From Woeseiaceae bacterium (GTDB taxonomy: Bacteria > Pseudomonadota > Gammaproteobacteria > Steroidobacterales > Woeseiaceae), in NCBI GenBank assembly GCA_030065985.1, contig JASJCM010000003.1, positions 32,683-96,682 on the forward strand: a stretch of 64,000 bases of DNA. The letters run 5' to 3'. Every line of letters starts with the position of its first letter. Position 1 is the first letter of the stretch. This document shows positions 1 to 64,000 of the stretch, in pieces. A program made the position numbers and the translations under genes. The notes under the pieces were generated by a model. The model made no database searches. It was not told the DNA's origin and was given only the letters and a program-made list of their open reading frames with translations.

Positions 1-761
1 GACTGGCCGAGCTCCGCAACGTAGTCAGGAACGGGCTCATTGAGACAGGTCGAGTCGCGCTCGTCGAATCCGGCCATTACGCCGAGCAGGCGAGCAGCAT
101 CTTCGGCCGAGCGCGTAATGACGCCCGCCTGGTCGAGACTCGAGGCAAACGCGATCATCCCGTAGCGCGAGACGCGGCCGTAGGTCGGCTTGATCCCAAC
201 GGTCCCTGTCAGCGCCGCAGGCTGGCGGATCGAACCGCCCGTATCCGTTGCAGTGGCCGCAGGCGCCAAACGCGCAGCAACGGCTGCCGCCGAACCACCC
301 GACGAGCCACCAGGCGAACGGTCGAGATCCCAGGGATTCCTGACGGGCCCGAAAAAGCTCGTCTCATTCGACGAGCCCATCGCAAATTCATCCATGTTCG
401 CCTTGCCAAGGACGACAGCGCCCGCGGCGGCGAGTCGCTCGACGATCGTCGCATCGTAAGGCGATACAAAATTGTCCAGCATTCTGGAGCCGCAGGTCGT
501 CTTGACGCCACGCGTACAGAAAATGTCTTTGTGCACGATCGGCAGGCCGTTCAGGACGCCACCCTCGCCGGCCGCGCGTGCCTGATCCGCGCGCTCGGCC
601 GCGGCCAGCGCGTTATCGGACGTCACCGTGACGAAGGCATTGAGTTTCTCATCGTGCGCGGCAATGCGCTCGAGTAGCGACTGCGTCAGCTCAACCGACG
701 AATACTCACCGCTGTCCAGACCGGCCGCGAGCTCGGTCAGTGTTTTCGCGTGCAGGTCCAT
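1..761 (-). CDS. gatA: Glutamyl/aspartyl-tRNA amidotransferase subunit A (3' end cut by window)
   Basis: This subunit is the amidase of GatCAB. It releases ammonia from glutamine so that mischarged Glu-tRNA(Gln) or Asp-tRNA(Asn) can be converted to the correct aminoacyl-tRNA in the cytoplasm. About 253 N-terminal residues are present, starting [16 protein letters not shown]. The amidase-signature region is visible: the lysine of [10 protein letters not shown], then the glycine/serine-rich [17 protein letters not shown] stretch and [12 protein letters not shown], which carry the Ser-cisSer-Lys triad. The start codon shares one base with the gatC stop (TGATG), so the two are translationally coupled. 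The C-terminal half, and presumably gatB, lie beyond the left edge. Confidence 0.95.
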
Positions 762-1048
762 CACTCGATGACCTTCGGCACGAGATACAGCCCATCGGTC
801 ACCGACGGGGCATTTTCCTGGAATCGATCGCGTTCGTCGGACTCGATGACGGCATCCGGGCGCAGGCGCTGGGCCACGTCGAGCGGGTGCGCCATCGGTA
901 CAACGCCCTCGGTGTCGGCTTCGGACAGATGGTCGACGAAATCCACGATTCGAGAAAGCTTGTCGACGAGTTCGGCATGCTCTTCGGGCTTTAATTTGAG
1001 GCGGGCCAGCGTCGCGATCTGCTGGACCTGGTCTTCAGTGAGTGACAC
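761..1048 (-). CDS. gatC: Glutamyl/aspartyl-tRNA amidotransferase subunit C
   Basis: A 95-residue protein of normal GatC length. It stabilises the GatA-GatB interface in the amidotransferase. The opening [19 protein letters not shown] and the later motif [17 protein letters not shown] are typical of the family. It is the first gene of gatC-gatA and is divergent from mreB, with about 145 bp between them. That gap holds a small hairpin with a GAAA loop (1096-1109) in the presumed gatC leader. Confidence 0.95.
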
Positions 1049-1130
1049 GGGGTTTTCCGGCCTGTTTCTGGGTTCTAGTCAGCGGTGTTTCGGGACCCGC
1101 GAAAGCGGGGACGCAATAATACACGCCGCC

Positions 1131-1159
1131 TTGTGGAAAGTCGTGCGCATTGCTAGATT
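1131..1159 (+). promoter_or_regulatory. Putative sigma-70 promoter of the mreB operon
   Basis: TTGTGG at 1131-1136, a 17-base spacer and TAGATT at 1154-1159, preceded by TG one base upstream (an extended -10). Transcription would begin near 1166, about 28 bases before the mreB start. The call rests on sequence match and spacing only. Confidence 0.5.
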
Positions 1160-1169
1160 ACGCCGTTAA

Positions 1170-2237
<1,068 letters not shown>

Positions 2238-2255
2238 TCTCCCCCACGCGGAACC

Positions 2256-3134
2256 ATGGTCGCGTCCCGGGGAAATAACAGCAGTCCAGCACGTATCCCG
2301 GCGCTGGGGCTCCGCGTCATCGTTCTGATTCTCGTCAGCATCGTGCTGATGTACCTCGATCACCGCCAGAATCACCTTGACGGCATTCGCCGCGGTATCG
2401 GCGCAGCCGTGTATCCCGTGCGCCTCCTGGTCGATGCCCCGGTGCGCTTCTGGGCCTGGCTCGGTGAGTCGACGACCTCGCGTAACGAGCTGGAGCTCGA
2501 ACTGGGGCGGCTGCAGGCGGAACGCCTGCTGACGAACGCGCGCCTGCAGCGCCTTACCGCGCTCGAAGCCGAGAATGCGAGGCTGCGCGCCCTGCTTGAG
2601 GCGCGTACGCGTGTGCGCGACGAAGTGCGCGTCGCGGAGATCATGGCCGTCGACGCGAATCCCTATGAGCACAATCTCGTGATCGATATCGGTACTCGCG
2701 ACGGCGTCTACGACGGCCAGGCCATCGTGGACGCGAATGGCGTCGTCGGCCAGGTCATCGAAACGGGCATCATGACGTCGCAGGCCGTGCTCATCAGCGA
2801 CGCCGACCACGCGCTCCCGGTCGAGGTAAACCGCAACGGGCTGCGCACGATCGCCGTCGGTACCGGCGAGATCGACAGACTCGACCTGCCCTTCCTGCCC
2901 AACAACGCGGACATTCGGGCAGGTGATCTGCTGGTGACTTCAGGCCTTGGCGGTGCATTCCCGTCCGGTTATCCGGTCGCCGTTGTCGATTCGGTCACGC
3001 GCATGCCGTCCGAACCGTTTGCAGACGTTTCCGCTACGCCATCAGCAGCGCTCGACCAGGTACGCGAGGTCATGCTCGTCTGGTCGGCGCCTCCCGTTGC
3101 GCCCGAGGACGACGTCGAGGAGGACAGCGAATGA
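2256..3134 (+). CDS. mreC: Rod shape-determining protein MreC
   Basis: A bitopic inner-membrane protein that links MreB to the periplasmic PBP2/RodA synthase. It is 292 residues long. One transmembrane helix (about residues 17-35) is followed by a coiled coil rich in Leu, Arg and Glu (about 70-115) and then the paired beta domains, with the typical GxxDGVYDGQAIVDANGVVGQV segment. The C-terminus is an acidic tail (EDDVEEDSE). The start lies 18 bases after mreB and the stop overlaps mreD by 4 bases. Confidence 0.96.
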   Translation: MVASRGNNSSPARIPALGLRVIVLILVSIVLMYLDHRQNHLDGIRRGIGAAVYPVRLLVDAPVRFWAWLGESTTSRNELELELGRLQAERLLTNARLQRLTALEAENARLRALLEARTRVRDEVRVAEIMAVDANPYEHNLVIDIGTRDGVYDGQAIVDANGVVGQVIETGIMTSQAVLISDADHALPVEVNRNGLRTIAVGTGEIDRLDLPFLPNNADIRAGDLLVTSGLGGAFPSGYPVAVVDSVTRMPSEPFADVSATPSAALDQVREVMLVWSAPPVAPEDDVEEDSE

Positions 3135-3616
3135 GCCGCGCCGAGCGCCGCCTGCCTGTACTCATCACGCTCCTCGTTGGCCTGATGCTGTCGATCATGC
3201 CGCTGCCCGATTCGGCCGAGCCTTTCCGGCCCGACTGGCTGGCATTGCTGCTGATCTTCTGGGCCATGCAGCTGCCGCGCAGCTGGAGCGTCGGCACGGC
3301 GTGGATCGTTGGGGTTGTCCTCGATGTCTCTTACGGCACGCTGCTCGGTCAACACGCCGTTGCGCTGTGTGTCATCGTCTTTATCACGGTGCGCTTCCAC
3401 CTGTTAATGCGTGTATTCCCGCTATCTCAGCTCACGCTGACCGTGTTCGCACTCCTCGCCTTGTACCAGTTCATCCTGTTCTGGATAAACGGTGTTGCCG
3501 GTGTCACGGCGCCGTCCATCACTTACTGGGCGCCGGTCATTACCGGTACCCTCCTCTGGCCGTTCTTCCACATGTTCCTCTCTGGCATCCGGTTCCGGCC
3601 GTCCTCCGGAGCCTAG
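3131..3616 (+). CDS. mreD: Rod shape-determining protein MreD
   Basis: A small polytopic inner-membrane protein of 161 residues with about five hydrophobic helices. It is the third member of the MreBCD shape complex. Sequence conservation in this family is low, so the call rests on topology, length, the RPDWLALLLIFWAM-type segment and its position between mreC and mrdA. The ATGA overlap with mreC indicates coupled translation. Confidence 0.93.
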   Translation: MSRAERRLPVLITLLVGLMLSIMPLPDSAEPFRPDWLALLLIFWAMQLPRSWSVGTAWIVGVVLDVSYGTLLGQHAVALCVIVFITVRFHLLMRVFPLSQLTLTVFALLALYQFILFWINGVAGVTAPSITYWAPVITGTLLWPFFHMFLSGIRFRPSSGA

Positions 3617-3621
3617 ACGAC

Positions 3622-5517
3622 GTGGCCAGCCTGCTTTCGCCAATCAAGGACGTCCACTCCGAACGTCGCCTGTTCATCGCCCGCGTCATCCTGTCATCCG
3701 TCGTATCCGTGCTGCTGCTTGGATTCGTGATCGTCAGGCTCGTGCAGCTGCAGGTCGTCGATCACGAGCTGTTCGCTGAGAAGTCGCAGGGCAACCGTGT
3801 CCGCATCGAACCCGTGCCGCCAATTCGCGGCCTCGTGTTCGATCGAAATGGGCGCGTCATTGCCGAGAACCTGCCCGCCTACCAGTTGGAGCTGATTCCG
3901 GAGCAGGTGGGCGATATTGATGACACGCTGTCGCGGCTTTCCGGGCTCGGGCTCATCGAGGAAGAGGAAATACCCCGCTTCAAGGAGCTCAGCCGCAGCG
4001 GGCCCCGATTCAAACCGGTCACGCTCAAATTCCGGCTGACTGACGAGGAAATCGCCAACTTCGCGATTCAGCGCCCGCGTTTCCCGGGCGTCGATTTTCG
4101 CCCGCGCCTCGTGCGCCATTACCCCAACGGGTCGGCGGTGGCGCATGCCGTAGGGTATGTCGGTGCATTGAGCACTGACGATCTGGAGCGCCTCGACCCT
4201 GCCGCCTACGCCGGCACATCCCACACGGGGAAGACCGGTGTCGAGAACGCTTTCGAGGCAGACTTGCATGGCGACGCCGGCTACCGTCACCTGATTACCA
4301 ATGCTCGCGGCCGTCAGATTCCGAGCAACACGAGCGAGCTTCTCGACACGCTGCCCGATGACCTGACTCCGGAACCCGGCGATAACGTCTACCTGAGCCT
4401 CGATCTTGACCTCCAGCTTGTCGCGACCCAGGCATTCGAAGGACGCCGTGGCGCGCTCGTCGCGCTGAACCCGAACACCGGAGAAATTCTCGCGCTTGTC
4501 AGTGCGCCATCGTTCGATCCAAACCTGTTCGCCGTTGGTATGAGTACCTCGCAGTATCGCGAGCTCAGTGAGAACCCGGACCGGCCCCTCTTCAACCGCG
4601 CCGTGCGCGGCGCTTATCCGCCGGGCTCGACGATCAAGCCGATGCTCGCGCTGGCGGCGCTCGAAACTGGCGCAACGAACCTGACACGCAAGAGCTTTTG
4701 CCGTGGCTTCTTTCAACTGCCCGGTGACGATCATCGCTACCGCGACTGGAAACCCGAGGGTCACGGTCCTGTCGATATTAGCGATGCTATTTCGCAATCC
4801 TGCGACGTGTACTTCTACGAGATCAGCGTGGACATCGGTATTGATGCCATGCATGACTACCTCTCGCGATTCGGGCTCGGGATGCAGACAGGTATCGACA
4901 CCGGTGGCGAACATGAAGGGCTCGTCCCTTCGAGGGAATGGAAGCGGCGGTCATTCCGTGACCGCGATGACAAGCGCTGGTATCACGGCGAAACCGTTAT
5001 CGCTTCGATCGGCCAGGGCTACATGCTGGCCACACCGCTGCAGCTCGCTAACGCGATCGCGGCCGTCGGGACGCGCGGCAAGCGTTTCAAACCTTACATT
5101 GTTGCCGCGGTCGAGGATCCGCTGACGAGTTCACGCCACCTGACGCAGCCGCAGCCGCTGCCCGATGTAGAGATCAGCAGCGACTTCTACTGGGACAATG
5201 TCATCAACGCGATGAATGACGTGCTGCAAGGTGAGCGTGGGACGGCGCGTGCCGTCGGTTACGGCGCCCCGTACCGCATGGCCGGCAAGAGCGGTACGGC
5301 GCAAGTCATTACGGTCGCCCAGGACGAAGAGTACGACGAGCTGGAACTCGAGGAGCGCCAGCGAGATCACGCCTTGTTTGTATCGTTTGCGCCGCTCGAT
5401 GACCCGCAGATCGCCGTCGCGCTCATTGTAGAAAACGGCGAGAGCGGCAGTAATGTCGCCGCGCCGATTGCCAGAACCGTGATGGACGCGTGGCTGGGGT
5501 ACGACGATGCGCCTTAG
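3622..5517 (+). CDS. mrdA: Peptidoglycan D,D-transpeptidase PBP2
   Basis: The transpeptidase of the elongasome cross-links new glycan strands made by RodA. I chose the GTG start at 3622 because GGAG lies about 10 bases upstream and the protein then has the expected short cytoplasmic N-terminus and a membrane anchor (about residues 15-37). That gives 631 residues. The dimerisation region (VPPIRGLVFDRNGRVIAEN) precedes the transpeptidase domain. Catalytic motifs are S336-T-I-K339, the SQSCD motif and K556-S-G-T559. The stop overlaps the rodA start by 11 bases. Confidence 0.96.
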   Translation: MASLLSPIKDVHSERRLFIARVILSSVVSVLLLGFVIVRLVQLQVVDHELFAEKSQGNRVRIEPVPPIRGLVFDRNGRVIAENLPAYQLELIPEQVGDIDDTLSRLSGLGLIEEEEIPRFKELSRSGPRFKPVTLKFRLTDEEIANFAIQRPRFPGVDFRPRLVRHYPNGSAVAHAVGYVGALSTDDLERLDPAAYAGTSHTGKTGVENAFEADLHGDAGYRHLITNARGRQIPSNTSELLDTLPDDLTPEPGDNVYLSLDLDLQLVATQAFEGRRGALVALNPNTGEILALVSAPSFDPNLFAVGMSTSQYRELSENPDRPLFNRAVRGAYPPGSTIKPMLALAALETGATNLTRKSFCRGFFQLPGDDHRYRDWKPEGHGPVDISDAISQSCDVYFYEISVDIGIDAMHDYLSRFGLGMQTGIDTGGEHEGLVPSREWKRRSFRDRDDKRWYHGETVIASIGQGYMLATPLQLANAIAAVGTRGKRFKPYIVAAVEDPLTSSRHLTQPQPLPDVEISSDFYWDNVINAMNDVLQGERGTARAVGYGAPYRMAGKSGTAQVITVAQDEEYDELELEERQRDHALFVSFAPLDDPQIAVALIVENGESGSNVAAPIARTVMDAWLGYDDAP

Positions 5518-6646
5518 CGATACGCAGCGACTCATCGCACCAAAGTCCGCGCCACTAAATGACTTCGCGCGCCTAATGCGCAAGCTGCACGTAGACGGGC
5601 CGCTGCTCGTCGGTCTTCTGCTGATCTGCGGCCTCGGGTTGTTCGTCCTGTATAGCGCCGTTGGTGAAAGTAACCGGCTGCTCATGAACCAGGTCGTGCG
5701 CCTCGGCGTCGCGTTCGTCGCGATGCTGATCGTCGCGCAGCTTCCGCCAGGGTTCCTGCGCCGCTGGACACCCTGGGGTTATATGCTCGGCCTTTTACTG
5801 CTCGTCCTCGTGCTGTTCAAGGGCGAAGTCGGACAGGGCGCGCGGCGCTGGCTCGACATCGGCATCCGCTTCCAGCCGTCGGAGGCCATGAAGCTCGGCG
5901 TGCCGATGATGGCTGCATGGTTCCTGCACGACAGACAGATTCCGCCGAAGCTCGGACACATCGCGATTATCGCGGTCATGATCGTTGTGCCTACCATCCT
6001 GATCGCCCGGCAACCGGATCTCGGCACGTCGCTGCTAATCGCGGCATCGGGAATCATCGTCATCATTCTGGCCGGCATGTCATTCCGCCTGATTGTCGGC
6101 CTGGGCATCGCCGCAATCCCGGGCGCACTCGTGCTCTGGAATTTCATGAAGGACTATCAGAAGCAGCGCGTCCTGACGCTGCTCGACCCGGACAGTGACC
6201 CGCTTGGCGCGGGCTACAACATTATTCAATCGAAAATCGCGATCGGCTCCGGCGGCACCTTCGGCAAAGGCTGGACGAACGGGTCCCAGGCCCAGCTCGA
6301 ATTCCTGCCGGAACGCGACACGGATTTCATTTTTGCGGTGCTTGGCGAGGAATTCGGGCTGCTCGGTGCGCTGACGCTGCTCGTCCTGTACATGTTCGTG
6401 ATCGCACGCGGCCTGTATATCGCGGTGCAGGCACACGACACCTATTCCCGCTTGCTCGCCGGGTCTATCAGCCTGACGTTCATGGTCTACGTCTTCGTCA
6501 ACACCGCGATGGTGACCGGACTCGTACCGGTCGTCGGGGTGCCGCTGCCGCTGGTCAGTTTTGGCGGCACGTCGATGGTGACGCTGATGGCTGGTTTCGG
6601 TATTCTCATGTCCATTCACTCGCACCGGAAACTGTTGCCGCACTGA
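5507..6646 (+). CDS. rodA: Peptidoglycan glycosyltransferase RodA
   Basis: A SEDS-family membrane glycosyltransferase that polymerises lipid II, paired with PBP2. It is 379 residues long with about ten transmembrane segments. The SEDS hallmarks are present: GQGARRWLDIGIRFQPSEAMKL, ARQPDLGTSLL and VGVPLPLVSFGGTSM. The N-terminus is about 20 residues longer than in Escherichia coli if ATG 5507 is used. An internal ATG just before RKLHVDGPLL is an alternative start. Its stop shares one base with the mltB start. Confidence 0.96.
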   Translation: MRLSDTQRLIAPKSAPLNDFARLMRKLHVDGPLLVGLLLICGLGLFVLYSAVGESNRLLMNQVVRLGVAFVAMLIVAQLPPGFLRRWTPWGYMLGLLLLVLVLFKGEVGQGARRWLDIGIRFQPSEAMKLGVPMMAAWFLHDRQIPPKLGHIAIIAVMIVVPTILIARQPDLGTSLLIAASGIIVIILAGMSFRLIVGLGIAAIPGALVLWNFMKDYQKQRVLTLLDPDSDPLGAGYNIIQSKIAIGSGGTFGKGWTNGSQAQLEFLPERDTDFIFAVLGEEFGLLGALTLLVLYMFVIARGLYIAVQAHDTYSRLLAGSISLTFMVYVFVNTAMVTGLVPVVGVPLPLVSFGGTSMVTLMAGFGILMSIHSHRKLLPH

Positions 6647-7656
6647 TGACAATTCGCCTACTCGCAGTCGCTGCAATCCTCTTCGTTTCCGTCTCCTGCT
6701 CGCAAGCTGCCGAAGACGCGCACGTCGATGTGACGCGCCCGAATGTCGCTGCGTTCATCGATGAGATGGTCGACGAGCACGGCTTTGACCGTGACGCGCT
6801 TGCCGCAACGCTGGGCAAGGCGAAGATCAAGCAGTCAATCATTCGCAAGATCTCGACGCCCGCTGAAAAGAAACTCTCCTGGGGTGAGTACCGCGAGATC
6901 TTCATAACGAAAGAGCGTATTCGCGCGGGCACGGAATTCTGGCTCGAGAATCGCGAGATGCTCGAACGTATACAAAAGGAAACCGGCGTTTCGGTCGAAA
7001 TGATTGTCGGCATTATCGGCGTCGAAACCTACTACGGTCGGATCACGGGCAGGGACCGGGTTATCGATGCACTATCGACGCTGGCGTTCGACTACCCTCC
7101 TCGGCAGAAATTCTTCCGCAACGAGCTGGTGCAGTTTCTGATCCTCGCGCGCGAGGAGGAACTCGACGCGACGTCACCGGTTGGCTCCTACGCAGGCGCG
7201 ATGGGCAGGCCGCAGTTCATGCCATCGAGCTTCCGCGCCTACGCCGTTGACGCAACGGGCGACGGGAAGCGCGATATCTGGAACAACTGGGCAGACGTCG
7301 CAGGCAGCGTCGCCAATTACTTCGTCGAGCACGGCTGGCAGTCGGGTGAGGAAGTTACCTCGCCAGCCACACTCGGCAGCCGTTGGGCAGGTGACGTGCC
7401 CACGCCTCGCAACACGTTGACACCGACGGAAACCGTCGAGTCTCTGAGCAACAAGGGTGTTGTGTTCGCAACCGACCTGGCCGACGACAGCAAGACCGAG
7501 CTGCTTACGTACGAGGGTGACAACGGCACCGAACACTGGGTCGGCTTCCACAATTTCTTCGTCATTACGAAGTACAACCGCAGCGTCATGTACGCGCTGG
7601 CTGCCCACCAGCTTGGCCAGGAGATCGCCCGCGAGGTAGCGGCCGATGCGGGCTAG
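6646..7656 (+). CDS. mltB: Lytic murein transglycosylase B
   Basis: A periplasmic or lipid-anchored lytic transglycosylase that cleaves glycan strands to 1,6-anhydromuropeptides. It is 336 residues long. The N-terminus has a signal with a lipobox-like VSVSC, so membrane anchoring is likely. The catalytic glutamate lies in GIIGVETYYGRITGRDRV, and FDYPPRQKFFRNELVQFL and GAMGRPQFMPSSFRAYAVD are characteristic of the MltB/SltB family. The gene overlaps rlpA by 11 bases. Confidence 0.95.
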   Translation: MTIRLLAVAAILFVSVSCSQAAEDAHVDVTRPNVAAFIDEMVDEHGFDRDALAATLGKAKIKQSIIRKISTPAEKKLSWGEYREIFITKERIRAGTEFWLENREMLERIQKETGVSVEMIVGIIGVETYYGRITGRDRVIDALSTLAFDYPPRQKFFRNELVQFLILAREEELDATSPVGSYAGAMGRPQFMPSSFRAYAVDATGDGKRDIWNNWADVAGSVANYFVEHGWQSGEEVTSPATLGSRWAGDVPTPRNTLTPTETVESLSNKGVVFATDLADDSKTELLTYEGDNGTEHWVGFHNFFVITKYNRSVMYALAAHQLGQEIAREVAADAG

Positions 7657-8503
7657 CCTCCCGCTCCTGACACTAACGCTGGTCGCCGTCGCCGGCTGTG
7701 GCGGCAGCAAGGTACGAGGCGACGGTCCGCCGTCGGGCAGCGTGAGCATTCCCGACCTTCCCGGCGATGCCGTGCCAAGACCCGAACCACGTAGCAGGTA
7801 CGGCAATGGACCCGTCTACGAGGTGCTGGGCAAGCGCTACACCGTGATGAACACGGCAAGGGACTACCAGGAACGCGGCGTCGCGTCCTGGTACGGCAAA
7901 AAGTTTCACGGCAATCTGACGTCGAATCGCGAGACGTACAACATGTACGCGATGACGGCAGCGCACAAGACGCTGCCGTTGCCGACCTACGTGCGTGTGC
8001 GCAACCTGCGTAACGACAAGTCTGTCGTCGTGCGCGTCAACGACCGCGGCCCGTTCGTCCACAATCGCATCATCGACCTCTCTTATGCCGCGGCGCTCAA
8101 GCTCGACATGGTCCAGGACGGTACGAGCCTGGTGGAGGTCACGGCCATCAACTTCGACGAGCCGGCGGGTCCCCGACCAACCCGATCGACTGGCGTCGGC
8201 AAAACGCCTCCCGCAGCCGGCACCGAACCCGACCCGGTCGACAGCAAACCGACTCCTTCGATTACGTCGAACCTCGTCTATGTGCAGGTTGGCGCGTTTG
8301 GCGACCGCGCAAACGCAGAGCGTCGCCTTGGCGCCCTGTCGCTGGCTGGCATCGAGAAGGCCTTCATTCACGAGGAACGCGCGCCGGAGCGGACGCTGTA
8401 CCGCGTGCGCATCGGTCCCGTGGACGACGTGATCCAGTACGACATCCTGGTCGAGGAACTCGAGAACATCGGTATCATCGATCCATACCTAATTACCGAA
8501 TAG
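7646..8503 (+). CDS. rlpA: Septal ring lytic transglycosylase RlpA family lipoprotein
   Basis: An outer-membrane lipoprotein of 285 residues that acts on denuded glycan strands. The lipobox is VAVAGC after a short hydrophobic signal. The double-psi beta-barrel is seen at about residues 70-160 (VASWYGKKFHGNLTSNRETY; VVVRVNDRGPFVHNRIIDLSYAAA). A Pro/Thr-rich linker leads to a C-terminal SPOR domain (VYVQVGAFGDRANAERRLG), which binds denuded peptidoglycan at the septum. It follows mltB in the same transcription unit, as in many gammaproteobacteria. Confidence 0.95.
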   Translation: MRASLPLLTLTLVAVAGCGGSKVRGDGPPSGSVSIPDLPGDAVPRPEPRSRYGNGPVYEVLGKRYTVMNTARDYQERGVASWYGKKFHGNLTSNRETYNMYAMTAAHKTLPLPTYVRVRNLRNDKSVVVRVNDRGPFVHNRIIDLSYAAALKLDMVQDGTSLVEVTAINFDEPAGPRPTRSTGVGKTPPAAGTEPDPVDSKPTPSITSNLVYVQVGAFGDRANAERRLGALSLAGIEKAFIHEERAPERTLYRVRIGPVDDVIQYDILVEELENIGIIDPYLITE

Positions 8504-8550
8504 CCGCGTACAATACGCGCCCGAAGCCAATACCCGATTTACGAGGCCCC

Positions 8551-9696
8551 ATGTCGCAGCGTCTGTCTTTTGTTTTCGCTCTCTTAGCTTTTCTCTTAAT
8601 TTCAAATAGTTACGCTCAGGGACAAATGCCGGTCCCGGCACCGCCGATCATCGGTGCCAAGAGCTATCTCGTTATCGATGCGACGACGGGCCATGAACTG
8701 GCGACACTCGACCCCGATGTGGCGCTCGCGCCGGCGAGCCTGACCAAGCTCATGACGGCTTACGTCGTCTTCAAGGCACTGAAGCAGGGCCAGATCCAGC
8801 TTCAGGACGAAACGACTATCTCGGAAAAGGCCTGGCGCACGGAAGGCTCACGCATGTTTGTCGAAGTTGGCAAACGCGTGAAAATTGAGGACCTCCTCCT
8901 CGGCATGATCGTCCAGTCGGGCAATGATGCGAGCGTGGCGCTTGCCGAGCACATTGCCGGCACCGAAGACGTGTTTGCCCAGATGATGAACCAGTATGCG
9001 TCGCAACTCGGCATGCTCTCGAGCAGTTTCCGCAATGCGACCGGACTGCCGGCGGAGGGCCATGTGACGACGGCGCGTGACCTTGCGACACTGGCGCGCG
9101 CGATTATCGAGGAGTTCCCGGAGTACTACGCATGGTATGCCGTCAAGGAATACACGTTTAACGACATCAAGCAGCCGAATCGCAACCGTCTGTTGTGGCG
9201 TGACGCATCGGTCGATGGTCTGAAGACTGGCCATACCGATGACGCGGGCTATTGCCTCGTCTCGTCGGCCAGTCGCGACGGCATGCGCATCATTTCGGTT
9301 GTTATGGGCACGTCCAGCGACAAGGCGCGCAGCGATGGCAGCCAGGCTTTGATTAATTATGGTTACCGCTTCTTCGAGACGCGCTTGTTGTACAAGGCTG
9401 GCGAGGAAGTAACGACTGCGCGCGTGTGGAAATCGGCAAACGAGACATCGCGCCTCGGCGTTCTCGAAGACCTCTACATAACAGTGCGACGCGGCGCTTA
9501 CGATCAGCTCGAGTCGACACTGGACATTCCCGCTATCGTCGAGGCTCCGCTCTCGACCGGGCAGCCAATCGCTGAATTGCGTATCAGCCTGGGCAACAGC
9601 GAAGTCCTTCGCACGCCGCTGCGCGCGCTCGATGACAACCCCACGGGTTCGATGTGGCAGCGCATGCGCGACGGCGTGAGTCTCTGGTTCGAGTAA
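8551..9696 (+). CDS. dacA: D-alanyl-D-alanine carboxypeptidase (PBP5/6 type)
   Basis: This enzyme removes the terminal D-Ala from pentapeptides on the outer face of the inner membrane. It is 381 residues long with a cleavable signal ending near SYAQG. Penicillin-binding motifs are S63-L-T-K66, S123-G-N125 and K225-T-G227. A beta-rich C-terminal domain is followed by an amphipathic anchor (MWQRMRDGVSLWFE). A GAGG ribosome-binding site precedes ATG 8551. TACAAT at 8509-8514 in the 47-base gap could be a -10 for an internal promoter. Confidence 0.96.
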   Translation: MSQRLSFVFALLAFLLISNSYAQGQMPVPAPPIIGAKSYLVIDATTGHELATLDPDVALAPASLTKLMTAYVVFKALKQGQIQLQDETTISEKAWRTEGSRMFVEVGKRVKIEDLLLGMIVQSGNDASVALAEHIAGTEDVFAQMMNQYASQLGMLSSSFRNATGLPAEGHVTTARDLATLARAIIEEFPEYYAWYAVKEYTFNDIKQPNRNRLLWRDASVDGLKTGHTDDAGYCLVSSASRDGMRIISVVMGTSSDKARSDGSQALINYGYRFFETRLLYKAGEEVTTARVWKSANETSRLGVLEDLYITVRRGAYDQLESTLDIPAIVEAPLSTGQPIAELRISLGNSEVLRTPLRALDDNPTGSMWQRMRDGVSLWFE

Positions 9697-9699
9697 CGC

Positions 9700-9963
9700 A
9701 TGTCCGAAGCGTCGGCAATCGAGTTTCCGTGCCAGTTCCCCATCAAGATGATGGGTCGCGATACACCTGAGTTTCGCGCCACAGCGCGAGCGCTGGTCGA
9801 GAAGCACGCCGGTCCCGTGGCCGATGATGCGGTGCAGGCTGCGCTGAGCCGCAATGCGCGCTTCGTGTCAGTTACCGTAACCATCACCGCCGAGAGCCAG
9901 GAGCAGCTCGACAGTATCTACCGGGACGTCACGTCTCACGACGACGTTCTCATGGCGCTGTGA
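9700..9963 (+). CDS. ybeD: YbeD/DUF493 family protein
   Basis: A small cytoplasmic protein of 87 residues with an ACT-like regulatory fold in the known family member. IEFPCQFPIKMMG at the N-terminus and SVTVTITAESQEQLDSIYRDV in the middle are family features. The exact role is unknown, but it sits between dacA and lipB in most gammaproteobacteria, as here. Its stop overlaps the lipB GTG start. Confidence 0.92.
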   Translation: MSEASAIEFPCQFPIKMMGRDTPEFRATARALVEKHAGPVADDAVQAALSRNARFVSVTVTITAESQEQLDSIYRDVTSHDDVLMAL

Positions 9964-10571
9964 AGACCAGCTTCCTCGGTCGCGAAGACTACGTGCCGCT
10001 ATGGCACGCGATGCAGGCTTTCACCGACGAACGCGACGAGTCGACGCCCGACGAAATCTGGTTTTGCGAGCACCCGCCCGTTTTTACGATGGGCCTGAAC
10101 GCGGCTGAAGAACACTTGCTCGCACCCGGCGATATTCCTGTCGTGCAGATCGACCGCGGCGGCCAGGTCACTTTTCACGGGCCGGGGCAGCTCATGGTCT
10201 ACCCGTTGATCGACATCCGGCGAGCCGGCATCGGCGTGCGCACGCTGGTCACGGCACTGGAGCAGAGCGTCGTGGACCTTGTCGCCGAATTCGGAATCGA
10301 CGCGGCTGCAAAGCCCGAGGCCCCCGGGGTTTACGTAAACAACGACAAGCTGGCGAGCGTCGGCTTGAGGATTCGACGTGGGTCGAGCTTTCACGGCATG
10401 GCCCTGAATGTCGATGCCGACCTCGAACCTTTCTCAAGAATCAATCCCTGCGGCTACAAGGGACTTGAAATGACGGACCTCAAAGCGCTCGGCATCAACC
10501 TTGATCTTGAACAGACCGCTGACAGGTTGCTACCGCATTTCCTGCGACACCTTGGGCTCGATGTCGAATGA
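9960..10571 (+). CDS. lipB: Octanoyl-[ACP]:protein N-octanoyltransferase LipB
   Basis: LipB moves octanoate from acyl carrier protein to lipoyl-domain lysines, the first step of lipoate assembly. Targets include the GcvH encoded at 31.8-32.1 kb. The protein has 203 residues from GTG 9960. Family motifs are DRGGQVTFHGPGQLMVYP, the lysine of NNDKLASVGLRI (K130) and the catalytic cysteine of INPCGYKGLEMTD (C164). The usual partner lipA does not follow. The next gene is on the other strand. Confidence 0.96.
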   Translation: MKTSFLGREDYVPLWHAMQAFTDERDESTPDEIWFCEHPPVFTMGLNAAEEHLLAPGDIPVVQIDRGGQVTFHGPGQLMVYPLIDIRRAGIGVRTLVTALEQSVVDLVAEFGIDAAAKPEAPGVYVNNDKLASVGLRIRRGSSFHGMALNVDADLEPFSRINPCGYKGLEMTDLKALGINLDLEQTADRLLPHFLRHLGLDVE

Positions 10572-10635
10572 AGATGCCAGCCATCGACATTGGGCTTCTA
10601 ATCGCGCCGCCTGGATTTAACTGACTCGGGCTTGT

Positions 10636-11031
10636 TTACAACCAGGCGTGCTGCATCGGCAGTTCATTCGAGAACCTGATCGAGCCGCGCAGCAGCCGAT
10701 ACGCCAGCCACGGCAGGAACAGGTAAGAGCCGCCAAGCAGAGCGAACGTGGCGACTATCGAAATCGGCGAATCGTTGTTGACGCCGCTGAGTCCGACAAA
10801 CAGAAGGATGATCGCAATCGGTATCGCGAGGATCGTAACGCTGGCCGTGACCAGCTGCCACGAGACGTGCGAATAGATATCGCGGTTCAGAATACGCTTG
10901 CGTATCCAGAGCAGATACAACGCTGACGCGACGATTGCCGGCGGCCACAGCAGCGTGCACCACTGAACGGCATAGCCCCAGTGCACCAGCTTTTCCTGTT
11001 CCTTAATGCTGCTCAATGAATACGCGCCCAA
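10636..11031 (-). CDS. Hypothetical small membrane protein
   Basis: A 131-residue protein with three or four hydrophobic segments (about residues 20-42, 58-80, 88-112). The hydrophobic pattern with a charged loop between helices (RKRILNRDIYSHVSWQL) loosely recalls DUF4870-type proteins, but I do not recognise it securely. An in-frame TAG lies shortly upstream and no ATG is available near the N-terminus, so the start is probably TTG at 11031 or TTG about five codons later. It stands alone between lipB (convergent) and another minus-strand gene. Confidence 0.6.
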   Translation of the reverse strand: MGAYSLSSIKEQEKLVHWGYAVQWCTLLWPPAIVASALYLLWIRKRILNRDIYSHVSWQLVTASVTILAIPIAIILLFVGLSGVNNDSPISIVATFALLGGSYLFLPWLAYRLLRGSIRFSNELPMQHAWL

Positions 11032-11110
11032 AACGATCGCAGTCGGGACATACTAGGCAGGACATTGTTTGCCCGCTGCCGATGGCGTCACACTTGCAGG
11101 AAGTGTGTGT

Positions 11111-11460
11111 CTATTCCAGGTAGCCGCCTTGCTTCGCCTTGGCTATGCAGCTCTCCATGAAGTCAGAATCGGTCATGATGATCGAGACGTAGGACTGGAC
11201 GACGTTCAGCGCGGCTCTTGATTTTGAGAGGACGAGTACTTCATCCGCCTCATCATCAAAGTCGATCGCTGCGAGCGTTGCAGGTGATTCAATTTGCAGC
11301 GCTGCCTTGATCAGACCCATCCAGGTAGGCCCTCCTCCCTGCAGCGCGTTCTTCTCCATGAACTCCAGGGTTTCCGGGCGGTGATCAAAGACGCAGAGAG
11401 ACAGCCCGAGTCCGGGCACATTCGAGATCACATTTCCGACGAGTATTTCTTCTGACATGT
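11111..11460 (-). CDS. Imm51-like (possible immunity) protein
   Basis: A 116-residue acidic cytoplasmic protein. I prefer ATG 11460 (MSEEILVGN) because AGGA lies 8 bases upstream. A longer form from ATG 11503 adds 14 poorly structured residues. The pattern GGGPTWMGLIKAAL, then an acidic IDFDDEADEVLVLSKSRAALNVV stretch and a C-terminal helix, recalls the Imm51 family of immunity proteins, which protect against polymorphic toxins. The resemblance is from memory and moderate. No toxin gene is adjacent. Confidence 0.5.
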
Positions 11461-11578
11461 CGCCCATCCTGGCCGCGGGCGAATCATGATACATGGATTT
11501 CATGGCGCCGAGATCGATCGGCTACAATGAAGCACATCCAGTAGCGACGGGCGTCCGCTATTGGATGTTCTTCGCCTG

Positions 11579-11665
11579 ATGGATTCTCCGCTGGTTTATG
11601 CCCCGGCGATAATTGCGGCAAGCCACCTGGTCGGATTGCTGATTATCAAAGCAAACGAGGAGTAA
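11579..11665 (+). CDS. Possible 28-residue hydrophobic peptide
   Basis: A short ATG frame encodes MDSPLVYAPAIIAASHLVG followed by LLIIKANEE, which could form a single transmembrane helix. Its stop is 13 bases upstream of the next start. No strong ribosome-binding site is visible and the frame could be chance. TACAAT at 11523-11528 is a possible -10 for this unit. It is recorded because the interval 11461-11678 otherwise holds nothing I can name. Confidence 0.2.
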   Translation: MDSPLVYAPAIIAASHLVGLLIIKANEE

Positions 11666-11678
11666 CGCAGGTCCGCCT

Positions 11679-12140
11679 ATGAGCAACCCGAAATTCGCGA
11701 AACTCATTCGCAAGGTCAATATCTACCCGCCTTATCTCGGCATGGGTATACGGGTGCGGTCATTCAGCGATGACTTCACGCGTTTCGAGGTCCAGCTCAA
11801 GCCGCGCTGGTATACGCGCAATCTGTTCGGCACACACTTCGGGGGCAGCTTGTACGCGATGGCCGACCCGTTCTTTGTGTTCATCGTTACGATGAACTTC
11901 GGAAAAGGCTATGTCGTGTGGGACAAGTCGGCGGCTATCGACTTCCTGAAACCCGCTAAAGGCACGATTACCGGCGTTTACGAAATCAGCGCAAAGCGGT
12001 TGCAGGAGATGAGGGCGGAGGTCGATGCCCTTGGCAAGAACACTTACCACTTCGAAGCAGACCTCGTGAACGAGTCCGGCGAGGCTGTCGCCCGAGTCAG
12101 CAAGGAAGTCTATGTGCGCGCCAAGGACGCATCGCGCTAG
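11679..12140 (+). CDS. DUF4442 hotdog-fold protein
   Basis: A 153-residue protein of the DUF4442 family, which has a hotdog fold like thioesterases and the YiiD C-terminal domain. The central signature is RNLFGTHFGGSLYAMADPFFVFIV, where a GTHFGGSLYA helix replaces the classic thioesterase active-site helix, followed by DKSAAIDFLKPAKGTI. A role in acyl-CoA or acyl-ACP handling is inferred from the fold only. It converges on murU with 7 bases between them. Confidence 0.85.
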   Translation: MSNPKFAKLIRKVNIYPPYLGMGIRVRSFSDDFTRFEVQLKPRWYTRNLFGTHFGGSLYAMADPFFVFIVTMNFGKGYVVWDKSAAIDFLKPAKGTITGVYEISAKRLQEMRAEVDALGKNTYHFEADLVNESGEAVARVSKEVYVRAKDASR

Positions 12141-12147
12141 CGACTTC

Positions 12148-12795
12148 TTACCGGATCGCCTCGAGTCGCTCCGGTGTTCCGATGTCGGCCCACAGCCCTT
12201 TATAGAGCGAGCCTGACAACTGACCATTGTCCGCGGCCTCACGAAGCATAGGAGCGAGCGGGAATCGGCCTGGTTCGCAGCCGTCGAAAAACGAAGGCCG
12301 ATACATCGCGACACCGCTGAACGTGAGTCGCTGCGTCTCGCCATTGCGGATCAGGCCGTCCTCGATATCGAAGTCGCCACCGTCCCTGTATTCCGGCGAC
12401 GGCACCATGACCAGATGGCCAATATGTTCGTCGGCCAGCTCGATTGTCGGCACCGGCATATCCGTGTAGATGTCTGCGTTCACAACGAGGAAAGGGTCTT
12501 CACCGAGCATTGGCAGGGCCTTATGTATGCCACCGCCGGTTTCGAGGATGTTGTTGCCCTCCTGGCTGTAAAGTACGTCGAGTCCATAGCGTTCGCCGGA
12601 GCCGACGCGCTGGACAATTCTGTCGCCTAGCCAGCCGAGATTAATCACAACCGTGCGGATACCGGCCGCGTGGATGTTTGCAAGATGGCGTTCGAGCAGA
12701 CTCTCTCCGCGTACCTCGACAAGAGACTTGGGAATCTCGTCAGTGAGTGGCCGTAAGCGTTCGCCGCGACCAGCGGCCAGCACCATCGCCCTCAT
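12148..12795 (-). CDS. murU: N-acetylmuramate alpha-1-phosphate uridylyltransferase MurU
   Basis: MurU makes UDP-MurNAc from MurNAc-1-phosphate and UTP in the recycling route that bypasses de novo MurA/MurB synthesis. It has 215 residues from ATG 12795. The nucleotidyltransferase signature LAAGRGERLRPLTDEIPKSL is at the N-terminus, and the metal-binding Asp lies in VVNADIYTD. The start overlaps the amgK stop in an ATGA, so kinase and uridylyltransferase are made together. The location beside lptD matches the Pseudomonas arrangement. Confidence 0.93.
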   Translation of the reverse strand: MRAMVLAAGRGERLRPLTDEIPKSLVEVRGESLLERHLANIHAAGIRTVVINLGWLGDRIVQRVGSGERYGLDVLYSQEGNNILETGGGIHKALPMLGEDPFLVVNADIYTDMPVPTIELADEHIGHLVMVPSPEYRDGGDFDIEDGLIRNGETQRLTFSGVAMYRPSFFDGCEPGRFPLAPMLREAADNGQLSGSLYKGLWADIGTPERLEAIR

Positions 12796-13874
12796 TGGTT
12801 GGATTCCAGGCCTGGCAGGACCTGGTCTTCGATCAGGTCGATGAGAAAAGCGAGCTCCTCGTAGCGCGGCGCGACGTCGACAATGTACGAGAGCGTCCGC
12901 GGTATGTCCTTGAGGTAACCATCCTTGCCGTCGCGATGGTTCAACCGACAGAAGATTCCGGCGGCTTTGATCTGACGTTGCACGCCCATCAGCTCGAAAT
13001 AGCGCCGGAACAGAGACTCGGGAACCTGTTCTCGCAACGACGAATCGCAGCCATTGTAAAAGTCGAGCGCCCATTGCCAGATACGGTCTTCTGGCCACTT
13101 CACGTAGCAGTCCTTGAGCAATGAGACGAGGTCATAGGTCAAGGGTCCCTCAACGGCGTCCTGGAAATCGAGAATGCCGGGATTGTCTTCGGCCATGACC
13201 ATCAGGTTGCGCGAATGGTAGTCGCGGTGCACGAATACCTGCGGCTGGTCGAGCGCGTTGGCAACAAGCAGGTCACACAGCGACTGCCAGCTGCGTTCCT
13301 CGACATCATCGAAGTCGATACCGAGATGCGTACCGCACAACCAGTCGTGAAACAGTGAGAGCTCGAAACGCAGCAACTCTTCATCGTAGGGCGGTAGCTG
13401 TGACTGAAAGGCTGCTCCGTTCTGCTGCATCACGAGCAGCGCTTCAATCGCATCGCGATACAGGAACTCCGCCTGTGACTTATCCTGGAGTAGCTCCTGG
13501 AGATACTGGCGCGTGCCGAGGTCGGTGAGCAGCAGGAAGCCTTGCTCCATATTCGCCTCTACGATACGCGGAGCATTGAGCTGCATCGCTTCGAGATAGC
13601 CGGCAACGCGCACGAACGGCACGGAGTCTTCCTTGTCCGGCGGCGCATCCATAACGATGAAACTCTCGCCCGCACCCTGGAGTCGAAAATACCGACGGAA
13701 GCTCGCGTCGATAGACGCAGGCACCGGTTCACTACCGGCCACGTTGTCGATCTGCAGTGTCCATTCACGCAGTGCGTCCAGGCGGACGTCGGACGAGGTC
13801 GTTGAACTTGCTATCGTGGCTCTCCGTAACGCGTTGAAGCAACTAGGAAACCAAGGGAAGGTATCAAATCCCAA
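12792..13874 (-). CDS. amgK: Anomeric N-acetylmuramate/N-acetylglucosamine kinase AmgK
   Basis: This cytoplasmic kinase phosphorylates MurNAc (and GlcNAc) at C1 during peptidoglycan recycling and feeds MurU. The fold is aminoglycoside phosphotransferase: an N-lobe with SFRRYFRL and SFIVMDAPPDKED, then the catalytic loop VFVHRDYHSRNLMV (His-Arg-Asp) and metal-binding GILDFQDAVEGPLTYDL. ATG 13874 gives 360 residues, about 25 more than typical. A rarer start nearer the VRLDALREW segment is possible. It is divergent from lptD with a 55-bp gap. Confidence 0.92.
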   Translation of the reverse strand: MGFDTFPWFPSCFNALRRATIASSTTSSDVRLDALREWTLQIDNVAGSEPVPASIDASFRRYFRLQGAGESFIVMDAPPDKEDSVPFVRVAGYLEAMQLNAPRIVEANMEQGFLLLTDLGTRQYLQELLQDKSQAEFLYRDAIEALLVMQQNGAAFQSQLPPYDEELLRFELSLFHDWLCGTHLGIDFDDVEERSWQSLCDLLVANALDQPQVFVHRDYHSRNLMVMAEDNPGILDFQDAVEGPLTYDLVSLLKDCYVKWPEDRIWQWALDFYNGCDSSLREQVPESLFRRYFELMGVQRQIKAAGIFCRLNHRDGKDGYLKDIPRTLSYIVDVAPRYEELAFLIDLIEDQVLPGLESNQ

Positions 13875-13929
13875 AGGCTGATAACATCCCGACTAATCAA
13901 GCCAGTCGAACTCTGACCCGACCATCGTT

Positions 13930-16128
13930 TTGTCCGCGAAACCCCTAATTCTCGCTTGCTCCCTGTTGGCCTTCGCTCAGGCACAAGCGGACGATCCCCT
14001 CAGCTGCGGTACGTCGCTCGGCGAGCGACTTGCCGAAGACTTCCGACTGGGCGACGGCGCGCTCGACAATCCGGACACGGTTGTGCTCGAGGCCGGCTCT
14101 GTTGAGGCGCAGCTGGGCGATGATCCGACCGCCCGTATGAGCGGTGGCGTCCTGTTGCGAAAGGATGACAAGCTCGCGGGCGCCGACTCGGCCTACTACG
14201 ACCCTGACCAGCGGGCGCTGTTTCTCGAAGGCGGCGTGCGTTACGAGGATCCCGGCACGCAGATTCGCAGTCGCTCCGCGGAGTTTGGCTACGACATGGG
14301 GCGCATTCGCTTCGAAGGTGCGGACTTCTCCCTGGGCAGCAGCAACTCCCGCGGTGCAGCCGATTCACTCGAGATAAACGAAGCCGGAACGCTGACACTC
14401 ACGGGCGTCGAGTACACGACCTGCCCGCCAGGTTCGGAAGACTGGCTGCTGCAAGGCAAGTCGATCGAACTCGACACGCGCGAGGGCATCGGCACGGCGA
14501 AGGGGATGCGGCTGCGTTTCTTCGATGTGCCCATCCTCTACCTGCCCTACATCTCGTTCCCGATTGGCGATGCGCGCAAGTCGGGCGTTCTGACGCCCGA
14601 GATCGGCAGCTCCGGACGCAGCGGCAATGAAATACGGGTGCCGTACTACTGGAACATCGCGCCCAACTACGACGCGACAATAACCCCGCGCCTGTTGACG
14701 AGTCGCGGCCTGCAACTCGAAACGCAGTTCCGCTACCTGACGCTTCGCAACGAAGGCACGATCACCGCCGATTACCTGCCCGACGATGACGAGGTCAATC
14801 GCACAAGGCACCAGATGCGCCTGACCCATCGAACGCTGTTCGATAACGGCTGGCGCAGTCGCATCAACTTCCGTGAAGTCTCGGACAGCCAGTACTTCGA
14901 GGATCTCGGCGGCAGCCTGAGCATTTCGAGTATCACGCACCTCGATCGTCACGTGAGCTTCGACTATTTCTCCGATCGCGTGTCGATGTTCGCCCAGGTG
15001 CAGGACTACCAGACCATCGACGACACGATCGCACCGAGCGACGAACCGTACCGCCGGCTCCCACAGGTGCTGGTAAATGCAAACCTGCCGCTCGGCCCGA
15101 TGCGCTTCGGCGTCGACACCGAGCTCGTGAATTTCGATCGCGATACAGGTGCAACGGGTTGGCGATTCAATGCGGCACCGTCCGTGGAGCTGGCGCTCGG
15201 GCGTCCGGGATTGTTCTTCAAGCCGGCCGTATCCGTCGACTACACGACCTACGAACTCAGCGACACGTTGCCCGGAGAGGACACGACGCCGGAGCGCACC
15301 GTGCCAATTTCGAGTGTCGACACTGGCCTCATACTCGAACGCACAATGGCGAATGCGGGACGCATTCAGACGCTCGAACCGCGCCTGCTGTATGTACACA
15401 TCCCGTTCCGTGACCAGAACAACTTCCCGGTCTTCGACACGATCACGCCGGACATCAACCTCGTGCAGCTGTATCGCAAGAACCGTTTTCTCGGTATCGA
15501 TCGGATCGGCGATACGGATCAGCTCAGCGTTGGCGTAACGTCGCGCGTGCTCGATGTCGGCACAGGTCGCGAACTCTTGTCGGCAACGGTGGGTCAGACG
15601 CGTTACTTCAGCGATCGTATCGTGACACTGCCGGGAACCTCAGCCGCTACGTTCGAAACCTCGGACTACATCGCCCAGGTGCGCGTGCTGCTGCTTGAAA
15701 ACGTCAACTTTGACTTCGGCCACCAGTGGGGCACGGGCGAGAACGGCACGACCAAGTCCGAGGCGCGCCTGCAGTACAGCCCGTCGCAGAACAAGATTCT
15801 GAACCTCGCCTATCGCTTCCGGCGCGACTCGCTCGAACAGGGCGATCTGTCTTGGTCCTGGCCTGTCGCAAAGCAGTGGAACTTCGTTGGCCGTTACAAC
15901 TTCTCTTTCCGCGATCAGGAAGTCCTTGAACAGTTTTTCGGCCTTGAATACGAGAGCTGTTGTTGGGGTTTGCGTCTCGTATCGCGCCGTCATATCTCGA
16001 CACGTGACGGAACTCGCGATTCGTCCTTCGGTCTGCAATTGGTATTGAAGGGAATGACGAGCGTCGGCACGGCTGCCGACAAACTGCTCGAACGTGGTAT
16101 TCTTGGCTATTCTGCAGATCTTCGGTAG
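13930..16128 (+). CDS. lptD: LPS-assembly protein LptD
   Basis: LptD is the outer-membrane beta-barrel that inserts lipopolysaccharide into the outer leaflet with LptE. It has 732 residues. The only usable start after an in-frame TAA is TTG 13930, followed directly by a signal peptide (LILACSLLAFAQAQA). The N-terminal OstA/LptA-like jellyroll covers about residues 50-190 (GGVRYEDPGTQIRSRSAEF, CPPGSEDWLLQGKSIELD). A long barrel follows. The paired cysteines near the C-terminus (YESCCWGLRLVSRR) are the conserved disulfide partners of Cys in the N-domain. Confidence 0.96.
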   Translation: MSAKPLILACSLLAFAQAQADDPLSCGTSLGERLAEDFRLGDGALDNPDTVVLEAGSVEAQLGDDPTARMSGGVLLRKDDKLAGADSAYYDPDQRALFLEGGVRYEDPGTQIRSRSAEFGYDMGRIRFEGADFSLGSSNSRGAADSLEINEAGTLTLTGVEYTTCPPGSEDWLLQGKSIELDTREGIGTAKGMRLRFFDVPILYLPYISFPIGDARKSGVLTPEIGSSGRSGNEIRVPYYWNIAPNYDATITPRLLTSRGLQLETQFRYLTLRNEGTITADYLPDDDEVNRTRHQMRLTHRTLFDNGWRSRINFREVSDSQYFEDLGGSLSISSITHLDRHVSFDYFSDRVSMFAQVQDYQTIDDTIAPSDEPYRRLPQVLVNANLPLGPMRFGVDTELVNFDRDTGATGWRFNAAPSVELALGRPGLFFKPAVSVDYTTYELSDTLPGEDTTPERTVPISSVDTGLILERTMANAGRIQTLEPRLLYVHIPFRDQNNFPVFDTITPDINLVQLYRKNRFLGIDRIGDTDQLSVGVTSRVLDVGTGRELLSATVGQTRYFSDRIVTLPGTSAATFETSDYIAQVRVLLLENVNFDFGHQWGTGENGTTKSEARLQYSPSQNKILNLAYRFRRDSLEQGDLSWSWPVAKQWNFVGRYNFSFRDQEVLEQFFGLEYESCCWGLRLVSRRHISTRDGTRDSSFGLQLVLKGMTSVGTAADKLLERGILGYSADLR

Positions 16129-16134
16129 TAAAAA

Positions 16135-17433
16135 TTGTTTAATATCAAGAACATATGCGCGGTTGCCGCATTAGCGACCGCGCCTGTCGCCGTCGCTGAC
16201 GAGCTCTCCGAGACGGGTGAATTCCTCGATGGCGTGGCGGCTATCGTCAACGAAGGGGTGGTGCTCAAGAGCCAGCTCTACCTGCAGATCGACACGGTCG
16301 CAAAGAACGCCGAGCAGCAAGGCATTCCACTGCCGCCGATGGACGTCCTCGAGGAGCAGCTCCTCGAGCGCCTGATCCTCACGGAAATCCAGCTGCAGCG
16401 CGCCGCCCGCATCGGTCTGAACGTCTCGGACCAGAACCTGAACTCGGCGATTGCAAACATCGCCGCGCAGAACCAGGTGGCCTTTGAAGACATGCCTCGT
16501 CTGCTCGCGCAGGACGGCGTTGACTACGCGCAGTTTCGCCAGCAGCTCCGTGAGGAAATCACGGTCGACCAGCTGCGCCGCATCGAAGTGGGCCAGAGCA
16601 TTAATGTCACGGAACGCGAGATCGAACAATGCGTTGCCGATCTCGAAGGTAACGTTGTTGCTAACTCCGAGTACCAGCTATCGCACATCCTGCTGACATT
16701 CAATGAAGCCGCAAGCTCGGATGAGATTCGCGAAGTCGAAGAGATGGCCAACGAAATCTACCAGCAGATTCAGGACGGTGCTGACTTTCGCGAGCTCGCG
16801 GTGCGGCATTCGAAAGGACCGACCGCATTGCAGGGCGGTTCACTCGGCTGGATGCAGGGTCAGCAGGTACCGACGGTATTCACCGATGTGCTGCAGGACA
16901 TGGGTCGCGGCGAGGTCTCTGAGCCGATTCGCGCCGCGAGCAGTTTCCACCTTGTGCGTGTCGACGACCTGCGCAGCGCTGTGGAGCGAAGCGAGATCAA
17001 CCAGGCCAACGTTCGCCATATCCTGATCATGCCCAACGAGATCATTGACGACGCAACAGCAAGGCAGCGCCTCGAGGAAGCTCTCGGCAAGATCCGTGAG
17101 GGTGAGGACTTCGGCGAGCAGGCCAAGCTGCTGTCGGACGATCCGGGTTCCGCGAATCTCGGCGGTGAGCTCGGCTGGGCGGGACCGAACACGTACGCAC
17201 CGGAGTTTGAAGCCACGATTGCCGCCAGCGAGATCGGCGTTATATCGGAGCCGTTCCGCACTCAATTCGGCTGGCACATTCTCGAAGTTATCGATCGCCG
17301 CGTTTACGACAACACCGAGGAAATGAAAGAGCGCAACTGCGACCTTCGCATCCGCAATGGCAAGATGGAGGAAGAGTCGCAGCTCTGGATTCAGCGGCTG
17401 CGTGACGAGGCGTTCGTAGAGCCCAAAATCTAG
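16135..17433 (+). CDS. surA: Periplasmic chaperone and peptidyl-prolyl isomerase SurA
   Basis: SurA escorts unfolded outer-membrane proteins, including LptD, across the periplasm. It has 432 residues, with a signal peptide cleaved near APVAVADE. A SurA N-domain (DGVAAIVNEGVVLKSQL) is followed by two parvulin domains: about residues 175-275 (YQLSHILLTFNEAASSDEI, HSKGPTALQGGSLGWM) and 288-390 (NVRHILIMPNEIIDD, SDDPGSANLGGELGWAGP). The start is TTG 16135, seven bases after the lptD stop. The nearby ATATG is out of frame. Confidence 0.96.
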   Translation: MFNIKNICAVAALATAPVAVADELSETGEFLDGVAAIVNEGVVLKSQLYLQIDTVAKNAEQQGIPLPPMDVLEEQLLERLILTEIQLQRAARIGLNVSDQNLNSAIANIAAQNQVAFEDMPRLLAQDGVDYAQFRQQLREEITVDQLRRIEVGQSINVTEREIEQCVADLEGNVVANSEYQLSHILLTFNEAASSDEIREVEEMANEIYQQIQDGADFRELAVRHSKGPTALQGGSLGWMQGQQVPTVFTDVLQDMGRGEVSEPIRAASSFHLVRVDDLRSAVERSEINQANVRHILIMPNEIIDDATARQRLEEALGKIREGEDFGEQAKLLSDDPGSANLGGELGWAGPNTYAPEFEATIAASEIGVISEPFRTQFGWHILEVIDRRVYDNTEEMKERNCDLRIRNGKMEEESQLWIQRLRDEAFVEPKI

Positions 17434-17435
17434 GC

Positions 17436-18338
17436 GTGACCGCGGCCAAGCCACTCGTCATCACAGCCGGCGACCCGGCGGGCGTCGGTCCTGAGCTATG
17501 CAATGCGCTCGCGGACAGCCGTTTTGTCGATGAGATCGTCGTCGTTGGCGACAACCGCCAGTTCGATAATCGCTTGCGCGTCATCGACACGCCATTCCCG
17601 ACACCGGTAACGCCCGGCAAGCCCGACTCCGCCAATGCGGCGACTCTGCTCAAAGGCCTCAAGATTGCCGTGCGTGGCTGTCTCGACGGCGAATTCGGCG
17701 CCATGGTGACAGCTCCTCTCGCCAAGAGCGTGATCGCCGATAGCGGTGTGCCGTTCACGGGCCACACCGAATTCCTTGCGGAACTCTGCGGTGCGCCTCT
17801 GCCGGTAATGATGCTCGTTGCCGGCGATCTTCGTGTGGCCCTTGCCAGTACACATCTTCCGCTGCGCGATGTGGCGGACTACCTGACCGAAGACGGTATC
17901 GAAAAGGTCTTACGAATTCTCGAGTCCGACCTGCGCCTGAAATTTGGTATCGACGTGCCCGAAATTGTCGTTTGCGGGCTCAATCCACATGCCGGCGAAA
18001 GCGGACACCTTGGCGATGAAGAAGAGCGTTTCATCGCGCCTCTGATTGAGCGTCTCCGCGGCGAAGGCCTGAATTTGCGCGGCCCGCTGCCGGCCGACAC
18101 CGCCTTCACACCATCTGCGGGTCACAAGGATGCCGTATTGGCGATGTACCACGATCAGGGCCTGCCTGTTCTGAAGTACGCAGGCTTCGGCCATGCGGTC
18201 AACGTCACGCTTGGACTGCCGATCATCCGCACCTCCGTCGATCATGGCACCGCCTTCGATATCGCAGGCCAGGGCAAGGCAGACGCGGGCAGCCTGCTCG
18301 CCGCCGTGACGCTTGCGGCGGACCTGGCAAATCGTTGA
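17436..18338 (+). CDS. pdxA: 4-hydroxythreonine-4-phosphate dehydrogenase PdxA
   Basis: PdxA oxidises 4-phosphohydroxy-L-threonine in DXP-dependent pyridoxal phosphate synthesis. It has 300 residues, slightly shorter than the E. coli enzyme. Visible family motifs are TAGDPAGVGPEL at the N-terminus, the metal- and substrate-binding PFTGHTEFLAEL, and MYHDQGLPVLKYAGFGHAVNVT. It starts with GTG two bases after surA, and its stop shares one base with rsmA. Confidence 0.96.
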   Translation: MTAAKPLVITAGDPAGVGPELCNALADSRFVDEIVVVGDNRQFDNRLRVIDTPFPTPVTPGKPDSANAATLLKGLKIAVRGCLDGEFGAMVTAPLAKSVIADSGVPFTGHTEFLAELCGAPLPVMMLVAGDLRVALASTHLPLRDVADYLTEDGIEKVLRILESDLRLKFGIDVPEIVVCGLNPHAGESGHLGDEEERFIAPLIERLRGEGLNLRGPLPADTAFTPSAGHKDAVLAMYHDQGLPVLKYAGFGHAVNVTLGLPIIRTSVDHGTAFDIAGQGKADAGSLLAAVTLAADLANR

Positions 18339-19120
18339 TGGGCAAGCACCGCGCACGTAAGCGCTTCGGCCAACATTTCCTCACGGACTGGGGCGTCATC
18401 GATTCGATCATCCGCGCCATCAGTCCGTCCGAAGACGACGTGATCGTTGAAATCGGTCCCGGGCAAGGTGCCATCACAGAGCCGCTCGCGGAGCGCGCCG
18501 GTCACTTGCACGTGATCGAGCTGGACCGAGATCTCGTTGCGCAGCTGCGACAGCAGTACCGCGATCACGACAATGTCACGGTGCATGAAGCCGATGCGCT
18601 GCAAATTGACTTCTCGTCCATCGGCAACGACCTGCGAGTCGTAGGCAATCTGCCCTACAACATCTCGACGCCGCTGTTATTTCACTTGCTGAAGTTCCGC
18701 GACGAGATCATCGACATGCATTTCATGCTGCAGAGAGAAGTCGTCGAGCGCATGGCCGCGGTCCCCGGGACCAAGGCTTACGGCAGACTCGGCATCATGC
18801 TCGGTTGTCACATGAGTATCGAATCGCTTTTCGATGTGGAGCCCGACGCGTTTTCGCCGCCACCTGCAGTAATGTCGGCTGTTGTGCGGCTCGATCCACT
18901 GCCGCCCGGCACCTTTGAGATCAACGACGAACAGCGACTGTCAACGCTGGTTGCGACGGCGTTTATGCAGCGGCGCAAGACACTGCGGAACTCTCTGCGC
19001 AACGAAGCAAGCGGGCACGACTTTGAAGCTGTGGGTATCGACCCGGGGCAACGCCCGGAGCAAATTGCGATCGCTGACTACGTTCGCCTTAGCAATCACC
19101 TTGCCGGCAAATCAGGCTAG
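18338..19120 (+). CDS. rsmA: 16S rRNA (A1518/A1519) dimethyltransferase RsmA
   Basis: RsmA (KsgA) dimethylates two adjacent adenines in the 3' hairpin of 16S rRNA. It has 260 residues from ATG 18338. A TTG one codon earlier is possible but the TGATG overlap with pdxA favours ATG. The substrate-binding RKRFGQHFL, the SAM motif VEIGPGQGAITEPL and the catalytic NLPYNIS are intact. The order lptD-surA-pdxA-rsmA-apaG-apaH-folA is the classical one. Confidence 0.97.
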   Translation: MGKHRARKRFGQHFLTDWGVIDSIIRAISPSEDDVIVEIGPGQGAITEPLAERAGHLHVIELDRDLVAQLRQQYRDHDNVTVHEADALQIDFSSIGNDLRVVGNLPYNISTPLLFHLLKFRDEIIDMHFMLQREVVERMAAVPGTKAYGRLGIMLGCHMSIESLFDVEPDAFSPPPAVMSAVVRLDPLPPGTFEINDEQRLSTLVATAFMQRRKTLRNSLRNEASGHDFEAVGIDPGQRPEQIAIADYVRLSNHLAGKSG

Positions 19121-19129
19121 AATGCCGCC

Positions 19130-19510
19130 ATGGATGACAAGCACTGCGACATTCGCATCAAGGTAGCGACGAGTTACATGGACGACCAGTCCCAACCGGA
19201 CGCAGACCGCTATGTGTTCGCCTACACAATCACTATCTCCAACGATGGTGATGAGCCTGCCACGCTGCGCAGCCGTCACTGGATTATCACGGACGCGAAC
19301 GGCAAGGTGCAGGAAGTGAGTGGCGATGGTGTCGTCGGCGAACAGCCGCATCTGAATCCGGGCGAAGATTTTCGTTACTCGAGCGGCGCCGTACTTGAAA
19401 CGCCGGTCGGTGCCATGCAGGGCATGTACCGAATGGAAACGGACTCGGGCGATCATTTTGACGCGCCGATCGCACCGTTCACACTCGCAGTGCCCGGATT
19501 GCTTCATTAG
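19130..19510 (+). CDS. apaG: ApaG domain protein
   Basis: A 126-residue FN3-like beta-sandwich protein, called a Co2+/Mg2+ efflux protein in older annotation. Its biochemical role is unsettled. The hallmark segments are FAYTITISNDGDEPATLRSRHWIITDANG, VQEVSGDGVVGEQPHLNPGE and GAMQGMYRM. No ribosome-binding site is visible, and TAGAAT (19118-19123) ends six bases before the ATG. A [24 protein letters not shown] an internal promoter is therefore possible, although no -35 is seen. Confidence 0.95.
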   Translation: MDDKHCDIRIKVATSYMDDQSQPDADRYVFAYTITISNDGDEPATLRSRHWIITDANGKVQEVSGDGVVGEQPHLNPGEDFRYSSGAVLETPVGAMQGMYRMETDSGDHFDAPIAPFTLAVPGLLH

Positions 19511-19522
19511 GAGAACCTGCAC

Positions 19523-20344
19523 GTGGGTGTCTACGCTATCGGCGATCTGCAGGGCTGCTACGATCCGTTCCGACGCTTGCTCGACGAACTGGATTTCGAC
19601 CCCGCCGCAGACACGCTGTGGCTTACCGGTGATCTCGTTAATCGCGGTCCCAAGTCGCTGAAAACCCTGCGCTTTGTGAAGAGCCTCGGTGATTCCGTGA
19701 TTACCGTGCTCGGCAATCACGACCTGCACCTGCTGGCGCTGCACGCAGGCATGGTGCGACGCGGCAAACGCTTCAGTTCGCTGAATTCGTTGCTCAAGGC
19801 CGACGATGTTGACGAGTTGTGTGACTGGCTTCGCCACCAGCCGCTGGCGCACTACGACAAGAAGCTCAAGACCATGCTCGTCCACGCGGGTACTTATCCG
19901 GACTGGAACACAAAGAAAACGCTAAGACGCGCGGCGGAGGTCGAAGCCGCGCTGCAGGGCGACGACTATCACAATGTGCTCGGCAAGATGTACGGCAACA
20001 CGCCGACGAAGTGGTCCGGAAACCTGACCGGGTACAAGCGCCTGCGTTTCATTATCAACTGCCTTACGCGCATGCGTGTCCTGACGCGCGGTGGCCGACT
20101 GGACCTCAATTTCAGCGGCTCACCGTTTCGGGCGCGCCGCGGCCTGCGGCCGTGGTTCGAAGCCGAGGAGCGTGCATGGGCCGGTACGCGAATCGTCTTC
20201 GGGCACTGGTCAGCCCTTGGCCTGATCGTGTTGCCCGAGTACATTTCGATCGACACAGGCTGTATCTGGGGGCGACAGCTGACCGCCGTTCGCCTCGACA
20301 AACGTCGCCCCCGCGTCGTTCAGGTGCACGGACAGTACTGGTAG
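19523..20344 (+). CDS. apaH: Symmetrical bis(5'-nucleosyl)-tetraphosphatase ApaH
   Basis: ApaH hydrolyses Ap4A to two ADP and also removes Np4-type caps from RNA in E. coli. It has 273 residues. Calcineurin-type metallophosphatase motifs are complete: GDLQGCYDPF, GDLVNRGP and GNHDLHLLAL, then VHAG and the late FGHWSALG. GTG 19523 is used, with AGGAG about 8 bases upstream. It is the last gene of the lptD unit and converges on folA. Confidence 0.96.
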   Translation: MGVYAIGDLQGCYDPFRRLLDELDFDPAADTLWLTGDLVNRGPKSLKTLRFVKSLGDSVITVLGNHDLHLLALHAGMVRRGKRFSSLNSLLKADDVDELCDWLRHQPLAHYDKKLKTMLVHAGTYPDWNTKKTLRRAAEVEAALQGDDYHNVLGKMYGNTPTKWSGNLTGYKRLRFIINCLTRMRVLTRGGRLDLNFSGSPFRARRGLRPWFEAEERAWAGTRIVFGHWSALGLIVLPEYISIDTGCIWGRQLTAVRLDKRRPRVVQVHGQYW

Positions 20345-20347
20345 TAC

Positions 20348-20842
20348 TCAGGCCGAATTGCTGACTCGTTCAAAACGCTGAAACGAGAATGCATGCTCAT
20401 TGCGTTCGTCCGCGTCATGGTGTTCCTCATCCGCGAGCCGCCACTCCGAGTCGCTGATTGAAGGGAAGTACGCATCGCCTTCAACGTCGGCGTGCACGCG
20501 CGTCACGTATAGCCGGTCAGCGGCTGGCAGAAACAACGCATAGACCTCGCTGCCACCGATGACCATGACCTCAGCAGCATCGCCTGCCGCGCTCAGCGCC
20601 TCGTCGACGGATCCGGCGACGTCGCAGCCCTCGGCGGTGAAGCCCTGTTGCCGCGTAATGACGATGTTTTGCCGGCCCGGCAACGGCCGACCGATCGAAT
20701 CCCAGGTTTTGCGGCCCATGATGATGGGCTTGCCGATCGTGACTTCCTTGAAGCGCCGAAGATCGTCAGAGAGACGCCACGGCAGTTCACCCTGCAAGCC
20801 AATGACGTGGTTCGTCGACGCGGCGACGATGAGACTGATCAT
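20348..20842 (-). CDS. folA: Dihydrofolate reductase
   Basis: FolA reduces dihydrofolate with NADPH and regenerates the folate oxidised by ThyA. It has 164 residues. Recognisable elements are MISLIVAASTNHVIGLQGELPW (Met20 loop), the acidic active-site residue within LSDDLRRFKEVT, IIMGRKTWDSIGRPLPGRQN, and MVIGGSEVYALFLPAADRLYVT. It lies 9 bases after thyA on the same strand, so both folate-cycle genes are probably co-transcribed. Confidence 0.97.
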   Translation of the reverse strand: MISLIVAASTNHVIGLQGELPWRLSDDLRRFKEVTIGKPIIMGRKTWDSIGRPLPGRQNIVITRQQGFTAEGCDVAGSVDEALSAAGDAAEVMVIGGSEVYALFLPAADRLYVTRVHADVEGDAYFPSISDSEWRLADEEHHDADERNEHAFSFQRFERVSNSA

Positions 20843-20851
20843 GCGACGGAC

Positions 20852-21646
20852 TCAGACCGCGACCGCGGCCTTGATGTGCGGGTGCGCTTCGTAATTGAGT
20901 ATTTCGAAGTCGTCGTACTCATAATCGAAAATGCTTGGCGGACGACGTCTTATGGCGAGCGTCGGCAGTGGCAGCGGCTCTCGCTTTAGCTGCTCGTCGG
21001 TTTGCTCGAGGTGGTTCAGGTACAGGTGGCAGTCGCCACCCGTCCAGATGAACTCACCAACATTCAGATCCGCCTGCTGGGCAAGCATGTGCGTCAGCAA
21101 CGCGTACGACGCAATGTTGAACGGCACGCCGAGAAAGATATCGCAGCTGCGCTGGTAGAGCTGGCACGACAACTTGCCGTCCGCGACGTAGAACTGGAAC
21201 AGGCAATGGCACGGCGGCAATGCCATGTTGTCGATTTCGGCCACGTTCCACGCCGACAGGATAATGCGCCGCGAGTCCGGGCTGTTGCGAAGCTGGTCCA
21301 TGATCTGCTGGATCTGGTCGACCTTGCGGCCGTCCGGCGTCGGCCAGTTGCGCCACTGCACGCCGTAGACGGGCCCGAGATCGCCGTTCTCGTCGGCCCA
21401 CTCATCCCAGATCGAGACACCGTTCTCCTTGAGATAGCGAATGTTGCTGTCGCCCGACAGGAACCACAGCAGCTCGTGAATGATCGAGCGCAGGTGCAGT
21501 TTCTTGGTGGTCACGAGCGGGAAGCCCTGGCTCAGATCAAAGCGCATCTGGTGGCCGAATACGCTCAACGTACCGGTTCCCGTCCGGTCTTCCTTGCGCG
21601 CGCCCGTGTCCCGGACCAGGCGCATCATGTCCAGGTATTGCTGCAT
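20852..21646 (-). CDS. thyA: Thymidylate synthase
   Basis: ThyA converts dUMP to dTMP with methylene-tetrahydrofolate. At 264 residues it matches the E. coli length exactly. The catalytic cysteine is in [14 protein letters not shown], and the surrounding [21 protein letters not shown] and [17 protein letters not shown] motifs are standard. It follows lgt with a 3-base gap, as in enterobacteria. Confidence 0.98.
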
Positions 21647-21649
21647 AAA

Positions 21650-22426
21650 TCAGGCCGTCCTTTTGCGATAAGCAAGGGCGATCAGTAGCGCACCGCCGAT
21701 GATCATTGGAAGCGACAGGATCTGTCCCATCGTCACCCAGTCGAGGGCCAGGTAGCCCAGGTGCGCATCCGGAACACGAACGAATTCGACCGCGAAGCGG
21801 AACACACCATAAAGCAGCAGGAACAAGCCCGTCACCGACATATACGGCCGCTCGCGACTGGTGAACAACCAAATGATAACAAACAGCACCAGCCCTTCGA
21901 GAATGGCCTCGTAGAGCATCGACGGATGAAGCACAATGCCGTCGACGTTGAATCCCCAGGGCAGGTCGGTCGGCTTGCCCCAGAGCTCGCCATTGATGAA
22001 GTTGCCGATGCGACCAAAAAACAGACCGAGCGGCACTAGCGGTGCAACAAAGTCGAGTACGCCCCAGGCCCTCACGCCGAGTTTGCGCGAGTACAGCCAC
22101 ATGGCGAGCATGACGCCGACGAGACCGCCGTGGAACGACATGCCGCCCTCGGTAATCTTGAACAGGTACAGCGGATCCGAGAACAGCTGGTCGGTACCGT
22201 AGAAAAGCGCGTAGCCGATGCGCCCGCCGAGAATTACGCCGAGCATCACGTAAAATGCCAGGTCATCGACCTGGGCCGGCTTGATGATCGACCAGGGCTT
22301 GATGGACCGCCGCCTCGCGAGCCACCAGCCAAGCACGAAACCGACCACGTACATGAGGCCGTACCAGCGCACGGCCAGCGGTCCGATCGAGAATATGATC
22401 GGATCAATGTCTGGGAATGTCAGCAT
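21650..22426 (-). CDS. lgt: Phosphatidylglycerol:prolipoprotein diacylglyceryl transferase
   Basis: Lgt attaches diacylglycerol to the lipobox cysteine of prolipoproteins such as the RlpA and FG-GAP lipoproteins in this window. It has 258 residues and about seven transmembrane helices. The signature [21 protein letters not shown], the HGGLVG region with its essential histidine, and [12 protein letters not shown] are present. The start at 22426 is 22 bases from the divergent gene at 22449. Confidence 0.97.
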
Positions 22427-22448
22427 GCGGGGTATGATAGAGGAATCT

Positions 22449-24473
22449 ATGACGAATCGCCTCGCCCAGGAAACCAGCCCCTACCTTTTGCAGCACGTCG
22501 ACAACCCCGTCGACTGGTACCCATGGGGTGAGGAGGCGTTTGCCGAGGCACGCAGTACCGGCAAGCCTATCCTGCTGTCTGTCGGGTACTCGGCGTGTCA
22601 CTGGTGCCACGTAATGGCACACGAGTCATTCGAGGACCCGGAAACCGGGAAGCTGATGAATGAGCTCTTCGTCAACATCAAGGTCGACCGCGAGGAGCGC
22701 CCCGACGTCGACAAGATTTATCAGACGGCGCACCAGCTGATCACGCAGCGCCCCGGCGGCTGGCCGCTCACCATGTTCCTGGACGGTGAGGATCAGCGGC
22801 CGTTCTTCGGCGGCACGTATTTCCCCAACGAGGCACGGTACGGCATGCCTGCCTTTGCGGACCTCCTGAAGAACATCGCCTCGTATTACGACGAGAAGCG
22901 CGATGAGATCCGCGCGCAAAACGATCGCCTGCTCGACGTCTTCGATCGGCTCGAGCCTGCGCCGGCAGGCGGCGACCAGGCCTTTACGCGCGCACCACTC
23001 GATGCCGCACGCGAGACCTTCGAGCAGAACTTCGATCGCGAGTACGGTGGCTTCGGCTCCGCGCCGAAGTTTCCTCATCCAACAACGATTGACAGGCTGC
23101 TGCGTCACTGGCGAAGCACGGCGAACGACACCGAGCCCGACGTCGAGGCACTGTTCATATCTGCGCTGACGCTCACGCGCATGGCCGAGGGCGGCCTGTT
23201 CGATCACATCGGCGGTGGCTTCTATCGCTATTCAGTGGATCGCTACTGGCAGATCCCGCACTTCGAGAAGATGCTTTACGACAATGGCCCACTGCTCGCG
23301 CTTTACGCGCAGGCGGCCATTGCGAGCGGCGATGCCGCCTTCGCCGAGGCGGCCAACGCGACCGCCGACTGGATGTTAGCCGACATGCAGGACCAGAACG
23401 GTGGCTTCTACGCGACTCGAGACGCCGACTCCGAAGGGCATGAAGGACTGTATTACCTCTGGGACCCCGACGAGGTCAGTGAACTGATCGGCGACCGTTA
23501 CGCAGTATTCGCACGACGCTTTGGCCTGGACCAGCCCGCCAACTTTGAAGGACGCTGGCACCTGACGGCGCGCGAGGCAGTCACAACCGACGAAGCCGCT
23601 ATCATCGACGAAGCGCGCACGCTGCTTCTCCAACAGCGCAATACACGAGTGGCGCCGGGACGGGACGAAAAGCAGCTCACTGCCTGGAATGCCCTCGCCA
23701 TACGGGGACTCGCCATCGCAGGCCGCGCGCTGGAACGTCCCGATCTCATTGACGCCGCCACCGGCGCGGCTGACTTCATACGCAGCCAGCTGGTCGACGG
23801 TGACCGGCTGCTCGCGAGTTTCAAGGACGGCGTCGCCCGCTTCCCGGCATATCTCGATGATCACGCATTTCTGCTCGATGCGTTGCTCGAACTGCTGCAG
23901 GCGCGCTGGAACTCAGACCATCTTGCATTTGCACAACAACTGGCAGAGATGCTGCTTGAGCATTTCGAAGACAGTGACAACGGTGGCTTCTGGTTCACCG
24001 CGAACGACCACGAGAAGCTCATTCACCGGAGTAAGCCTCTGGCTGACGAGGCTGTTCCTTCTGGCAATGGTATTGCAGCGTTTGCCCTGCAGCGCCTCGG
24101 ATTCCTGCTCGGGGAGACGCGCTACCTCGATGCCGCAGAGCGCACGCTCCGAGCCGCGTGGCGCGCGATCGAGGAGTATCCACACGGCCATGTCAGTCTG
24201 CTGAATGCACTCGAAGAATACCTCGACCACCCCGAAGTCATCGTCATTCGCGGCGCGGACGAGGAGATCGATCGCTGGCGCGAAGCCGCCGCCAAGCTCT
24301 ATGCGCCGCGGCGCCTCGTCTTTGCGATTCCGACGAGTGCAGAGAACCTGCCCGGCGTGCTCACCGACCGCAAGGCCGTAGAAGGTGAGACCGTCGCGTA
24401 CCGCTGCCTGGGAACCCACTGCGAGATGCCCGTCACAACCTGGGAGGCGCTGGCTACCCGGATGGCTGGCTAG
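22449..24473 (+). CDS. YyaL/DUF255 thioredoxin-domain protein
   Basis: A 674-residue protein with an N-terminal thioredoxin-like domain (DUF255, about residues 1-165; [25 protein letters not shown]) carrying CHWC in [19 protein letters not shown] large (alpha/alpha)6-barrel of the N-acylglucosamine 2-epimerase type follows. [30 protein letters not shown] and [14 protein letters not shown] are family signatures. The biochemical role is not established. A TATGAT hexamer ends about 10 bases before ATG 22449. The 3' end overlaps the convergent M23 gene by 4 bases. Confidence 0.9.
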
Positions 24474-25423
24474 GGATACGCCGTCAGCGTATTGCCGGAA
24501 GCCGGCGTGATCTGCAACTCGTTCGGCCCACGGAAATCAACGCGCAACGAGTCGACGCGCATGCCGACATTGCGCAGCACCGCAAAATGCAGGTGCGGAC
24601 CGCTCGTGAAACCCGTGTTGCCCGAATCAGCGATGTACTGACCCGCGCGCACGCGCTCGCCCGGCCGGACACGAATCGAGTTCCAGTTGAGATGCGCGTA
24701 AACAGCGAAGGTGCCATCGTCATGCAGGATACGCACGATGTTGGCCAGCTCAGCGTATTCGCTACTGTCTAAGCCACCCTTGTAGTTGTTGCTCGCGACG
24801 TCGAATACGATGCCGTCACGCGCCGCGACGATGTCCGTGCCAACCGGCATCGCCAGATCAACGGCATACATGCTGTCCCGGGTACGGTGCGTGATCGATT
24901 GGGGATAAGTCTGCGTGATCTCGAAACTGTTGCCCGCTGAGAACGGCGCCCGGTACACGTGGTCGATGTCCGGCTGTGCGGCAGGATCCCCTGGCAGGTA
25001 GACAAAGCGGTAACGCACGGCTGGCGCCGCAACGCCCGCGACGACAGGCAGCTCGAGCAAGACCTGCTCGCTGCGCGCAGGCAGCACCCAGTTCAATCGT
25101 TGGTCAGGGTGCGGATATTCGACACCGATGATGCTGTCGAAATCGATTACGACTTCCATCGGTGCGTGGAAGCGATTCACGGCCGAGAACGTCATGCCGT
25201 TCTCGGTAAGCTCGTGAGAAACGATGACCTCGCCTTTCTCGACGCGGCCACGTATGGATCGGGTTTCGGCCTCGCTGCCATCGTCGGGCGGACGGTCCGA
25301 GTAGATCCACTCGCCGTTCTCGCCGCGGTACTTGTAGAGAGTCTGTGCGCCCACGATCCCGGATGCCACCAGGGTCGCCATGAGCACTAGTGCCGTCAGT
25401 CTACGATGTTGAGTCCGAGCCAA
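24470..25423 (-). CDS. M23 family metallopeptidase with N-terminal DUF4124 domain
   Basis: A secreted peptidoglycan endopeptidase candidate of 317 residues. A signal peptide ([19 protein letters not shown]) is followed by a DUF4124 domain ([19 protein letters not shown]), a beta-rich middle region and a LytM/M23 domain. The zinc and catalytic residues appear intact: [18 protein letters not shown] supplies His and Asp, and [15 protein letters not shown] supplies the HxH motif. It should therefore be active, unlike NlpD-type activators. The start overlaps the 3' end of the upstream protease gene by 23 bases, which suggests co-transcription. Confidence 0.9.
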
Positions 25424-28211
25424 GGTCTGTACGCCTCCAGCCTTCTCGTGTACGACGAATCTCGTACGCGGGCCAGTATTGTGTGTCCAGCTTCAGTGTA
25501 ATCACCTCGGCCGTACCATTCCATGACTTGGTCTTGAGGCGCACCGACTCGCGGTGGCCTATGTCCTTCACAGCATCTATGAACGCCTGCAGATTCGGCG
25601 TCGGGGTCTCATTCACTTCAACGACGCGGCGGCCGGCCCAGAGCCCGTAGCGAGTGGCCGGCGAGCCGTAACTAAAGTAGGCGATGTAAACGCCATCGGT
25701 CGACACGCCGCGTTGCGCGGCCATCGCCCGATGCGGATTCTGAATCAGTGCACCAGCCCACGAGATGGCGCGGTCAATACCGTCACCGTTGAGGGCCGCC
25801 GTCTGAAGCTCGATCTCGAGTGCCTCACCGTTTCGCCAGACGGTGACGGTCACCTCGGGCTTTTGCACCGCGAGCTCCAGCTCACGGAATGACGTCACGA
25901 CTTCACCATCGATAGCGAGCACCATGTCGCCGTTCTTGAGCAGCTCCGCAGCAGGCGTTCCGGCGACAAGGCGCGTAATGCTTAGCGCGCGGCGCCGCAC
26001 CGGGTTGTTTTCCTCGAGCCGCTCGACCCAGTCCTCGTCGACACCCATTTTGCGCGCGGCGAACAGTGGCGCGTAGACAAATTCGGCTTCGAGCGAATAG
26101 AACGGGCGGTCCTCGCGGACGGTTTCAACGAAATGCTGTGCCAGGTCTGAGCCGACACCGCGATTGACCTGTGCCGAATCGCCGCCGCCCTGTACGGCGA
26201 AGCTCGACCAGGTCGCAAGTACCTCACCGCGCCTGTTGATCAGGACCCCGTCGAAATCGCTCGGTCCATTGACGAGTGAGACCGCCTCGATGTTGGAATC
26301 ACGAAAACGGAGCGTGCGCGACAGCGGCAGTATCAACGGGTCTACCGAGGCGACCGTGCTCTGCTGATGCACGAGCTGGTGATCGCCTTTGATGCCGACT
26401 ACCCAGACGTCATCGCCCGGCTTCAGCGTCTTCGTGTTGAACGTCGCCGCCTCTACCGGCGTCGTGCCGATGCTGGCGGGATCGTAGGAAACAATCGCGT
26501 AGTTATGCAGCGGGTGCAGCTGCTCAATCTTGCCTTTGACCTCGAGCGACCCGGCAAACGTGATAGTCACGTCGCCGATCGCGATCGGCACCGTGTTGCG
26601 ATCGACGAGAACGTAGCCGCGCTCTGTGTCCACGATCAGGCCGGTACCGTAATAGTGCCGATCGGCGACACCCGACAGGGTGTATGGCAGGTCGAAGGTA
26701 ACGACGACAAGGGACGGGGCAATGGACTGAACAATCGGGTCCTTGAACCGGGTAAGGCGCGTACTGCCTGTTTCAGGTGGCTTCGGCGGGGGGCCGTCCG
26801 CAAGGTCACGGCATGGCCAGACGCCCAGATCATCGTCGCGCGCGCAGCGCCGCGACGGGAACCAGACGCGGTCCATCTCGAGCAATCGCACGATGGAGTT
26901 TTGCGGGTTCTCCATCGTGACATAGCGCACGAGAGCCCGCTCGCCGTCGGCGAGCTCCGCCAGCGCCGCTTCAAACTCGTCGAGTGTATTGACCGGCTCG
27001 CCGTCCATTTCGGTGATGACGGCCCCGCGCGGAATCGCCGCACGTGACAACAGGTAGCCCGGGTTCGCAACATAGACGCCCTGGACCGCACGGTTGTAAT
27101 GCCGAGCCTGCTGGTAGGAAAGCGGGTTGACGATCGCGTCGCCGAATTCGAGGTACTCGTCGGGCGTAATAGCGTGCAGATCGTCCACCAGGATGGTCGC
27201 TTCGATACGCTGGCCTCCGCGCTCAACCTGGATTGCGATTTCCTCGCCCACATGGTCATCGAGAATCGCGGCGAGCGGCACGAACTCGATCACAAGTTCG
27301 CCGTCGACGCGGATCAGAATGTCGCCAGGGGCCAGCACTTCCGATGCCGGTGAGCCGGGAATCACCTGGTCTACCGTCAACATGCCAGTCTGCTCCGGGA
27401 ACCGTTCGCGCGCGAGCGACTCGGATTCCTCAGTCACACCCAGGCGACGCAGTTCGTCATAGGGTTCACTGCGAAATGTTGTCTGCAGCGTGCCTCGCGT
27501 TACGTCCTCGCCCTTCTGCAGTTTCTGCAAAGCGCGCTCGATGCGATCGAGTGGCAGGAAGAAACTGCTGGCGGCCGAGTTGTTTGCGCCCGCATTCAGC
27601 GCGACGACCTCGCCTTCGATATTCACGACAGGCGAGCCTGATGAGCCCCCGGACGTGCCCGACGCGGCTTGCAGATAGAAAGTATTGAAGTCGTTGTACT
27701 TGCCGCGACCGTACTCGGGGGCCTGGCGATCCAGGCGAGCGATCGTGCCGGCGAGAATCGACAGCTGCTCACCAGCATCGTTGCCGATGACGCGAATCTC
27801 TTTGCCGATGCCCGCCGAGTCCGGGACGAGTGGCAGCTCGACGGGCTCGATGTACCGCAGGTCCTCAGGGTCGTAGCGGAAAAAACCGAAGTCGTGCACA
27901 GGGTCACGGTAGACCGGCGTGAGCGCAACTTCCTCGTTGTTGCGGAAGACGGCCTCCGCGATGACCGGGCCGGGCGTAACGACGTGGCGATTGGTCAGGA
28001 TCAGGCCGCGCTCGGCATCCACGACGAAGCCAGTCGCCTGGCTCGAGGTGTTCCACTCGGTATCGAAGGCGCGCGTGCTGTCCACTCGAATCGAGACGAC
28101 GCCGGAGGATATCCGCTCGAGTGTTTCGGTCCACGCCGGCTCCTCCGCATGCGCAGCGGGGAGCAATAACAACAGCGCGGCACCAGCCGCCAACATCCTG
28201 CCAAAAGTCAT
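25401..28211 (-). CDS. Nma111-like double trypsin/PDZ protease (HtrA superfamily), periplasmic
   Basis: A 936-residue protein with a clear signal peptide (MLAAGAALLLLLPAAHAE). The first trypsin-like domain has a full triad: H76 in LTNRHVV, D107 in YRDPVHDFGF and S191 in GGSSGSPVV. Two PDZ regions follow (about 240-350 and 370-440). A second, degenerate protease domain (about 500-690) retains HPLHNYAIVSYDP but has NRNTVP in place of the His motif and no GxSG. Two further PDZ regions follow (about 720-915). This order, and many local motifs, match yeast Nma111/Ynm3 as I recall it, rather than ordinary DegP/DegQ (one protease, two PDZ). A role in periplasmic protein quality control is inferred. 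Confidence 0.85.
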   Translation of the reverse strand: MTFGRMLAAGAALLLLLPAAHAEEPAWTETLERISSGVVSIRVDSTRAFDTEWNTSSQATGFVVDAERGLILTNRHVVTPGPVIAEAVFRNNEEVALTPVYRDPVHDFGFFRYDPEDLRYIEPVELPLVPDSAGIGKEIRVIGNDAGEQLSILAGTIARLDRQAPEYGRGKYNDFNTFYLQAASGTSGGSSGSPVVNIEGEVVALNAGANNSAASSFFLPLDRIERALQKLQKGEDVTRGTLQTTFRSEPYDELRRLGVTEESESLARERFPEQTGMLTVDQVIPGSPASEVLAPGDILIRVDGELVIEFVPLAAILDDHVGEEIAIQVERGGQRIEATILVDDLHAITPDEYLEFGDAIVNPLSYQQARHYNRAVQGVYVANPGYLLSRAAIPRGAVITEMDGEPVNTLDEFEAALAELADGERALVRYVTMENPQNSIVRLLEMDRVWFPSRRCARDDDLGVWPCRDLADGPPPKPPETGSTRLTRFKDPIVQSIAPSLVVVTFDLPYTLSGVADRHYYGTGLIVDTERGYVLVDRNTVPIAIGDVTITFAGSLEVKGKIEQLHPLHNYAIVSYDPASIGTTPVEAATFNTKTLKPGDDVWVVGIKGDHQLVHQQSTVASVDPLILPLSRTLRFRDSNIEAVSLVNGPSDFDGVLINRRGEVLATWSSFAVQGGGDSAQVNRGVGSDLAQHFVETVREDRPFYSLEAEFVYAPLFAARKMGVDEDWVERLEENNPVRRRALSITRLVAGTPAAELLKNGDMVLAIDGEVVTSFRELELAVQKPEVTVTVWRNGEALEIELQTAALNGDGIDRAISWAGALIQNPHRAMAAQRGVSTDGVYIAYFSYGSPATRYGLWAGRRVVEVNETPTPNLQAFIDAVKDIGHRESVRLKTKSWNGTAEVITLKLDTQYWPAYEIRRTREGWRRTDLGSDSTS

Positions 28212-28234
28212 AATTTTCCTGAATTCTGCGATAG

Positions 28235-28321
28235 AAATGGGGACATTCTGCTTTTTTCCCTTCCAGTTCGACAGCAGTCACACGCCGAAGGTCCGCGGAA
28301 AAAAGCAGAATGTCCCCATTT
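28235..28321. repeat. Perfect 25-bp inverted repeat with 37-nt spacer (MITE- or REP-like)
   Basis: Arms 28235-28259 and 28297-28321 are exact reverse complements containing the blocks GGGGACATTCTGC and GCAGAATGTCCCC beside runs of six T and six A. The spacer is 28260-28296. The element lies in the 191-bp gap between the protease start and the gcvPB stop. An RNA from either strand would form a long hairpin. The GGGGACA/TGTCCCC ends recall palindromes associated with RAYT-type transposases, but no transposase is in the window. Confidence 0.85.
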
Positions 28322-28402
28322 TCGGCGGGCCGCAGGGGTTCCCTATTTCAGCAGAATCAGGCGATTAGCGCGACTGCACAGGTCACAGATGGGGTGACTG
28401 AC

Positions 28403-29866
28403 TCACTCGGGGGCGTAGCGCAGATCGAGTTCGCGGGCTGCTTTCACGTCGTCGAGGCGCCGCACCGGCATCTTGTAAGGCGCTTCCTTGAACTGCACGC
28501 CCTGCTCCTTCGCTTGCGTCACGATATCGATCATCGCGGCCACGAAGTTATCGAGCGTTTCCTTGCTCTCGGTCTCGGTCGGCTCGATCAGCAGACACTC
28601 GGGCACGAGCAGCGGAAAGTACGTCGTCGGCGCATGATAGTTGTGATCCAGCAGCGCCTTGGCGACGTCCATCGCGGTCAGGTGATAGTCCTTCGCCTCG
28701 TGCTTGAGCGTGATAATGAACTCGTGGCTCGCGCGACGGTTAGGAAACGCAAGCTCAAAGCCCGCATCGCGCAACCTGGCCATCAGGTAGTTCGCATTGA
28801 GCGTTGCGTACTCGGCGACCTTTTCCATACCGTCGCGACCGACCATGCGCATATAGACATACGCACGCAGCAGGACGCCTGCGTTACCCATGAAACCGGA
28901 GAGCCGCCCAATCGTCTGCGGGAAATCGTCTTCGGTCGCCCAGTCGTACACGGTCTCGCCGTCCACCTCCGTCTCCTTCACGACGGGTACGGGGATGAAC
29001 GGCAGCAGGCGCTTGTTAACGCCGACCGCACCCGAACCCGGACCACCGCCGCCGTGCGGCGTCGAGAAGGTCTTGTGCAGGTTCATATGGATGACGTCGA
29101 AGTCCATATCGCCCGGACGAACCTTGCCGAGAATCGCATTGAGGTTCGCGCCGTCGTAATACAACAGGCCGCCGGCTTCGTGCACCATGTCGGCGATGTC
29201 TTTGATATGGCGTTCGAATACGCCCAGCGTCGACGGATTGGTGAGCATAATGCCCGCCGTCTTCGGGCCAAGTACGCCTTTAAGTGCCTCTATGTCGACG
29301 TCACCGTCGGACAGTGTTGGGATTTCCTTGACGACACAGCCACACATATTGGCGGTTGCCGGATTGGTGCCATGCGCCGCGTCAGGAACGATAATCTCGG
29401 TGCGCTCGGTGTCGCCGCGCGAATCGTGATACGCCTTGATCATCGCAACGCCGGCCAGTTCGCCCTGAGCGCCAGCCATTGGCGTCAGTGACACTTTGAC
29501 CATGCCCGTCACTTCCTTGAGCATCTGCTGCAGTTCGTGCATGCACTTCATGAATCCCTGGCCGAAACGGACCGGGCCCAGGGGATGGCGTCCCGCGAAC
29601 TCGGGCAGCAACGCCAGCGAATTGCAGGCACGCGGATTATATTTCATCGTGCATGAGCCCAGCGGGTAGAACTGGGTGTCAATCGAGAAGTTCTTCTGCG
29701 ACAGGCGCGTGTAGTGCCTCACGACCTGTAGCTCGGAGGCCTCCGGCAAGCCAGGCCTGTCTTCTCGCAGGAACTGCTTCGGAATACCCAGGTCGTCATC
29801 CGCTGTCGGCGCCTGGGCGAATGCCCTGCGTCCGCTGCGCGATTTCTCAAAGATCAATTCACTCAT
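28403..29866 (-). CDS. gcvPB: Glycine dehydrogenase (decarboxylating) subunit 2
   Basis: The C-terminal-type subunit of the split P-protein, 487 residues from ATG 29866. It carries the PLP lysine in [19 protein letters not shown]. Together with GcvPA it decarboxylates glycine and transfers aminomethyl to the lipoyl arm of Gcv[17 protein letters not shown] and [14 protein letters not shown] segments are typical. It is the last gene of the operon. Its start overlaps the tpx stop by 8 bases. Confidence 0.96.
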
Positions 29867-30389
29867 CGATATCAATTCCCAGCGCGCGGAAGGCCGCAGC
29901 GTAGTCGGGCTCCTGCGTAATGTCTTCAATGTGCTCGCGGTGCACGACCGTGTTGTTCTCGTCGAGCACGACGACGGCCCGCGAGAACATGCCGGCCAAT
30001 GGTCCGTCCATGATCTGCACACCGTAATTCTCGCCAAACCCGGCGTGACGAATCGCTGACAGGCCCTCGACATTGTTCAGGCCGTGTTCCTTCTGGAAGC
30101 GCTTGTGCGCGAACGGCAAATCGTAAGACACCATGAGCAGAGCGAGATCTTCTTCCCCGTCAGCGTAGCTGTCGAATTTGCGAACAGATTCGGCACAGAC
30201 CGGCGTGTCGATGCTGACGAAAATATTCAGAATCTTGCGCTTGCCGGTCCAGTGCGCCAGCGAGACGTCCTGCAGCTTGGTATTGACGAGCGATACGTCC
30301 GGCGCATGACTGCCGACGCGCGGTAGCTCGCCGAAGGTCTGGTAGCTACTGTTGTCGAACAGAATCTTTGCAACGATTGTCCCGGTCAT
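29859..30389 (-). CDS. tpx: Thiol peroxidase (Tpx family), single-cysteine form
   Basis: An atypical peroxiredoxin of 176 residues that reduces hydroperoxides. [24 protein letters not shown] holds the peroxidatic cysteine, and [22 protein letters not shown] and [11 protein letters not shown] are Tpx-like. In E. coli Tpx the resolving cysteine sits in the RFCGAEGLNN motif. The equivalent here is [10 protein letters not shown], and there is no second cysteine anywhere in the protein. A one-cysteine mechanism with an external reductant is inferred. It is wedged between gcvPA (4-base overlap) and gcvPB (8-base overlap), which is unusual. Confidence 0.92.
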
Positions 30390-31735
30390 TTGCCCATCGC
30401 CCCCTTGAACGCCCCAATACACGCGTCAATGTCGGCCTCTGTCTTGGTCTCGGTCGCGCAGATGAGCAGCGCGTCGGTACCGGCATGGTCCGTCAGGTCG
30501 TAGCCACCGATGATATTCCGGTCGGCAACCGCATCGAGGACCGGCGCGACGGGCCGATCGAACTTGAGCGCGACTTCGTGGAAGTAGGGTCCGTCATACA
30601 GCCGCTCGATACCGTCGATCTCACACAGGCCATCGACGAGACGCGCCGTATTGGCATGCGATCGGCGCGCGACGTGAGCGATGCCGTCAACGCCCAGCAA
30701 GGACATATAGATCGTCGACGCTGTGACCATGAGTCCCTGGTTTGTACAGATGTTCGATGTCGCTTTGGTACGGCGAATATGCTGTTCGCGAGCCTGCAGG
30801 GTGAGCGCGAAACCGGGGTTACCGTCGAGATCGGTCGTCCGGCCGACAATTCGGCCAGGCATCTGGCGGACGTGTTTCTGCTTGCAGGTCATATAGCCGT
30901 AGTACGGTCCACCCGAGGACAGGGGGACACCAAGCGGCTGTCCTTCGCCACACGCAATATCCGCGCCCTGCTCGCCCCACTGACCCGGCGCCTTCATAAG
31001 CGCGAGCGAAACAGGATTCGCGATGCCGATGGCAAATGCGCCTTCCGCATGCGCCCAGTCGGTCAGCCGGTCGACATCTTCCAGCGTTCCCGGGAACGAG
31101 GGCTGCTGCATGACAACGGCAACCGGGTTTTTGCCCTCTGGTAACTGATCGAACGCGACGTTGCCCGTCGTTGCGTCCTGCGGCAACCACTCGAACGTGA
31201 GGCCCTGCCCGCCCGTGATCGCGTGCGCGACCTTTTCGTAGACCGGGTTGACGCCCGGCGCCAGCAGTACGAGGCCGGTCTTGACCCGCCGATTGGCACG
31301 CACGGCCATGAGCGCAGCCTCGGCCAGGCCCGACGCGCCATCGTAGAGGGACGCGTTGCTGACATCGAGACCCGTCAGCGCCGTGATCATCGTCTGGTAC
31401 TCGTAGATCGTCTGCAGCGTGCCCTGGCTCGCCTCGGCCTGGTAGGGCGTGTACGCGGAGTAAAATTCGCCGCGCGTGGCGATGTCCCAGACCGCCGCCG
31501 GGATGTGGTGCTCATAAGCGCCGGCACCGATATAGCACTGCGGGGATCCGTCCTGGTGCGCGCGCTCACGCATCAGTCGCGTTATCTGCATTTCGCTCAA
31601 CGCTTCGGGAACGCCGTAGAGGTGTTCGATACGCAATTCCTTCGGAATCTCGTCAAACAGTTCCTCAATGGAGTCGGCGCCGATAGCCTCGAGCATCTCC
31701 CGAGTGTCTTTCTCGGTATGGGGAATAAATGGCAT
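30386..31735 (-). CDS. gcvPA: Glycine dehydrogenase (decarboxylating) subunit 1
   Basis: The N-terminal-type subunit of the two-gene P-protein, 449 residues. The opening [19 protein letters not shown] and the region [23 protein letters not shown] are diagnostic. It lies 17 bases after gcvH and overlaps tpx by ATGA. Its presence with gcvPB shows this organism uses the split decarboxylase rather than the single-chain GcvP of E. coli. Confidence 0.96.
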
Positions 31736-31752
31736 GTGTGGGTCTGCCCTTG

Positions 31753-32145
31753 TTAGTCGTCCAGTTCGTCCAGCAGCTGCTGGTAAGCATCCGGCGACAT
31801 GAGTTCGCCCTCGTCGATGTCGCCGACGGTCAGGCGCACGATCCAGCCGTCGCCATACGGGTCGGCATTGATCTTCTCGGGCTCATCGGCCAGCTCTTCA
31901 TTGACTGCCGAAACGTTGCCTCCAACAGGTGCGTAAACATCGGATGCCGCTTTTACAGATTCCACAACGGCCATGTCGCCACCTGCGTCAACATCCTGCC
32001 CAACCTCCGGCAGCTCAACGTAGACGAGGTCACCGAGCGCCGTTGCAGCATGTTCGGTAATGCCCACGGTGACCGATCCGTCGCTCTCGCGACGCAGCCA
32101 CTCGTGATCGTTGGTGTAGAGGAGATCTCCCGGCAATTCACTCAT
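31753..32145 (-). CDS. gcvH: Glycine cleavage system H protein
   Basis: The lipoyl carrier that shuttles the aminomethyl group between P-, T- and L-proteins. It has 130 residues, with the lipoylation lysine K65 in [18 protein letters not shown]. LipB at 10 kb would supply the octanoyl group. The upstream AGGAG is a good ribosome-binding site. A 36-base gap separates it from gcvT. Confidence 0.97.
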
Positions 32146-32181
32146 TGTGCTTCTCCTGGTGTTTGTTCTTGTAATACGACG

Positions 32182-33273
32182 TCAAACGTCGATGCGTATT
32201 TCGCCGTTGCGAACGAATGGCGTTTTTACGATACGCGCGTTCAGCAACTTGCCCCTGACTTCGACCTGGGCACGATCGTATTCCCCGGCGGGTACCCGCG
32301 CGAGCGCAATCGAACGCCCGATTGTTGGCGAAAACCCACCGCTCGTGATCTCGCCCTCACCGACGCCGTCGACGACGACCTTCATGTGGTTGCGCAGCAC
32401 GCCCTTGTCTTCAAGTAGCAGACCCACGAATCGTCGTATGTCTGTATCTTCGCGCTGCTTCTCGAGTGGAGCGCGGCCAATGAAGTCTCGGTCGCCGGGC
32501 TCCCAGGCCACGGTCCAGCCGAGGCCGGCCTCCAGTGGCGAAATCGTCTCATCCATATCCGAACCGTAGAGGTTCATGGCCGCTTCGAGACGCAACGTAT
32601 CGCGCGCGCCCAGACCGCACGGCACAACGCCTGCGGCGAGCAGGCGGTCCCAGACAACGGGCGCCTCGGCTGCTGGAAGTACGAGCTCCCAGCCATCTTC
32701 ACCCGTGTAACCCGTGCGTGCGACAAACCACTCGCCTGCAAACGTGCCGGTGAAGGGTTTCAACGCGAGCGTTGCATCGCGGTGCTCCGCGGCAATGCAC
32801 GGGGCAGCAAGCTCGCGGGCTTTCGGTCCCTGCACGGCCATCATCGCGAGCTCCGCACGCTCGACCACGCTGACGCCGAAGTCCTCGGCCTGCTTGCGGA
32901 TCCAGGCGAGGTCTTTTTCGCGCGTCGCCGCGTTGACCACAAGGCGATAGTCCTCGTCGCCGACAAAATAGATGATCAGGTCATCGATAACCCCGCCGTC
33001 AGGATTGAGCATGCAGGTGTACAGCGCCCTGCCATGCTCCTTGAGCTTCGCGACGTCGTTGGCGACGAGGTGCTGCAGAAACTCGCGCACGCGCTCACCG
33101 GACAGGTCGACAACGGTCATGTGCGAGACGTCGAAAACACCGGCATCCTGGCGAACCGCGTGATGTTCTTCCTTTTGCGAACCGTAGTGCAGCGGCATGT
33201 CCCAGCCGCCGAAATCCACGATGCGTGCACCAGCCTCAACGTGCTTGTCGTAAAGCGGAGTTTTGGAACCCAT
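32182..33273 (-). CDS. gcvT: Glycine cleavage system T protein (aminomethyltransferase)
   Basis: GcvT releases ammonia from aminomethyl-GcvH and forms methylene-tetrahydrofolate. It has 363 residues from ATG 33273. The N-terminal [26 protein letters not shown], the middle [25 protein letters not shown] and the folate-binding region ending [18 protein letters not shown] are canonical. It is the first structural gene behind the riboswitch. Methylene-THF made here feeds thyA. Confidence 0.97.
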
Positions 33274-33297
33274 AGGACACGTCCGTAATCGCAACAC

Positions 33298-33335
33298 AAA
33301 AAAACGGGGCGGCAGGCACCGCTGCCTGCCGCCCC
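33298..33335 (-). terminator. Intrinsic terminator of the gcv leader
   Basis: On the minus strand a perfect 13-bp GC-rich stem (bases 33306-33318 with 33323-33335) and a 4-base loop are followed by seven T residues (33304-33298). It stands between aptamer II and gcvT. Its first base, 33335, is also the last base of the aptamer II P1 helix, so aptamer closure and terminator folding compete. Confidence 0.93.
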
Positions 33336-33509
33336 TCTGTCCTTGTATACCTGAGAGATCAATAGCCTGGGATACCCCCTGCCACATACCCCTTCGGTGG
33401 GCCATTCAGGCCTCTCTCCAGAGCTGATCAGCGAACGCAGTCCTTCTGCCTGAGCGTTTCCGAGCGAGTTGCGCCTTCGGCGCCCCGATTCAACGGGGTC
33501 TCTTCTGCG
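33335..33509 (-). promoter_or_regulatory. Tandem glycine riboswitch upstream of gcvT
   Basis: Two consecutive glycine aptamers read on the minus strand. Aptamer I spans 33509-33436, with P1 CGCAG/CTGCG, the core GGCGCCGAAGGCGCAA and the 3' block AACGCTCAGGCAGAAGGAC. Aptamer II spans 33423-33335, with P1 CTCTG/CAGAG, CCACCGAAGGGG and ATCTCTCAGGTATACAAGGAC. The second aptamer runs directly into a terminator. By family precedent glycine binding prevents termination and switches the cleavage operon on. Confidence 0.95.
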
Positions 33510-33610
33510 GCCGCTATTGATCAGTGGTCGAATCATAGCCAATGCCCCAGCCGGTTGCCACCGGCAACCCGGACGGTGACAATGCGTGCTCCATAAATCA
33601 GGGGCTTGGC

Positions 33611-35353
33611 ATGGTTTTTCGTGGTCTTGGACTCGCACTAATGCTCTTCGCTGCGTCTGCCGCAGCACAAGCGGACGCTGCGACGGAATTCAAAACGCTG
33701 CTCGACGAACACTGGGAATGGACGCTCGCCAGCGCACCGATCATGGCATCGACGATGGGAGATCGGCGTCGTAACCAGGAATGGGGCGATATGAGTCTCG
33801 GCGCAATCGAGCAACGGCGGCAGGACACCAAGGCATTCCTGCGACGCGTCTACGCGATCGATCGCGCCGTCCTGAACGAAGCCGATCAGCTCAATCATGA
33901 GCTGTTCCGCCGGCACCTCGAGGACCAGGTCGACGAATACCGGTTCAACGCTCATTGGCTGCCGTTTTCTCAGCGCGGCGGTGTGCAGAACATGGATAAC
34001 CTCGCGAACCGGGTCCGCATTTCGACACTGCAGGACTACGACGACTGGTTGGCCCGACTCCGCAAGATCGATGACGTGATTGACCAGACAATTGCGCTCG
34101 CCGAGCAGGGCCGCAAGTCAGGCCTGATGCCGCCGCGCATCGTCATGGAACGCATCCCGGACCAGATTGCTGCGCAGGTTGTCGAGTTTCCGGTCGACAG
34201 CCCGTTTTTCCGGCCATTCGAGAAGATCCCCGAGTCATTCTCCGCTGCTAACAGGGAGCGTCTGCGCGCCGAGGCGATCGAGGTCATCGAGGGCACGGTC
34301 ATCCCCGCGTATCGAAAACTCGATCGCTACTTCAACAACAAGTATCTGCCCGCGACACGCGAGAGTATCGGTCTGTCCGACCTGCCGAACGGCGCCGCGT
34401 GGTATGAGTTCCGCGCACGTTCGTATACGACCACGCCATTGACGCCGGACGAGATTCATCGCATCGGACTCGATGAGGTCAAGCGCATTCGCGACGAGAT
34501 GATGCTGGTCATCGCCGAGGTCGGCTTTGAGGGCACGTTCCAGGAGTTCCTCGAGCACCTGCGCACGGATCCGCAGTTCTACTTCGATAATCCGGCCGAC
34601 CTCTACAAAGAGTATCTCGCGACCAGCAAACGCATTGATCCCGAGCTCGTCAAGCTGTTTGGCAAACTGCCGCGCATGCCCTACGGTGTGCAGCCAATCC
34701 CCGATTCGATCGCACCGGACACGACGACCGCCTACTACTCACGACCCGCGGCCGACGGCAGCCGGGCTGGTATTTACTGGGTCAATCTCTACAGGCCCGA
34801 GGTCCGGCCAAAGTACGAGATCGAGGTCCTCAGCGTGCACGAGGCTATGCCGGGCCATCACCTGCAGCTCGCACTGCAGCAGGAACTCGGCGAGATGCCG
34901 GAGTTTCGCCGCTTTACCGGCTTCACGGCCTTCGTCGAAGGCTGGGGTCTGTACAGCGAGCGCCTTGGTTACGACCTGGGTTTGTACAAGGACCCCTACT
35001 CCCGGTTCGGCCAGCTCACGTACGACATGTGGCGTGCGGTGCGGCTCGTTGTCGACACCGGCATCCACTACAAGGGCTGGACGCGCCAGCAGGCGATTGA
35101 TTTCTTCAAGGACAATGCAGCAAAGACCGAGCACGATATCGTCAACGAGGTAGACCGCTACATCGTCTGGCCGGGCCAGGCGCTCGCCTACAAGATCGGT
35201 CAGCTCAAAATTCTGCAGCTACGCTCACGTGCCGAACTCGAACTTGGCGAGCGTTTCGATATCCGGGCATTTCATGACGAGTTGCTCGGCGCCGGCGCCC
35301 TGCCGCTCGACCTGCTCGAGCGGCGCATGGACAAGTGGATCGCTACGCAGTAA
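33611..35353 (+). CDS. DUF885 family metallopeptidase-like protein
   Basis: A 580-residue secreted or periplasmic protein with a signal peptide (LGLALMLFAASAAAQA). The DUF885 signature EVLSVHEAMPGHHLQLALQQE provides a HExxxGHH-like zinc site, and FVEGWGLYSERLGYDLGLYKDPYSRFGQL contains the downstream glutamate. GLYSERLGYD and RWIVWPGQALAYKIG-like segments are typical. Substrates are unknown, and a dipeptidase or oligopeptidase activity is inferred. ATG 33611 is favoured by AGGGG about 8 bases upstream. The gene is divergent from gcvT. Confidence 0.88.
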   Translation: MVFRGLGLALMLFAASAAAQADAATEFKTLLDEHWEWTLASAPIMASTMGDRRRNQEWGDMSLGAIEQRRQDTKAFLRRVYAIDRAVLNEADQLNHELFRRHLEDQVDEYRFNAHWLPFSQRGGVQNMDNLANRVRISTLQDYDDWLARLRKIDDVIDQTIALAEQGRKSGLMPPRIVMERIPDQIAAQVVEFPVDSPFFRPFEKIPESFSAANRERLRAEAIEVIEGTVIPAYRKLDRYFNNKYLPATRESIGLSDLPNGAAWYEFRARSYTTTPLTPDEIHRIGLDEVKRIRDEMMLVIAEVGFEGTFQEFLEHLRTDPQFYFDNPADLYKEYLATSKRIDPELVKLFGKLPRMPYGVQPIPDSIAPDTTTAYYSRPAADGSRAGIYWVNLYRPEVRPKYEIEVLSVHEAMPGHHLQLALQQELGEMPEFRRFTGFTAFVEGWGLYSERLGYDLGLYKDPYSRFGQLTYDMWRAVRLVVDTGIHYKGWTRQQAIDFFKDNAAKTEHDIVNEVDRYIVWPGQALAYKIGQLKILQLRSRAELELGERFDIRAFHDELLGAGALPLDLLERRMDKWIATQ

Positions 35354-35408
35354 GTCAACTGCGCAGCGATCTACTGCTCCATAAATTGCGCGATCGCGAT
35401 AGAAGCGC

Positions 35409-38400
35409 CTAGTCGTCCGTCCAGTCAGGAATCCGCCCCGGAGTCCACGGCGCGCCCTTGAGTTCAAGCGCATTTTCGAGCGCAACGAGATCCGTCGATA
35501 ACGTTCGCAATGCCTGCAAGGCAACCGCGAATTCCTGCGCCGCAACGGCATAGGAGTCCTTGTAGTTGCCTCCCGCAGCCGACTGCGAGAATACAAGGCC
35601 GTAGTAGAGGTTTGATGCACGCGACGAGACGGACATCGGCGTTGGCTCATTACGGCCACCTACCGTTGCGTCGCCGTTGATCGCGACACTGACGTCGGCG
35701 AGGCGTATCGACAGCTGCTGCAACAAGTCTCGTTCCGCGTCGCCGGCGCTCGGTGTTTCAACGATCGCGGCACGCACGTGCGCGATACGGTTTTCGAGTT
35801 CGGCGATCGCTCTCGTGCTGCCGGCGACCGCACGCTGCAGGTCCGCGACCTTGATCTGGAACGCCTGCAATGCGCGACGATCCGACGTGATTTCGGGGCT
35901 TGAATCCAGCGATTTCACGGTAAACGCCTGCGCATCGCCGGTCTCCTCGAGCACGCCATCGCGCAGCACGGCGAGCCTTACGCTGTACTCGCCGGGAATG
36001 ACCATAGGGCCGGCCGGGTCAGGCATCCAATAGGGCCTTTCACCGGTGTCAGCGAGATTGACCGGATCAGGCGGCGGTAAGCGCAGGTCCCACGCTGTGC
36101 GATGCAGGCCCTTGCCGGCATTGCCTTTGACCTTGCGAATAAGCTTGCCTGCCGAATCGCGAACGACGAGGTACACGGCCGGATCCTGCTCGCGATCCTC
36201 CGTGCGGAGCGCATCCCATGACGGATACGGCGTGTCGCCGCCTTCCTTCTCGATCTCGATTTCGCGCTCGCGACGCACGGCCTTGCGGGATTTCACGCCG
36301 TCCTCGAGGTAGTACGTGAACACAGCACCGTTAGGCGGGTTCGGTGCCGTAAAGAACGCGGCCCCCATCGAACCTTTCTCGCGGCCATCCCAAAGATCGC
36401 CCTCGATGTAGAGCCACGGATCGCGAACCTCGAACAGCTCCATGCTATCGAGCGAGCCAGCGCTGGTCCGCAGCGCCGCGTAGTCATCGAGAATGTAGAT
36501 GCCACGACCGAAGGTGCCGACAACGAGGTCACTCTCGCGCGCCTGGATCTCGATATCGCGGACAGAGATCGTCGGGAAGTTGCCCTTGAGCTGGTACCAC
36601 GACCCGCCGCGGTCTTGCGTAAAGAACAAGCCAAACTCGGTACCGACGAACAGCAGGTTTGGATTGACGTGATCTTCGACAATCGTATGTGCAGACCCCC
36701 ATTCGGGCAGGTCGCTTGCGATCGACTTCCAGGTTCGGCCGCGATTGTCGGAGCGCAGCACGTAGGGCTTGTAGTCGCCTCGCTTGTGATTGTCGAAGAC
36801 CGCGTAGACAACGTCATCATCATGTGATGACGCCAGCACGTCCTCGAGTAAGGACATGTCCGGGACCTTGTCAAACTTCGTCGTACGGCGCCAGGTCGAT
36901 CCCCCGTCCTCGGTTACGTTAAGCACGCCGTCGTCGGTACCGACGTAAATCAGGCCTTCCTGCAATGTGCTCTCGCTGAGGCCAATGGCACTGCCGTAGA
37001 TCGAGGTCGAATCGTTTTTGGCGATCGTGTCGATGCCCCAGACGCGTCCCATGACGTCGAGCTTGTTACGGTCAAGCTGGCGCGTCAGGTCCGGACTTAT
37101 CTTGCGCCAGCTGTCGCCACGGTCGTCGGAGCGGAACAGGTACTCGGCTGCATAGTAGAGGCGCTTCGGATCGTGCGGGCTGACAAGCAGTGGTGTGTTC
37201 CAGTTCCATTTGTAGTTGTTCTCGCCGCTTTCCGGATGCGGCACGATGAAGACGCGCTCCTGCGTACGGCGGTCGTAGCGCGCGAGTCCGCCATATTGGT
37301 ACTGCGCATACAGGATATCCGGGTCTGTCGGGTCGAACTGCGGTTCATAACCGTCGCCACCGAGCACCAGGGTCCAGTCAGAGTTTGTGATCCCGTGTAC
37401 CACGGTCGTGCGGGACGGCGCGCACAACGAATTATTGTCCTGCGTCCCGCCGCAGACGTTGTAAAACGGTTCCGCGTAGTCCGGCTGAATCCGGTAGAAC
37501 TGCGTAATCGACAGGTTGCGCACGTGCCGCCACGTAGTGCCGCGGTCCCACGACTCATAGATACCGCCGTCGCCACCGATGTAGAGGTGCTCAGTGTTCT
37601 TCGGATCGATCCAGAGCGCGTGATCATCGACGTGACGATGGTCCATCGATATCGCTGCGAACGTCTTGCCACCGTCCTCGGATTTCATCGTGAACGTATT
37701 CAAGGCGTAGACCCGCTCGGGGTTGTGCGGATCGACGACGAGTTCGTTGTAGTACTGCGGACTTGTCGTCATGTACGACGACTGCTTGGTCCAGTTGCTG
37801 CCGAAGTCGGTCGAGCGATAGACGCCTTTCTCGTCGTCGTTCGCCTCGATTATCGCGTAGATCATATCCGGCTCGCTCGGCGCGCCGGCGAGGCCGATAC
37901 GACCCATGTGATCAGACGGTAAACCGGAGCTGACCTCTGTCCAGGTCTTGCCGCGGTCCATACTCTTGTGAATGCCGCTGCCCGGTCCGCCATTGATCAG
38001 TACCCAGACGTGCCGGCGGCGCTGGTAGCTCGACGCCACGATGATGTCGGGGTTTCGTGGATCGACTACGAATTCGTTAACACCCGTGTGCTTGTCAATG
38101 TCGAGGATGCGGTCCCACGAATCGCCACCATCGGTCGTGCGATACAGGCCTCGATCACCGCCGTCGCTCCACAGCGGTCCCTGCGCGGCAACGAGCACTT
38201 CGTCGGAGTCGTCAGGGTTGATCCAGATCTGGCTGATATGGCCCGAGTTCTTGAGACCGACGTTCTTCCAACTCTTGCCACCGTCAGTCGACTTGTAGAC
38301 GCCGTCACCGTAGGCGACGCTGCGCTGCGCATTGTTTTCGCCCGTGCCGACCCAGATCGTCTTCGTATCGTTGGGGTCGAGCTCGACAACACCGATTGCA

Positions 38401-38690
38401 TAGGACCCCTCGTTGTCAAATATCGGTGTCCAGGTGATGCCACCGTTATCGGTCTTGAAAAGGTTGCCTGATGCAACACCGACCAGGAACTCGTGATCAC
38501 TGCCGGGATAGAAGGCGAAGTCCGAGATGCGGCCTGACGTAATGGCCGGCCCAATGTGCCGCAACGGCAGAGACGCGAGCGGATTGGCCTCCTTGTCGTC
38601 ATCCGCGGCACTCGCCGGTGCAAATCCGAGAACAAGGAACAACCCCAGGACAACAAGCAGACTTGAGCGAGCAATCATTGATTTCCCCAT
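35409..38690 (-). CDS. VPS10/sortilin-type BNR-repeat beta-propeller protein
   Basis: A 1093-residue exported protein with a signal peptide (LLVVLGLFLVLGFAPASA). Repeated Asp-box/BNR motifs (S/T-x-D-G-G-x-x-W, as in KTDNGGITW, KSTDGGKSW, RTTDGGDSW and RSDDRGDSW) build a large propeller, as in sortilin VPS10 domains and bacterial glycosyl-hydrolase-like proteins. A C-terminal beta and helical region follows (about 800-1093). Binding or hydrolysis of a carbohydrate or peptide is possible, and I cannot choose. The start shares one base with the upstream ligase stop (TAATG). Confidence 0.87.
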   Translation of the reverse strand: MGKSMIARSSLLVVLGLFLVLGFAPASAADDDKEANPLASLPLRHIGPAITSGRISDFAFYPGSDHEFLVGVASGNLFKTDNGGITWTPIFDNEGSYAIGVVELDPNDTKTIWVGTGENNAQRSVAYGDGVYKSTDGGKSWKNVGLKNSGHISQIWINPDDSDEVLVAAQGPLWSDGGDRGLYRTTDGGDSWDRILDIDKHTGVNEFVVDPRNPDIIVASSYQRRRHVWVLINGGPGSGIHKSMDRGKTWTEVSSGLPSDHMGRIGLAGAPSEPDMIYAIIEANDDEKGVYRSTDFGSNWTKQSSYMTTSPQYYNELVVDPHNPERVYALNTFTMKSEDGGKTFAAISMDHRHVDDHALWIDPKNTEHLYIGGDGGIYESWDRGTTWRHVRNLSITQFYRIQPDYAEPFYNVCGGTQDNNSLCAPSRTTVVHGITNSDWTLVLGGDGYEPQFDPTDPDILYAQYQYGGLARYDRRTQERVFIVPHPESGENNYKWNWNTPLLVSPHDPKRLYYAAEYLFRSDDRGDSWRKISPDLTRQLDRNKLDVMGRVWGIDTIAKNDSTSIYGSAIGLSESTLQEGLIYVGTDDGVLNVTEDGGSTWRRTTKFDKVPDMSLLEDVLASSHDDDVVYAVFDNHKRGDYKPYVLRSDNRGRTWKSIASDLPEWGSAHTIVEDHVNPNLLFVGTEFGLFFTQDRGGSWYQLKGNFPTISVRDIEIQARESDLVVGTFGRGIYILDDYAALRTSAGSLDSMELFEVRDPWLYIEGDLWDGREKGSMGAAFFTAPNPPNGAVFTYYLEDGVKSRKAVRREREIEIEKEGGDTPYPSWDALRTEDREQDPAVYLVVRDSAGKLIRKVKGNAGKGLHRTAWDLRLPPPDPVNLADTGERPYWMPDPAGPMVIPGEYSVRLAVLRDGVLEETGDAQAFTVKSLDSSPEITSDRRALQAFQIKVADLQRAVAGSTRAIAELENRIAHVRAAIVETPSAGDAERDLLQQLSIRLADVSVAINGDATVGGRNEPTPMSVSSRASNLYYGLVFSQSAAGGNYKDSYAVAAQEFAVALQALRTLSTDLVALENALELKGAPWTPGRIPDWTDD

Positions 38691-39643
38691 TAGAGTTGGA
38701 ATTCCCGCCGGGCAACGGCAGCGCGTTCCCCCGGCGAAGCTGAAGCATTGTATATAGCATCGATGCGTGAAATACGATCGGTCAGACCGACACCGTTCGC
38801 AATCTGAATATTCAGACCGGGCCGCGCGTTCATTTCGAGGATCAGCGGACCACGGTCGCGATCGATCACCATGTCGACACCCAGGTAACCAAGCCCGGTG
38901 ACTTCGTACCCCTTTGCCGACGATTCGAGAATGAACGTCCAGTGCGGAATCTCAAGACCTGCGACGAGCGCACCTGTATCCGGGTGATCTTCAACGACCT
39001 CATCATCGAGGACACCGTTCAGCGTTCTTCCGGTACCCATATCGATACCTGCGCCGACCGCTCCCTGGTGCAAATTCGCCTTGCCGTCCGACGCGCGCGT
39101 CGGCAGGCGGACCATAGCCATGGCCGGATAACCGCGATACACGACCACACGCACGTCCGGCACACCCTGGTAAGAGACATCGGCGAACACCGGATCGAAA
39201 CGCACGCAGTATTCGATCAACGCCTTGTCGGGATTGCCGCTGAGACTGTATTGCCCGCCGACGATGTTTGACAGGTGATACAGAATCTCACCTTCGGAAA
39301 CGATCATGCCGCTCGACAATCGATAGCAATCACGCTTGCGCTGGCTACGGCCTGTGACGACGATGATCCCGTCCCCGCCGCTGCCCTGGGCCGGTTTGAT
39401 GACGAAGCTCTCGCGATTCGTGACGATGTCCGGAAACGTGCTGACCTCCCCCTGGTTGGTAATGACACCGTAGAGATCCGGCACCGGCATCCCTGCGTCG
39501 AGCGCCAACTGCTTTGTCAGAACCTTGTCGTCAACCCTTGGGTACAGGCTGCGCGGATTGAGGCGCATGATGAATTCGGAGTTCCGCTCATTGAGGCCAA
39601 GAACGCCGGCTTCGCGCAGCTTCTTCGCAACCGCGAACATCAA
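38690..39643 (-). CDS. Alpha-L-glutamate ligase-like ATP-grasp protein
   Basis: A 317-residue RimK-related ATP-grasp protein. LGLNERNSEFIMRLNPRSLYPRVDDKVLTK begins the domain. FVIKPAQGSGGDGIIVV is the ATP-grasp lysine/glycine loop, and PLILEMNARPGLNIQIANG carries the metal-binding Glu and Asn. This type is usually encoded beside a 7TM-transglutaminase protein, as here (4-base overlap). The substrate is unknown. Ligation of an amino acid to a peptide or cofactor is inferred from the family. Confidence 0.9.
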   Translation of the reverse strand: MMFAVAKKLREAGVLGLNERNSEFIMRLNPRSLYPRVDDKVLTKQLALDAGMPVPDLYGVITNQGEVSTFPDIVTNRESFVIKPAQGSGGDGIIVVTGRSQRKRDCYRLSSGMIVSEGEILYHLSNIVGGQYSLSGNPDKALIEYCVRFDPVFADVSYQGVPDVRVVVYRGYPAMAMVRLPTRASDGKANLHQGAVGAGIDMGTGRTLNGVLDDEVVEDHPDTGALVAGLEIPHWTFILESSAKGYEVTGLGYLGVDMVIDRDRGPLILEMNARPGLNIQIANGVGLTDRISRIDAIYNASASPGERAAVARREFQL

Positions 39644-41160
39644 CCGTTCCCGAGCGCCTTGAAGCGCTTGAGTTCCGTCAGGCGATAACCGGTGTAGCGG
39701 CCCGCGAGCACGACGAGCGCCAGGACGACGAGCAGCAGCTCGGGGAAGGTGAACACCAGGTGCTCAACCGCGGCGATGCCCATGAAGATATAAGCTCCGA
39801 CAGCAATGACGAGGCTACCGAGCCCCGCGCGAATCGCATCAGCCGCGCCTCGCTCCTCCCACACGACCGACATGCGCTCAATGGTCATTGCAATAATAAC
39901 CATCGGGAACAGGGCCACCGAAAGGCCGGTTTCCATGCCAAGCCGGTGCGAGGTCAGGCTGATGAACAGCATCAACAGCACGACGACAATGAGCACGGCG
40001 CTCAGACGTGGCACCAGCAACAATCGCAGGCGTTCGAGCAGGAAACGAATACTGAGGCCGAGCGCAACGAGCAGCGTGAACAGGATGACGCCCCAGACTA
40101 GCTTGGTCTCGCGGAACGCCAGCGCGATGAGCACAGGCATGAAAGTGCCGAAAGCATCGATTCCAACAATGTTGCGCATGACAACCATGACCAACGCCCC
40201 GATCGGGATCATGAGAAGCACGGCGTACACAGCCTGGGTACGAATCGGCAGGCTGTAAAGCGAAAAGTCGAATGCGCTCGAGTCCTGCTGCGCGGCCTGG
40301 GTCTCGGCGATGGCAATCGCGTCTAGATGCGTTTGCTGGACGGCGAAATCGACGCGAACATTGCTGCCTCCCTCGACACTGACGAGCGGTTCGCTGCCGC
40401 GCCACCAGACGAAGAAGCGCTCTGGTAGCGCCTGCTCGCCCGTTGCCGGATTGAAATACAACCACTGATCGCCGTCGTGCACTTCGAGCCACGGCACAAG
40501 CGCCGCGCTGCGCTGCCTGCCGGACAACGGCAATCCATGGACAACGCGAGCCGGTATGCGCGCCGCCGCGAGCAGCGTGGTCGCGATACCGACAAATTCG
40601 GTCTCGGACGCAACGCCCGACAACAGCAGCTCGACATTCGGGTCCGGCGAGGGGTCGTTCAGTCGGCGCAGCAGCTCCGTCGCGAACGACGACGTGTCGG
40701 CGGACCGTTCGCGTACGTCCGCGACCAGCACGTCGACGGCCGTGTTTAGCGGTTCATTGATTACGGGTCGCGGCGGGAACGGCGGAATCGTATCGGACTC
40801 ATCGACGCCTGCATCTTCGTAAACGGAAATCCGGTAGTAGACGGTCTGAGCGCCATCAGCGCGGCGAATCGTCCACTGCGCCTCGCGACCGCCGCTACCG
40901 TAGTTCAGGCTGAAGCCGTAACCGCGAGATACGTTGTACTGATTGAGCACGCTGAAGCCGGGCGTCAGCGTTGGTACATGAAGTTGCACCTTGATCGTCC
41001 CGGGTCCGCTGTCAAAGTGCACCGCTGACTCGATCGTCCAGACCGGCCGCTCCTGGTCCGCCCCCAGCGGAAAGCCAAGCACCTGCCACTTGTACAGGAA
41101 CACTGACAGACCAACGACGGTCAGCAACGCGGCAAGCACGTAGACGTATCGCTGCTTCAT
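39640..41160 (-). CDS. Inactive transglutaminase-like protein fused to seven transmembrane helices
   Basis: A 506-residue membrane protein. One N-terminal helix (about 6-24) leads to a periplasmic transglutaminase-like domain (about 40-270) in which the usual Cys is not evident. A C-terminal block of about seven helices follows (about 305-490; AVLLMIPIGALVMVVMRNIVGIDAFGTFMPVLIALAF). GTFMPVLIALAFRET is a strong family signature. It normally travels with the ATP-grasp gene and an ATP-dependent zinc-protease gene. The latter is absent here. Confidence 0.9.
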   Translation of the reverse strand: MKQRYVYVLAALLTVVGLSVFLYKWQVLGFPLGADQERPVWTIESAVHFDSGPGTIKVQLHVPTLTPGFSVLNQYNVSRGYGFSLNYGSGGREAQWTIRRADGAQTVYYRISVYEDAGVDESDTIPPFPPRPVINEPLNTAVDVLVADVRERSADTSSFATELLRRLNDPSPDPNVELLLSGVASETEFVGIATTLLAAARIPARVVHGLPLSGRQRSAALVPWLEVHDGDQWLYFNPATGEQALPERFFVWWRGSEPLVSVEGGSNVRVDFAVQQTHLDAIAIAETQAAQQDSSAFDFSLYSLPIRTQAVYAVLLMIPIGALVMVVMRNIVGIDAFGTFMPVLIALAFRETKLVWGVILFTLLVALGLSIRFLLERLRLLLVPRLSAVLIVVVLLMLFISLTSHRLGMETGLSVALFPMVIIAMTIERMSVVWEERGAADAIRAGLGSLVIAVGAYIFMGIAAVEHLVFTFPELLLVVLALVVLAGRYTGYRLTELKRFKALGNG

Positions 41161-41179
41161 TGTTCCCCTCAGTCGGGCG

Positions 41180-42382
41180 TCAGCTGACGCCCAGCGCTAC
41201 CTTGACGGCACGTTCTCTTATTGGCCCGCTGCGGTTGAAGGCCCGCATACCGGCCGTTCGTAATTCCCCGATGAGCACAGAGTCTGTCGTAAACAGACGA
41301 TTGAGGCCAGTCATGAAGTGCAGCATCGTAGCATTTGCGCCCTTACGGGCCCGCTCATAGCGGCGCAAAACGGGCTTGTCACCCGGATGCAAACCATCGT
41401 CTATCGCGGCGCTGACAACGTCTGCGAGCTGAGCGGCGTCCTGCAGGCCAAGATTCGCGCCCTGCCCGGCCAATGGATGAATAGCGTGGGCCGCGTCACC
41501 GACGAGCGCCAGGTTTGGCAGTACATAGCGCATGGCATGCCGCGCACACAGCGGAAACGTGCCACGCGGGCCGGCAACCTCGAGCTTGCCAAGCACATGG
41601 TCGGAGGCATCTGTAATCATGCGACCAAGTTGTTCGTCCCCGGCCGCAAGCGCCTGTTCCGCGATCGCAGGCGTCGTCGACCAGACGACAGATACACGTC
41701 CGTCAGCAAGCGGCAGGATGCCAAGCGGGCCCTCGCGCAGGAAACGCTGCCATGCCGTCGCCTGATGTGGTCGTTCAGGCCGCAGATGCGTTACAAATGC
41801 CGTCTGTTCGTACGGCCACTCTTTCGTCTCGATGCCGACAGCGGAGCGCACGAATGAACGAGCGCCGTCCGCTGCGACGACGAGATCGGCATCCAGCGAC
41901 GTGCTGTCGTCCAGCTCGAGTCGAAACTGCTGCGCAAGCTTGCGAATCGACCGTATTGGGGTGTCGAAACGCATCTCGACCGATGTATCACCAAGTGACC
42001 TCAGCAAGCCGTGCTGCAACAAAACGTTTTCGACGATAAAGCCTAGCTGGGGTACCGCGAACTCGGCGGCGTCGAAGTGGAGTCCGGACTGACTCTCGGG
42101 TGTGTCGTTGGCATCCCAGACATGCATTGCGTCGTAGGCGCTGGTCCGCGTCGCAGCAATGGTATCCCACGCTCCGACGGAATCGAAGAGTTCGGCGGTG
42201 CCGGTCGCGATTGCCGACACCCGCAAAGCGATTTCATCATCTGCCGGGAACGCCGGGCGCGGCCCGGCATCGACGAGCGTGACTTGCATCGCGTCGGACT
42301 GGGGCCCTCGTGCAAGTAATGCGGCTGTCATCAGACCCGTGACGCCCCCGCCAACCACGACGATCTCATAGTGGCGTCTCAT
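41180..42382 (-). CDS. ubiI: UbiH/UbiI-family FAD-dependent hydroxylase
   Basis: A class-A flavin monooxygenase of 400 residues that hydroxylates the polyprenyl ring in aerobic ubiquinone synthesis. FAD motifs are IVVVGGGVTGLMTAALLA (start), VVAADGARSFVRSAVGI, and LVGDAAHAIHPLAGQGANLGLQDAAQLA. Position after ubiH matches E. coli ubiI (visC), but the exact ring position cannot be read from sequence. The start overlaps the ubiH stop (ATGA). Confidence 0.9.
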   Translation of the reverse strand: MRRHYEIVVVGGGVTGLMTAALLARGPQSDAMQVTLVDAGPRPAFPADDEIALRVSAIATGTAELFDSVGAWDTIAATRTSAYDAMHVWDANDTPESQSGLHFDAAEFAVPQLGFIVENVLLQHGLLRSLGDTSVEMRFDTPIRSIRKLAQQFRLELDDSTSLDADLVVAADGARSFVRSAVGIETKEWPYEQTAFVTHLRPERPHQATAWQRFLREGPLGILPLADGRVSVVWSTTPAIAEQALAAGDEQLGRMITDASDHVLGKLEVAGPRGTFPLCARHAMRYVLPNLALVGDAAHAIHPLAGQGANLGLQDAAQLADVVSAAIDDGLHPGDKPVLRRYERARKGANATMLHFMTGLNRLFTTDSVLIGELRTAGMRAFNRSGPIRERAVKVALGVS

Positions 42383-43614
42383 TTCAATGGGACCCCGCGT
42401 GACAGCCGGGGCAACTGACCGGCCAGGCCCATCGTGTGCTTGGCGAACACCGAACGGACCCCCGGTATCAGATCGAAGCCAAGCATGCCGACGTTCCTCA
42501 GGGCCCGCAGCGGCCGGCGGCGACTGCCGAACAGCTTCACGAGACCGTCGGTGAAACGCACGAGCTTCTTCTGGTCGGCCCGGCGCCACTCGGCATAGCG
42601 TTCCAGCATCGCGGCATTGCCGGGGTCGAAGTCGCTGTCGCCAGCCTGTGCATCGGCGATGCAGTCAACGATCGCCGCAACATCGCGCATGCCAAGGTTG
42701 AATCCCTGGGCAGATACCGGGTGTAGCCCATGCGCCGAATTGCCAATCAGCACGCTGCGGGTCGCCGTCAGGCGCATCGCCTTGCTCAGGATCAGCGGGT
42801 ACGCCGCGCGTTTGCCGACACGAGAGAACTCGCCAAGGCGATAGCCAAATTCTCGCTGCAACTCGGCGAGGAACTCATCATCGTCGAGACTCATCACGCG
42901 TTCGGCATCATCTTCAGACACAGTCCAGATGAAACCGGCGCGACCCTCCGCGATCGGCAAGACCGCAAGTGGACCTTGTTCGGTAAAGCGTTCATAGGCG
43001 ACGTTGTCGACGGGTCTCTCGGACAAAACATTGCCAATAACGGCGCGTTGACCGTAATGATCCTTGCTCGCAGTGATGCCGAGCATCTCGCGCACTGCGG
43101 AATTGGCGCCGTCGGCAGCGACAAGCAGAGCAGCACTCAGCTCCGTTTCGTCGTCGTCTTTCTTTGCGACGGTCACGGTCGCAGCGTCCGGTGCTATCGC
43201 GACCTTGGTAATGCGTGCCGGGCACAGCACATCGATACCCTTGGCGCTGTCCAGTGCGTCCTGCAGAACGCTCCCCAACACGCGGTTGACCACAACATAA
43301 CCGAGCGCCTCCACGCCCTGCTCTTCAGCGTCGATATGCGAGAAGCCGAAGCGGCCCTGGTCGGAAACATGAATGCTGGAAATCGGCGTCGAAGCGGCAA
43401 CGATCTGTGGCCACAGGCCCATGGCAGTAAACATGCGCTGTGTGCTGCGGGATAGTGCAGTGGTGCGATCATCGAAGCTCGGCTGCGCTGCTGCCTGACG
43501 CTCTATGGCCTCGACGACGGCGACCTTAAGGCCAAGCGGCGCCAGCGCGAGCGCGAGACTTGTGCCGATCATGCCGCCGCCGGCGATCACTATGTCGTAG
43601 TGCCCGTTCTTCAT
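42379..43614 (-). CDS. ubiH: 2-octaprenyl-6-methoxyphenol hydroxylase-type protein
   Basis: An FAD-dependent hydroxylase of 411 residues in ubiquinone synthesis. It has a Rossmann GGGMIGTSLALALA, DRTTALSRSTQRMFTAMGLWP, VAADGANSAVREMLGI, and LIGNSAHGLHPVSAQGFNLGMRDVA. It lies between pepP and ubiI with 4-base overlaps on both sides, the standard gammaproteobacterial order. Confidence 0.93.
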   Translation of the reverse strand: MKNGHYDIVIAGGGMIGTSLALALAPLGLKVAVVEAIERQAAAQPSFDDRTTALSRSTQRMFTAMGLWPQIVAASTPISSIHVSDQGRFGFSHIDAEEQGVEALGYVVVNRVLGSVLQDALDSAKGIDVLCPARITKVAIAPDAATVTVAKKDDDETELSAALLVAADGANSAVREMLGITASKDHYGQRAVIGNVLSERPVDNVAYERFTEQGPLAVLPIAEGRAGFIWTVSEDDAERVMSLDDDEFLAELQREFGYRLGEFSRVGKRAAYPLILSKAMRLTATRSVLIGNSAHGLHPVSAQGFNLGMRDVAAIVDCIADAQAGDSDFDPGNAAMLERYAEWRRADQKKLVRFTDGLVKLFGSRRRPLRALRNVGMLGFDLIPGVRSVFAKHTMGLAGQLPRLSRGVPLK

Positions 43615-44915
43615 GCGCGTGCCATAAATGCCTCGATCTCGTCGGGATCTTTGAGGAGCCCTTTGCTCAGGACGTCCGGTCCCTTGCTCGTCACCGCGAC
43701 GTCATCCTCGATACGGACACCAATGTTGCGAAAACGTTTCGGAATATTGCGTTTGTTCGGGATGTAGATGCCCGGCTCGACTGTCGTCACCATGCCGGTC
43801 TCCAGAACGCGCCATTCGTCGCCGACTTTGTAGTCACCGACATCGTGAACGTCCATGCCCAGCCAGTGGCCTGTACGATGCATGTAGAACTGGCGGTAGG
43901 CACCATCCTTGATCAATTTTGCCGGAGGGCCGTCCAGCAGGCCGAGCTTCTTGAGTCCTTTGGTAATCACACGGACCGCTGCGTCATGAGGATCGTTCCA
44001 GTGATTACCCTTGACCGTTTTCTCAATTGCCGCGAGCTGTGCCTCAAGCACTATCTCGTAGACGGCACGCTGCTCCGGCGAGAAGCGACCATTGACCGGA
44101 AACGTGCGCGTTATATCGGAAGCGTAATAATCAAGTTCGCAGCCGGCATCGATGAGCAGCAGATCGCCGTCCTTAAGCACGTCGCCGTTCTCGACATAGT
44201 GCAGCGTGCAGGCGTTGGCACCGCCCCCAACAATCGGGCTGTAGGAGACCCAGGCACTGTTGCGTCGGAACTCGTGACGAAACTCGGCCTCGACCTCGTA
44301 CTCGTAAACGCCCGGTCGCGTGATCTGCATCGCGCGCTTGTGAGCGGCGACCGCAACTTTGGCTGACTTACGCATGGCCGAAATCTCGCTGCGACTCTTG
44401 TACAGCCGCATGTCGTGCAGCAAGTGATCGAGCGCGACAAATTCGGTCGGCGTGTGCAAGCCGCGTGCTGCACCGGTGCGCAGCGAATTGACCCAGTCGG
44501 CAATGCGCGAGTCGAAATCCGAGTACATGCCCATCGTGTAATAGACGCGATCGCATCCTTCGATGAGGCCCGGGATGATGTCGTCGATATCGTCGATCGG
44601 AAACGCATCGTCGGCACCGAATTCGTCAATGGCACCGTCGCGGCCGGCCCGTTTTCCGTCCCAGAGTTCTTTTTCGGCATGGCGCTCGCGACAGAACAGC
44701 AGATATTCGCCTTGCGGGCGCCCGGGTACGAGCACCGCAACAGCCTCGGGCTCTGCGAAGCCTGTCAGATAGTAGAAGTCGCTGTCCTGGCGGTAGCGAT
44801 ACTCGACGTCGCGACTGCGCATACGCACGGGCGCCGCCGGCAGAATGGCAATACCGCCTTTGCCGACCATGCGCATCAGCTGTCTGCGCCGGCGTTCAAA
44901 TTCAGTTCGGTTCAT
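43611..44915 (-). CDS. pepP: Xaa-Pro aminopeptidase PepP
   Basis: A dinuclear-metal M24B peptidase of 434 residues that removes N-terminal residues preceding proline. The metal ligands are visible: Asp pair in LLIDAGCELDYYASDITRTFPV, His in HRTGHWLGMDVHDVG, Glu in TVEPGIYI and Glu in GVRIEDDVAVT. The N-terminal domain begins RTEFERRRRQLM. It overlaps ygfB and ubiH by 4 bases each. Confidence 0.96.
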   Translation of the reverse strand: MNRTEFERRRRQLMRMVGKGGIAILPAAPVRMRSRDVEYRYRQDSDFYYLTGFAEPEAVAVLVPGRPQGEYLLFCRERHAEKELWDGKRAGRDGAIDEFGADDAFPIDDIDDIIPGLIEGCDRVYYTMGMYSDFDSRIADWVNSLRTGAARGLHTPTEFVALDHLLHDMRLYKSRSEISAMRKSAKVAVAAHKRAMQITRPGVYEYEVEAEFRHEFRRNSAWVSYSPIVGGGANACTLHYVENGDVLKDGDLLLIDAGCELDYYASDITRTFPVNGRFSPEQRAVYEIVLEAQLAAIEKTVKGNHWNDPHDAAVRVITKGLKKLGLLDGPPAKLIKDGAYRQFYMHRTGHWLGMDVHDVGDYKVGDEWRVLETGMVTTVEPGIYIPNKRNIPKRFRNIGVRIEDDVAVTSKGPDVLSKGLLKDPDEIEAFMARA

Positions 44916-45475
44916 GCCTCTTCCGCGTGCCTGATATCGGTGAGTTCTTCATAGGCCAGTTGGGCTGCGACGCGGATGTACTCGACGAGCTCGGCGTAGG
45001 CCGCCTCGTTGGTCTCTTCATCGCTCTCCTCGTCGACCGCTGCGCGCGTGATCTGGAGCATGTCGCGAATGATATCGGACAAGGGCGCCGCCGCGAGGCG
45101 CTCCTTGAGCGCCTGCGCATGTTCCTGTGAGACCAGTCCGTGCAGAAATCCCTCGCACCAGTGCGCCATCGCGATGGTTCGGGCCTCCGCGCTCGCATCA
45201 TCACCTGGCAACAGCGGCTCGAACTCGGACAGCCGCTCCGTCAATTGCCAGTAGGTACCCTGGTAAAGAATATCGAGCTTCTTCTGGCATTCGGCGCGCA
45301 GCGCGTCGGTCTCATTCGTTCCCTCGAGTACCTGTAACAGCCAGTCAGGGCCGGCGGGCACGCCAGCAACCGCCAGTCGCCCAGTCAGCAGGCCATGTGC
45401 TTGCGCAGCGTCCCAGCTCGCGCCACAGCGACGCAGCGCTTCGTCGAGTTCGTCGAAGCCTACCTTTTGATCCAT
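44912..45475 (-). CDS. ygfB: UPF0149/YgfB family protein
   Basis: An acidic helical protein of 187 residues. HGLLTGRLAVAG, DDASAEARTIAMAHWCEGFLHGL and the C-terminal NEAAYAELVEYIRVAAQLAYEEL are family signatures. Its molecular role is poorly defined. It heads the minus-strand unit, with AAAGGA about 10 bases before the ATG, and is divergent from the zapA side. Confidence 0.94.
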   Translation of the reverse strand: MDQKVGFDELDEALRRCGASWDAAQAHGLLTGRLAVAGVPAGPDWLLQVLEGTNETDALRAECQKKLDILYQGTYWQLTERLSEFEPLLPGDDASAEARTIAMAHWCEGFLHGLVSQEHAQALKERLAAAPLSDIIRDMLQITRAAVDEESDEETNEAAYAELVEYIRVAAQLAYEELTDIRHAEEA

Positions 45476-45568
45476 GCGGATGTGTTCCTTTCCAATCGAG
45501 CCAAGCCCTTATGATCCCACGGACGCATCCGCGAGACCATGACCATGCCGGCCTGAAAACAAGGGAGA

Positions 45569-45597
45569 TTGATTCTGCCGAATCGCCTGACTATATT
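45569..45597 (+). promoter_or_regulatory. Sigma-70 promoter giving a probable [20 protein letters not shown]
   Basis: TTGATT at 45569-45574, a 17-base spacer and TATATT at 45592-45597. Only six bases (GACGCT) separate the -10 from ATG 45604, so the predicted first base of the RNA is the start codon itself. No ribosome-binding site exists upstream. Confidence 0.6.
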
Positions 45598-45603
45598 GAC
45601 GCT

Positions 45604-45834
45604 ATGAGTGACAGCATCAATTCCACGTTTGAACACGAACTAAAACGCCTCGAGAAGCGTGTCGACGCACTCGTGCGCGTCTGCGATCAATTGCAGGACG
45701 AGAATCGTTCCCTGAAACAGCGGCAGGACGTGCTGACGTCGGAACGTGCCAGCCTGTTGCAGAAGAACGAACAGGTTCGTGCTCGTGTCGAAGCGATGAT
45801 CGGTCGCCTGAAAGCAATGGAGCAAGGCTCCTGA
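45604..45834 (+). CDS. TIGR02449 family coiled-coil protein
   Basis: A 76-residue protein, almost entirely coiled coil (LKRLEKRVDALVRVCDQLQ, then heptads to RVEAMIGRLKAMEQG). It is ZapB-like in size and pattern, and this family is regularly encoded just upstream of zapA, so a role at the Z-ring is plausible. The start at ATG 45604 is supported by the promoter immediately upstream. Longer in-frame readings lack any typical feature. Confidence 0.85.
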   Translation: MSDSINSTFEHELKRLEKRVDALVRVCDQLQDENRSLKQRQDVLTSERASLLQKNEQVRARVEAMIGRLKAMEQGS

Positions 45835-45854
45835 CGGTACATGGAGTACACCGA

Positions 45855-46169
45855 ATGACCCAACAAATTGCGCAGGTAAGTGTCCGTATTCTCGATAAGG
45901 AATACCAGGTTGCCTGCCCCGCCGAAGAACGCACGGACCTGCTCGATTCTGCGGAGATCCTGAACAGCAAGATGCGCGAGATACGCGACAGTGGCCGGAT
46001 TGTGGGCCTCGACCGAATTGCTGTGATGGCCGCGCTGAATATGGCCAACGACCTGCTGCACGCGAAAGCGCGCGACCAGGAACTCGAGGGCGACATCAGC
46101 GACCGCCTCAAGTCGATATCTGAGCGCGTTGATAGCGCTCTCAGCGGGTCTCAACAGCTCGACTTGTAA
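45855..46169 (+). CDS. zapA: Cell division protein ZapA
   Basis: A 104-residue FtsZ-associated protein that bundles protofilaments at midcell. It has QVSVRILDKEYQVACPAEER at the N-terminus, GRIVGLDRIAVMAALNMANDLL in the middle and a C-terminal coiled coil. It lies 20 bases after the TIGR02449 gene and directly upstream of the 6S RNA, as in most gammaproteobacteria. Confidence 0.95.
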   Translation: MTQQIAQVSVRILDKEYQVACPAEERTDLLDSAEILNSKMREIRDSGRIVGLDRIAVMAALNMANDLLHAKARDQELEGDISDRLKSISERVDSALSGSQQLDL

Positions 46170-46197
46170 TTCGCGCATCCGGCACGATATTGGAATT

Positions 46198-46387
46198 GGC
46201 GCTTCCTGCGGTGTTCGATACCGACCTGGATTACTTTCGACCCTAAATCATTACCTCGGGGTCGTGCACTGTCGGCAGCATTTGAGCAGGGCCGTAGAGA
46301 CGGTAAGCCTGTTGCGGCCACGGCTGACCCCACCTGTTGCTCCGGTTCGAGAGCGACGGCTCGGTAACGGCACAGGCGGGAAGCGCC
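46198..46387 (+). ncRNA. ssrS: 6S RNA
   Basis: The 240-bp gap between zapA and fau carries a structured RNA with closing helix GGCGCTTCC (46198-46206) pairing with GGAAGCGCC (46379-46387). The internal blocks CTGCGGTGTTCG near the 5' end and CACAGGCGGG near the 3' end fit the closing stem and bulge of 6S RNA. The length of about 190 nt and the zapA-ssrS-fau order are typical. 6S RNA sequesters sigma-70 RNA polymerase in stationary phase. The ends are set by the outer helix and may be off by a few bases. Confidence 0.9.
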
Positions 46388-46409
46388 TCCTTCTTCCTGG
46401 TGACTTAAC

Positions 46410-46973
46410 GTGACCAACCTGATGCAGCAACAACGATCGCAGGCGCTCGCAGCGCGCCGTGCGATATCTGCGCATGAACGTCAGTACGCATCTAGCACCA
46501 TCTGCAATCGCGTAATTCGCTCGCGAGAATTTGCGTCGAGCAAACTGGTGGGTGTTTACCTGCCGATGCGTGACGAAGTCGACACACGCGAGATCATCCA
46601 GCGCGCGTGGCGCGCAAACAAGCGCGTTTTCGTCCCGATTTTGCGCGGCAGCGCACAAATGTTGTTTTGCGAAATCACGCCGGAAACGGAGCTGGAACAA
46701 AACCGCCTGGGTATTTGGGAACCGTCTCGCGGTCTGCTTATCGCGCCGGAAAAACTCGACATCGTAATCGCGCCTACTGTTGCATTCGACGATCAAGGCC
46801 ACCGCATCGGCATGGGCGCTGGATATTTTGATCGGTGCTTCGCATTTCTGCGTCATCGCAAACACTGGTTGCGTCCCAAACTGCTTGGCGTTGCGTTTCA
46901 CTGCCAAGAAGTCGAGGAAATTACGCCAAATACTTGGGATATACGGCTTTATCGGATCATTACTGATAAATAA
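46410..46973 (+). CDS. fau: 5-formyltetrahydrofolate cyclo-ligase family protein
   Basis: This enzyme converts 5-formyl-THF to methenyl-THF with ATP and protects one-carbon metabolism from an inhibitory folate. The gene starts at GTG 46410, with ATG 46422 as an alternative. The substrate-binding VGVYLPMRDEVDTREI, KRVFVPIL and the C-terminal APTVAFDDQGHRIGMGAGYFDRCFA are standard. The base composition is visibly lower in GC than in neighbouring housekeeping genes. Confidence 0.93.
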   Translation: MTNLMQQQRSQALAARRAISAHERQYASSTICNRVIRSREFASSKLVGVYLPMRDEVDTREIIQRAWRANKRVFVPILRGSAQMLFCEITPETELEQNRLGIWEPSRGLLIAPEKLDIVIAPTVAFDDQGHRIGMGAGYFDRCFAFLRHRKHWLRPKLLGVAFHCQEVEEITPNTWDIRLYRIITDK

Positions 46974-47288
46974 ACCGCACTTTTTCCCGTAGAAAACAGG
47001 GCGTTTTCACCGCGCCACATTCCTGCATCGCGGTACGTCACACGTGTAATCATCATCGCATGGGCGTGTTACCGTGCGATGCCGAACGTAACCTTGTTGC
47101 ATCGACACCGGATTGAAACTGCTGTTCGACTCGCAACCAAAATCCACTGTCAAAAACACGACGCTCGATTGTGAAACTTCGTCAAAAATATTCGTCCCTT
47201 CGACGCGTTTTCAATCGCGGCTAACTTGCTGGATTTTTTGGTGTTGTTGCGTATACTCAAGCGCGGGTACCCGACACGGAGAAAATTG
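46974..47288 (+). other. Intergenic region with leader of the lysine-rich protein gene
   Basis: 315 bp without a convincing gene. TATACT at 47252-47257 is a likely -10, with no good -35, and GGAG at 47278-47281 is the ribosome-binding site of the next gene. The rest is moderately AT-rich and shows no clear RNA structure or repeat. Confidence 0.5.
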
Positions 47289-47873
47289 ATGGCTACCAAA
47301 AAGAAGTCTCGTAAAAAAGCTTCGAAGCGAAAAGTCGCGAAGAAGCGCAAAGTTGTTCGTAAGAAAGCTACAAAACGTGTAGCTAAGAAGAAGGTTGCCA
47401 AGCGCAAAACCAAGAAGAAAGCAGCCAAGAAGAAAGCTACGAAGCGTAAGGCGAAGAAGAAAGTCGCCAAGCGCAAGACGAAAAAGAAAGCTACAAAGAA
47501 AAAAGCTAAGAAGAAGGTAGCCAAGCGCAAGACGAAAAAGAAAGCTACAAAGAAAAAAGCCAAGAAGAAGGCTAAGAAGAAAGTAGCTAAGCGCAAGACG
47601 AAGAAGAAAGCTACGAAGAAAAAGGCCAAGAAGAAGGCTAAGAAGAAAGTAGCTAAACGGAAAACGAAGAAGAAGGCGAAGAAGAAAGTAGCGAAGCGTA
47701 AGACGAAGAAGAAAGCTGCCAAGCGTAAAACCAAGAAGAAAGCAGCTAAACGTAAGACGAAGAAAAAAGCTACGAAACGCAAGGCTAAGAAGAAAGTAGC
47801 CAAGCGTAAGACGAAGAAGAAAGCTACGAAGCGGAAAGCGAAGAAGAAAGCGACCCGCAGAAAGAAACGGTAG
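47289..47873 (+). CDS. Histone H1-like lysine-rich repeat protein
   Basis: A 194-residue, extremely basic protein made almost only of Lys, Ala, Arg, Thr and Val. It consists of irregular repeats of the words KKAKKKVAKRKTKKKATK and variants such as KRKTKKKAAK. It resembles chlamydial Hc1/Hc2, AlgP and eukaryotic H1 C-terminal tails, and probably binds DNA or RNA non-specifically. ATG 47289 is preferred because GGAG lies 7 bases upstream and the likely -10 at 47252 is downstream of the TTG start of a longer frame. The coding DNA is itself an internal repeat. A terminator follows. Confidence 0.85.
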   Translation: MATKKKSRKKASKRKVAKKRKVVRKKATKRVAKKKVAKRKTKKKAAKKKATKRKAKKKVAKRKTKKKATKKKAKKKVAKRKTKKKATKKKAKKKAKKKVAKRKTKKKATKKKAKKKAKKKVAKRKTKKKAKKKVAKRKTKKKAAKRKTKKKAAKRKTKKKATKRKAKKKVAKRKTKKKATKRKAKKKATRRKKR

Positions 47874-47913
47874 CTTGATCGTCGCTTCGGAAGAGCCTTC
47901 TTCCAAAGCAAGC

Positions 47914-47941
47914 AAAAGAGCCCGCCCTGGCGGGCTCTTTT
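47914..47941 (+). terminator. Intrinsic terminator after the lysine-rich gene
   Basis: A hairpin with AAAAGAGCCCGC paired to GCGGGCTCTTTT and a short loop. The flanking A and T runs allow function on both strands, but it clearly closes the plus-strand unit ending at 47873. Confidence 0.9.
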
Positions 47942-48011
47942 CATTTCCGAATCGCTGAAACTGTGCGCCTGAGCACGTGCAATTCGTTGATTTTTCACTA
48001 TAGTACGCGCT

Positions 48012-48671
48012 ATGGACGCCACCGAGAAAAAACGCGCAGCCGCCCGCAAAGCCCTGGAGTTCATCGAACCGGGCACCAAACTGGGAATCGGGACTGGCTC
48101 GACCGTAAACTGCCTGATCGAGATCCTCGATGAGGCGCGCGATCTGATTGACTGCGTGGTCTCAAGCTCAAAGGCCTCGACGGCGCTGCTTGAGGAGCAG
48201 GGATTCGAGGTCGCCACTCTCAATGAGGCGGGCGACCTGGACCTCTACATCGACGGGGCCGACGAGAGCAACAAGCGCCTGCAGCTCATCAAGGGCGGTG
48301 GTGGCGCACTGACCCGCGAGAAGGTCCTGGCTGCAGCATCGCGACGCTTCGTTTGTATCGTTGACGATTCCAAGCTCGTCGGCATGCTGGGCGCCTTCCC
48401 GTTACCTGTCGAAGTGTTACCGATGGCGCAGGAACTGGTGGCTCGCCGCATGCTGAAAATGCGCGGGCAGCCGATCTGGCGCGAAGGATTTGTGACCGAC
48501 AACGGCAACCATATCCTGGACGTCCACGACCTGCAGATCGTGAATCCGATCGATATGGAAGCACGTATCAACCGGATTCCTGGCGTCGTAACGGTCGGCA
48601 TATTCGCCGATCGACCTGCCGACATCCTGCTGATCGCCACTGACGTGGGCGTCACAGAGCTGCGCGCCTGA
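48012..48671 (+). CDS. rpiA: Ribose-5-phosphate isomerase A
   Basis: RpiA interconverts ribose-5-phosphate and ribulose-5-phosphate in the pentose phosphate pathway. It has 219 residues, matching E. coli. The motifs KLGIGTGSTVNCLIE, the catalytic YIDGADESN and the lysine of LIKGGGGALTREK are intact. TATAGT (47999-48004) ends seven bases before the ATG and no ribosome-binding site is visible, so a leaderless mRNA is possible. Confidence 0.97.
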   Translation: MDATEKKRAAARKALEFIEPGTKLGIGTGSTVNCLIEILDEARDLIDCVVSSSKASTALLEEQGFEVATLNEAGDLDLYIDGADESNKRLQLIKGGGGALTREKVLAAASRRFVCIVDDSKLVGMLGAFPLPVEVLPMAQELVARRMLKMRGQPIWREGFVTDNGNHILDVHDLQIVNPIDMEARINRIPGVVTVGIFADRPADILLIATDVGVTELRA

Positions 48672-48706
48672 CAATTGGTCGCTTGAAATCGGCCGCGTGA
48701 AAAACG

Positions 48707-49381
48707 CTATTGGCCGACTGGCTCGAAATCACTGAACTCGATATCTTCCTCTTCGTCGATCTTCACGACGAGGAAGGCTTTACCCTGCACAGCCGCGCGC
48801 ACTCGGCGTGGCACCGTCGGACCGCCTTCGTAGGCGGGCGCGAACTCGAGTTCGGTCTCAAACTTCCTGATCTTCACGCCTTTGCCGGGCTTGATCGTAC
48901 CGGTGTTGCGCATCGAGACGAGTGAGACGAAGTGCCCATCCTTGACGACCTTCAGGCGCGCATCGACAGCCTCCATGAATGTCGCTTCTTCGTCGGAGTC
49001 CGTTTCGGGGCGAAAAGCGAACATCCAGTAAGCATCCGTCTCCTCGATGAGTTCGATGCTGCCGTCAGCGAACATCGTTTCATCGTCATCGTCGTTGCCA
49101 CCATGCGCCCTCTCTCGTTCCTCGAGAAACGCCTCAACCTCATCGCCCGTCGGCTCGCGACCGTCGACGCTGATCAACGTCCAGTGCTCGCTGTCCGGCA
49201 AGCGCGGATCGTACCGGGCGATAAACGTCCCATCGGGGCTGCGCGCCGTCCTCGTATAGGACCAGTTTGAGGACAGATCGGATTCCATCGCGTCAAAGGC
49301 CCTCTTGACGAGTTCCTCGTGAGTCTCCGCATGGGCTGTGCCGGAAATGGCCAGCAGGATCAGTGTGGCGAGAGTCTTCAT
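48707..49381 (-). CDS. Hypothetical exported protein
   Basis: A 224-residue protein with a signal peptide (MKTLATLILLAISGTAHAE). The mature part is acidic and beta-rich, with an acidic segment HGGNDDDDETMFADGSIELIEE and a C-terminal VRAAVQGKAFLVVKIDEEEDIEF. I do not recognise a family. ATG 49381 is preferred over a TTG six codons upstream because it starts the signal peptide. It converges on rpiA. Confidence 0.75.
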   Translation of the reverse strand: MKTLATLILLAISGTAHAETHEELVKRAFDAMESDLSSNWSYTRTARSPDGTFIARYDPRLPDSEHWTLISVDGREPTGDEVEAFLEERERAHGGNDDDDETMFADGSIELIEETDAYWMFAFRPETDSDEEATFMEAVDARLKVVKDGHFVSLVSMRNTGTIKPGKGVKIRKFETELEFAPAYEGGPTVPRRVRAAVQGKAFLVVKIDEEEDIEFSDFEPVGQ

Positions 49382-49400
49382 AGTCAGCTTGGATAGCAAC

Positions 49401-49817
49401 TCAGCGCCCCGAGTTCCGCCTGAATGGCCGCGGCCGGACCCAGAACCAGCTCACGACCACAAGTGCCGCAAAGACCGTGTAGCAGACGATGAACACCCAG
49501 GGCGGTGCGCGGTAGTAGAGAATCTCCTCGAGCCAATGCGCGATGAATTCGCCCGAATATGTCGCATCCCCCACCTGTCTACGCAGCGCCATCTCCCACG
49601 TTGTCAGCGGACAAATGACCCCGAGCCAGGCCTGGATAGTCACGACGCCAATCGCCGCCAGGTGCGCAAGGCGAAACGAGGGGTTTCGGACCCAGCTCCA
49701 GTTGAGCGGCTTACCTACATAGACGAGGATAAGGCCGAATACCACGAACGCTACGAACAACACGTGAGTGAGTAGTAGCAGGTCAGCGGCGAGCAGGTAG
49801 TAGAATCCCGAGTCCAT
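49401..49817 (-). CDS. DUF2784 family membrane protein
   Basis: A 138-residue membrane protein with four hydrophobic helices. LLLTHVLFVAFVVFGLILV, VICPLTTWEMALRRQVGDATYSGEFIAHWLEEILYY and the C-terminal helix with RPRP are characteristic of DUF2784. The function is unknown. It lies 19 bases upstream of the exported-protein gene on the same strand. Confidence 0.88.
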   Translation of the reverse strand: MDSGFYYLLAADLLLLTHVLFVAFVVFGLILVYVGKPLNWSWVRNPSFRLAHLAAIGVVTIQAWLGVICPLTTWEMALRRQVGDATYSGEFIAHWLEEILYYRAPPWVFIVCYTVFAALVVVSWFWVRPRPFRRNSGR

Positions 49818-49851
49818 AGGTCACAGGATAGCGACCGCAGGACTGCCTGTC

Positions 49852-50385
49852 TTATTCCGGCGCGTAAACCACCACCTCGATTTCGACGATGCCGCGCGGG
49901 CTGAACAGGCCGGTCGTTCCCACAGCTGTCCAGGCAGGGTGCGGTTCAACGCCGTATCTGGCCCTGGTCTCCGCGATCACCAGTGCTTGTTGGTCGATCG
50001 TCAGTTTGGTCGTCTCGCCATCGAGTACATGGAATGTATTGATCTTGACCACATCCTCGAGGCTTGCGTCAGCCGTATTCAGGCATCGATCGATGATCTC
50101 GAAGACCGTCTCGGTCTCTTCCCGGAACCGCTCCTTCGATATCGGCAGCTCCTCATCATGTCGAGCGCCGATAATGACGCCCGAAACATAGACGAAATCG
50201 CCGGCACGAATGGCATGGGAAAAGTGCCATGGGCTGTCGTAGCCTGTGTGCTCAACAGGCACCTCGTCGGTGAACGTGACACTCCGACCATCGCGTTCAA
50301 TGACCCGTTTGCCAGCCCCGTGCTCATCCGCGGAAGCGCCCGCCGACACAAACAATACAGCGGCCATTACCAGAATCCTGTACAT
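49852..50385 (-). CDS. RidA/YjgF-like protein with signal peptide
   Basis: 177 residues. A cleavable signal (MYRILVMAAVLFVSAGASA) precedes a RidA-type domain: FSHAIRAGDFVYVSGVIIG, ETETVFEIIDRCLNTADASLEDVVKINTF, RARYGVEPHPAWTAVGTTGLFSPRGIVEIEVVVY. Cytosolic RidA deaminates reactive enamines. The export signal suggests a different or periplasmic role. The ribosome-binding site is GGGGAG before ATG 50385. Confidence 0.85.
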   Translation of the reverse strand: MYRILVMAAVLFVSAGASADEHGAGKRVIERDGRSVTFTDEVPVEHTGYDSPWHFSHAIRAGDFVYVSGVIIGARHDEELPISKERFREETETVFEIIDRCLNTADASLEDVVKINTFHVLDGETTKLTIDQQALVIAETRARYGVEPHPAWTAVGTTGLFSPRGIVEIEVVVYAPE

Positions 50386-50478
50386 AGCTCTCCCCTGACT
50401 ACACATGAATACCAGATTGGATGGCATCGGCTGCCCTGAGTTCAGTTGGGCTGGATTGATGTAGGATGGGCGCTTCTT

Positions 50479-51006
50479 ATGCCAGTCGCTCCCGAGATTC
50501 GTATCAGCAATGCCCGCGATATCGACGCGATTGTGTCGATGTACCCGCTGGCCTTCCCTGATGAAGACCTTGTCCCGGTGGTACGCCAGCTTCTGGCCGA
50601 GCCGGAGCTCGCACTTTCGCTGGTCGCTATCGTCGACGATCAGGTTGTTGGCCACGTTATCTTCACCACCTGTGCCGTGGAAGGCAGCGATCTTCGGTCT
50701 TCGTTACTGGCGCCGCTGGCCGTCGCACCGGGTTTCCAGCGACAGGGCATCGGCAGCGAGATCGTCAAAGCCGGGCTGCAACGCCTGATCGATTCCGGGG
50801 TCGAGGTTGCGTTCGTGCTGGGCGACCCGGCTTACTACTCACGTTTCGGCTTCGTACCGGATTCAAAGGTACAGCCGCCCTACCCGCTGCCGGCCGAGTG
50901 GTACACCGCCTGGCAGTCCCAATACCTTGGCGATGCATCACGATCGTACGCGGGCAAACTGGCCGTTCCATCGCAATGGCTCGATCCGGCCCTTTGGGCC
51001 CCTTGA
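50479..51006 (+). CDS. GNAT family N-acetyltransferase (YhbS-like)
   Basis: A 175-residue acetyl-CoA-dependent transferase. LLAPLAVAPGFQRQGIGSEIVKAGLQ is the acetyl-CoA-binding motif A, and VLGDPAYYSRFGFVP is the YhbS-type motif. The substrate is unknown. It starts at ATG 50479 and is followed after 13 bases by the next plus-strand gene. It is the likely first gene of a five-gene coupled run. Confidence 0.88.
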   Translation: MPVAPEIRISNARDIDAIVSMYPLAFPDEDLVPVVRQLLAEPELALSLVAIVDDQVVGHVIFTTCAVEGSDLRSSLLAPLAVAPGFQRQGIGSEIVKAGLQRLIDSGVEVAFVLGDPAYYSRFGFVPDSKVQPPYPLPAEWYTAWQSQYLGDASRSYAGKLAVPSQWLDPALWAP

Positions 51007-51019
51007 ACGGGAAGACTCG

Positions 51020-52204
51020 ATGACAAGACCTCATCATCTACTACTGTTACTGCTGTCAATGACGGCGCTCGGCTGCGGAGAAGACATGGAGATTGGCAAC
51101 GAAGTCGAGCCTATCGGCACTGGCCCCTACTCGGTGGGCTCCACGAATATGGAAATCGCGGCCGAATTCGCGGACATCGGCGATGAGGCGATGCACGCGT
51201 ACCTGCTCGGCATACCGGAAGGCCCCGACAACCCCCGGTTCGTCGCGGATATCCTGAAACATCGCGACGCCGTGTGGATCACCGACGTCGCCGTGCCCGA
51301 GGAACCGAACATCTACGGTCCGGCAGGCGGACAGACCCTGCCGGTCGTGACCTACGTGACATACCCGTCTGCGCCTGCCGACGAACCGAACCCGTACACA
51401 TTCCCCTACCACGACGGCGCCTTCGGCACCTTCGACCACATGCTTGCGCCGGGTGAAGAACCGAGCTTCGCCGACCCGGACAAACGATACCCGCTTATCG
51501 TCCTCGCACACGGCGCTTCGGCCCACGGTGTTTACGGCGTTCAGCATGCACACGGCCTTTCCAGGCACGGGTACATTGTTGCGGCTGCCACCTTTGGCGA
51601 CGATCGCATACTGATCCCGGATGATCCAAATATCCATTCGGCTTATCTCAGGCCTCTGCTGATGAAAGCTGTGGTCGACTCGTTGCTCGAGAGTGACACG
51701 TTTGGGCCACATATTGATGCCGACAACATCGGCATCACGGGTCATAGCTTCGGCGGGTTTACAGCACTGGCGATCGCGGGGGCGCCCTACGAGGGGAATC
51801 CCGCCACAGTGAGCGACAGCCGAATCAAGGCCGGCGTCATCGCCGCGCCATGGGTCGGCGGTCACTACAACGGCGAGGACGTCTTCGCATTCGGGCCGGA
51901 CAATGACGATATCAGCGAGGTCGACGTGCCAATCATCAGCTTTTTCGGCACGGATGACGATGTGACGACAGCAGAGTTCATCCTGCCGGCCATGAAGAAG
52001 CTGTCAGGTCCAACCTATGTGGTCGAACTCGTTGATCAACCACATAACTTCGATGGAGGTTCCTGGGAGGACCGCAATGCCTGGGAGCTGTTGTTCTATG
52101 AGGCGTACCTCAAAGGCGACCAGGATGCGCTTGCGACTCTCAAATCCGCGCGGTCGATGAAGGGTGGCAACGAGGATATCCAGCTGTTTGACTACCAGAA
52201 GTGA
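51020..52204 (+). CDS. Alpha/beta hydrolase lipoprotein
   Basis: A 394-residue predicted lipoprotein with lipobox MTALGC. The alpha/beta-hydrolase core runs from YPLIVLAHGASAHGVYG (oxyanion region) through the nucleophile elbow GITGHSFGGFTAL to IISFFGTDDDVTTAEF (acid) and QPHNFDGG (histidine). It looks like a dienelactone-hydrolase or chlorophyllase/PAF-acetylhydrolase-type esterase, substrate unknown. Its stop overlaps the GTG start of the PfkB gene. Confidence 0.82.
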   Translation: MTRPHHLLLLLLSMTALGCGEDMEIGNEVEPIGTGPYSVGSTNMEIAAEFADIGDEAMHAYLLGIPEGPDNPRFVADILKHRDAVWITDVAVPEEPNIYGPAGGQTLPVVTYVTYPSAPADEPNPYTFPYHDGAFGTFDHMLAPGEEPSFADPDKRYPLIVLAHGASAHGVYGVQHAHGLSRHGYIVAAATFGDDRILIPDDPNIHSAYLRPLLMKAVVDSLLESDTFGPHIDADNIGITGHSFGGFTALAIAGAPYEGNPATVSDSRIKAGVIAAPWVGGHYNGEDVFAFGPDNDDISEVDVPIISFFGTDDDVTTAEFILPAMKKLSGPTYVVELVDQPHNFDGGSWEDRNAWELLFYEAYLKGDQDALATLKSARSMKGGNEDIQLFDYQK

Positions 52205-53121
52205 CGACGCATGAGGTCTACTCTTACGGCGTCGTGTCGCACAGCACGCTGTACGGCATTCAAGGCACGTTTCCGGCGCCCGAGGGATACGCTGAGATCG
52301 ACGATGTCCGGCGTATGACCGGTGGCGAGGCCACAAACTCGTCGATTGTCCTTTCCCGACTTGGCGCCAAGGTCAAACTGGACGGCAACTGGCTTGGCGA
52401 CGACGACAACGGCAAGTGCACGAAAGCCCTGCTGACGGACTTCGGTATCGACACAGACCGACTACCGTTGAAGAACGGTATCAAAACGGTCAGAGAGGTC
52501 GTCTTCGCGGCCGAAGATACTCGTACGATCTTCGGCACCTACGTCCACCTTCTGGAGGACAGAGCATGGAACATGCCGAACGAAGACGACATCCATCAGG
52601 CCAGCGTAGTCTGCCTCGACCCGTTCTTTGCAGAACCCGCGTTGCAGGTCGCCCGGATCGCCTTCGAAGCCGACGTTCCGATCATAACCGTCGATTGTGC
52701 GTACGACGATCCACTGTTGCAGCACGTATCGGCAATCGTTGTCGCGGAGTCCTTTCTTCACGAAAGGTATGGAGGTGAAGATCTGCGAGCTGTGTTCGAG
52801 AAATATCTGGCCGCAACAAGTGGGCTTGTGATCTTCTCGTTCGGCGATAAACCAGTCTGGTATGCGAGGTCGGGCGAAGCGGTCAAGGAATCCCAGCCCT
52901 TCAGGATCGAAGCAGTCGACACGACCGGGGGCGGCGATTCGTTTCGAGCCGGCATCGCGTACGGTTTTCTCAAAGGCTGGGACGATGATGAGATGGTGCA
53001 GTTCGCGGCTGCGGTCGCGGCAATTAACTGCACCCGGTTTCCCGGCGTCACTGAGTCACCGGGGTATGATGAGGTTCGAGACTTCATGAGTACCGCGGCC
53101 AAAGCACCATGCGACGACTAA
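52201..53121 (+). CDS. PfkB family carbohydrate kinase
   Basis: A ribokinase-superfamily sugar or nucleoside kinase of 306 residues. The N-terminal glycine-rich region is RMTGGEATNSSIVLSRLGAKV and the C-terminal ATP site is VDTTGGGDSFRAGIAYG, with the catalytic Asp present. The usual TTGAGD has Gly in place of Ala. The substrate is unknown. GTG 52201 overlaps the hydrolase stop by four bases, and the 3' end overlaps the next gene by 13 bases. Confidence 0.88.
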   Translation: MTTHEVYSYGVVSHSTLYGIQGTFPAPEGYAEIDDVRRMTGGEATNSSIVLSRLGAKVKLDGNWLGDDDNGKCTKALLTDFGIDTDRLPLKNGIKTVREVVFAAEDTRTIFGTYVHLLEDRAWNMPNEDDIHQASVVCLDPFFAEPALQVARIAFEADVPIITVDCAYDDPLLQHVSAIVVAESFLHERYGGEDLRAVFEKYLAATSGLVIFSFGDKPVWYARSGEAVKESQPFRIEAVDTTGGGDSFRAGIAYGFLKGWDDDEMVQFAAAVAAINCTRFPGVTESPGYDEVRDFMSTAAKAPCDD

Positions 53122-53507
53122 TAACTGCCATTCTTGCGTTCCTTGCCGGAGTGGTCAGCCTCTTCGCAGCACAGATAGCACTAACGAAATCTTGGGGCGT
53201 GTTCGGCGTCGAGTGGGGGCGGGACAACTTGCCCACCTTGCCTCTTCAACAGATAGCGGCGCTATCGACAGTGTTCCTGGCTGTCCTGGTTGGGTCATTC
53301 ATAGCGGCATTCCTGTCCAAACGCGACGCTTTGAAAGTGCTGGCCGTCATGTGCTTCGTCGGTATGGCCATCGACGGCTATGCGATGTTCGTCATTCTCA
53401 GAGATGCCCTGCCCTTGTGGTTCAGAGCCGGCTTCGTCGCGCAGATACCGCTCGCGACCATACTGGCCGGTCTGCTATGGACGCAGACGAGCTCATTTCG
53501 CGAGTAG
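53109..53507 (+). CDS. Hypothetical membrane protein
   Basis: A 132-residue protein with four predicted transmembrane helices (about 5-25, 48-68, 75-97, 103-124). No family recognised. It overlaps the PfkB gene by 13 bases and the nucleotidyltransferase gene by 31 bases, so it is embedded in the same transcription unit. Confidence 0.7.
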   Translation: MRRLITAILAFLAGVVSLFAAQIALTKSWGVFGVEWGRDNLPTLPLQQIAALSTVFLAVLVGSFIAAFLSKRDALKVLAVMCFVGMAIDGYAMFVILRDALPLWFRAGFVAQIPLATILAGLLWTQTSSFRE

Positions 53508-53893
53508 CGCGCTGGTCGAAGCGCGATGACCGCGTCCTGGCAATGGGCATCTGCGGGTCCCATGCGCGCGGCGAGGCTCGGCCGGATTCCGATATCGATT
53601 TCTGTATCTTGACGGCTGATCCAGGATCGCTCCTGAACGATCGCACCTGGATCAGAGAGTTCGGCGCCGACGCAGAGGTGGCCGGCGCGGTTGAGGACTA
53701 CAATCTGGTGCAGTCCCTGAGAGTTTTCTACGGCACGACTGAGGCTGAATTTGGCGTGACGAACGTGGCCTGGACGGAATTGCCGATCGATCACGAAACC
53801 GCGGCCGTGATGAACAACGGACTCAGAATCCTCTACGATCCCGAAGGCCGTCTAGAAAGAGCGTTGGCTTTCGCGGCTACGATTAGCCGCTAA
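53477..53893 (+). CDS. Nucleotidyltransferase domain protein
   Basis: A 138-residue protein with a complete minimal nucleotidyltransferase motif: GICGSHARGEARPDSDIDFCIL (GS...DxD) and the third acidic residue in TTEAEFGVTNVAW. The C-terminal AAVMNNGLRILYDPEGRL is typical of aminoglycoside-nucleotidyltransferase-like proteins of unknown substrate. ATG 53477 lies inside the previous gene. Confidence 0.82.
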   Translation: MDADELISRVARWSKRDDRVLAMGICGSHARGEARPDSDIDFCILTADPGSLLNDRTWIREFGADAEVAGAVEDYNLVQSLRVFYGTTEAEFGVTNVAWTELPIDHETAAVMNNGLRILYDPEGRLERALAFAATISR

Positions 53894-53905
53894 CAGTTCA
53901 TTCGC

Positions 53906-54166
53906 CTAAGCGATCAGTTCTCGGACCCTTGCAGTATCCACGTGCTGCAGGAACGCAGTTGCCTTGCCGTCGACGAACGTCCACACATGGGCCATTCGGA
54001 CCGCACAGGGATCGCCGGTCTCTTTGTGAATCCAGGTGTTCCGGCCAGCGGGAAACCGTCTGCCCCGGTCCAGGAAATATCATCGGCAAAAGCGGCCACG
54101 ACAGCCGGGACGTCGCCGGAGGCAAAGCTCTGATACAAGCCCTGAACGATTTCTTTTATTGGACAT
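53906..54166 (-). pseudogene. Decayed SnoaL/NTF2-like gene
   Basis: Two fragments of one SnoaL-like protein lie in different frames. The first reads EIVQGLYQSFASGDVPAVV and then AFADDISWTGADGFPLAGT, and the second reads HKETGDPCAVRMAHVWTF and VDGKATAFLQHVDTARVRELIA before a stop at 53906-53908. About 35-45 residues expected between them are missing, and the frame changes at the junction near 54030. A further one-base shift in the AAAA run near the ATG at 54166 separates the start codon from the body. A functional product is very unlikely. Confidence 0.8.
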
Positions 54167-54362
54167 CGGAGTTGGTTTCTTTTTGTTGTTTCAGGAGATC
54201 ATGACAAACGAAATCAATTTCGCTCGGCACGTTGATTTTGGCGACTTCTGTCCAGCGTGGAACGCTGGTCTGTTCGCAGCAGCTAAGCGGATTAGGTGCG
54301 GACCTCGGTTTTGTGGTAGATACAACGGAGTTAAGCTGAAAAAGAGAACAAAGAGGTTTCAC

Positions 54363-54998
54363 ATGAGACACAAATTTCTGGGTTTCGCAGTCGTTCTGTC
54401 ATTCCTGTTCCTGGCATTGCCGACTCACGCGCATGAGGCAGGTAAGTGGGTCTACCGTGTAGGCGTCGGGACGATTCAGCCGGACGACAAAAACCTCACA
54501 CTCGATTCAACGACGTATGTAGAAGTGGATGGCGGCACCAGCGCGACATTCAATCTCACTTACTTCGTCACACCGAATCTGGCCTTTGATGTCCTGGCTG
54601 CCCTTCCTTTTGACCACGACATCGTCCTGGTTTCTGACGGCGTCGGATCCAAGATCGCGGAGACGAATCACCTGCCGCCGACCCTGTCGCTGCAGTGGCA
54701 TTTTCTCCCGGAAGGCAAAGTCCAGCCCTATGTCGGCGTCGGCGCTAACTGGACGACATTCTTCAACACCGACACGATCGACGCGCTTGCGGATGCGGGG
54801 GTCAACCTGGAACTTGACGACTCCTTCGGCGTCGCAGCCCAGGTCGGTGCTGACTATGTGTTGGACAACGGATTCATGTTCAATTTCGACGTTCGATACA
54901 TCAATATCGAAACTGACGCAGAGTTGGGTGGCGCTCCGATAGGCACGGTAGCGATCGACCCCATGGTTTACAGCCTCAGCGTCGGCTACCAGTTCTGA
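54363..54998 (+). CDS. ompW: OmpW family outer-membrane protein
   Basis: A 211-residue eight-stranded beta-barrel. The signal peptide ends at LALPTHA. GKWVYRVGVGTIQPDD, NLTYFVTPNLAFDVLAALPFDHDI, LQWHFLPEGKVQPYVGVGANWTTFF and a C-terminal aromatic YSLSVGYQF are OmpW hallmarks. It may act as a channel for small hydrophobic molecules. The 196-bp upstream gap holds a small hairpin (CCAGCG/CGCTGG, 54252-54268) and otherwise nothing I can name. Confidence 0.92.
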   Translation: MRHKFLGFAVVLSFLFLALPTHAHEAGKWVYRVGVGTIQPDDKNLTLDSTTYVEVDGGTSATFNLTYFVTPNLAFDVLAALPFDHDIVLVSDGVGSKIAETNHLPPTLSLQWHFLPEGKVQPYVGVGANWTTFFNTDTIDALADAGVNLELDDSFGVAAQVGADYVLDNGFMFNFDVRYINIETDAELGGAPIGTVAIDPMVYSLSVGYQF

Positions 54999-55015
54999 TT
55001 CCAAATTTGTAGTTT

Positions 55016-55046
55016 GCCGGAAGCAGCTGTGCAAGCTGCTTCCGGC
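55016..55046. terminator. Hairpin between convergent ompW and GH26-like genes
   Basis: Perfect 13-bp arms, 55016-55028 and 55034-55046, enclose a five-base loop. The location between two convergent stops suggests a bidirectional terminator, although the T tracts on both sides are poor. Confidence 0.65.
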
Positions 55047-55051
55047 TGACT

Positions 55052-56146
55052 CTATTGCGAGAAGCCTAACTGCTCAAAGAGCTCCGGGGACGCTTTGAGA
55101 TAGCGGTCCTTGCCGGTTTCCTGGAACCACGCGTCTGCGATCTGCTGGTTGTTGTAGAGACGCGCGTCGTCCCAATCCTCGATCCCATCGATCGCAACCC
55201 TGTTCCAGTCTTCATTGATGAAGCTGACCGCCTTGATGTTCTTTTCGTAGACGAACGAAAAGAGATTCACGAACCACTTGTCCCAGACTTCGGTGCCTTC
55301 GGCTTCTATGCCAGCCACAGGGTTGGTTTCCGCAATCATCACCGGTTTCTTATGGTCGCGGGCGAACTCGAGCACCTTATCCGCATCCGAGCCCATATCG
55401 GGACCGCCGTAGGCGTGACCGAAAATCGAGATCCCCACCCAATCAACGTAATCGTCGCCGGGGTACCACTCCGTTATTGGATACTTCTTGTATGGAGGCG
55501 AAGCATAGGAGTGCCAGACAAAAGCGATATTCGTGACGCCTTCCGAGCGCATGAGATCGACGATGTGTCGATACGCCTTGACGTACTCGGTAGGCTCAAG
55601 CGCATTGTGAGGCCCGTCGAATTCGTAACCGATTCTCAGGTAGATCGGCCGGTTGGTAGACTTCGCCCATTTGCTGTATTGCCGAATGATGTCGTTGTAC
55701 TTTCCGTTGGCGGTGTTTTTGGCAATGTCCCACGTGCCCACCATCCACATCGCGCTATGCACTACCGCATTTGGGAAGCGATCGACCAGCATCTGATGAT
55801 GATGTGTGTTCCCAACCACGTTTGTGTGCGCCTCGGTAACCCCCGATATTTCGGTGACAGCCCAGTAGGCCGCCCAGCCACCGGGCATTGGCTCGTACGG
55901 AAAGTTATCCAGGTATTCGTTAATCGCCTCGACGGACTGTCCCATGATCAGCAGCGTTTTGCCCTTGGGCGGAGCGAACTTCGCCTTTTCGTAGTCGTAT
56001 ACGAACCGTGGATCCACGTCGTTGTCGATTTTTGCCACCAATTGCTGAATCCCTTCGTTTGTTTCGGCCTGGCTACTCGCACAACTGATAACTGCAAGCG
56101 TGAGAGCAACTGGCACGTATAGAAAACTGCTTGCCATCCTGATCAT
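55052..56146 (-). CDS. GH26-like (beta-mannanase-type) glycoside hydrolase
   Basis: A 364-residue secreted protein, probably lipid-anchored or cleaved near LAVISCASSQA. The TIM-barrel features suit GH26: RPIYLRIGYEFDGPHN holds the putative acid/base Glu, DDYVDWVGISIFGHAYG is strand 6 and KPVMIAETNPVAG holds the putative nucleophile Glu. Assignment is by motif only. The substrate could be mannan or another beta-glycan. ATG 56146 is preferred over TTG 56149. Confidence 0.75.
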   Translation of the reverse strand: MIRMASSFLYVPVALTLAVISCASSQAETNEGIQQLVAKIDNDVDPRFVYDYEKAKFAPPKGKTLLIMGQSVEAINEYLDNFPYEPMPGGWAAYWAVTEISGVTEAHTNVVGNTHHHQMLVDRFPNAVVHSAMWMVGTWDIAKNTANGKYNDIIRQYSKWAKSTNRPIYLRIGYEFDGPHNALEPTEYVKAYRHIVDLMRSEGVTNIAFVWHSYASPPYKKYPITEWYPGDDYVDWVGISIFGHAYGGPDMGSDADKVLEFARDHKKPVMIAETNPVAGIEAEGTEVWDKWFVNLFSFVYEKNIKAVSFINEDWNRVAIDGIEDWDDARLYNNQQIADAWFQETGKDRYLKASPELFEQLGFSQ

Positions 56147-56292
56147 CAAAGTAATCCCCCCTTCTCACGGTTCGTTCCGTACGTTGGTACATCCCAGAAT
56201 TGACGGCCCTCGGTCCCCGAGCGCAACGTGGCACAAGGTGGATTCAACAAGTTACGGAGACGCTAAACCAGGAAGCCCTGGGGATCACGAGT

Positions 56293-56706
56293 ATGTCAGT
56301 TAAGTATACGGGAGGTTGCTTTTGCGGCAGCGTCCGATTCTCTTGCACAGCGGAGCCGGCATTTACATTCTACTGCCATTGCAGCGACTGCCAACGCTCA
56401 GCGGGCAGTCCGGTCTCAGTGGGTCTGATGGTGTCGTCGGAGTCATTCAGCGTACAAGGAGATTTGCAGACCCATACCACAGTCGGAAGCTCTGGCAGGG
56501 AAGTACACAGGCATTTCTGTCCCAAGTGCGGGTCAGGAATCTATCTCGAGGCCGGAGCTGCTCCGGGCAATGCCTTTGTGAGGGCAGGTGCGCTCGATGA
56601 TGCTGGCTGGGTCAAACCACAGATGCATATTTTCACTATCTCGAAGCAGCCCTGGTTTGAGATCTCGGACTCGCTTCCTCAGTTCGAGACGATGCCTCCG
56701 CAGTAG
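56293..56706 (+). CDS. GFA family (glutathione-dependent formaldehyde-activating-like) protein
   Basis: A 137-residue zinc-binding protein with the expected cysteine pattern: GGCFCGSVRFSC, FYCHCSDCQRSAGSP and HRHFCPKCGSGIYLE. The fold binds structural and catalytic zinc, and most members have no proven activity. It stands between two minus-strand genes. The 146-bp upstream gap has no clear promoter. Confidence 0.9.
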   Translation: MSVKYTGGCFCGSVRFSCTAEPAFTFYCHCSDCQRSAGSPVSVGLMVSSESFSVQGDLQTHTTVGSSGREVHRHFCPKCGSGIYLEAGAAPGNAFVRAGALDDAGWVKPQMHIFTISKQPWFEISDSLPQFETMPPQ

Positions 56707-56742
56707 CTGATTCCGGACGGCCGACGGCTCATCTGACACGGA

Positions 56743-57039
56743 CTACGTCGTGAAATCACCTTTTTGCACGTAGGCCCTGGTCGATACTTGCGTGCCGAGC
56801 TCGTGCATGGCTCTCATGCTCGTCAGATTCGCGCCGTTTATGAAGTCCTGCCATTGCTCAAGTCTTTCCCACTTGGCGATGGTCAGTATCTCAGTCGGCG
56901 TATCCACGCTGACAACGCAAAAGCTCCCCAGCGCGCCCTCTGTTGATTCCCGAATACTCAATGTCGTCTCTTCCCAGGCTGCGAAAAATGCCGCCTGGTT
57001 TTCTGCGGGCACCTCCCATTGGTAGACAATCTGAATCAC
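56743..57039 (-). CDS. Antibiotic biosynthesis monooxygenase (ABM) domain protein
   Basis: A 98-residue ferredoxin-like alpha+beta protein. MIQIVYQWEVPAENQAAFFAAWEE opens the domain, with STEGALGSFCVVSVDTPTEILTIAKWERLEQWQDF in the middle. Family members are small cofactor-free monooxygenases or heme-degradation-like enzymes. The role here is unknown. Confidence 0.85.
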   Translation of the reverse strand: MIQIVYQWEVPAENQAAFFAAWEETTLSIRESTEGALGSFCVVSVDTPTEILTIAKWERLEQWQDFINGANLTSMRAMHELGTQVSTRAYVQKGDFTT

Positions 57040-57102
57040 CGGATTAACCCGCTTTCACTACTGAATTGACTGCCGCCAAAAGGAAGATTCTGGCCGAGGC
57101 GG

Positions 57103-57285
57103 TCAATCAGGAATGCGCTCGTTTCGGGCCGGTTCGCCGGCTGCCTTCCAGCGACGCAGGAACGCTTTTTCTGCTTCCCCAGCCTCTATGACCTCGTCGG
57201 CGTTAGGATTACCTTCCAGCCACCGCTCCACTTCGTGCCTATGTAATTCTGACAGGCGGATGAATTCGTCTAGCCAGGTCACCAT
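57103..57285 (-). CDS. Hypothetical 60-residue protein
   Basis: A short charged helical protein (LDEFIRLSELHRHEVERWLE, then EKAFLRRWKAAGEPAR). The strong ribosome-binding site GGAGG at 8 bases before ATG 57285 argues that it is translated. No family recognised. An imperfect inverted repeat (57065-57077 with 57098-57107) follows it and could act as a terminator. Confidence 0.6.
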   Translation of the reverse strand: MVTWLDEFIRLSELHRHEVERWLEGNPNADEVIEAGEAEKAFLRRWKAAGEPARNERIPD

Positions 57286-57471
57286 ATCAGCACCTCCGAA
57301 TCTGACTGTGTCATACGCTTATGATAGTGGATTGGCGCCAGTTTGAGGGCTTTCAAGCCCGAATGCCGCCCCCGAACGACCCCTATATACGAAACTGCGT
57401 ATACTTTGCTGATTGGGCATGGCGCAACGCTGCGCTCAAAACAAACTAAAAAGAAAAATAAGGGGATAAGA

Positions 57472-57654
57472 ATGAAGAGACTTCAATGTGTCTTAGCCTT
57501 GGCCGGATTAATTGCGCCATTTGGCACTGCCTTCGCCGATAGTCATGAAGGCGATGCAGAAGAAGCCAACGTTGCGTCGCCAATGGAAATGTATGCCTGC
57601 ACGTACAATGAAGGTAAGGGCCCTGCAGACCTTGATGCTGCCACCAAGGAATGA
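57472..57654 (+). CDS. Secreted protein, N-terminal part of a probably frameshifted gene
   Basis: 60 residues: a signal peptide (LQCVLALAGLIAPFGTAFA), an acidic stretch and MEMYACTYNEGKGPADLDAATKE, where it stops. The AAGGGG ribosome-binding site is 6 bases before ATG 57472. The ending falls in the middle of what looks like a domain, and the adjacent frame continues with similar composition, so the two probably formed one protein. No named family recognised. Confidence 0.55.
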   Translation: MKRLQCVLALAGLIAPFGTAFADSHEGDAEEANVASPMEMYACTYNEGKGPADLDAATKE

Positions 57655-57944
57655 GCTTCGATGATCTGTATTTGCCAATCAAGGAATGGGGTGAGTACAA
57701 AGCTGATACCGGCTCCAAGGCCGGCCACTGGGTGTTCTTCCCGTCGTTTGGCGGCGGTAAAGAGGACTACGATTTCAAATGGGTTTCGTCAGCTGAGAGC
57801 TTCGAGAGCCTTGGTGCGGACTGGGATCAGTTCAGCGAGAGCGGCTGGGAAAAGGCCAATGAATTGTTCCGTGGAAAACTCAGATGCGATTCGGCGCGCG
57901 CCTATGTTGCCACTACCCGGCGCACAGCGGCAGACGACGAGTAG
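57651..57944 (+). CDS. C-terminal part of the same probably frameshifted gene
   Basis: 97 residues beginning MSFDDLYLPIKEWGEYKA, with DWDQFSESGWEKANELFRG and a final RCDSARAYVATTRR. The ATG overlaps the previous stop (ATGA). This could be real coupling, but this part has no signal peptide of its own and no ribosome-binding site other than the upstream coding region. A single one-base shift would join both into one exported protein of about 157 residues. Confidence 0.5.
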   Translation: MSFDDLYLPIKEWGEYKADTGSKAGHWVFFPSFGGGKEDYDFKWVSSAESFESLGADWDQFSESGWEKANELFRGKLRCDSARAYVATTRRTAADDE

Positions 57945-57972
57945 TCACCTATCGCAACGTAGCATTGCACGT

Positions 57973-57998
57973 GCGGCCGTCGGATGACGGCCGCTTTG
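57973..57998 (+). terminator. Hairpin with 9-bp GC-rich arms
   Basis: GCGGCCGTC (57973-57981), loop GGAT and GACGGCCGC (57986-57994), followed by a short T run (TTTGGCATTT). It lies 28 bases after the stop at 57944 and directly before the next ribosome-binding site, so it probably ends the upstream unit. Confidence 0.6.
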
Positions 57999-58017
57999 GC
58001 ATTTGGAGCAGACAACC

Positions 58018-58236
58018 GTGATTACTGTCGAAATTACGAATCCTGAAGCGATAGTGAGTCAGCATAAGGGTTGGTTTACCAGTCTCGCAGGCACTATGGC
58101 AGCCCGCATAGGGATGATCGATTTGGTGGAGAAAGTGCAAGAGGCTATCGTCGAGCGGCTGGTCGAGGAGCTGGGAGAGGACAACGTCCGTATCTCGATC
58201 GGCGGCCCCTCTAAAGAAGTTGACGTGGCCGAGTAA
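58018..58236 (+). CDS. Hypothetical 72-residue protein
   Basis: GTG 58018 is supported by GGAG at 58005-58008. The sequence (VITVEITNPEAIVSQHKGW; EAIVERLVEELGEDNVRISI) suggests an alpha/beta cytoplasmic protein. No family recognised. It converges on an alpha/beta hydrolase gene with 3 bases between stops. Confidence 0.6.
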   Translation: MITVEITNPEAIVSQHKGWFTSLAGTMAARIGMIDLVEKVQEAIVERLVEELGEDNVRISIGGPSKEVDVAE

Positions 58237-58239
58237 CGG

Positions 58240-59043
58240 CTAGGTTTTGTTTTCTTCTAACCACTCGCAGATGCCCGAGAAGAATTGCTCGCGACTCGCT
58301 CTTTCTATCCATGGGCTGTGTCCGCAACGTTCGAACTCGCGGTACTCCAACTGGGGAAGAAACGGAAGCAGGCTGTCCCTGATCATCCTGCCGGGATGGG
58401 GATCATACTGCCCATGCATCATGAGAATCGGAGATTCGATTGCCGCAAACGCATTCGGATAAGTACCGTCATCCTGCAAGCGACGCATATCGCTCCACGT
58501 CTCATCATAGGCCTTCAGGTCAAATGGTTCAGACTCCTCTTTTTCGGCGTACGGGCCAATGGGCTCATAGTTATACAGGTGCCGAGTTAGCTTGAACGTC
58601 TGCATGAACTGTTCTGCCGGATCAATCACATCAATTGACAATCGGCGGAGTTGATTTCGTACGTCATCATCCATGCGTTCCTCGATTATCGTCTGCATCG
58701 CGCTCCGGCCGGACTGGTCAAACGTCCCGCACCCAACGAGAACGATGGGGCCCGCCTTGCCCGGATGCTCAGCGGCGAAACAAAGGGCCAGCATTGCGCC
58801 CCAGGAGTGCCCCACGATCGCTACCGGAGAATCTCCGCCGTGTTCGACAACAAGCTCATGGAGATCAGCGATGTGGCGAGCGACAGTGAGAGGTGATCCT
58901 TCGCTGCCGCGTTGCCAGGGTTCCACCGCACGGAAGGATCCTGAAATTCCTTTCGCTACGGGCGCCACATCTCCAACTGCAGCGGGACCGCCGTGCAACA
59001 CAAATACCAGCGGACCCGCGGTACCATAGCGTCTTACGAACAT
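58240..59043 (-). CDS. Alpha/beta hydrolase (proline iminopeptidase-like)
   Basis: A 267-residue cytoplasmic hydrolase. LVFVLHGGPAAVGDVAP is the HGGP oxyanion motif typical of S33 peptidases, AIVGHSWGAMLALCFA contains the nucleophile serine, SPILMMHGQYDPHPG the acid, and EFERCGHSPWIERA the histidine. The family includes prolyl aminopeptidases and ester hydrolases. Specificity cannot be read from sequence. Confidence 0.87.
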   Translation of the reverse strand: MFVRRYGTAGPLVFVLHGGPAAVGDVAPVAKGISGSFRAVEPWQRGSEGSPLTVARHIADLHELVVEHGGDSPVAIVGHSWGAMLALCFAAEHPGKAGPIVLVGCGTFDQSGRSAMQTIIEERMDDDVRNQLRRLSIDVIDPAEQFMQTFKLTRHLYNYEPIGPYAEKEESEPFDLKAYDETWSDMRRLQDDGTYPNAFAAIESPILMMHGQYDPHPGRMIRDSLLPFLPQLEYREFERCGHSPWIERASREQFFSGICEWLEENKT

Positions 59044-59105
59044 GGCGGGAAGTTTCGCACAGACGAAAGGCGGACTGCGATCCGTGCTCTAGTTTTGGCC
59101 ACCCG

Positions 59106-59174
59106 CCGCTTCTGGCCGTGAGCCGCCAGTCCGGAGTCCTGAAATTGATTGACTGCTACTGGCCAATAGCAGCC
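59106..59174. repeat. Degenerate relative of the 72-bp cassette repeat
   Basis: Two blocks, CCGCTTCTGGCCG with a following AGCCGCC (59106-59127), and the inverted repeat CTGCTA...TAGCAG around TGGCCA (59153-59172), share words with the repeats at 61.8-63.8 kb. The central ATGAC block is missing. It occupies the 169-bp gap between the hydrolase start and the FG-GAP gene stop. Confidence 0.4.
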
Positions 59175-59212
59175 GTTCACACCGTCGGACTGAGCTGGAC
59201 CATCGTCCCGGC

Positions 59213-61486
59213 TCAGTACACGTAGACTGCGCCGACCTCGACACCGTTATTGTTGTTGGGAGGCGGGCCGATACCGTTGAATGTGCTTCGCTCATACGTT
59301 GCGCCAACCGCAAGCGTATCGCCGTCGCCGCTGAGCGCCACGTCGGTTCCAAATCGATCCGCTTCGTCGGTGTTGCTCGCCTTGAGGTAGGCAATCTGAC
59401 TCCAGGTGCTGCCGGATCGAGAAAACACGTACGCGGCGCCTGCGTCGTTGCTTGAGTCATCGGACTGGTCGCCGTCAATGCCCAGCGCATTGCTGTTCTC
59501 GAACATGGCGCCCACGGCGAGCAGATCGCCATCATCGCTCAGGCTCACACCCTGACCAAACTGATCACCACTCCCTGTGTTGCTGGCCTTGATGTACGCC
59601 TCCTGTGCCCAAGCGCCGGCCGCGCGCTGAAACAGATATACCGCGCCCGAGTTGCCGGCACCGCTGCTACTTTGGTCGCCGCTGACACCCGTCGCGTCGC
59701 TGTCTTCGTTGACAGCGGCGACCGCCAGCGTGTCGCCGCCACCGCTCAAGTGCAGGCGTTGCGCGAAGCGGTCTTCCCGATCGGTGTTGCTTGCCTTGAG
59801 GTACGCCTCCTGCGTCCAGGTTGTACCCGAACGCGTAAACACGTATGCCGCTCCTGATTCAAACGCCGAGTTATCGTTCTGGTCGCCGTTGATGCCTGTC
59901 GCGTTGCTGGCTTCGCGCACGGCCGAAACAGCCAGTGTGTTGCCGTCATCACTGATGCTGATCTCTCCACCAAAGGCGTCGCCGAAGCCCTGGGAGTCGC
60001 CATTGCCCGTGTTGCTGGCCTTGATGTAGGCCTGTTGCGCCCAGCCGCTGCCGTCATTGACAAAAACATACACGGCACCCGCGAGACTCACTGAGTTATC
60101 AGTCTGGTCCCCGTCAATGCCAACCGCTGCGCTTTCCTCACCGAATGCACTAACGGCAAGCGTGCTGCCGTCAGCACTCAGGGCAACCTGCGCCCCAAAA
60201 AGATCCACAGGGCCCGTATTGCTCGCTTTGATGTAAGCTTGCTGGCTCCAGGTATTGCCGGTTCTTACGTACACGTAAACAGCGCCCGACGAATCGGCCG
60301 TGTTGTCCGTCTGGTCGCCGTCGATGCCGGTTGCGGCGCTGTCTTCGCCCGTCGCGCCGACAGCCAGTACGGTCGCGTCATCGTTGATGGCGATGTCCCC
60401 GCCGAACTGATCGTCGCTCTCGGAATTGCTCGCCTTGATGTAGGCCTGTCGCTGCCATGCCGTGCCCTGGCGCTCATAGACGTACACGGCGCCCGCTTCG
60501 GCTGCACTGTCATCAGACGGGGCGCCGTTGATGCCGGTTGCGGCGCTGTCTTCGAGGCGCGACCCAACGATGAGGAAACTGCCGTCGTCGCTGACGACCA
60601 CGTCCTCGCCAAATCGGTCCCTGGAATCCGGAGCGTCGGCTTTGAAGTAGCCGATACCGTCGGAGAGGTTGCCCGATACCGCCTGAGGCGCGGTATCCGT
60701 GCAGCCTCCGGGGCTGCAGCTTTGCAGTACGTAGAGGGCGTTGCTGCGCGCATACAAAGGCGCCAAAATTTCGAGACTGCCGACGCCCGGCGCAATATCA
60801 CCGCCCACCTGGGTGAATCCCGCGCTGCCCGTCGGGTTTTCGAGCAGGCGGTAGAATGTGGCATCGGCGACATCGGTCCACGTGAAGCCAAAGGTCTTGA
60901 TCGGCGTGATGCTCGACGACAACGCGGCCGCAGTCGCTGGCGGCGGCCCGGGCACAAACGTGGCCGTAATGGTGCAGTCCGAGGTCACTGGCGCGGTCGT
61001 ATAAATCGTGCCCGACAGGCTGCCCGCGCAACCCGTAACGCTGCCAATTGCATAGCCGGTATCCGGTGTAATGACGAAGTCCGCAGCGTCATTCTGGTTC
61101 ACGACAGCGCTGGTGGGGCTGATGGCACCATTGGGGCCAGCGCTTGCTGATACCGTGAACGCCTCAACAAATGTCGCGGTGACGGTGCACGCGCCCGTAA
61201 CGGCACCGGTTGTGTAGGTGCTGCCGCTCAAAGAGCCGTTGCACCCGCTCACGCTCGCGATCCCGAAACCGCTGTCCGGCGTAATCGTGAAGGTCGTCGA
61301 GGCGCCGCCCGTGACTGTTCTGCTCCCCGGGCTGATGGTGCCATTGGCACCGGCATTCGTACTGACGGTGAAGCTCTGTGTGGGTGTGCTGCCGCCACCG
61401 CCACCCCCGCCCCCACAGGCGCTTGCAAAGACGACGCTGAGCGCCACGATGGTTCGCGCTATTTTTGTTCCTGTATCGAAGTTCAT
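59213..61486 (-). CDS. FG-GAP beta-propeller lipoprotein with B-repeats
   Basis: A 757-residue surface lipoprotein. The lipobox is ASAC (Cys24), followed by a run of glycines. Two InlB-like B-repeats (about residues 38-107 and 110-180; the word GANGTISPGSRTVTGG and its copy PNGAISPTSAVV) precede an FN3-like segment and seven FG-GAP repeats of about 65-70 residues, each near AYIKASNTGSGDQFGQ...LAVGA...GAVYVY. Seven blades fit a closed propeller. The last blade ends at the C-terminus (GAVYVY). GGGGGG serves as ribosome-binding site. A role in adhesion or surface binding is inferred. Confidence 0.85.
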   Translation of the reverse strand: MNFDTGTKIARTIVALSVVFASACGGGGGGGGSTPTQSFTVSTNAGANGTISPGSRTVTGGASTTFTITPDSGFGIASVSGCNGSLSGSTYTTGAVTGACTVTATFVEAFTVSASAGPNGAISPTSAVVNQNDAADFVITPDTGYAIGSVTGCAGSLSGTIYTTAPVTSDCTITATFVPGPPPATAAALSSSITPIKTFGFTWTDVADATFYRLLENPTGSAGFTQVGGDIAPGVGSLEILAPLYARSNALYVLQSCSPGGCTDTAPQAVSGNLSDGIGYFKADAPDSRDRFGEDVVVSDDGSFLIVGSRLEDSAATGINGAPSDDSAAEAGAVYVYERQGTAWQRQAYIKASNSESDDQFGGDIAINDDATVLAVGATGEDSAATGIDGDQTDNTADSSGAVYVYVRTGNTWSQQAYIKASNTGPVDLFGAQVALSADGSTLAVSAFGEESAAVGIDGDQTDNSVSLAGAVYVFVNDGSGWAQQAYIKASNTGNGDSQGFGDAFGGEISISDDGNTLAVSAVREASNATGINGDQNDNSAFESGAAYVFTRSGTTWTQEAYLKASNTDREDRFAQRLHLSGGGDTLAVAAVNEDSDATGVSGDQSSSGAGNSGAVYLFQRAAGAWAQEAYIKASNTGSGDQFGQGVSLSDDGDLLAVGAMFENSNALGIDGDQSDDSSNDAGAAYVFSRSGSTWSQIAYLKASNTDEADRFGTDVALSGDGDTLAVGATYERSTFNGIGPPPNNNNGVEVGAVYVY

Positions 61487-61760
61487 GCTGCCCCCCTCAG
61501 TGTCTTCCTTGGCGTCCGTGGCGGTTCACATAATTGTTGTAGCTACGAACCGTCGTGTCTCCTTTATACATGACCAGTGAATATTGGAATACATCCAATG
61601 ATCGTGACGACAAGCAAATTTTGCTGTACGAGGGACGGCGAGATCTTGTGAATACGCTGATTGCAGGAGCGGGCGTAACAAGATTTTGCGCCGTAACACT
61701 TGGGTGCGCCTTAGCTGTCCGAAGCATCGCATACGCGTTCCCGAACTGCCGTGTGTGAAT
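61487..61760. other. Intergenic region left of the cassette-like array
   Basis: 274 bp with no convincing gene. The left part is the leader of the FG-GAP lipoprotein gene (minus strand). The GC content is lower than average. I see no hairpin or known promoter that I would defend. Confidence 0.4.
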
Positions 61761-61835
61761 GACCGCTTGTGGCCGTATCCAGCAATATAAGCGTTTTCAG
61801 GTACGATGACGCCTACTGACCCATAGCGGCCGGTC
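61761..61835 (+). repeat. Cassette repeat, copy 1
   Basis: 75 bp with ends GACCG and CGGTC. Block A is GACCGCTTGTGGCCG. Block B, GTACGATGACGCC, begins 25-26 bases later and contains a start codon at 61806 for a six-residue frame MTPTDP. Block C is AGCGGCC. It precedes the gene at 61867 by 31 bases. Confidence 0.75.
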
Positions 61836-61866
61836 GTCGCTGACTAGATCTCTCGCGGATAATACT

Positions 61867-62289
61867 ATGCGAACAGCATGTCTACTGATTGGCTTGATGG
61901 CAATGATGTCCACACTCGACACGAGTTTGGCGTCGGACGAGCCACACGTCGATCCGTCATTGGTCACCGTTCTAACTTCTGGAACTCACCGTTTCCTTCT
62001 CTACAGGCATTGTGACGCTGAGTTTTGCTGGAGCGAGGCGTATCTGCAATGGATGGACGTAAAAGCCAAACCAAACAAGGTGCACGAGACTGTTCCCATA
62101 TCCGAAATCTCGAAGCCCATGATGGTTTTCGATGCAAAACTGCATTGGGACGGTGACACGCAGGAACAATGGATAGAGATGCGGGGAACCGCTCACCCGG
62201 CGATGAGCTTCATTGGGACGGCTGTTATAAAGCCGCGCGATGCTGGACAGTACGATTTCGAATCAAACATCGCGAAGATCTCGAACTAG
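61867..62289 (+). CDS. Hypothetical exported protein (array gene 1)
   Basis: A 140-residue protein with a signal peptide (LLIGLMAMMSTLDTSLAS). The mature domain includes VLTSGTHRFLLYRHCDAEFCWSEAYLQW, with two cysteines that could form a disulfide. No family recognised. It is bounded by cassette repeats on both sides. Confidence 0.7.
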   Translation: MRTACLLIGLMAMMSTLDTSLASDEPHVDPSLVTVLTSGTHRFLLYRHCDAEFCWSEAYLQWMDVKAKPNKVHETVPISEISKPMMVFDAKLHWDGDTQEQWIEMRGTAHPAMSFIGTAVIKPRDAGQYDFESNIAKISN

Positions 62290-62304
62290 TTGTGCCATGC
62301 CGAT

Positions 62305-62376
62305 GTCCGCTTTTTGGCCGTTTGCCACCGGACAGGGGTAACAAGTTAGAATGACGCCTTCTGATGCAGAGCGGTC
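62305..62376 (+). repeat. Cassette repeat, copy 2
   Basis: 72 bp. Block A GTCCGCTTTTTGGCCG, block B GTTAGAATGACGCC at the same 25-base spacing, block C AGCGGTC. The ATG at 62351 opens a 30-codon frame beginning MTPSDAERS that runs past the next gene's ATG and stops at 62443. Confidence 0.75.
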
Positions 62377-62427
62377 GATCGAGAGCACCGCCTTTTCTGG
62401 AACTGACACGGGTCGTTTAGCGCAGCG

Positions 62428-63138
62428 ATGGACAACTCAATAGACCGAACCGTAGACGGACGTTTGTCTCTTCGTTCCGCGGCGCTGATCGCTGGGTTCG
62501 GTTTGCTAATCATGGCGATCTGTGCGCCGCTTGCCTTTTTCCAGCTCTTACCTCAGGGCATCGTGCGCGGAGATGGGGCCGCAACCGTCGAGCGATTGCG
62601 CACGAATGGGACACCCTACCTGCTCGGTACGTACCTCCTGTTCCTGACGTACGTCATGGATGTCGTGGTTGCATGGGCACTGTATTGGCTCTTACGCCCG
62701 GGTCAGAAAGCTCTCTCGTTGCTCGTGGCGTGGATGCGAATCGTATACACAGCGTTGGCCTTTATGGGTTTGATGGCCTACTTTCATGCTTATGATCTTG
62801 CCAATGCGACAGATTTCGCCATGCTCGCCGACGCGACTGGCTTGCAAGCCGAGATCCTTTACCAGTTGTTCGCAGCCCAGACTACCACGAGCGTCGCGCT
62901 CACATTTTTCGGCGTTCACCTACTCGTGATGGGAGTGGTCATTTGGCGATCGACTCATATCCCACGTTGGACGGGCATCGCAGTGGCGTTAGCCGGTGCT
63001 GCCTACGTGATCTTGTACGGTGCACAGTATTTCGCCCCGGATCTCTCACTGGATTGGCTGATGCTCTTTGCGCTAGGTGAGCTCATCTTTATGGGCTGGA
63101 TGCTGATTTCAGGATGGCGCCTGGAAGAAACGGTATAA
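62428..63138 (+). CDS. DUF4386 family membrane protein (array gene 2)
   Basis: A 236-residue protein with six or seven transmembrane helices. RLSLRSAALIAGFGLLIMAI, LFLTYVMDVVVAWALYWLL and LLVAWMRIVYTALAFMGL fit DUF4386, a family of unknown role. It starts 51 bases after repeat copy 2 and ends 34 bases before copy 3. Confidence 0.85.
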   Translation: MDNSIDRTVDGRLSLRSAALIAGFGLLIMAICAPLAFFQLLPQGIVRGDGAATVERLRTNGTPYLLGTYLLFLTYVMDVVVAWALYWLLRPGQKALSLLVAWMRIVYTALAFMGLMAYFHAYDLANATDFAMLADATGLQAEILYQLFAAQTTTSVALTFFGVHLLVMGVVIWRSTHIPRWTGIAVALAGAAYVILYGAQYFAPDLSLDWLMLFALGELIFMGWMLISGWRLEETV

Positions 63139-63172
63139 GTCGAACTCACGAAGCGCCACAGCGGGATTCGGG

Positions 63173-63243
63173 GTCCGTTATTGGCCGTAACCGGCTGGCC
63201 AGGCGTTTCAAGGTAGCATGACTCCAACAGACCCTTTGCGGCC
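63173..63243 (+). repeat. Cassette repeat, copy 3
   Basis: 71 bp. Block A GTCCGTTATTGGCCG, block B GGTAGCATGACTCC, block C TGCGGCC. The ATG at 63218 opens a 15-codon frame MTPTDPLRPFESEQV whose TGA shares a base with the ATG of the following GNAT gene. Confidence 0.75.
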
Positions 63244-63264
63244 ATTCGAATCGGAGCAAGTGTG

Positions 63265-63696
63265 ATGCATGCAATGTCCATTCATGAAGCCTCGGCCGCT
63301 GAGAATCCCGACATTGCCGCATTCTATGAACGCTGTGGGTACTCCGGCGGTATTTCATCTGACGACACAGTTCTGGTTGCCATTCGAGCTGATTCGCTTG
63401 TCGGAGTTGTACGCCTGTGCTCGGATCACCACGCTACTGTTCTTAGGGGAATGCAAGTATCTTCGGACGTTCAGAGACAGGGAATCGGTCGAGCTTTACT
63501 CGAAGAGTGTCTGTCCAGAGTCAGCGATGCTGTCTGTTATTGTATTCCGTGGTCCTATTTGGAGCAGTTCTACAGTTCAGGTGGGTTTCGGCGTTGCGAA
63601 TCAACGGACGTTCCCGGATTCCTTTCGGAGCGGTATGACGGCTACATCCAACAGGGTCGAGACGTGATCCTAATGCGGCGGGCACTTTCGAACTGA
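63265..63696 (+). CDS. GNAT family N-acetyltransferase (array gene 3)
   Basis: 143 residues. VLRGMQVSSDVQRQGIGRALLEECLS is the acetyl-CoA-binding motif and YLEQFYSSGGFRRCE is typical of small GNAT proteins. ATG 63265 has GGAG 9 bases upstream (63252-63255). The substrate is unknown. Its stop lies inside repeat copy 4. Confidence 0.85.
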   Translation: MHAMSIHEASAAENPDIAAFYERCGYSGGISSDDTVLVAIRADSLVGVVRLCSDHHATVLRGMQVSSDVQRQGIGRALLEECLSRVSDAVCYCIPWSYLEQFYSSGGFRRCESTDVPGFLSERYDGYIQQGRDVILMRRALSN

Positions 63697-63766
63697 CCGG
63701 CCGCTCTCGGCCGAAACCCGCCGCTCAGGTTTCTTGAGGTAGGATGACGCCTTCCGAATCGGGGCC
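63695..63766 (+). repeat. Cassette repeat, copy 4
   Basis: 72 bp beginning at the GNAT stop codon. Block A GACCGGCCGCTCTCGGCCG, block B GGTAGGATGACGCC at the same spacing, block C GGGGCC, three bases closer than in the other copies. The ATG at 63744 opens a 33-codon frame beginning MTPSESGPG that overlaps the GTG start of the next gene. Confidence 0.75.
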
Positions 63767-63834
63767 AGGAAGTCAGTTGCTTGCCGCTCCACTCATGCTA
63801 ATTGTTGGCCGGGATCAGATAAGGGGTATTGATC

Positions 63835-64000
63835 GTGAAGGATGATGCATTGTGCTGGGAGAAGGTGGCTAGTCAGGCAGGGCCCGAGCTACCTCTTTTT
63901 CGTGTTCGCTTTGATACTATGCGTCACCCTACCAGTTCAGAGGAATTCCAACGTTTGGTGTTGGAAACGTCAGATTGGGTGACAGTCGTTGCTGTAACTA
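63835..64000 (+). CDS. NUDIX hydrolase-like protein (array gene 4, cut by window)
   Basis: Only the first 55 codons are present, from GTG 63835 with AAGGGG 8 bases upstream. The sequence CWEKVASQAGPELPLFRVRF and VLETSDWVTVVAVT resembles the N-terminus of NUDIX hydrolases of the ADP-ribose-pyrophosphatase type. The NUDIX box itself would be beyond the right edge, so this is tentative. Confidence 0.6.
   Translation, partial: MKDDALCWEKVASQAGPELPLFRVRFDTMRHPTSSEEFQRLVLETSDWVTVVAVT

Follow-up and report, generated by a model that had tools for sequence, protein, structure and literature searches.

Gene array at the contig end

The window, the whole stretch of 64,000 nucleotides analysed here, corresponds to G000:C83:32683-96682 in a draft genome of 2.77 Mb and 86 contigs, with an assembly completeness of 84%. 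The source is an uncultured bacterium that probably belongs to the Woeseiaceae. Contig C83 terminates at the last base of the window, and the array under study lies at this end; the assembly gives no continuation of it to the right. It consists of short genes on the forward strand, alternating with copies of a directional repeat; a further, degenerate copy lies to its left. The features are the following:

59105..59174, + strand: degenerate fifth repeat copy, left of the array (48 bits with nhmmer; 22.7 bits with model R1, see below)
61761..61831, + strand: repeat copy 1, the first in the array (block pattern and profile matches)
61867..62289, + strand: cassette gene 1, 140 aa, no Pfam family; likely exported, the signal peptide being assigned by eye
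62305..62376, + strand: repeat copy 2, starting 15 bp past the stop of gene 1
62428..63138, + strand: cassette gene 2, 236 aa, DUF4386 family (Pfam PF14329, E = 9.4e-37)
63173..63243, + strand: repeat copy 3, 34 bp past the stop of gene 2
63262..63696, + strand: cassette gene 3, 144 aa, GNAT acetyltransferase family (Pfam PF13508, E = 1.2e-12)
63695..63766, + strand: repeat copy 4, sharing 2 bp with the stop of gene 3 (nhmmer match 63699-63758)
63829..64000, + strand: cassette gene 4, 57 aa visible, no Pfam match; truncated by the contig end

All four repeats of the original prediction were recovered at their positions, on a single strand and with their three blocks in the order A-B-C. The distances from stop codon to next repeat, given there as -2 to 34 bases, measure 15, 34 and -2 bp. 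Two of the gene identities proposed at the time stood (DUF4386, E = 9e-37; GNAT, E = 1e-12), whereas the NUDIX assignment did not, the 57-residue fragment matching no family. Block B without mismatches matches three times in the window, always inside the array; with three mismatches, its 16 matches in the window are no better than chance (13.3 expected). An Rfam scan with gathering scores gave no match at the repeats, and an overlong anchored repeat pattern had 0 matches in the source genome.

A clustered and co-directional repeat family

Two models of the whole repeat were used: R1, trained on the four window copies, and R2, built from 35 copies. In the source genome, R1 has 39 matches at E <= 10 and 32 at E <= 1e-3 (the four training copies being among the 39). 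Among the 35 matches beyond the training copies, one falls in the window and is the degenerate fifth copy. The repeats of the source genome are confined to nine contigs (C83, C4, C31, C7, C77, C42, C29, C45 and C58), and within each of these all oriented copies are co-directional. C45 and C58 each carry a single match, at the contig end; on the other contigs the matches are mostly clustered. Repeats scattered singly through the genome, the pattern that the original prediction had set against a cassette system, were not found in the source genome. The consensus of 39 nhmmer copies from nine genome stretches is 71 bp long (GnCcGCTTnTGGCCGnaAgCnGCCgncCaGGngtTTTGAGGTAGgATGACngCTaCTGACCCAnAGCgGnC).

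The search of the genome and its relatives with a profile of the repeat, put forward at the outset as a check, found the 39 mostly clustered matches in the source genome and, with R2 at E <= 0.01, matches in 35 of 36 further genomes sampled from the genus (one genome per species; G004 and G017 are counted on one weak match each). At the same threshold, R2 also matches in 10 of 23 genomes from other families of the order. A strict repeat pattern occurs at 17 loci in named genomes, of which 10 are labelled Woeseiaceae and 7 Gammaproteobacteria. On all nine repeat-bearing contigs of the source genome, the outermost copy lies at most 528 bp from a contig end (random expectation 3%), a position that would be expected if co-occurring strains differ there.

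Repeats that lie between a stop codon and the next start, and that share a TTTTGAGGTAGGATGAC core resembling a -10 element by eye, could be common promoters or terminators, or patches of similarity for general homologous recombination, the genes being those of ordinary islands. We hold this to be improbable. Sigma-70-like sites number 0 in the array against 1.6 expected, and terminators 3 against 2.5. The mean column identity across 35 copies is 66%, which makes the repeat a poor substrate for homologous recombination, and such an origin would leave the recombinase at the centre of related arrays (see below) unexplained.

One-gene layout and cargo

The layout was surveyed in stretches from 19 genomes, 16 of which yielded intervals. 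Scored intervals were those of 150-2500 bp between adjacent repeats of at least 28 bits (n = 149); intervals outside this length range (47) and those lacking orientation (13) were excluded. The ORF threshold was 60 aa, and an overlap of more than 45 bp with a repeat removed an ORF from the count. A single ORF is present in 121 of the 149 intervals, with zero in 2 and two to four in 22, and the flanking repeats point in opposite directions in 4 of the 149. In random repeat-free intervals of matched lengths, taken as a control, exactly one ORF was found in 510 of 2860. The source genome alone has 21 single-gene intervals out of 25.

The single genes have a median length of 160 aa, and 114 of the 121 are on the same strand as the repeat. 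For these 114, the median distance is 25 bp from the stop to the next repeat and 32 bp from the repeat to the start. Neighbours are co-oriented in 49 of 57 pairs of single array genes, against 219 of 351 pairs of flank genes. The 28 cargo proteins scanned from the source genome include GNAT acetyltransferases, glyoxalase, HIT, signal peptidase, pentapeptide, SIR2-like and DUF families, most of them seen in one protein only. Homology between cargo genes is rare, with just 31 homologous pairs among 407 near-repeat ORFs from the 19 genomes. One near-repeat gene is shared across family lines, with a DNA identity of 91% between G016 and G044.

Proposed half-sites, folding and integron parts not found

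Four half-sites of 7 bp can be named in the repeat (GNCYGCT, AGCNGNC, GNCNGCT and AGCRGNC), their fixed positions being matched at 79-88% on average. Read in alternating direction, these four half-sites would make up two simple recombinase sites. In G016, G027, G044 and G010, the consensus of the repeat approximates an inverted pair of a 24-nt hairpin, a resemblance that is weaker in the source genome. Single-strand folding of the window copies is no better than that of shuffles, and RNAalifold on 35 copies returned 0 pairs. The inverted symmetry implies a long stem, for which there is no covariation support (68.2% paired versus 70.9% in shuffles). For two local hairpins, the covariation was matched by 7 of 500 shuffles, yet partners slid by +3 score higher. 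The lack of a conserved stem would fit half-sites that act as double-stranded DNA.

The original prediction saw neither attC cores nor an integrase in the window, and neither was found in the repeats and the assembly of the source genome. RYYYAAC followed by GTTRRRY occurs in 0 of 35 repeats, in 5 of 11 true attC sites of G031 and in 0 of 5000 random stretches. No integron integrase was found (TIGR02249, 0 matches at E <= 1e-30 in an assembly that is 84% complete), and the Phage_integrase matches of the source genome are XerC and XerD only. G031 is a sister species with a genuine integron, in which 11 attC sites, unrelated to the repeat, adjoin a broken intI. An ordinary integron cassette cluster that has lost its integrase (CALIN) would have the same layout, with one gene per site on one strand. 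However, the core pair is found in none of the 35 repeats against 5 of the 11 control sites, and a conserved long-range stem is lacking; an origin of this kind appears extremely improbable.

Alternatively, an integron integrase from the genus, or XerC/XerD, could work the repeats in trans, given that integron integrase matches are present in 16 of 60 relatives and that the source genome carries both Xer genes. This explanation is very unlikely in our judgement: no repeat was found in the stretches around six intI loci with the own-genome model and six variant models, the true attC sites of G031 are unrelated, and a search for intI at E <= 1e-30 gave nothing in the array-rich genomes G010, G027 and G029.

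Boundaries of shared cassettes

Close cassette pairs, defined as near-repeat genes with at least 75% protein identity, number 11. In five of them, DNA homology was seen by eye to reach back into the 3' part of the upstream repeat: between two G010 arrays, in G023/G036, G016/G027 and G012/G027, and shortly between G027 and a Woeseiaceae record. The boundaries of these five, first judged by eye, were then rescored by script. The script puts the boundary 19-32 bp from the 3' end of the repeat in three of the five pairs and lets homology run through the upstream repeat in G023/G036; the fifth pair was not followable by script. On the downstream side, the homology of G016/G027 takes in the repeat, and that of G023/G036 stops before it. 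In the other 6 of the 11 pairs, two of them by script only, homology stops short of the repeat or is not followable, which counts against a reading as exchange.

These boundaries bear on the main rival explanation, so ranked because of the hairpin pairs: that the repeat is a REP doublet (REPIN/BIME-like) dispersed by a RAYT or a different transposase, the one-gene spacing resulting from its insertion between genes in islands of foreign DNA. The inverted 24-nt hairpin pair of G016, G027, G044 and G010 can be compared with the REP dimers that PMC3733652 describes, and some REPs, in the account of the same source, have no dedicated transposase. The repeats also lie close behind stop codons, and the source genome has two Y1_Tnp genes. 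However, no repeat was found at E <= 0.01 in the 4 kb around either of these (L243, L244), and at E <= 1e-5 Y1_Tnp is missing from the array-rich genomes G010, G036, G044, G034, G012 and G025. Copies that are clustered and co-directional with the genes, together with cassette homology that can break within the repeat, speak further against a REP doublet, which we therefore consider unlikely.

A predicted small tyrosine recombinase next to arrays of relatives

Comparison of shared cassettes led to a gene in G016 (L214:11570-12196) and G027 that is predicted to encode a recombinase. The protein is a tyrosine recombinase of 208 aa that comprises the catalytic domain only, without an N-terminal core-binding domain. 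R59, H156, R159, H182 and Y191 (R, H-x-x-R, H, Y) are invariant in 11 aligned proteins, among them XerC, XerD and IntI. Against all NCBIfam models listed, that of the integron integrase among them, the recombinase scores far under the respective cut-off. Its fold, predicted with a model from 28 sequences (pLDDT 80.1), matches the structures of XerA, Cre, XerH and IntI. A single-sequence fold had a pLDDT of 35.5 and was superseded by this alignment-based model.

Among 60 relatives, the recombinase is nearly full length in six and present as remnants in three; a later, family-wide search found it in 17 of 107 genomes. In G016, G027, G007 and G044, the 5' neighbour of the recombinase is an array whose genes point away from it, and in G036 oppositely oriented repeats start on this side. 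Repeats on the 5' side of the recombinase also point away from it in G449, G488, G470, G457 (L327) and G476, as in the G016-type loci. In G449, G488 and G470, genes and repeats run the opposite way 3' of the recombinase, so that two outward series lie around it.

Orientation was tallied at 20 recombinase loci, five of them already known from the earlier search. The nearest oriented repeat on the 5' side points away from the recombinase in 10 of 11 loci. The remaining loci have unoriented matches only (two), are cut by the contig (two) or have no repeat on this side (five). The sole wrong-way repeat, which counts against an outward rule, adjoins a recombinase fragment in G483, and the 5'-side repeat at G462 is weak, at 10 bits only. 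On the 3' side, oriented repeats within 300 bp number seven, and all share the direction of the recombinase gene. The original prediction, a layout like that of an integron in something that is not an integron and is perhaps another cassette system, is supported: the copies are clustered, and neither attC cores nor an integron integrase were found. The recombinase at the centre of sister arrays and the homology that breaks inside the repeats in some cassettes go beyond that prediction.

The association has limits at several points. At about 50% identity, the homologues in G011, G457 (two loci) and G465 (two loci) have no oriented repeat nearby; one of them has an unoriented repeat match of 17 bits some 290 bp away. 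The recombinase was not found in the source genome, whose assembly is incomplete, or in the array-rich G010 and G029, which counts against the recombinase reading. Ten recombinase-bearing genomes of other families were compared. In G102 (2.4 Mb, one contig), the nearest repeat match is 2-4 kb away for both recombinase copies, and in G228 it is 4 kb away for one copy. Of the other eight, four have repeat matches on other contigs only, and four are without any at E <= 0.1. Across the class, co-occurrence of repeat and recombinase is not significant (3 genomes versus 1.7 expected, with 12 candidates scored per genome).

A palindromic hairpin lies at most 350 bp from the recombinase at 3 of 20 other-family loci, in two genomes (0.1 in shuffles). 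The motif was written after viewing the flanks of the loci, and this count is exploratory. At the other 17 loci no hairpin was found within 350 bp at one mismatch. Hairpins number 4 in 14.6 kb near the recombinase and 3 in 38.6 kb farther out, where their density is about one third. An ungapped half-site model, in which the consensus is smeared, gave no match at any of the 20 other-family loci at a threshold of 11 bits.

The recombinase family is large (at least 8000 homologues scored, and matches in 438 plasmid records, the surroundings of two of which were examined), so that a function in cassette exchange can be put directly to the test. A phage origin was considered and rejected: the repeat pattern has 0 exact matches in viral contigs, and the recombinase has matches in 3 of 50,697 phage records.

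Proposed mechanism and implications

We interpret the right end of the window as one end of a single-gene array, and its repeat as the likely site of a small tyrosine recombinase predicted to exchange cassettes; on balance, we rate the chance that this is correct as somewhat better than even. The recombinase would bind the half-sites of the repeat, with a crossover at or near the last half-site, at the 3' end. The moving unit would be one gene with its downstream repeat, presumably passing through circular intermediates.

The recombinase of the source genome may lie in unassembled gaps or may have been lost; the arrays of this genome would then depend on an enzyme acting in trans, or be relics. 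The heads of the arrays on C4, C7, C42 and C58 are unassembled, and these heads are the predicted place of a recombinase gene. The array in the window starts at its chromosome side without a recombinase, and would thus itself be either a relic or a substrate of an enzyme acting in trans.

A wider reading, which we offer tentatively and at somewhat less than even chances, is that of a second, independent gene-capture system. A recombinase reduced to its catalytic domain and placed between two outward arrays would move single genes as double-stranded DNA at a repeat of four half-sites, feed satellite arrays at other places of the same chromosome in trans and pass cassettes between families of the Gammaproteobacteria, with the logic of the integron and none of its parts.

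To our knowledge, apart from integrons no bacterial platform for stocking single genes as exchangeable cassettes has been well described. The literature searched (outside bioRxiv and most subscription journals) held nothing on the repeat, on Woeseiaceae arrays or on the recombinase as a cassette enzyme. Integron-like collecting and swapping of genes by another enzyme at another site would be new, if confirmed. An unrelated enzyme and site with the layout of an integron would mean that the strategy arose twice. Woeseiaceae are abundant in marine sediments, and the arrays would represent an overlooked pool of mobile genes for this family.

Comparison with known systems

The repeat shares with REP, REPIN and BIME elements the arrangement of short hairpin units as inverted intergenic pairs. 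It differs in being arrayed and directional, and no RAYT was seen adjoining it. SE elements were rejected as a model: as far as PMC9345347 sets them out, they are multi-gene units, unlike the single-gene cassettes described here.

The Xer recombinases (XerA, XerC, XerD and XerH) have the same catalytic fold and residues as the small recombinase, but are encoded by separate genes, with XerC and XerD both located elsewhere in the source genome. The FimB and FimE invertases are, like the small recombinase, about 200 aa in size and without an N-terminal core-binding domain. With model PRK09871, the recombinase scores 28 bits, far under the cut-off of 222 bits, and it is found with multi-gene arrays rather than with one invertible switch.

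With integrons, the likeness lies in the layout. Both carry cassettes of one gene each, all on the same strand and each gene followed by a site, with diverse cargo. In both, the recombinase is divergent from the array, although here this is seen in relatives only, with a different recombinase, at 10 of 11 oriented loci. The attC site is described as a four-core site, and the repeat, like attC, would comprise two simple sites in inverted arrangement; the cassette boundary lies in the 3' part of the site, here in some cassette pairs. The differences concern the parts themselves. The enzyme has 208 aa and the catalytic domain only, the G016 protein scoring 19 bits against a cut-off of 265 for the IntI model; the repeat has neither GTTRRRY cores nor a conserved long stem; and the genes here go outward on both sides of the recombinase.

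Distribution of the repeat and of the recombinase family

Strong matches to the 71-bp repeat, several in each genome, were found in two members of other families of the class, G286 (C20:74–2952) and G070 (several contigs); no recombinase match was found in either, with 12 candidates scored per genome. One gene close to the repeat is common to two different bacterial families (L102:10701–11399 versus L108:8110–8835), and its DNA identity of 91% across 740 bp points to a recent transfer. The family of the 208-residue tyrosine recombinase, the predicted cassette enzyme, was matched on pMOL30 (L275:3965–4591) and on 437 further plasmid records, including plasmids of Pseudomonas, Cupriavidus and Paraburkholderia; the surroundings of these plasmid matches were read for two records. 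Within the window organism's genus, members of a subfamily approximately 50% identical to the recombinase (L231, L318, L319, L325 and L326) had no oriented repeats nearby.

In several recombinase genes, the stop codon is directly followed by a GCGACCGTC...GACGGTCGC hairpin (for example, L313:1551–1600 and L314:2106–2145). The 120 metagenomic homologues listed (P0001–P0120) lie mostly on contigs shorter than approximately 3 kb, as would be seen if assemblies tended to break beside the recombinase gene.

Other features of the window and a genuine integron in the genus

Three further features were annotated in the window:
33428–33517, minus strand, glycine riboswitch
46200–46386, plus strand, 6S RNA
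59213–61486, minus strand, FG-GAP repeat protein gene, directly left of the array, with internal repeats of approximately 207 nt

G031, a genome of the same genus, contains a genuine integron (L096:10073–17896) with 11 canonical attC sites, which are adjoined by a broken integron integrase. This genus is host to 71-bp repeat arrays as well.
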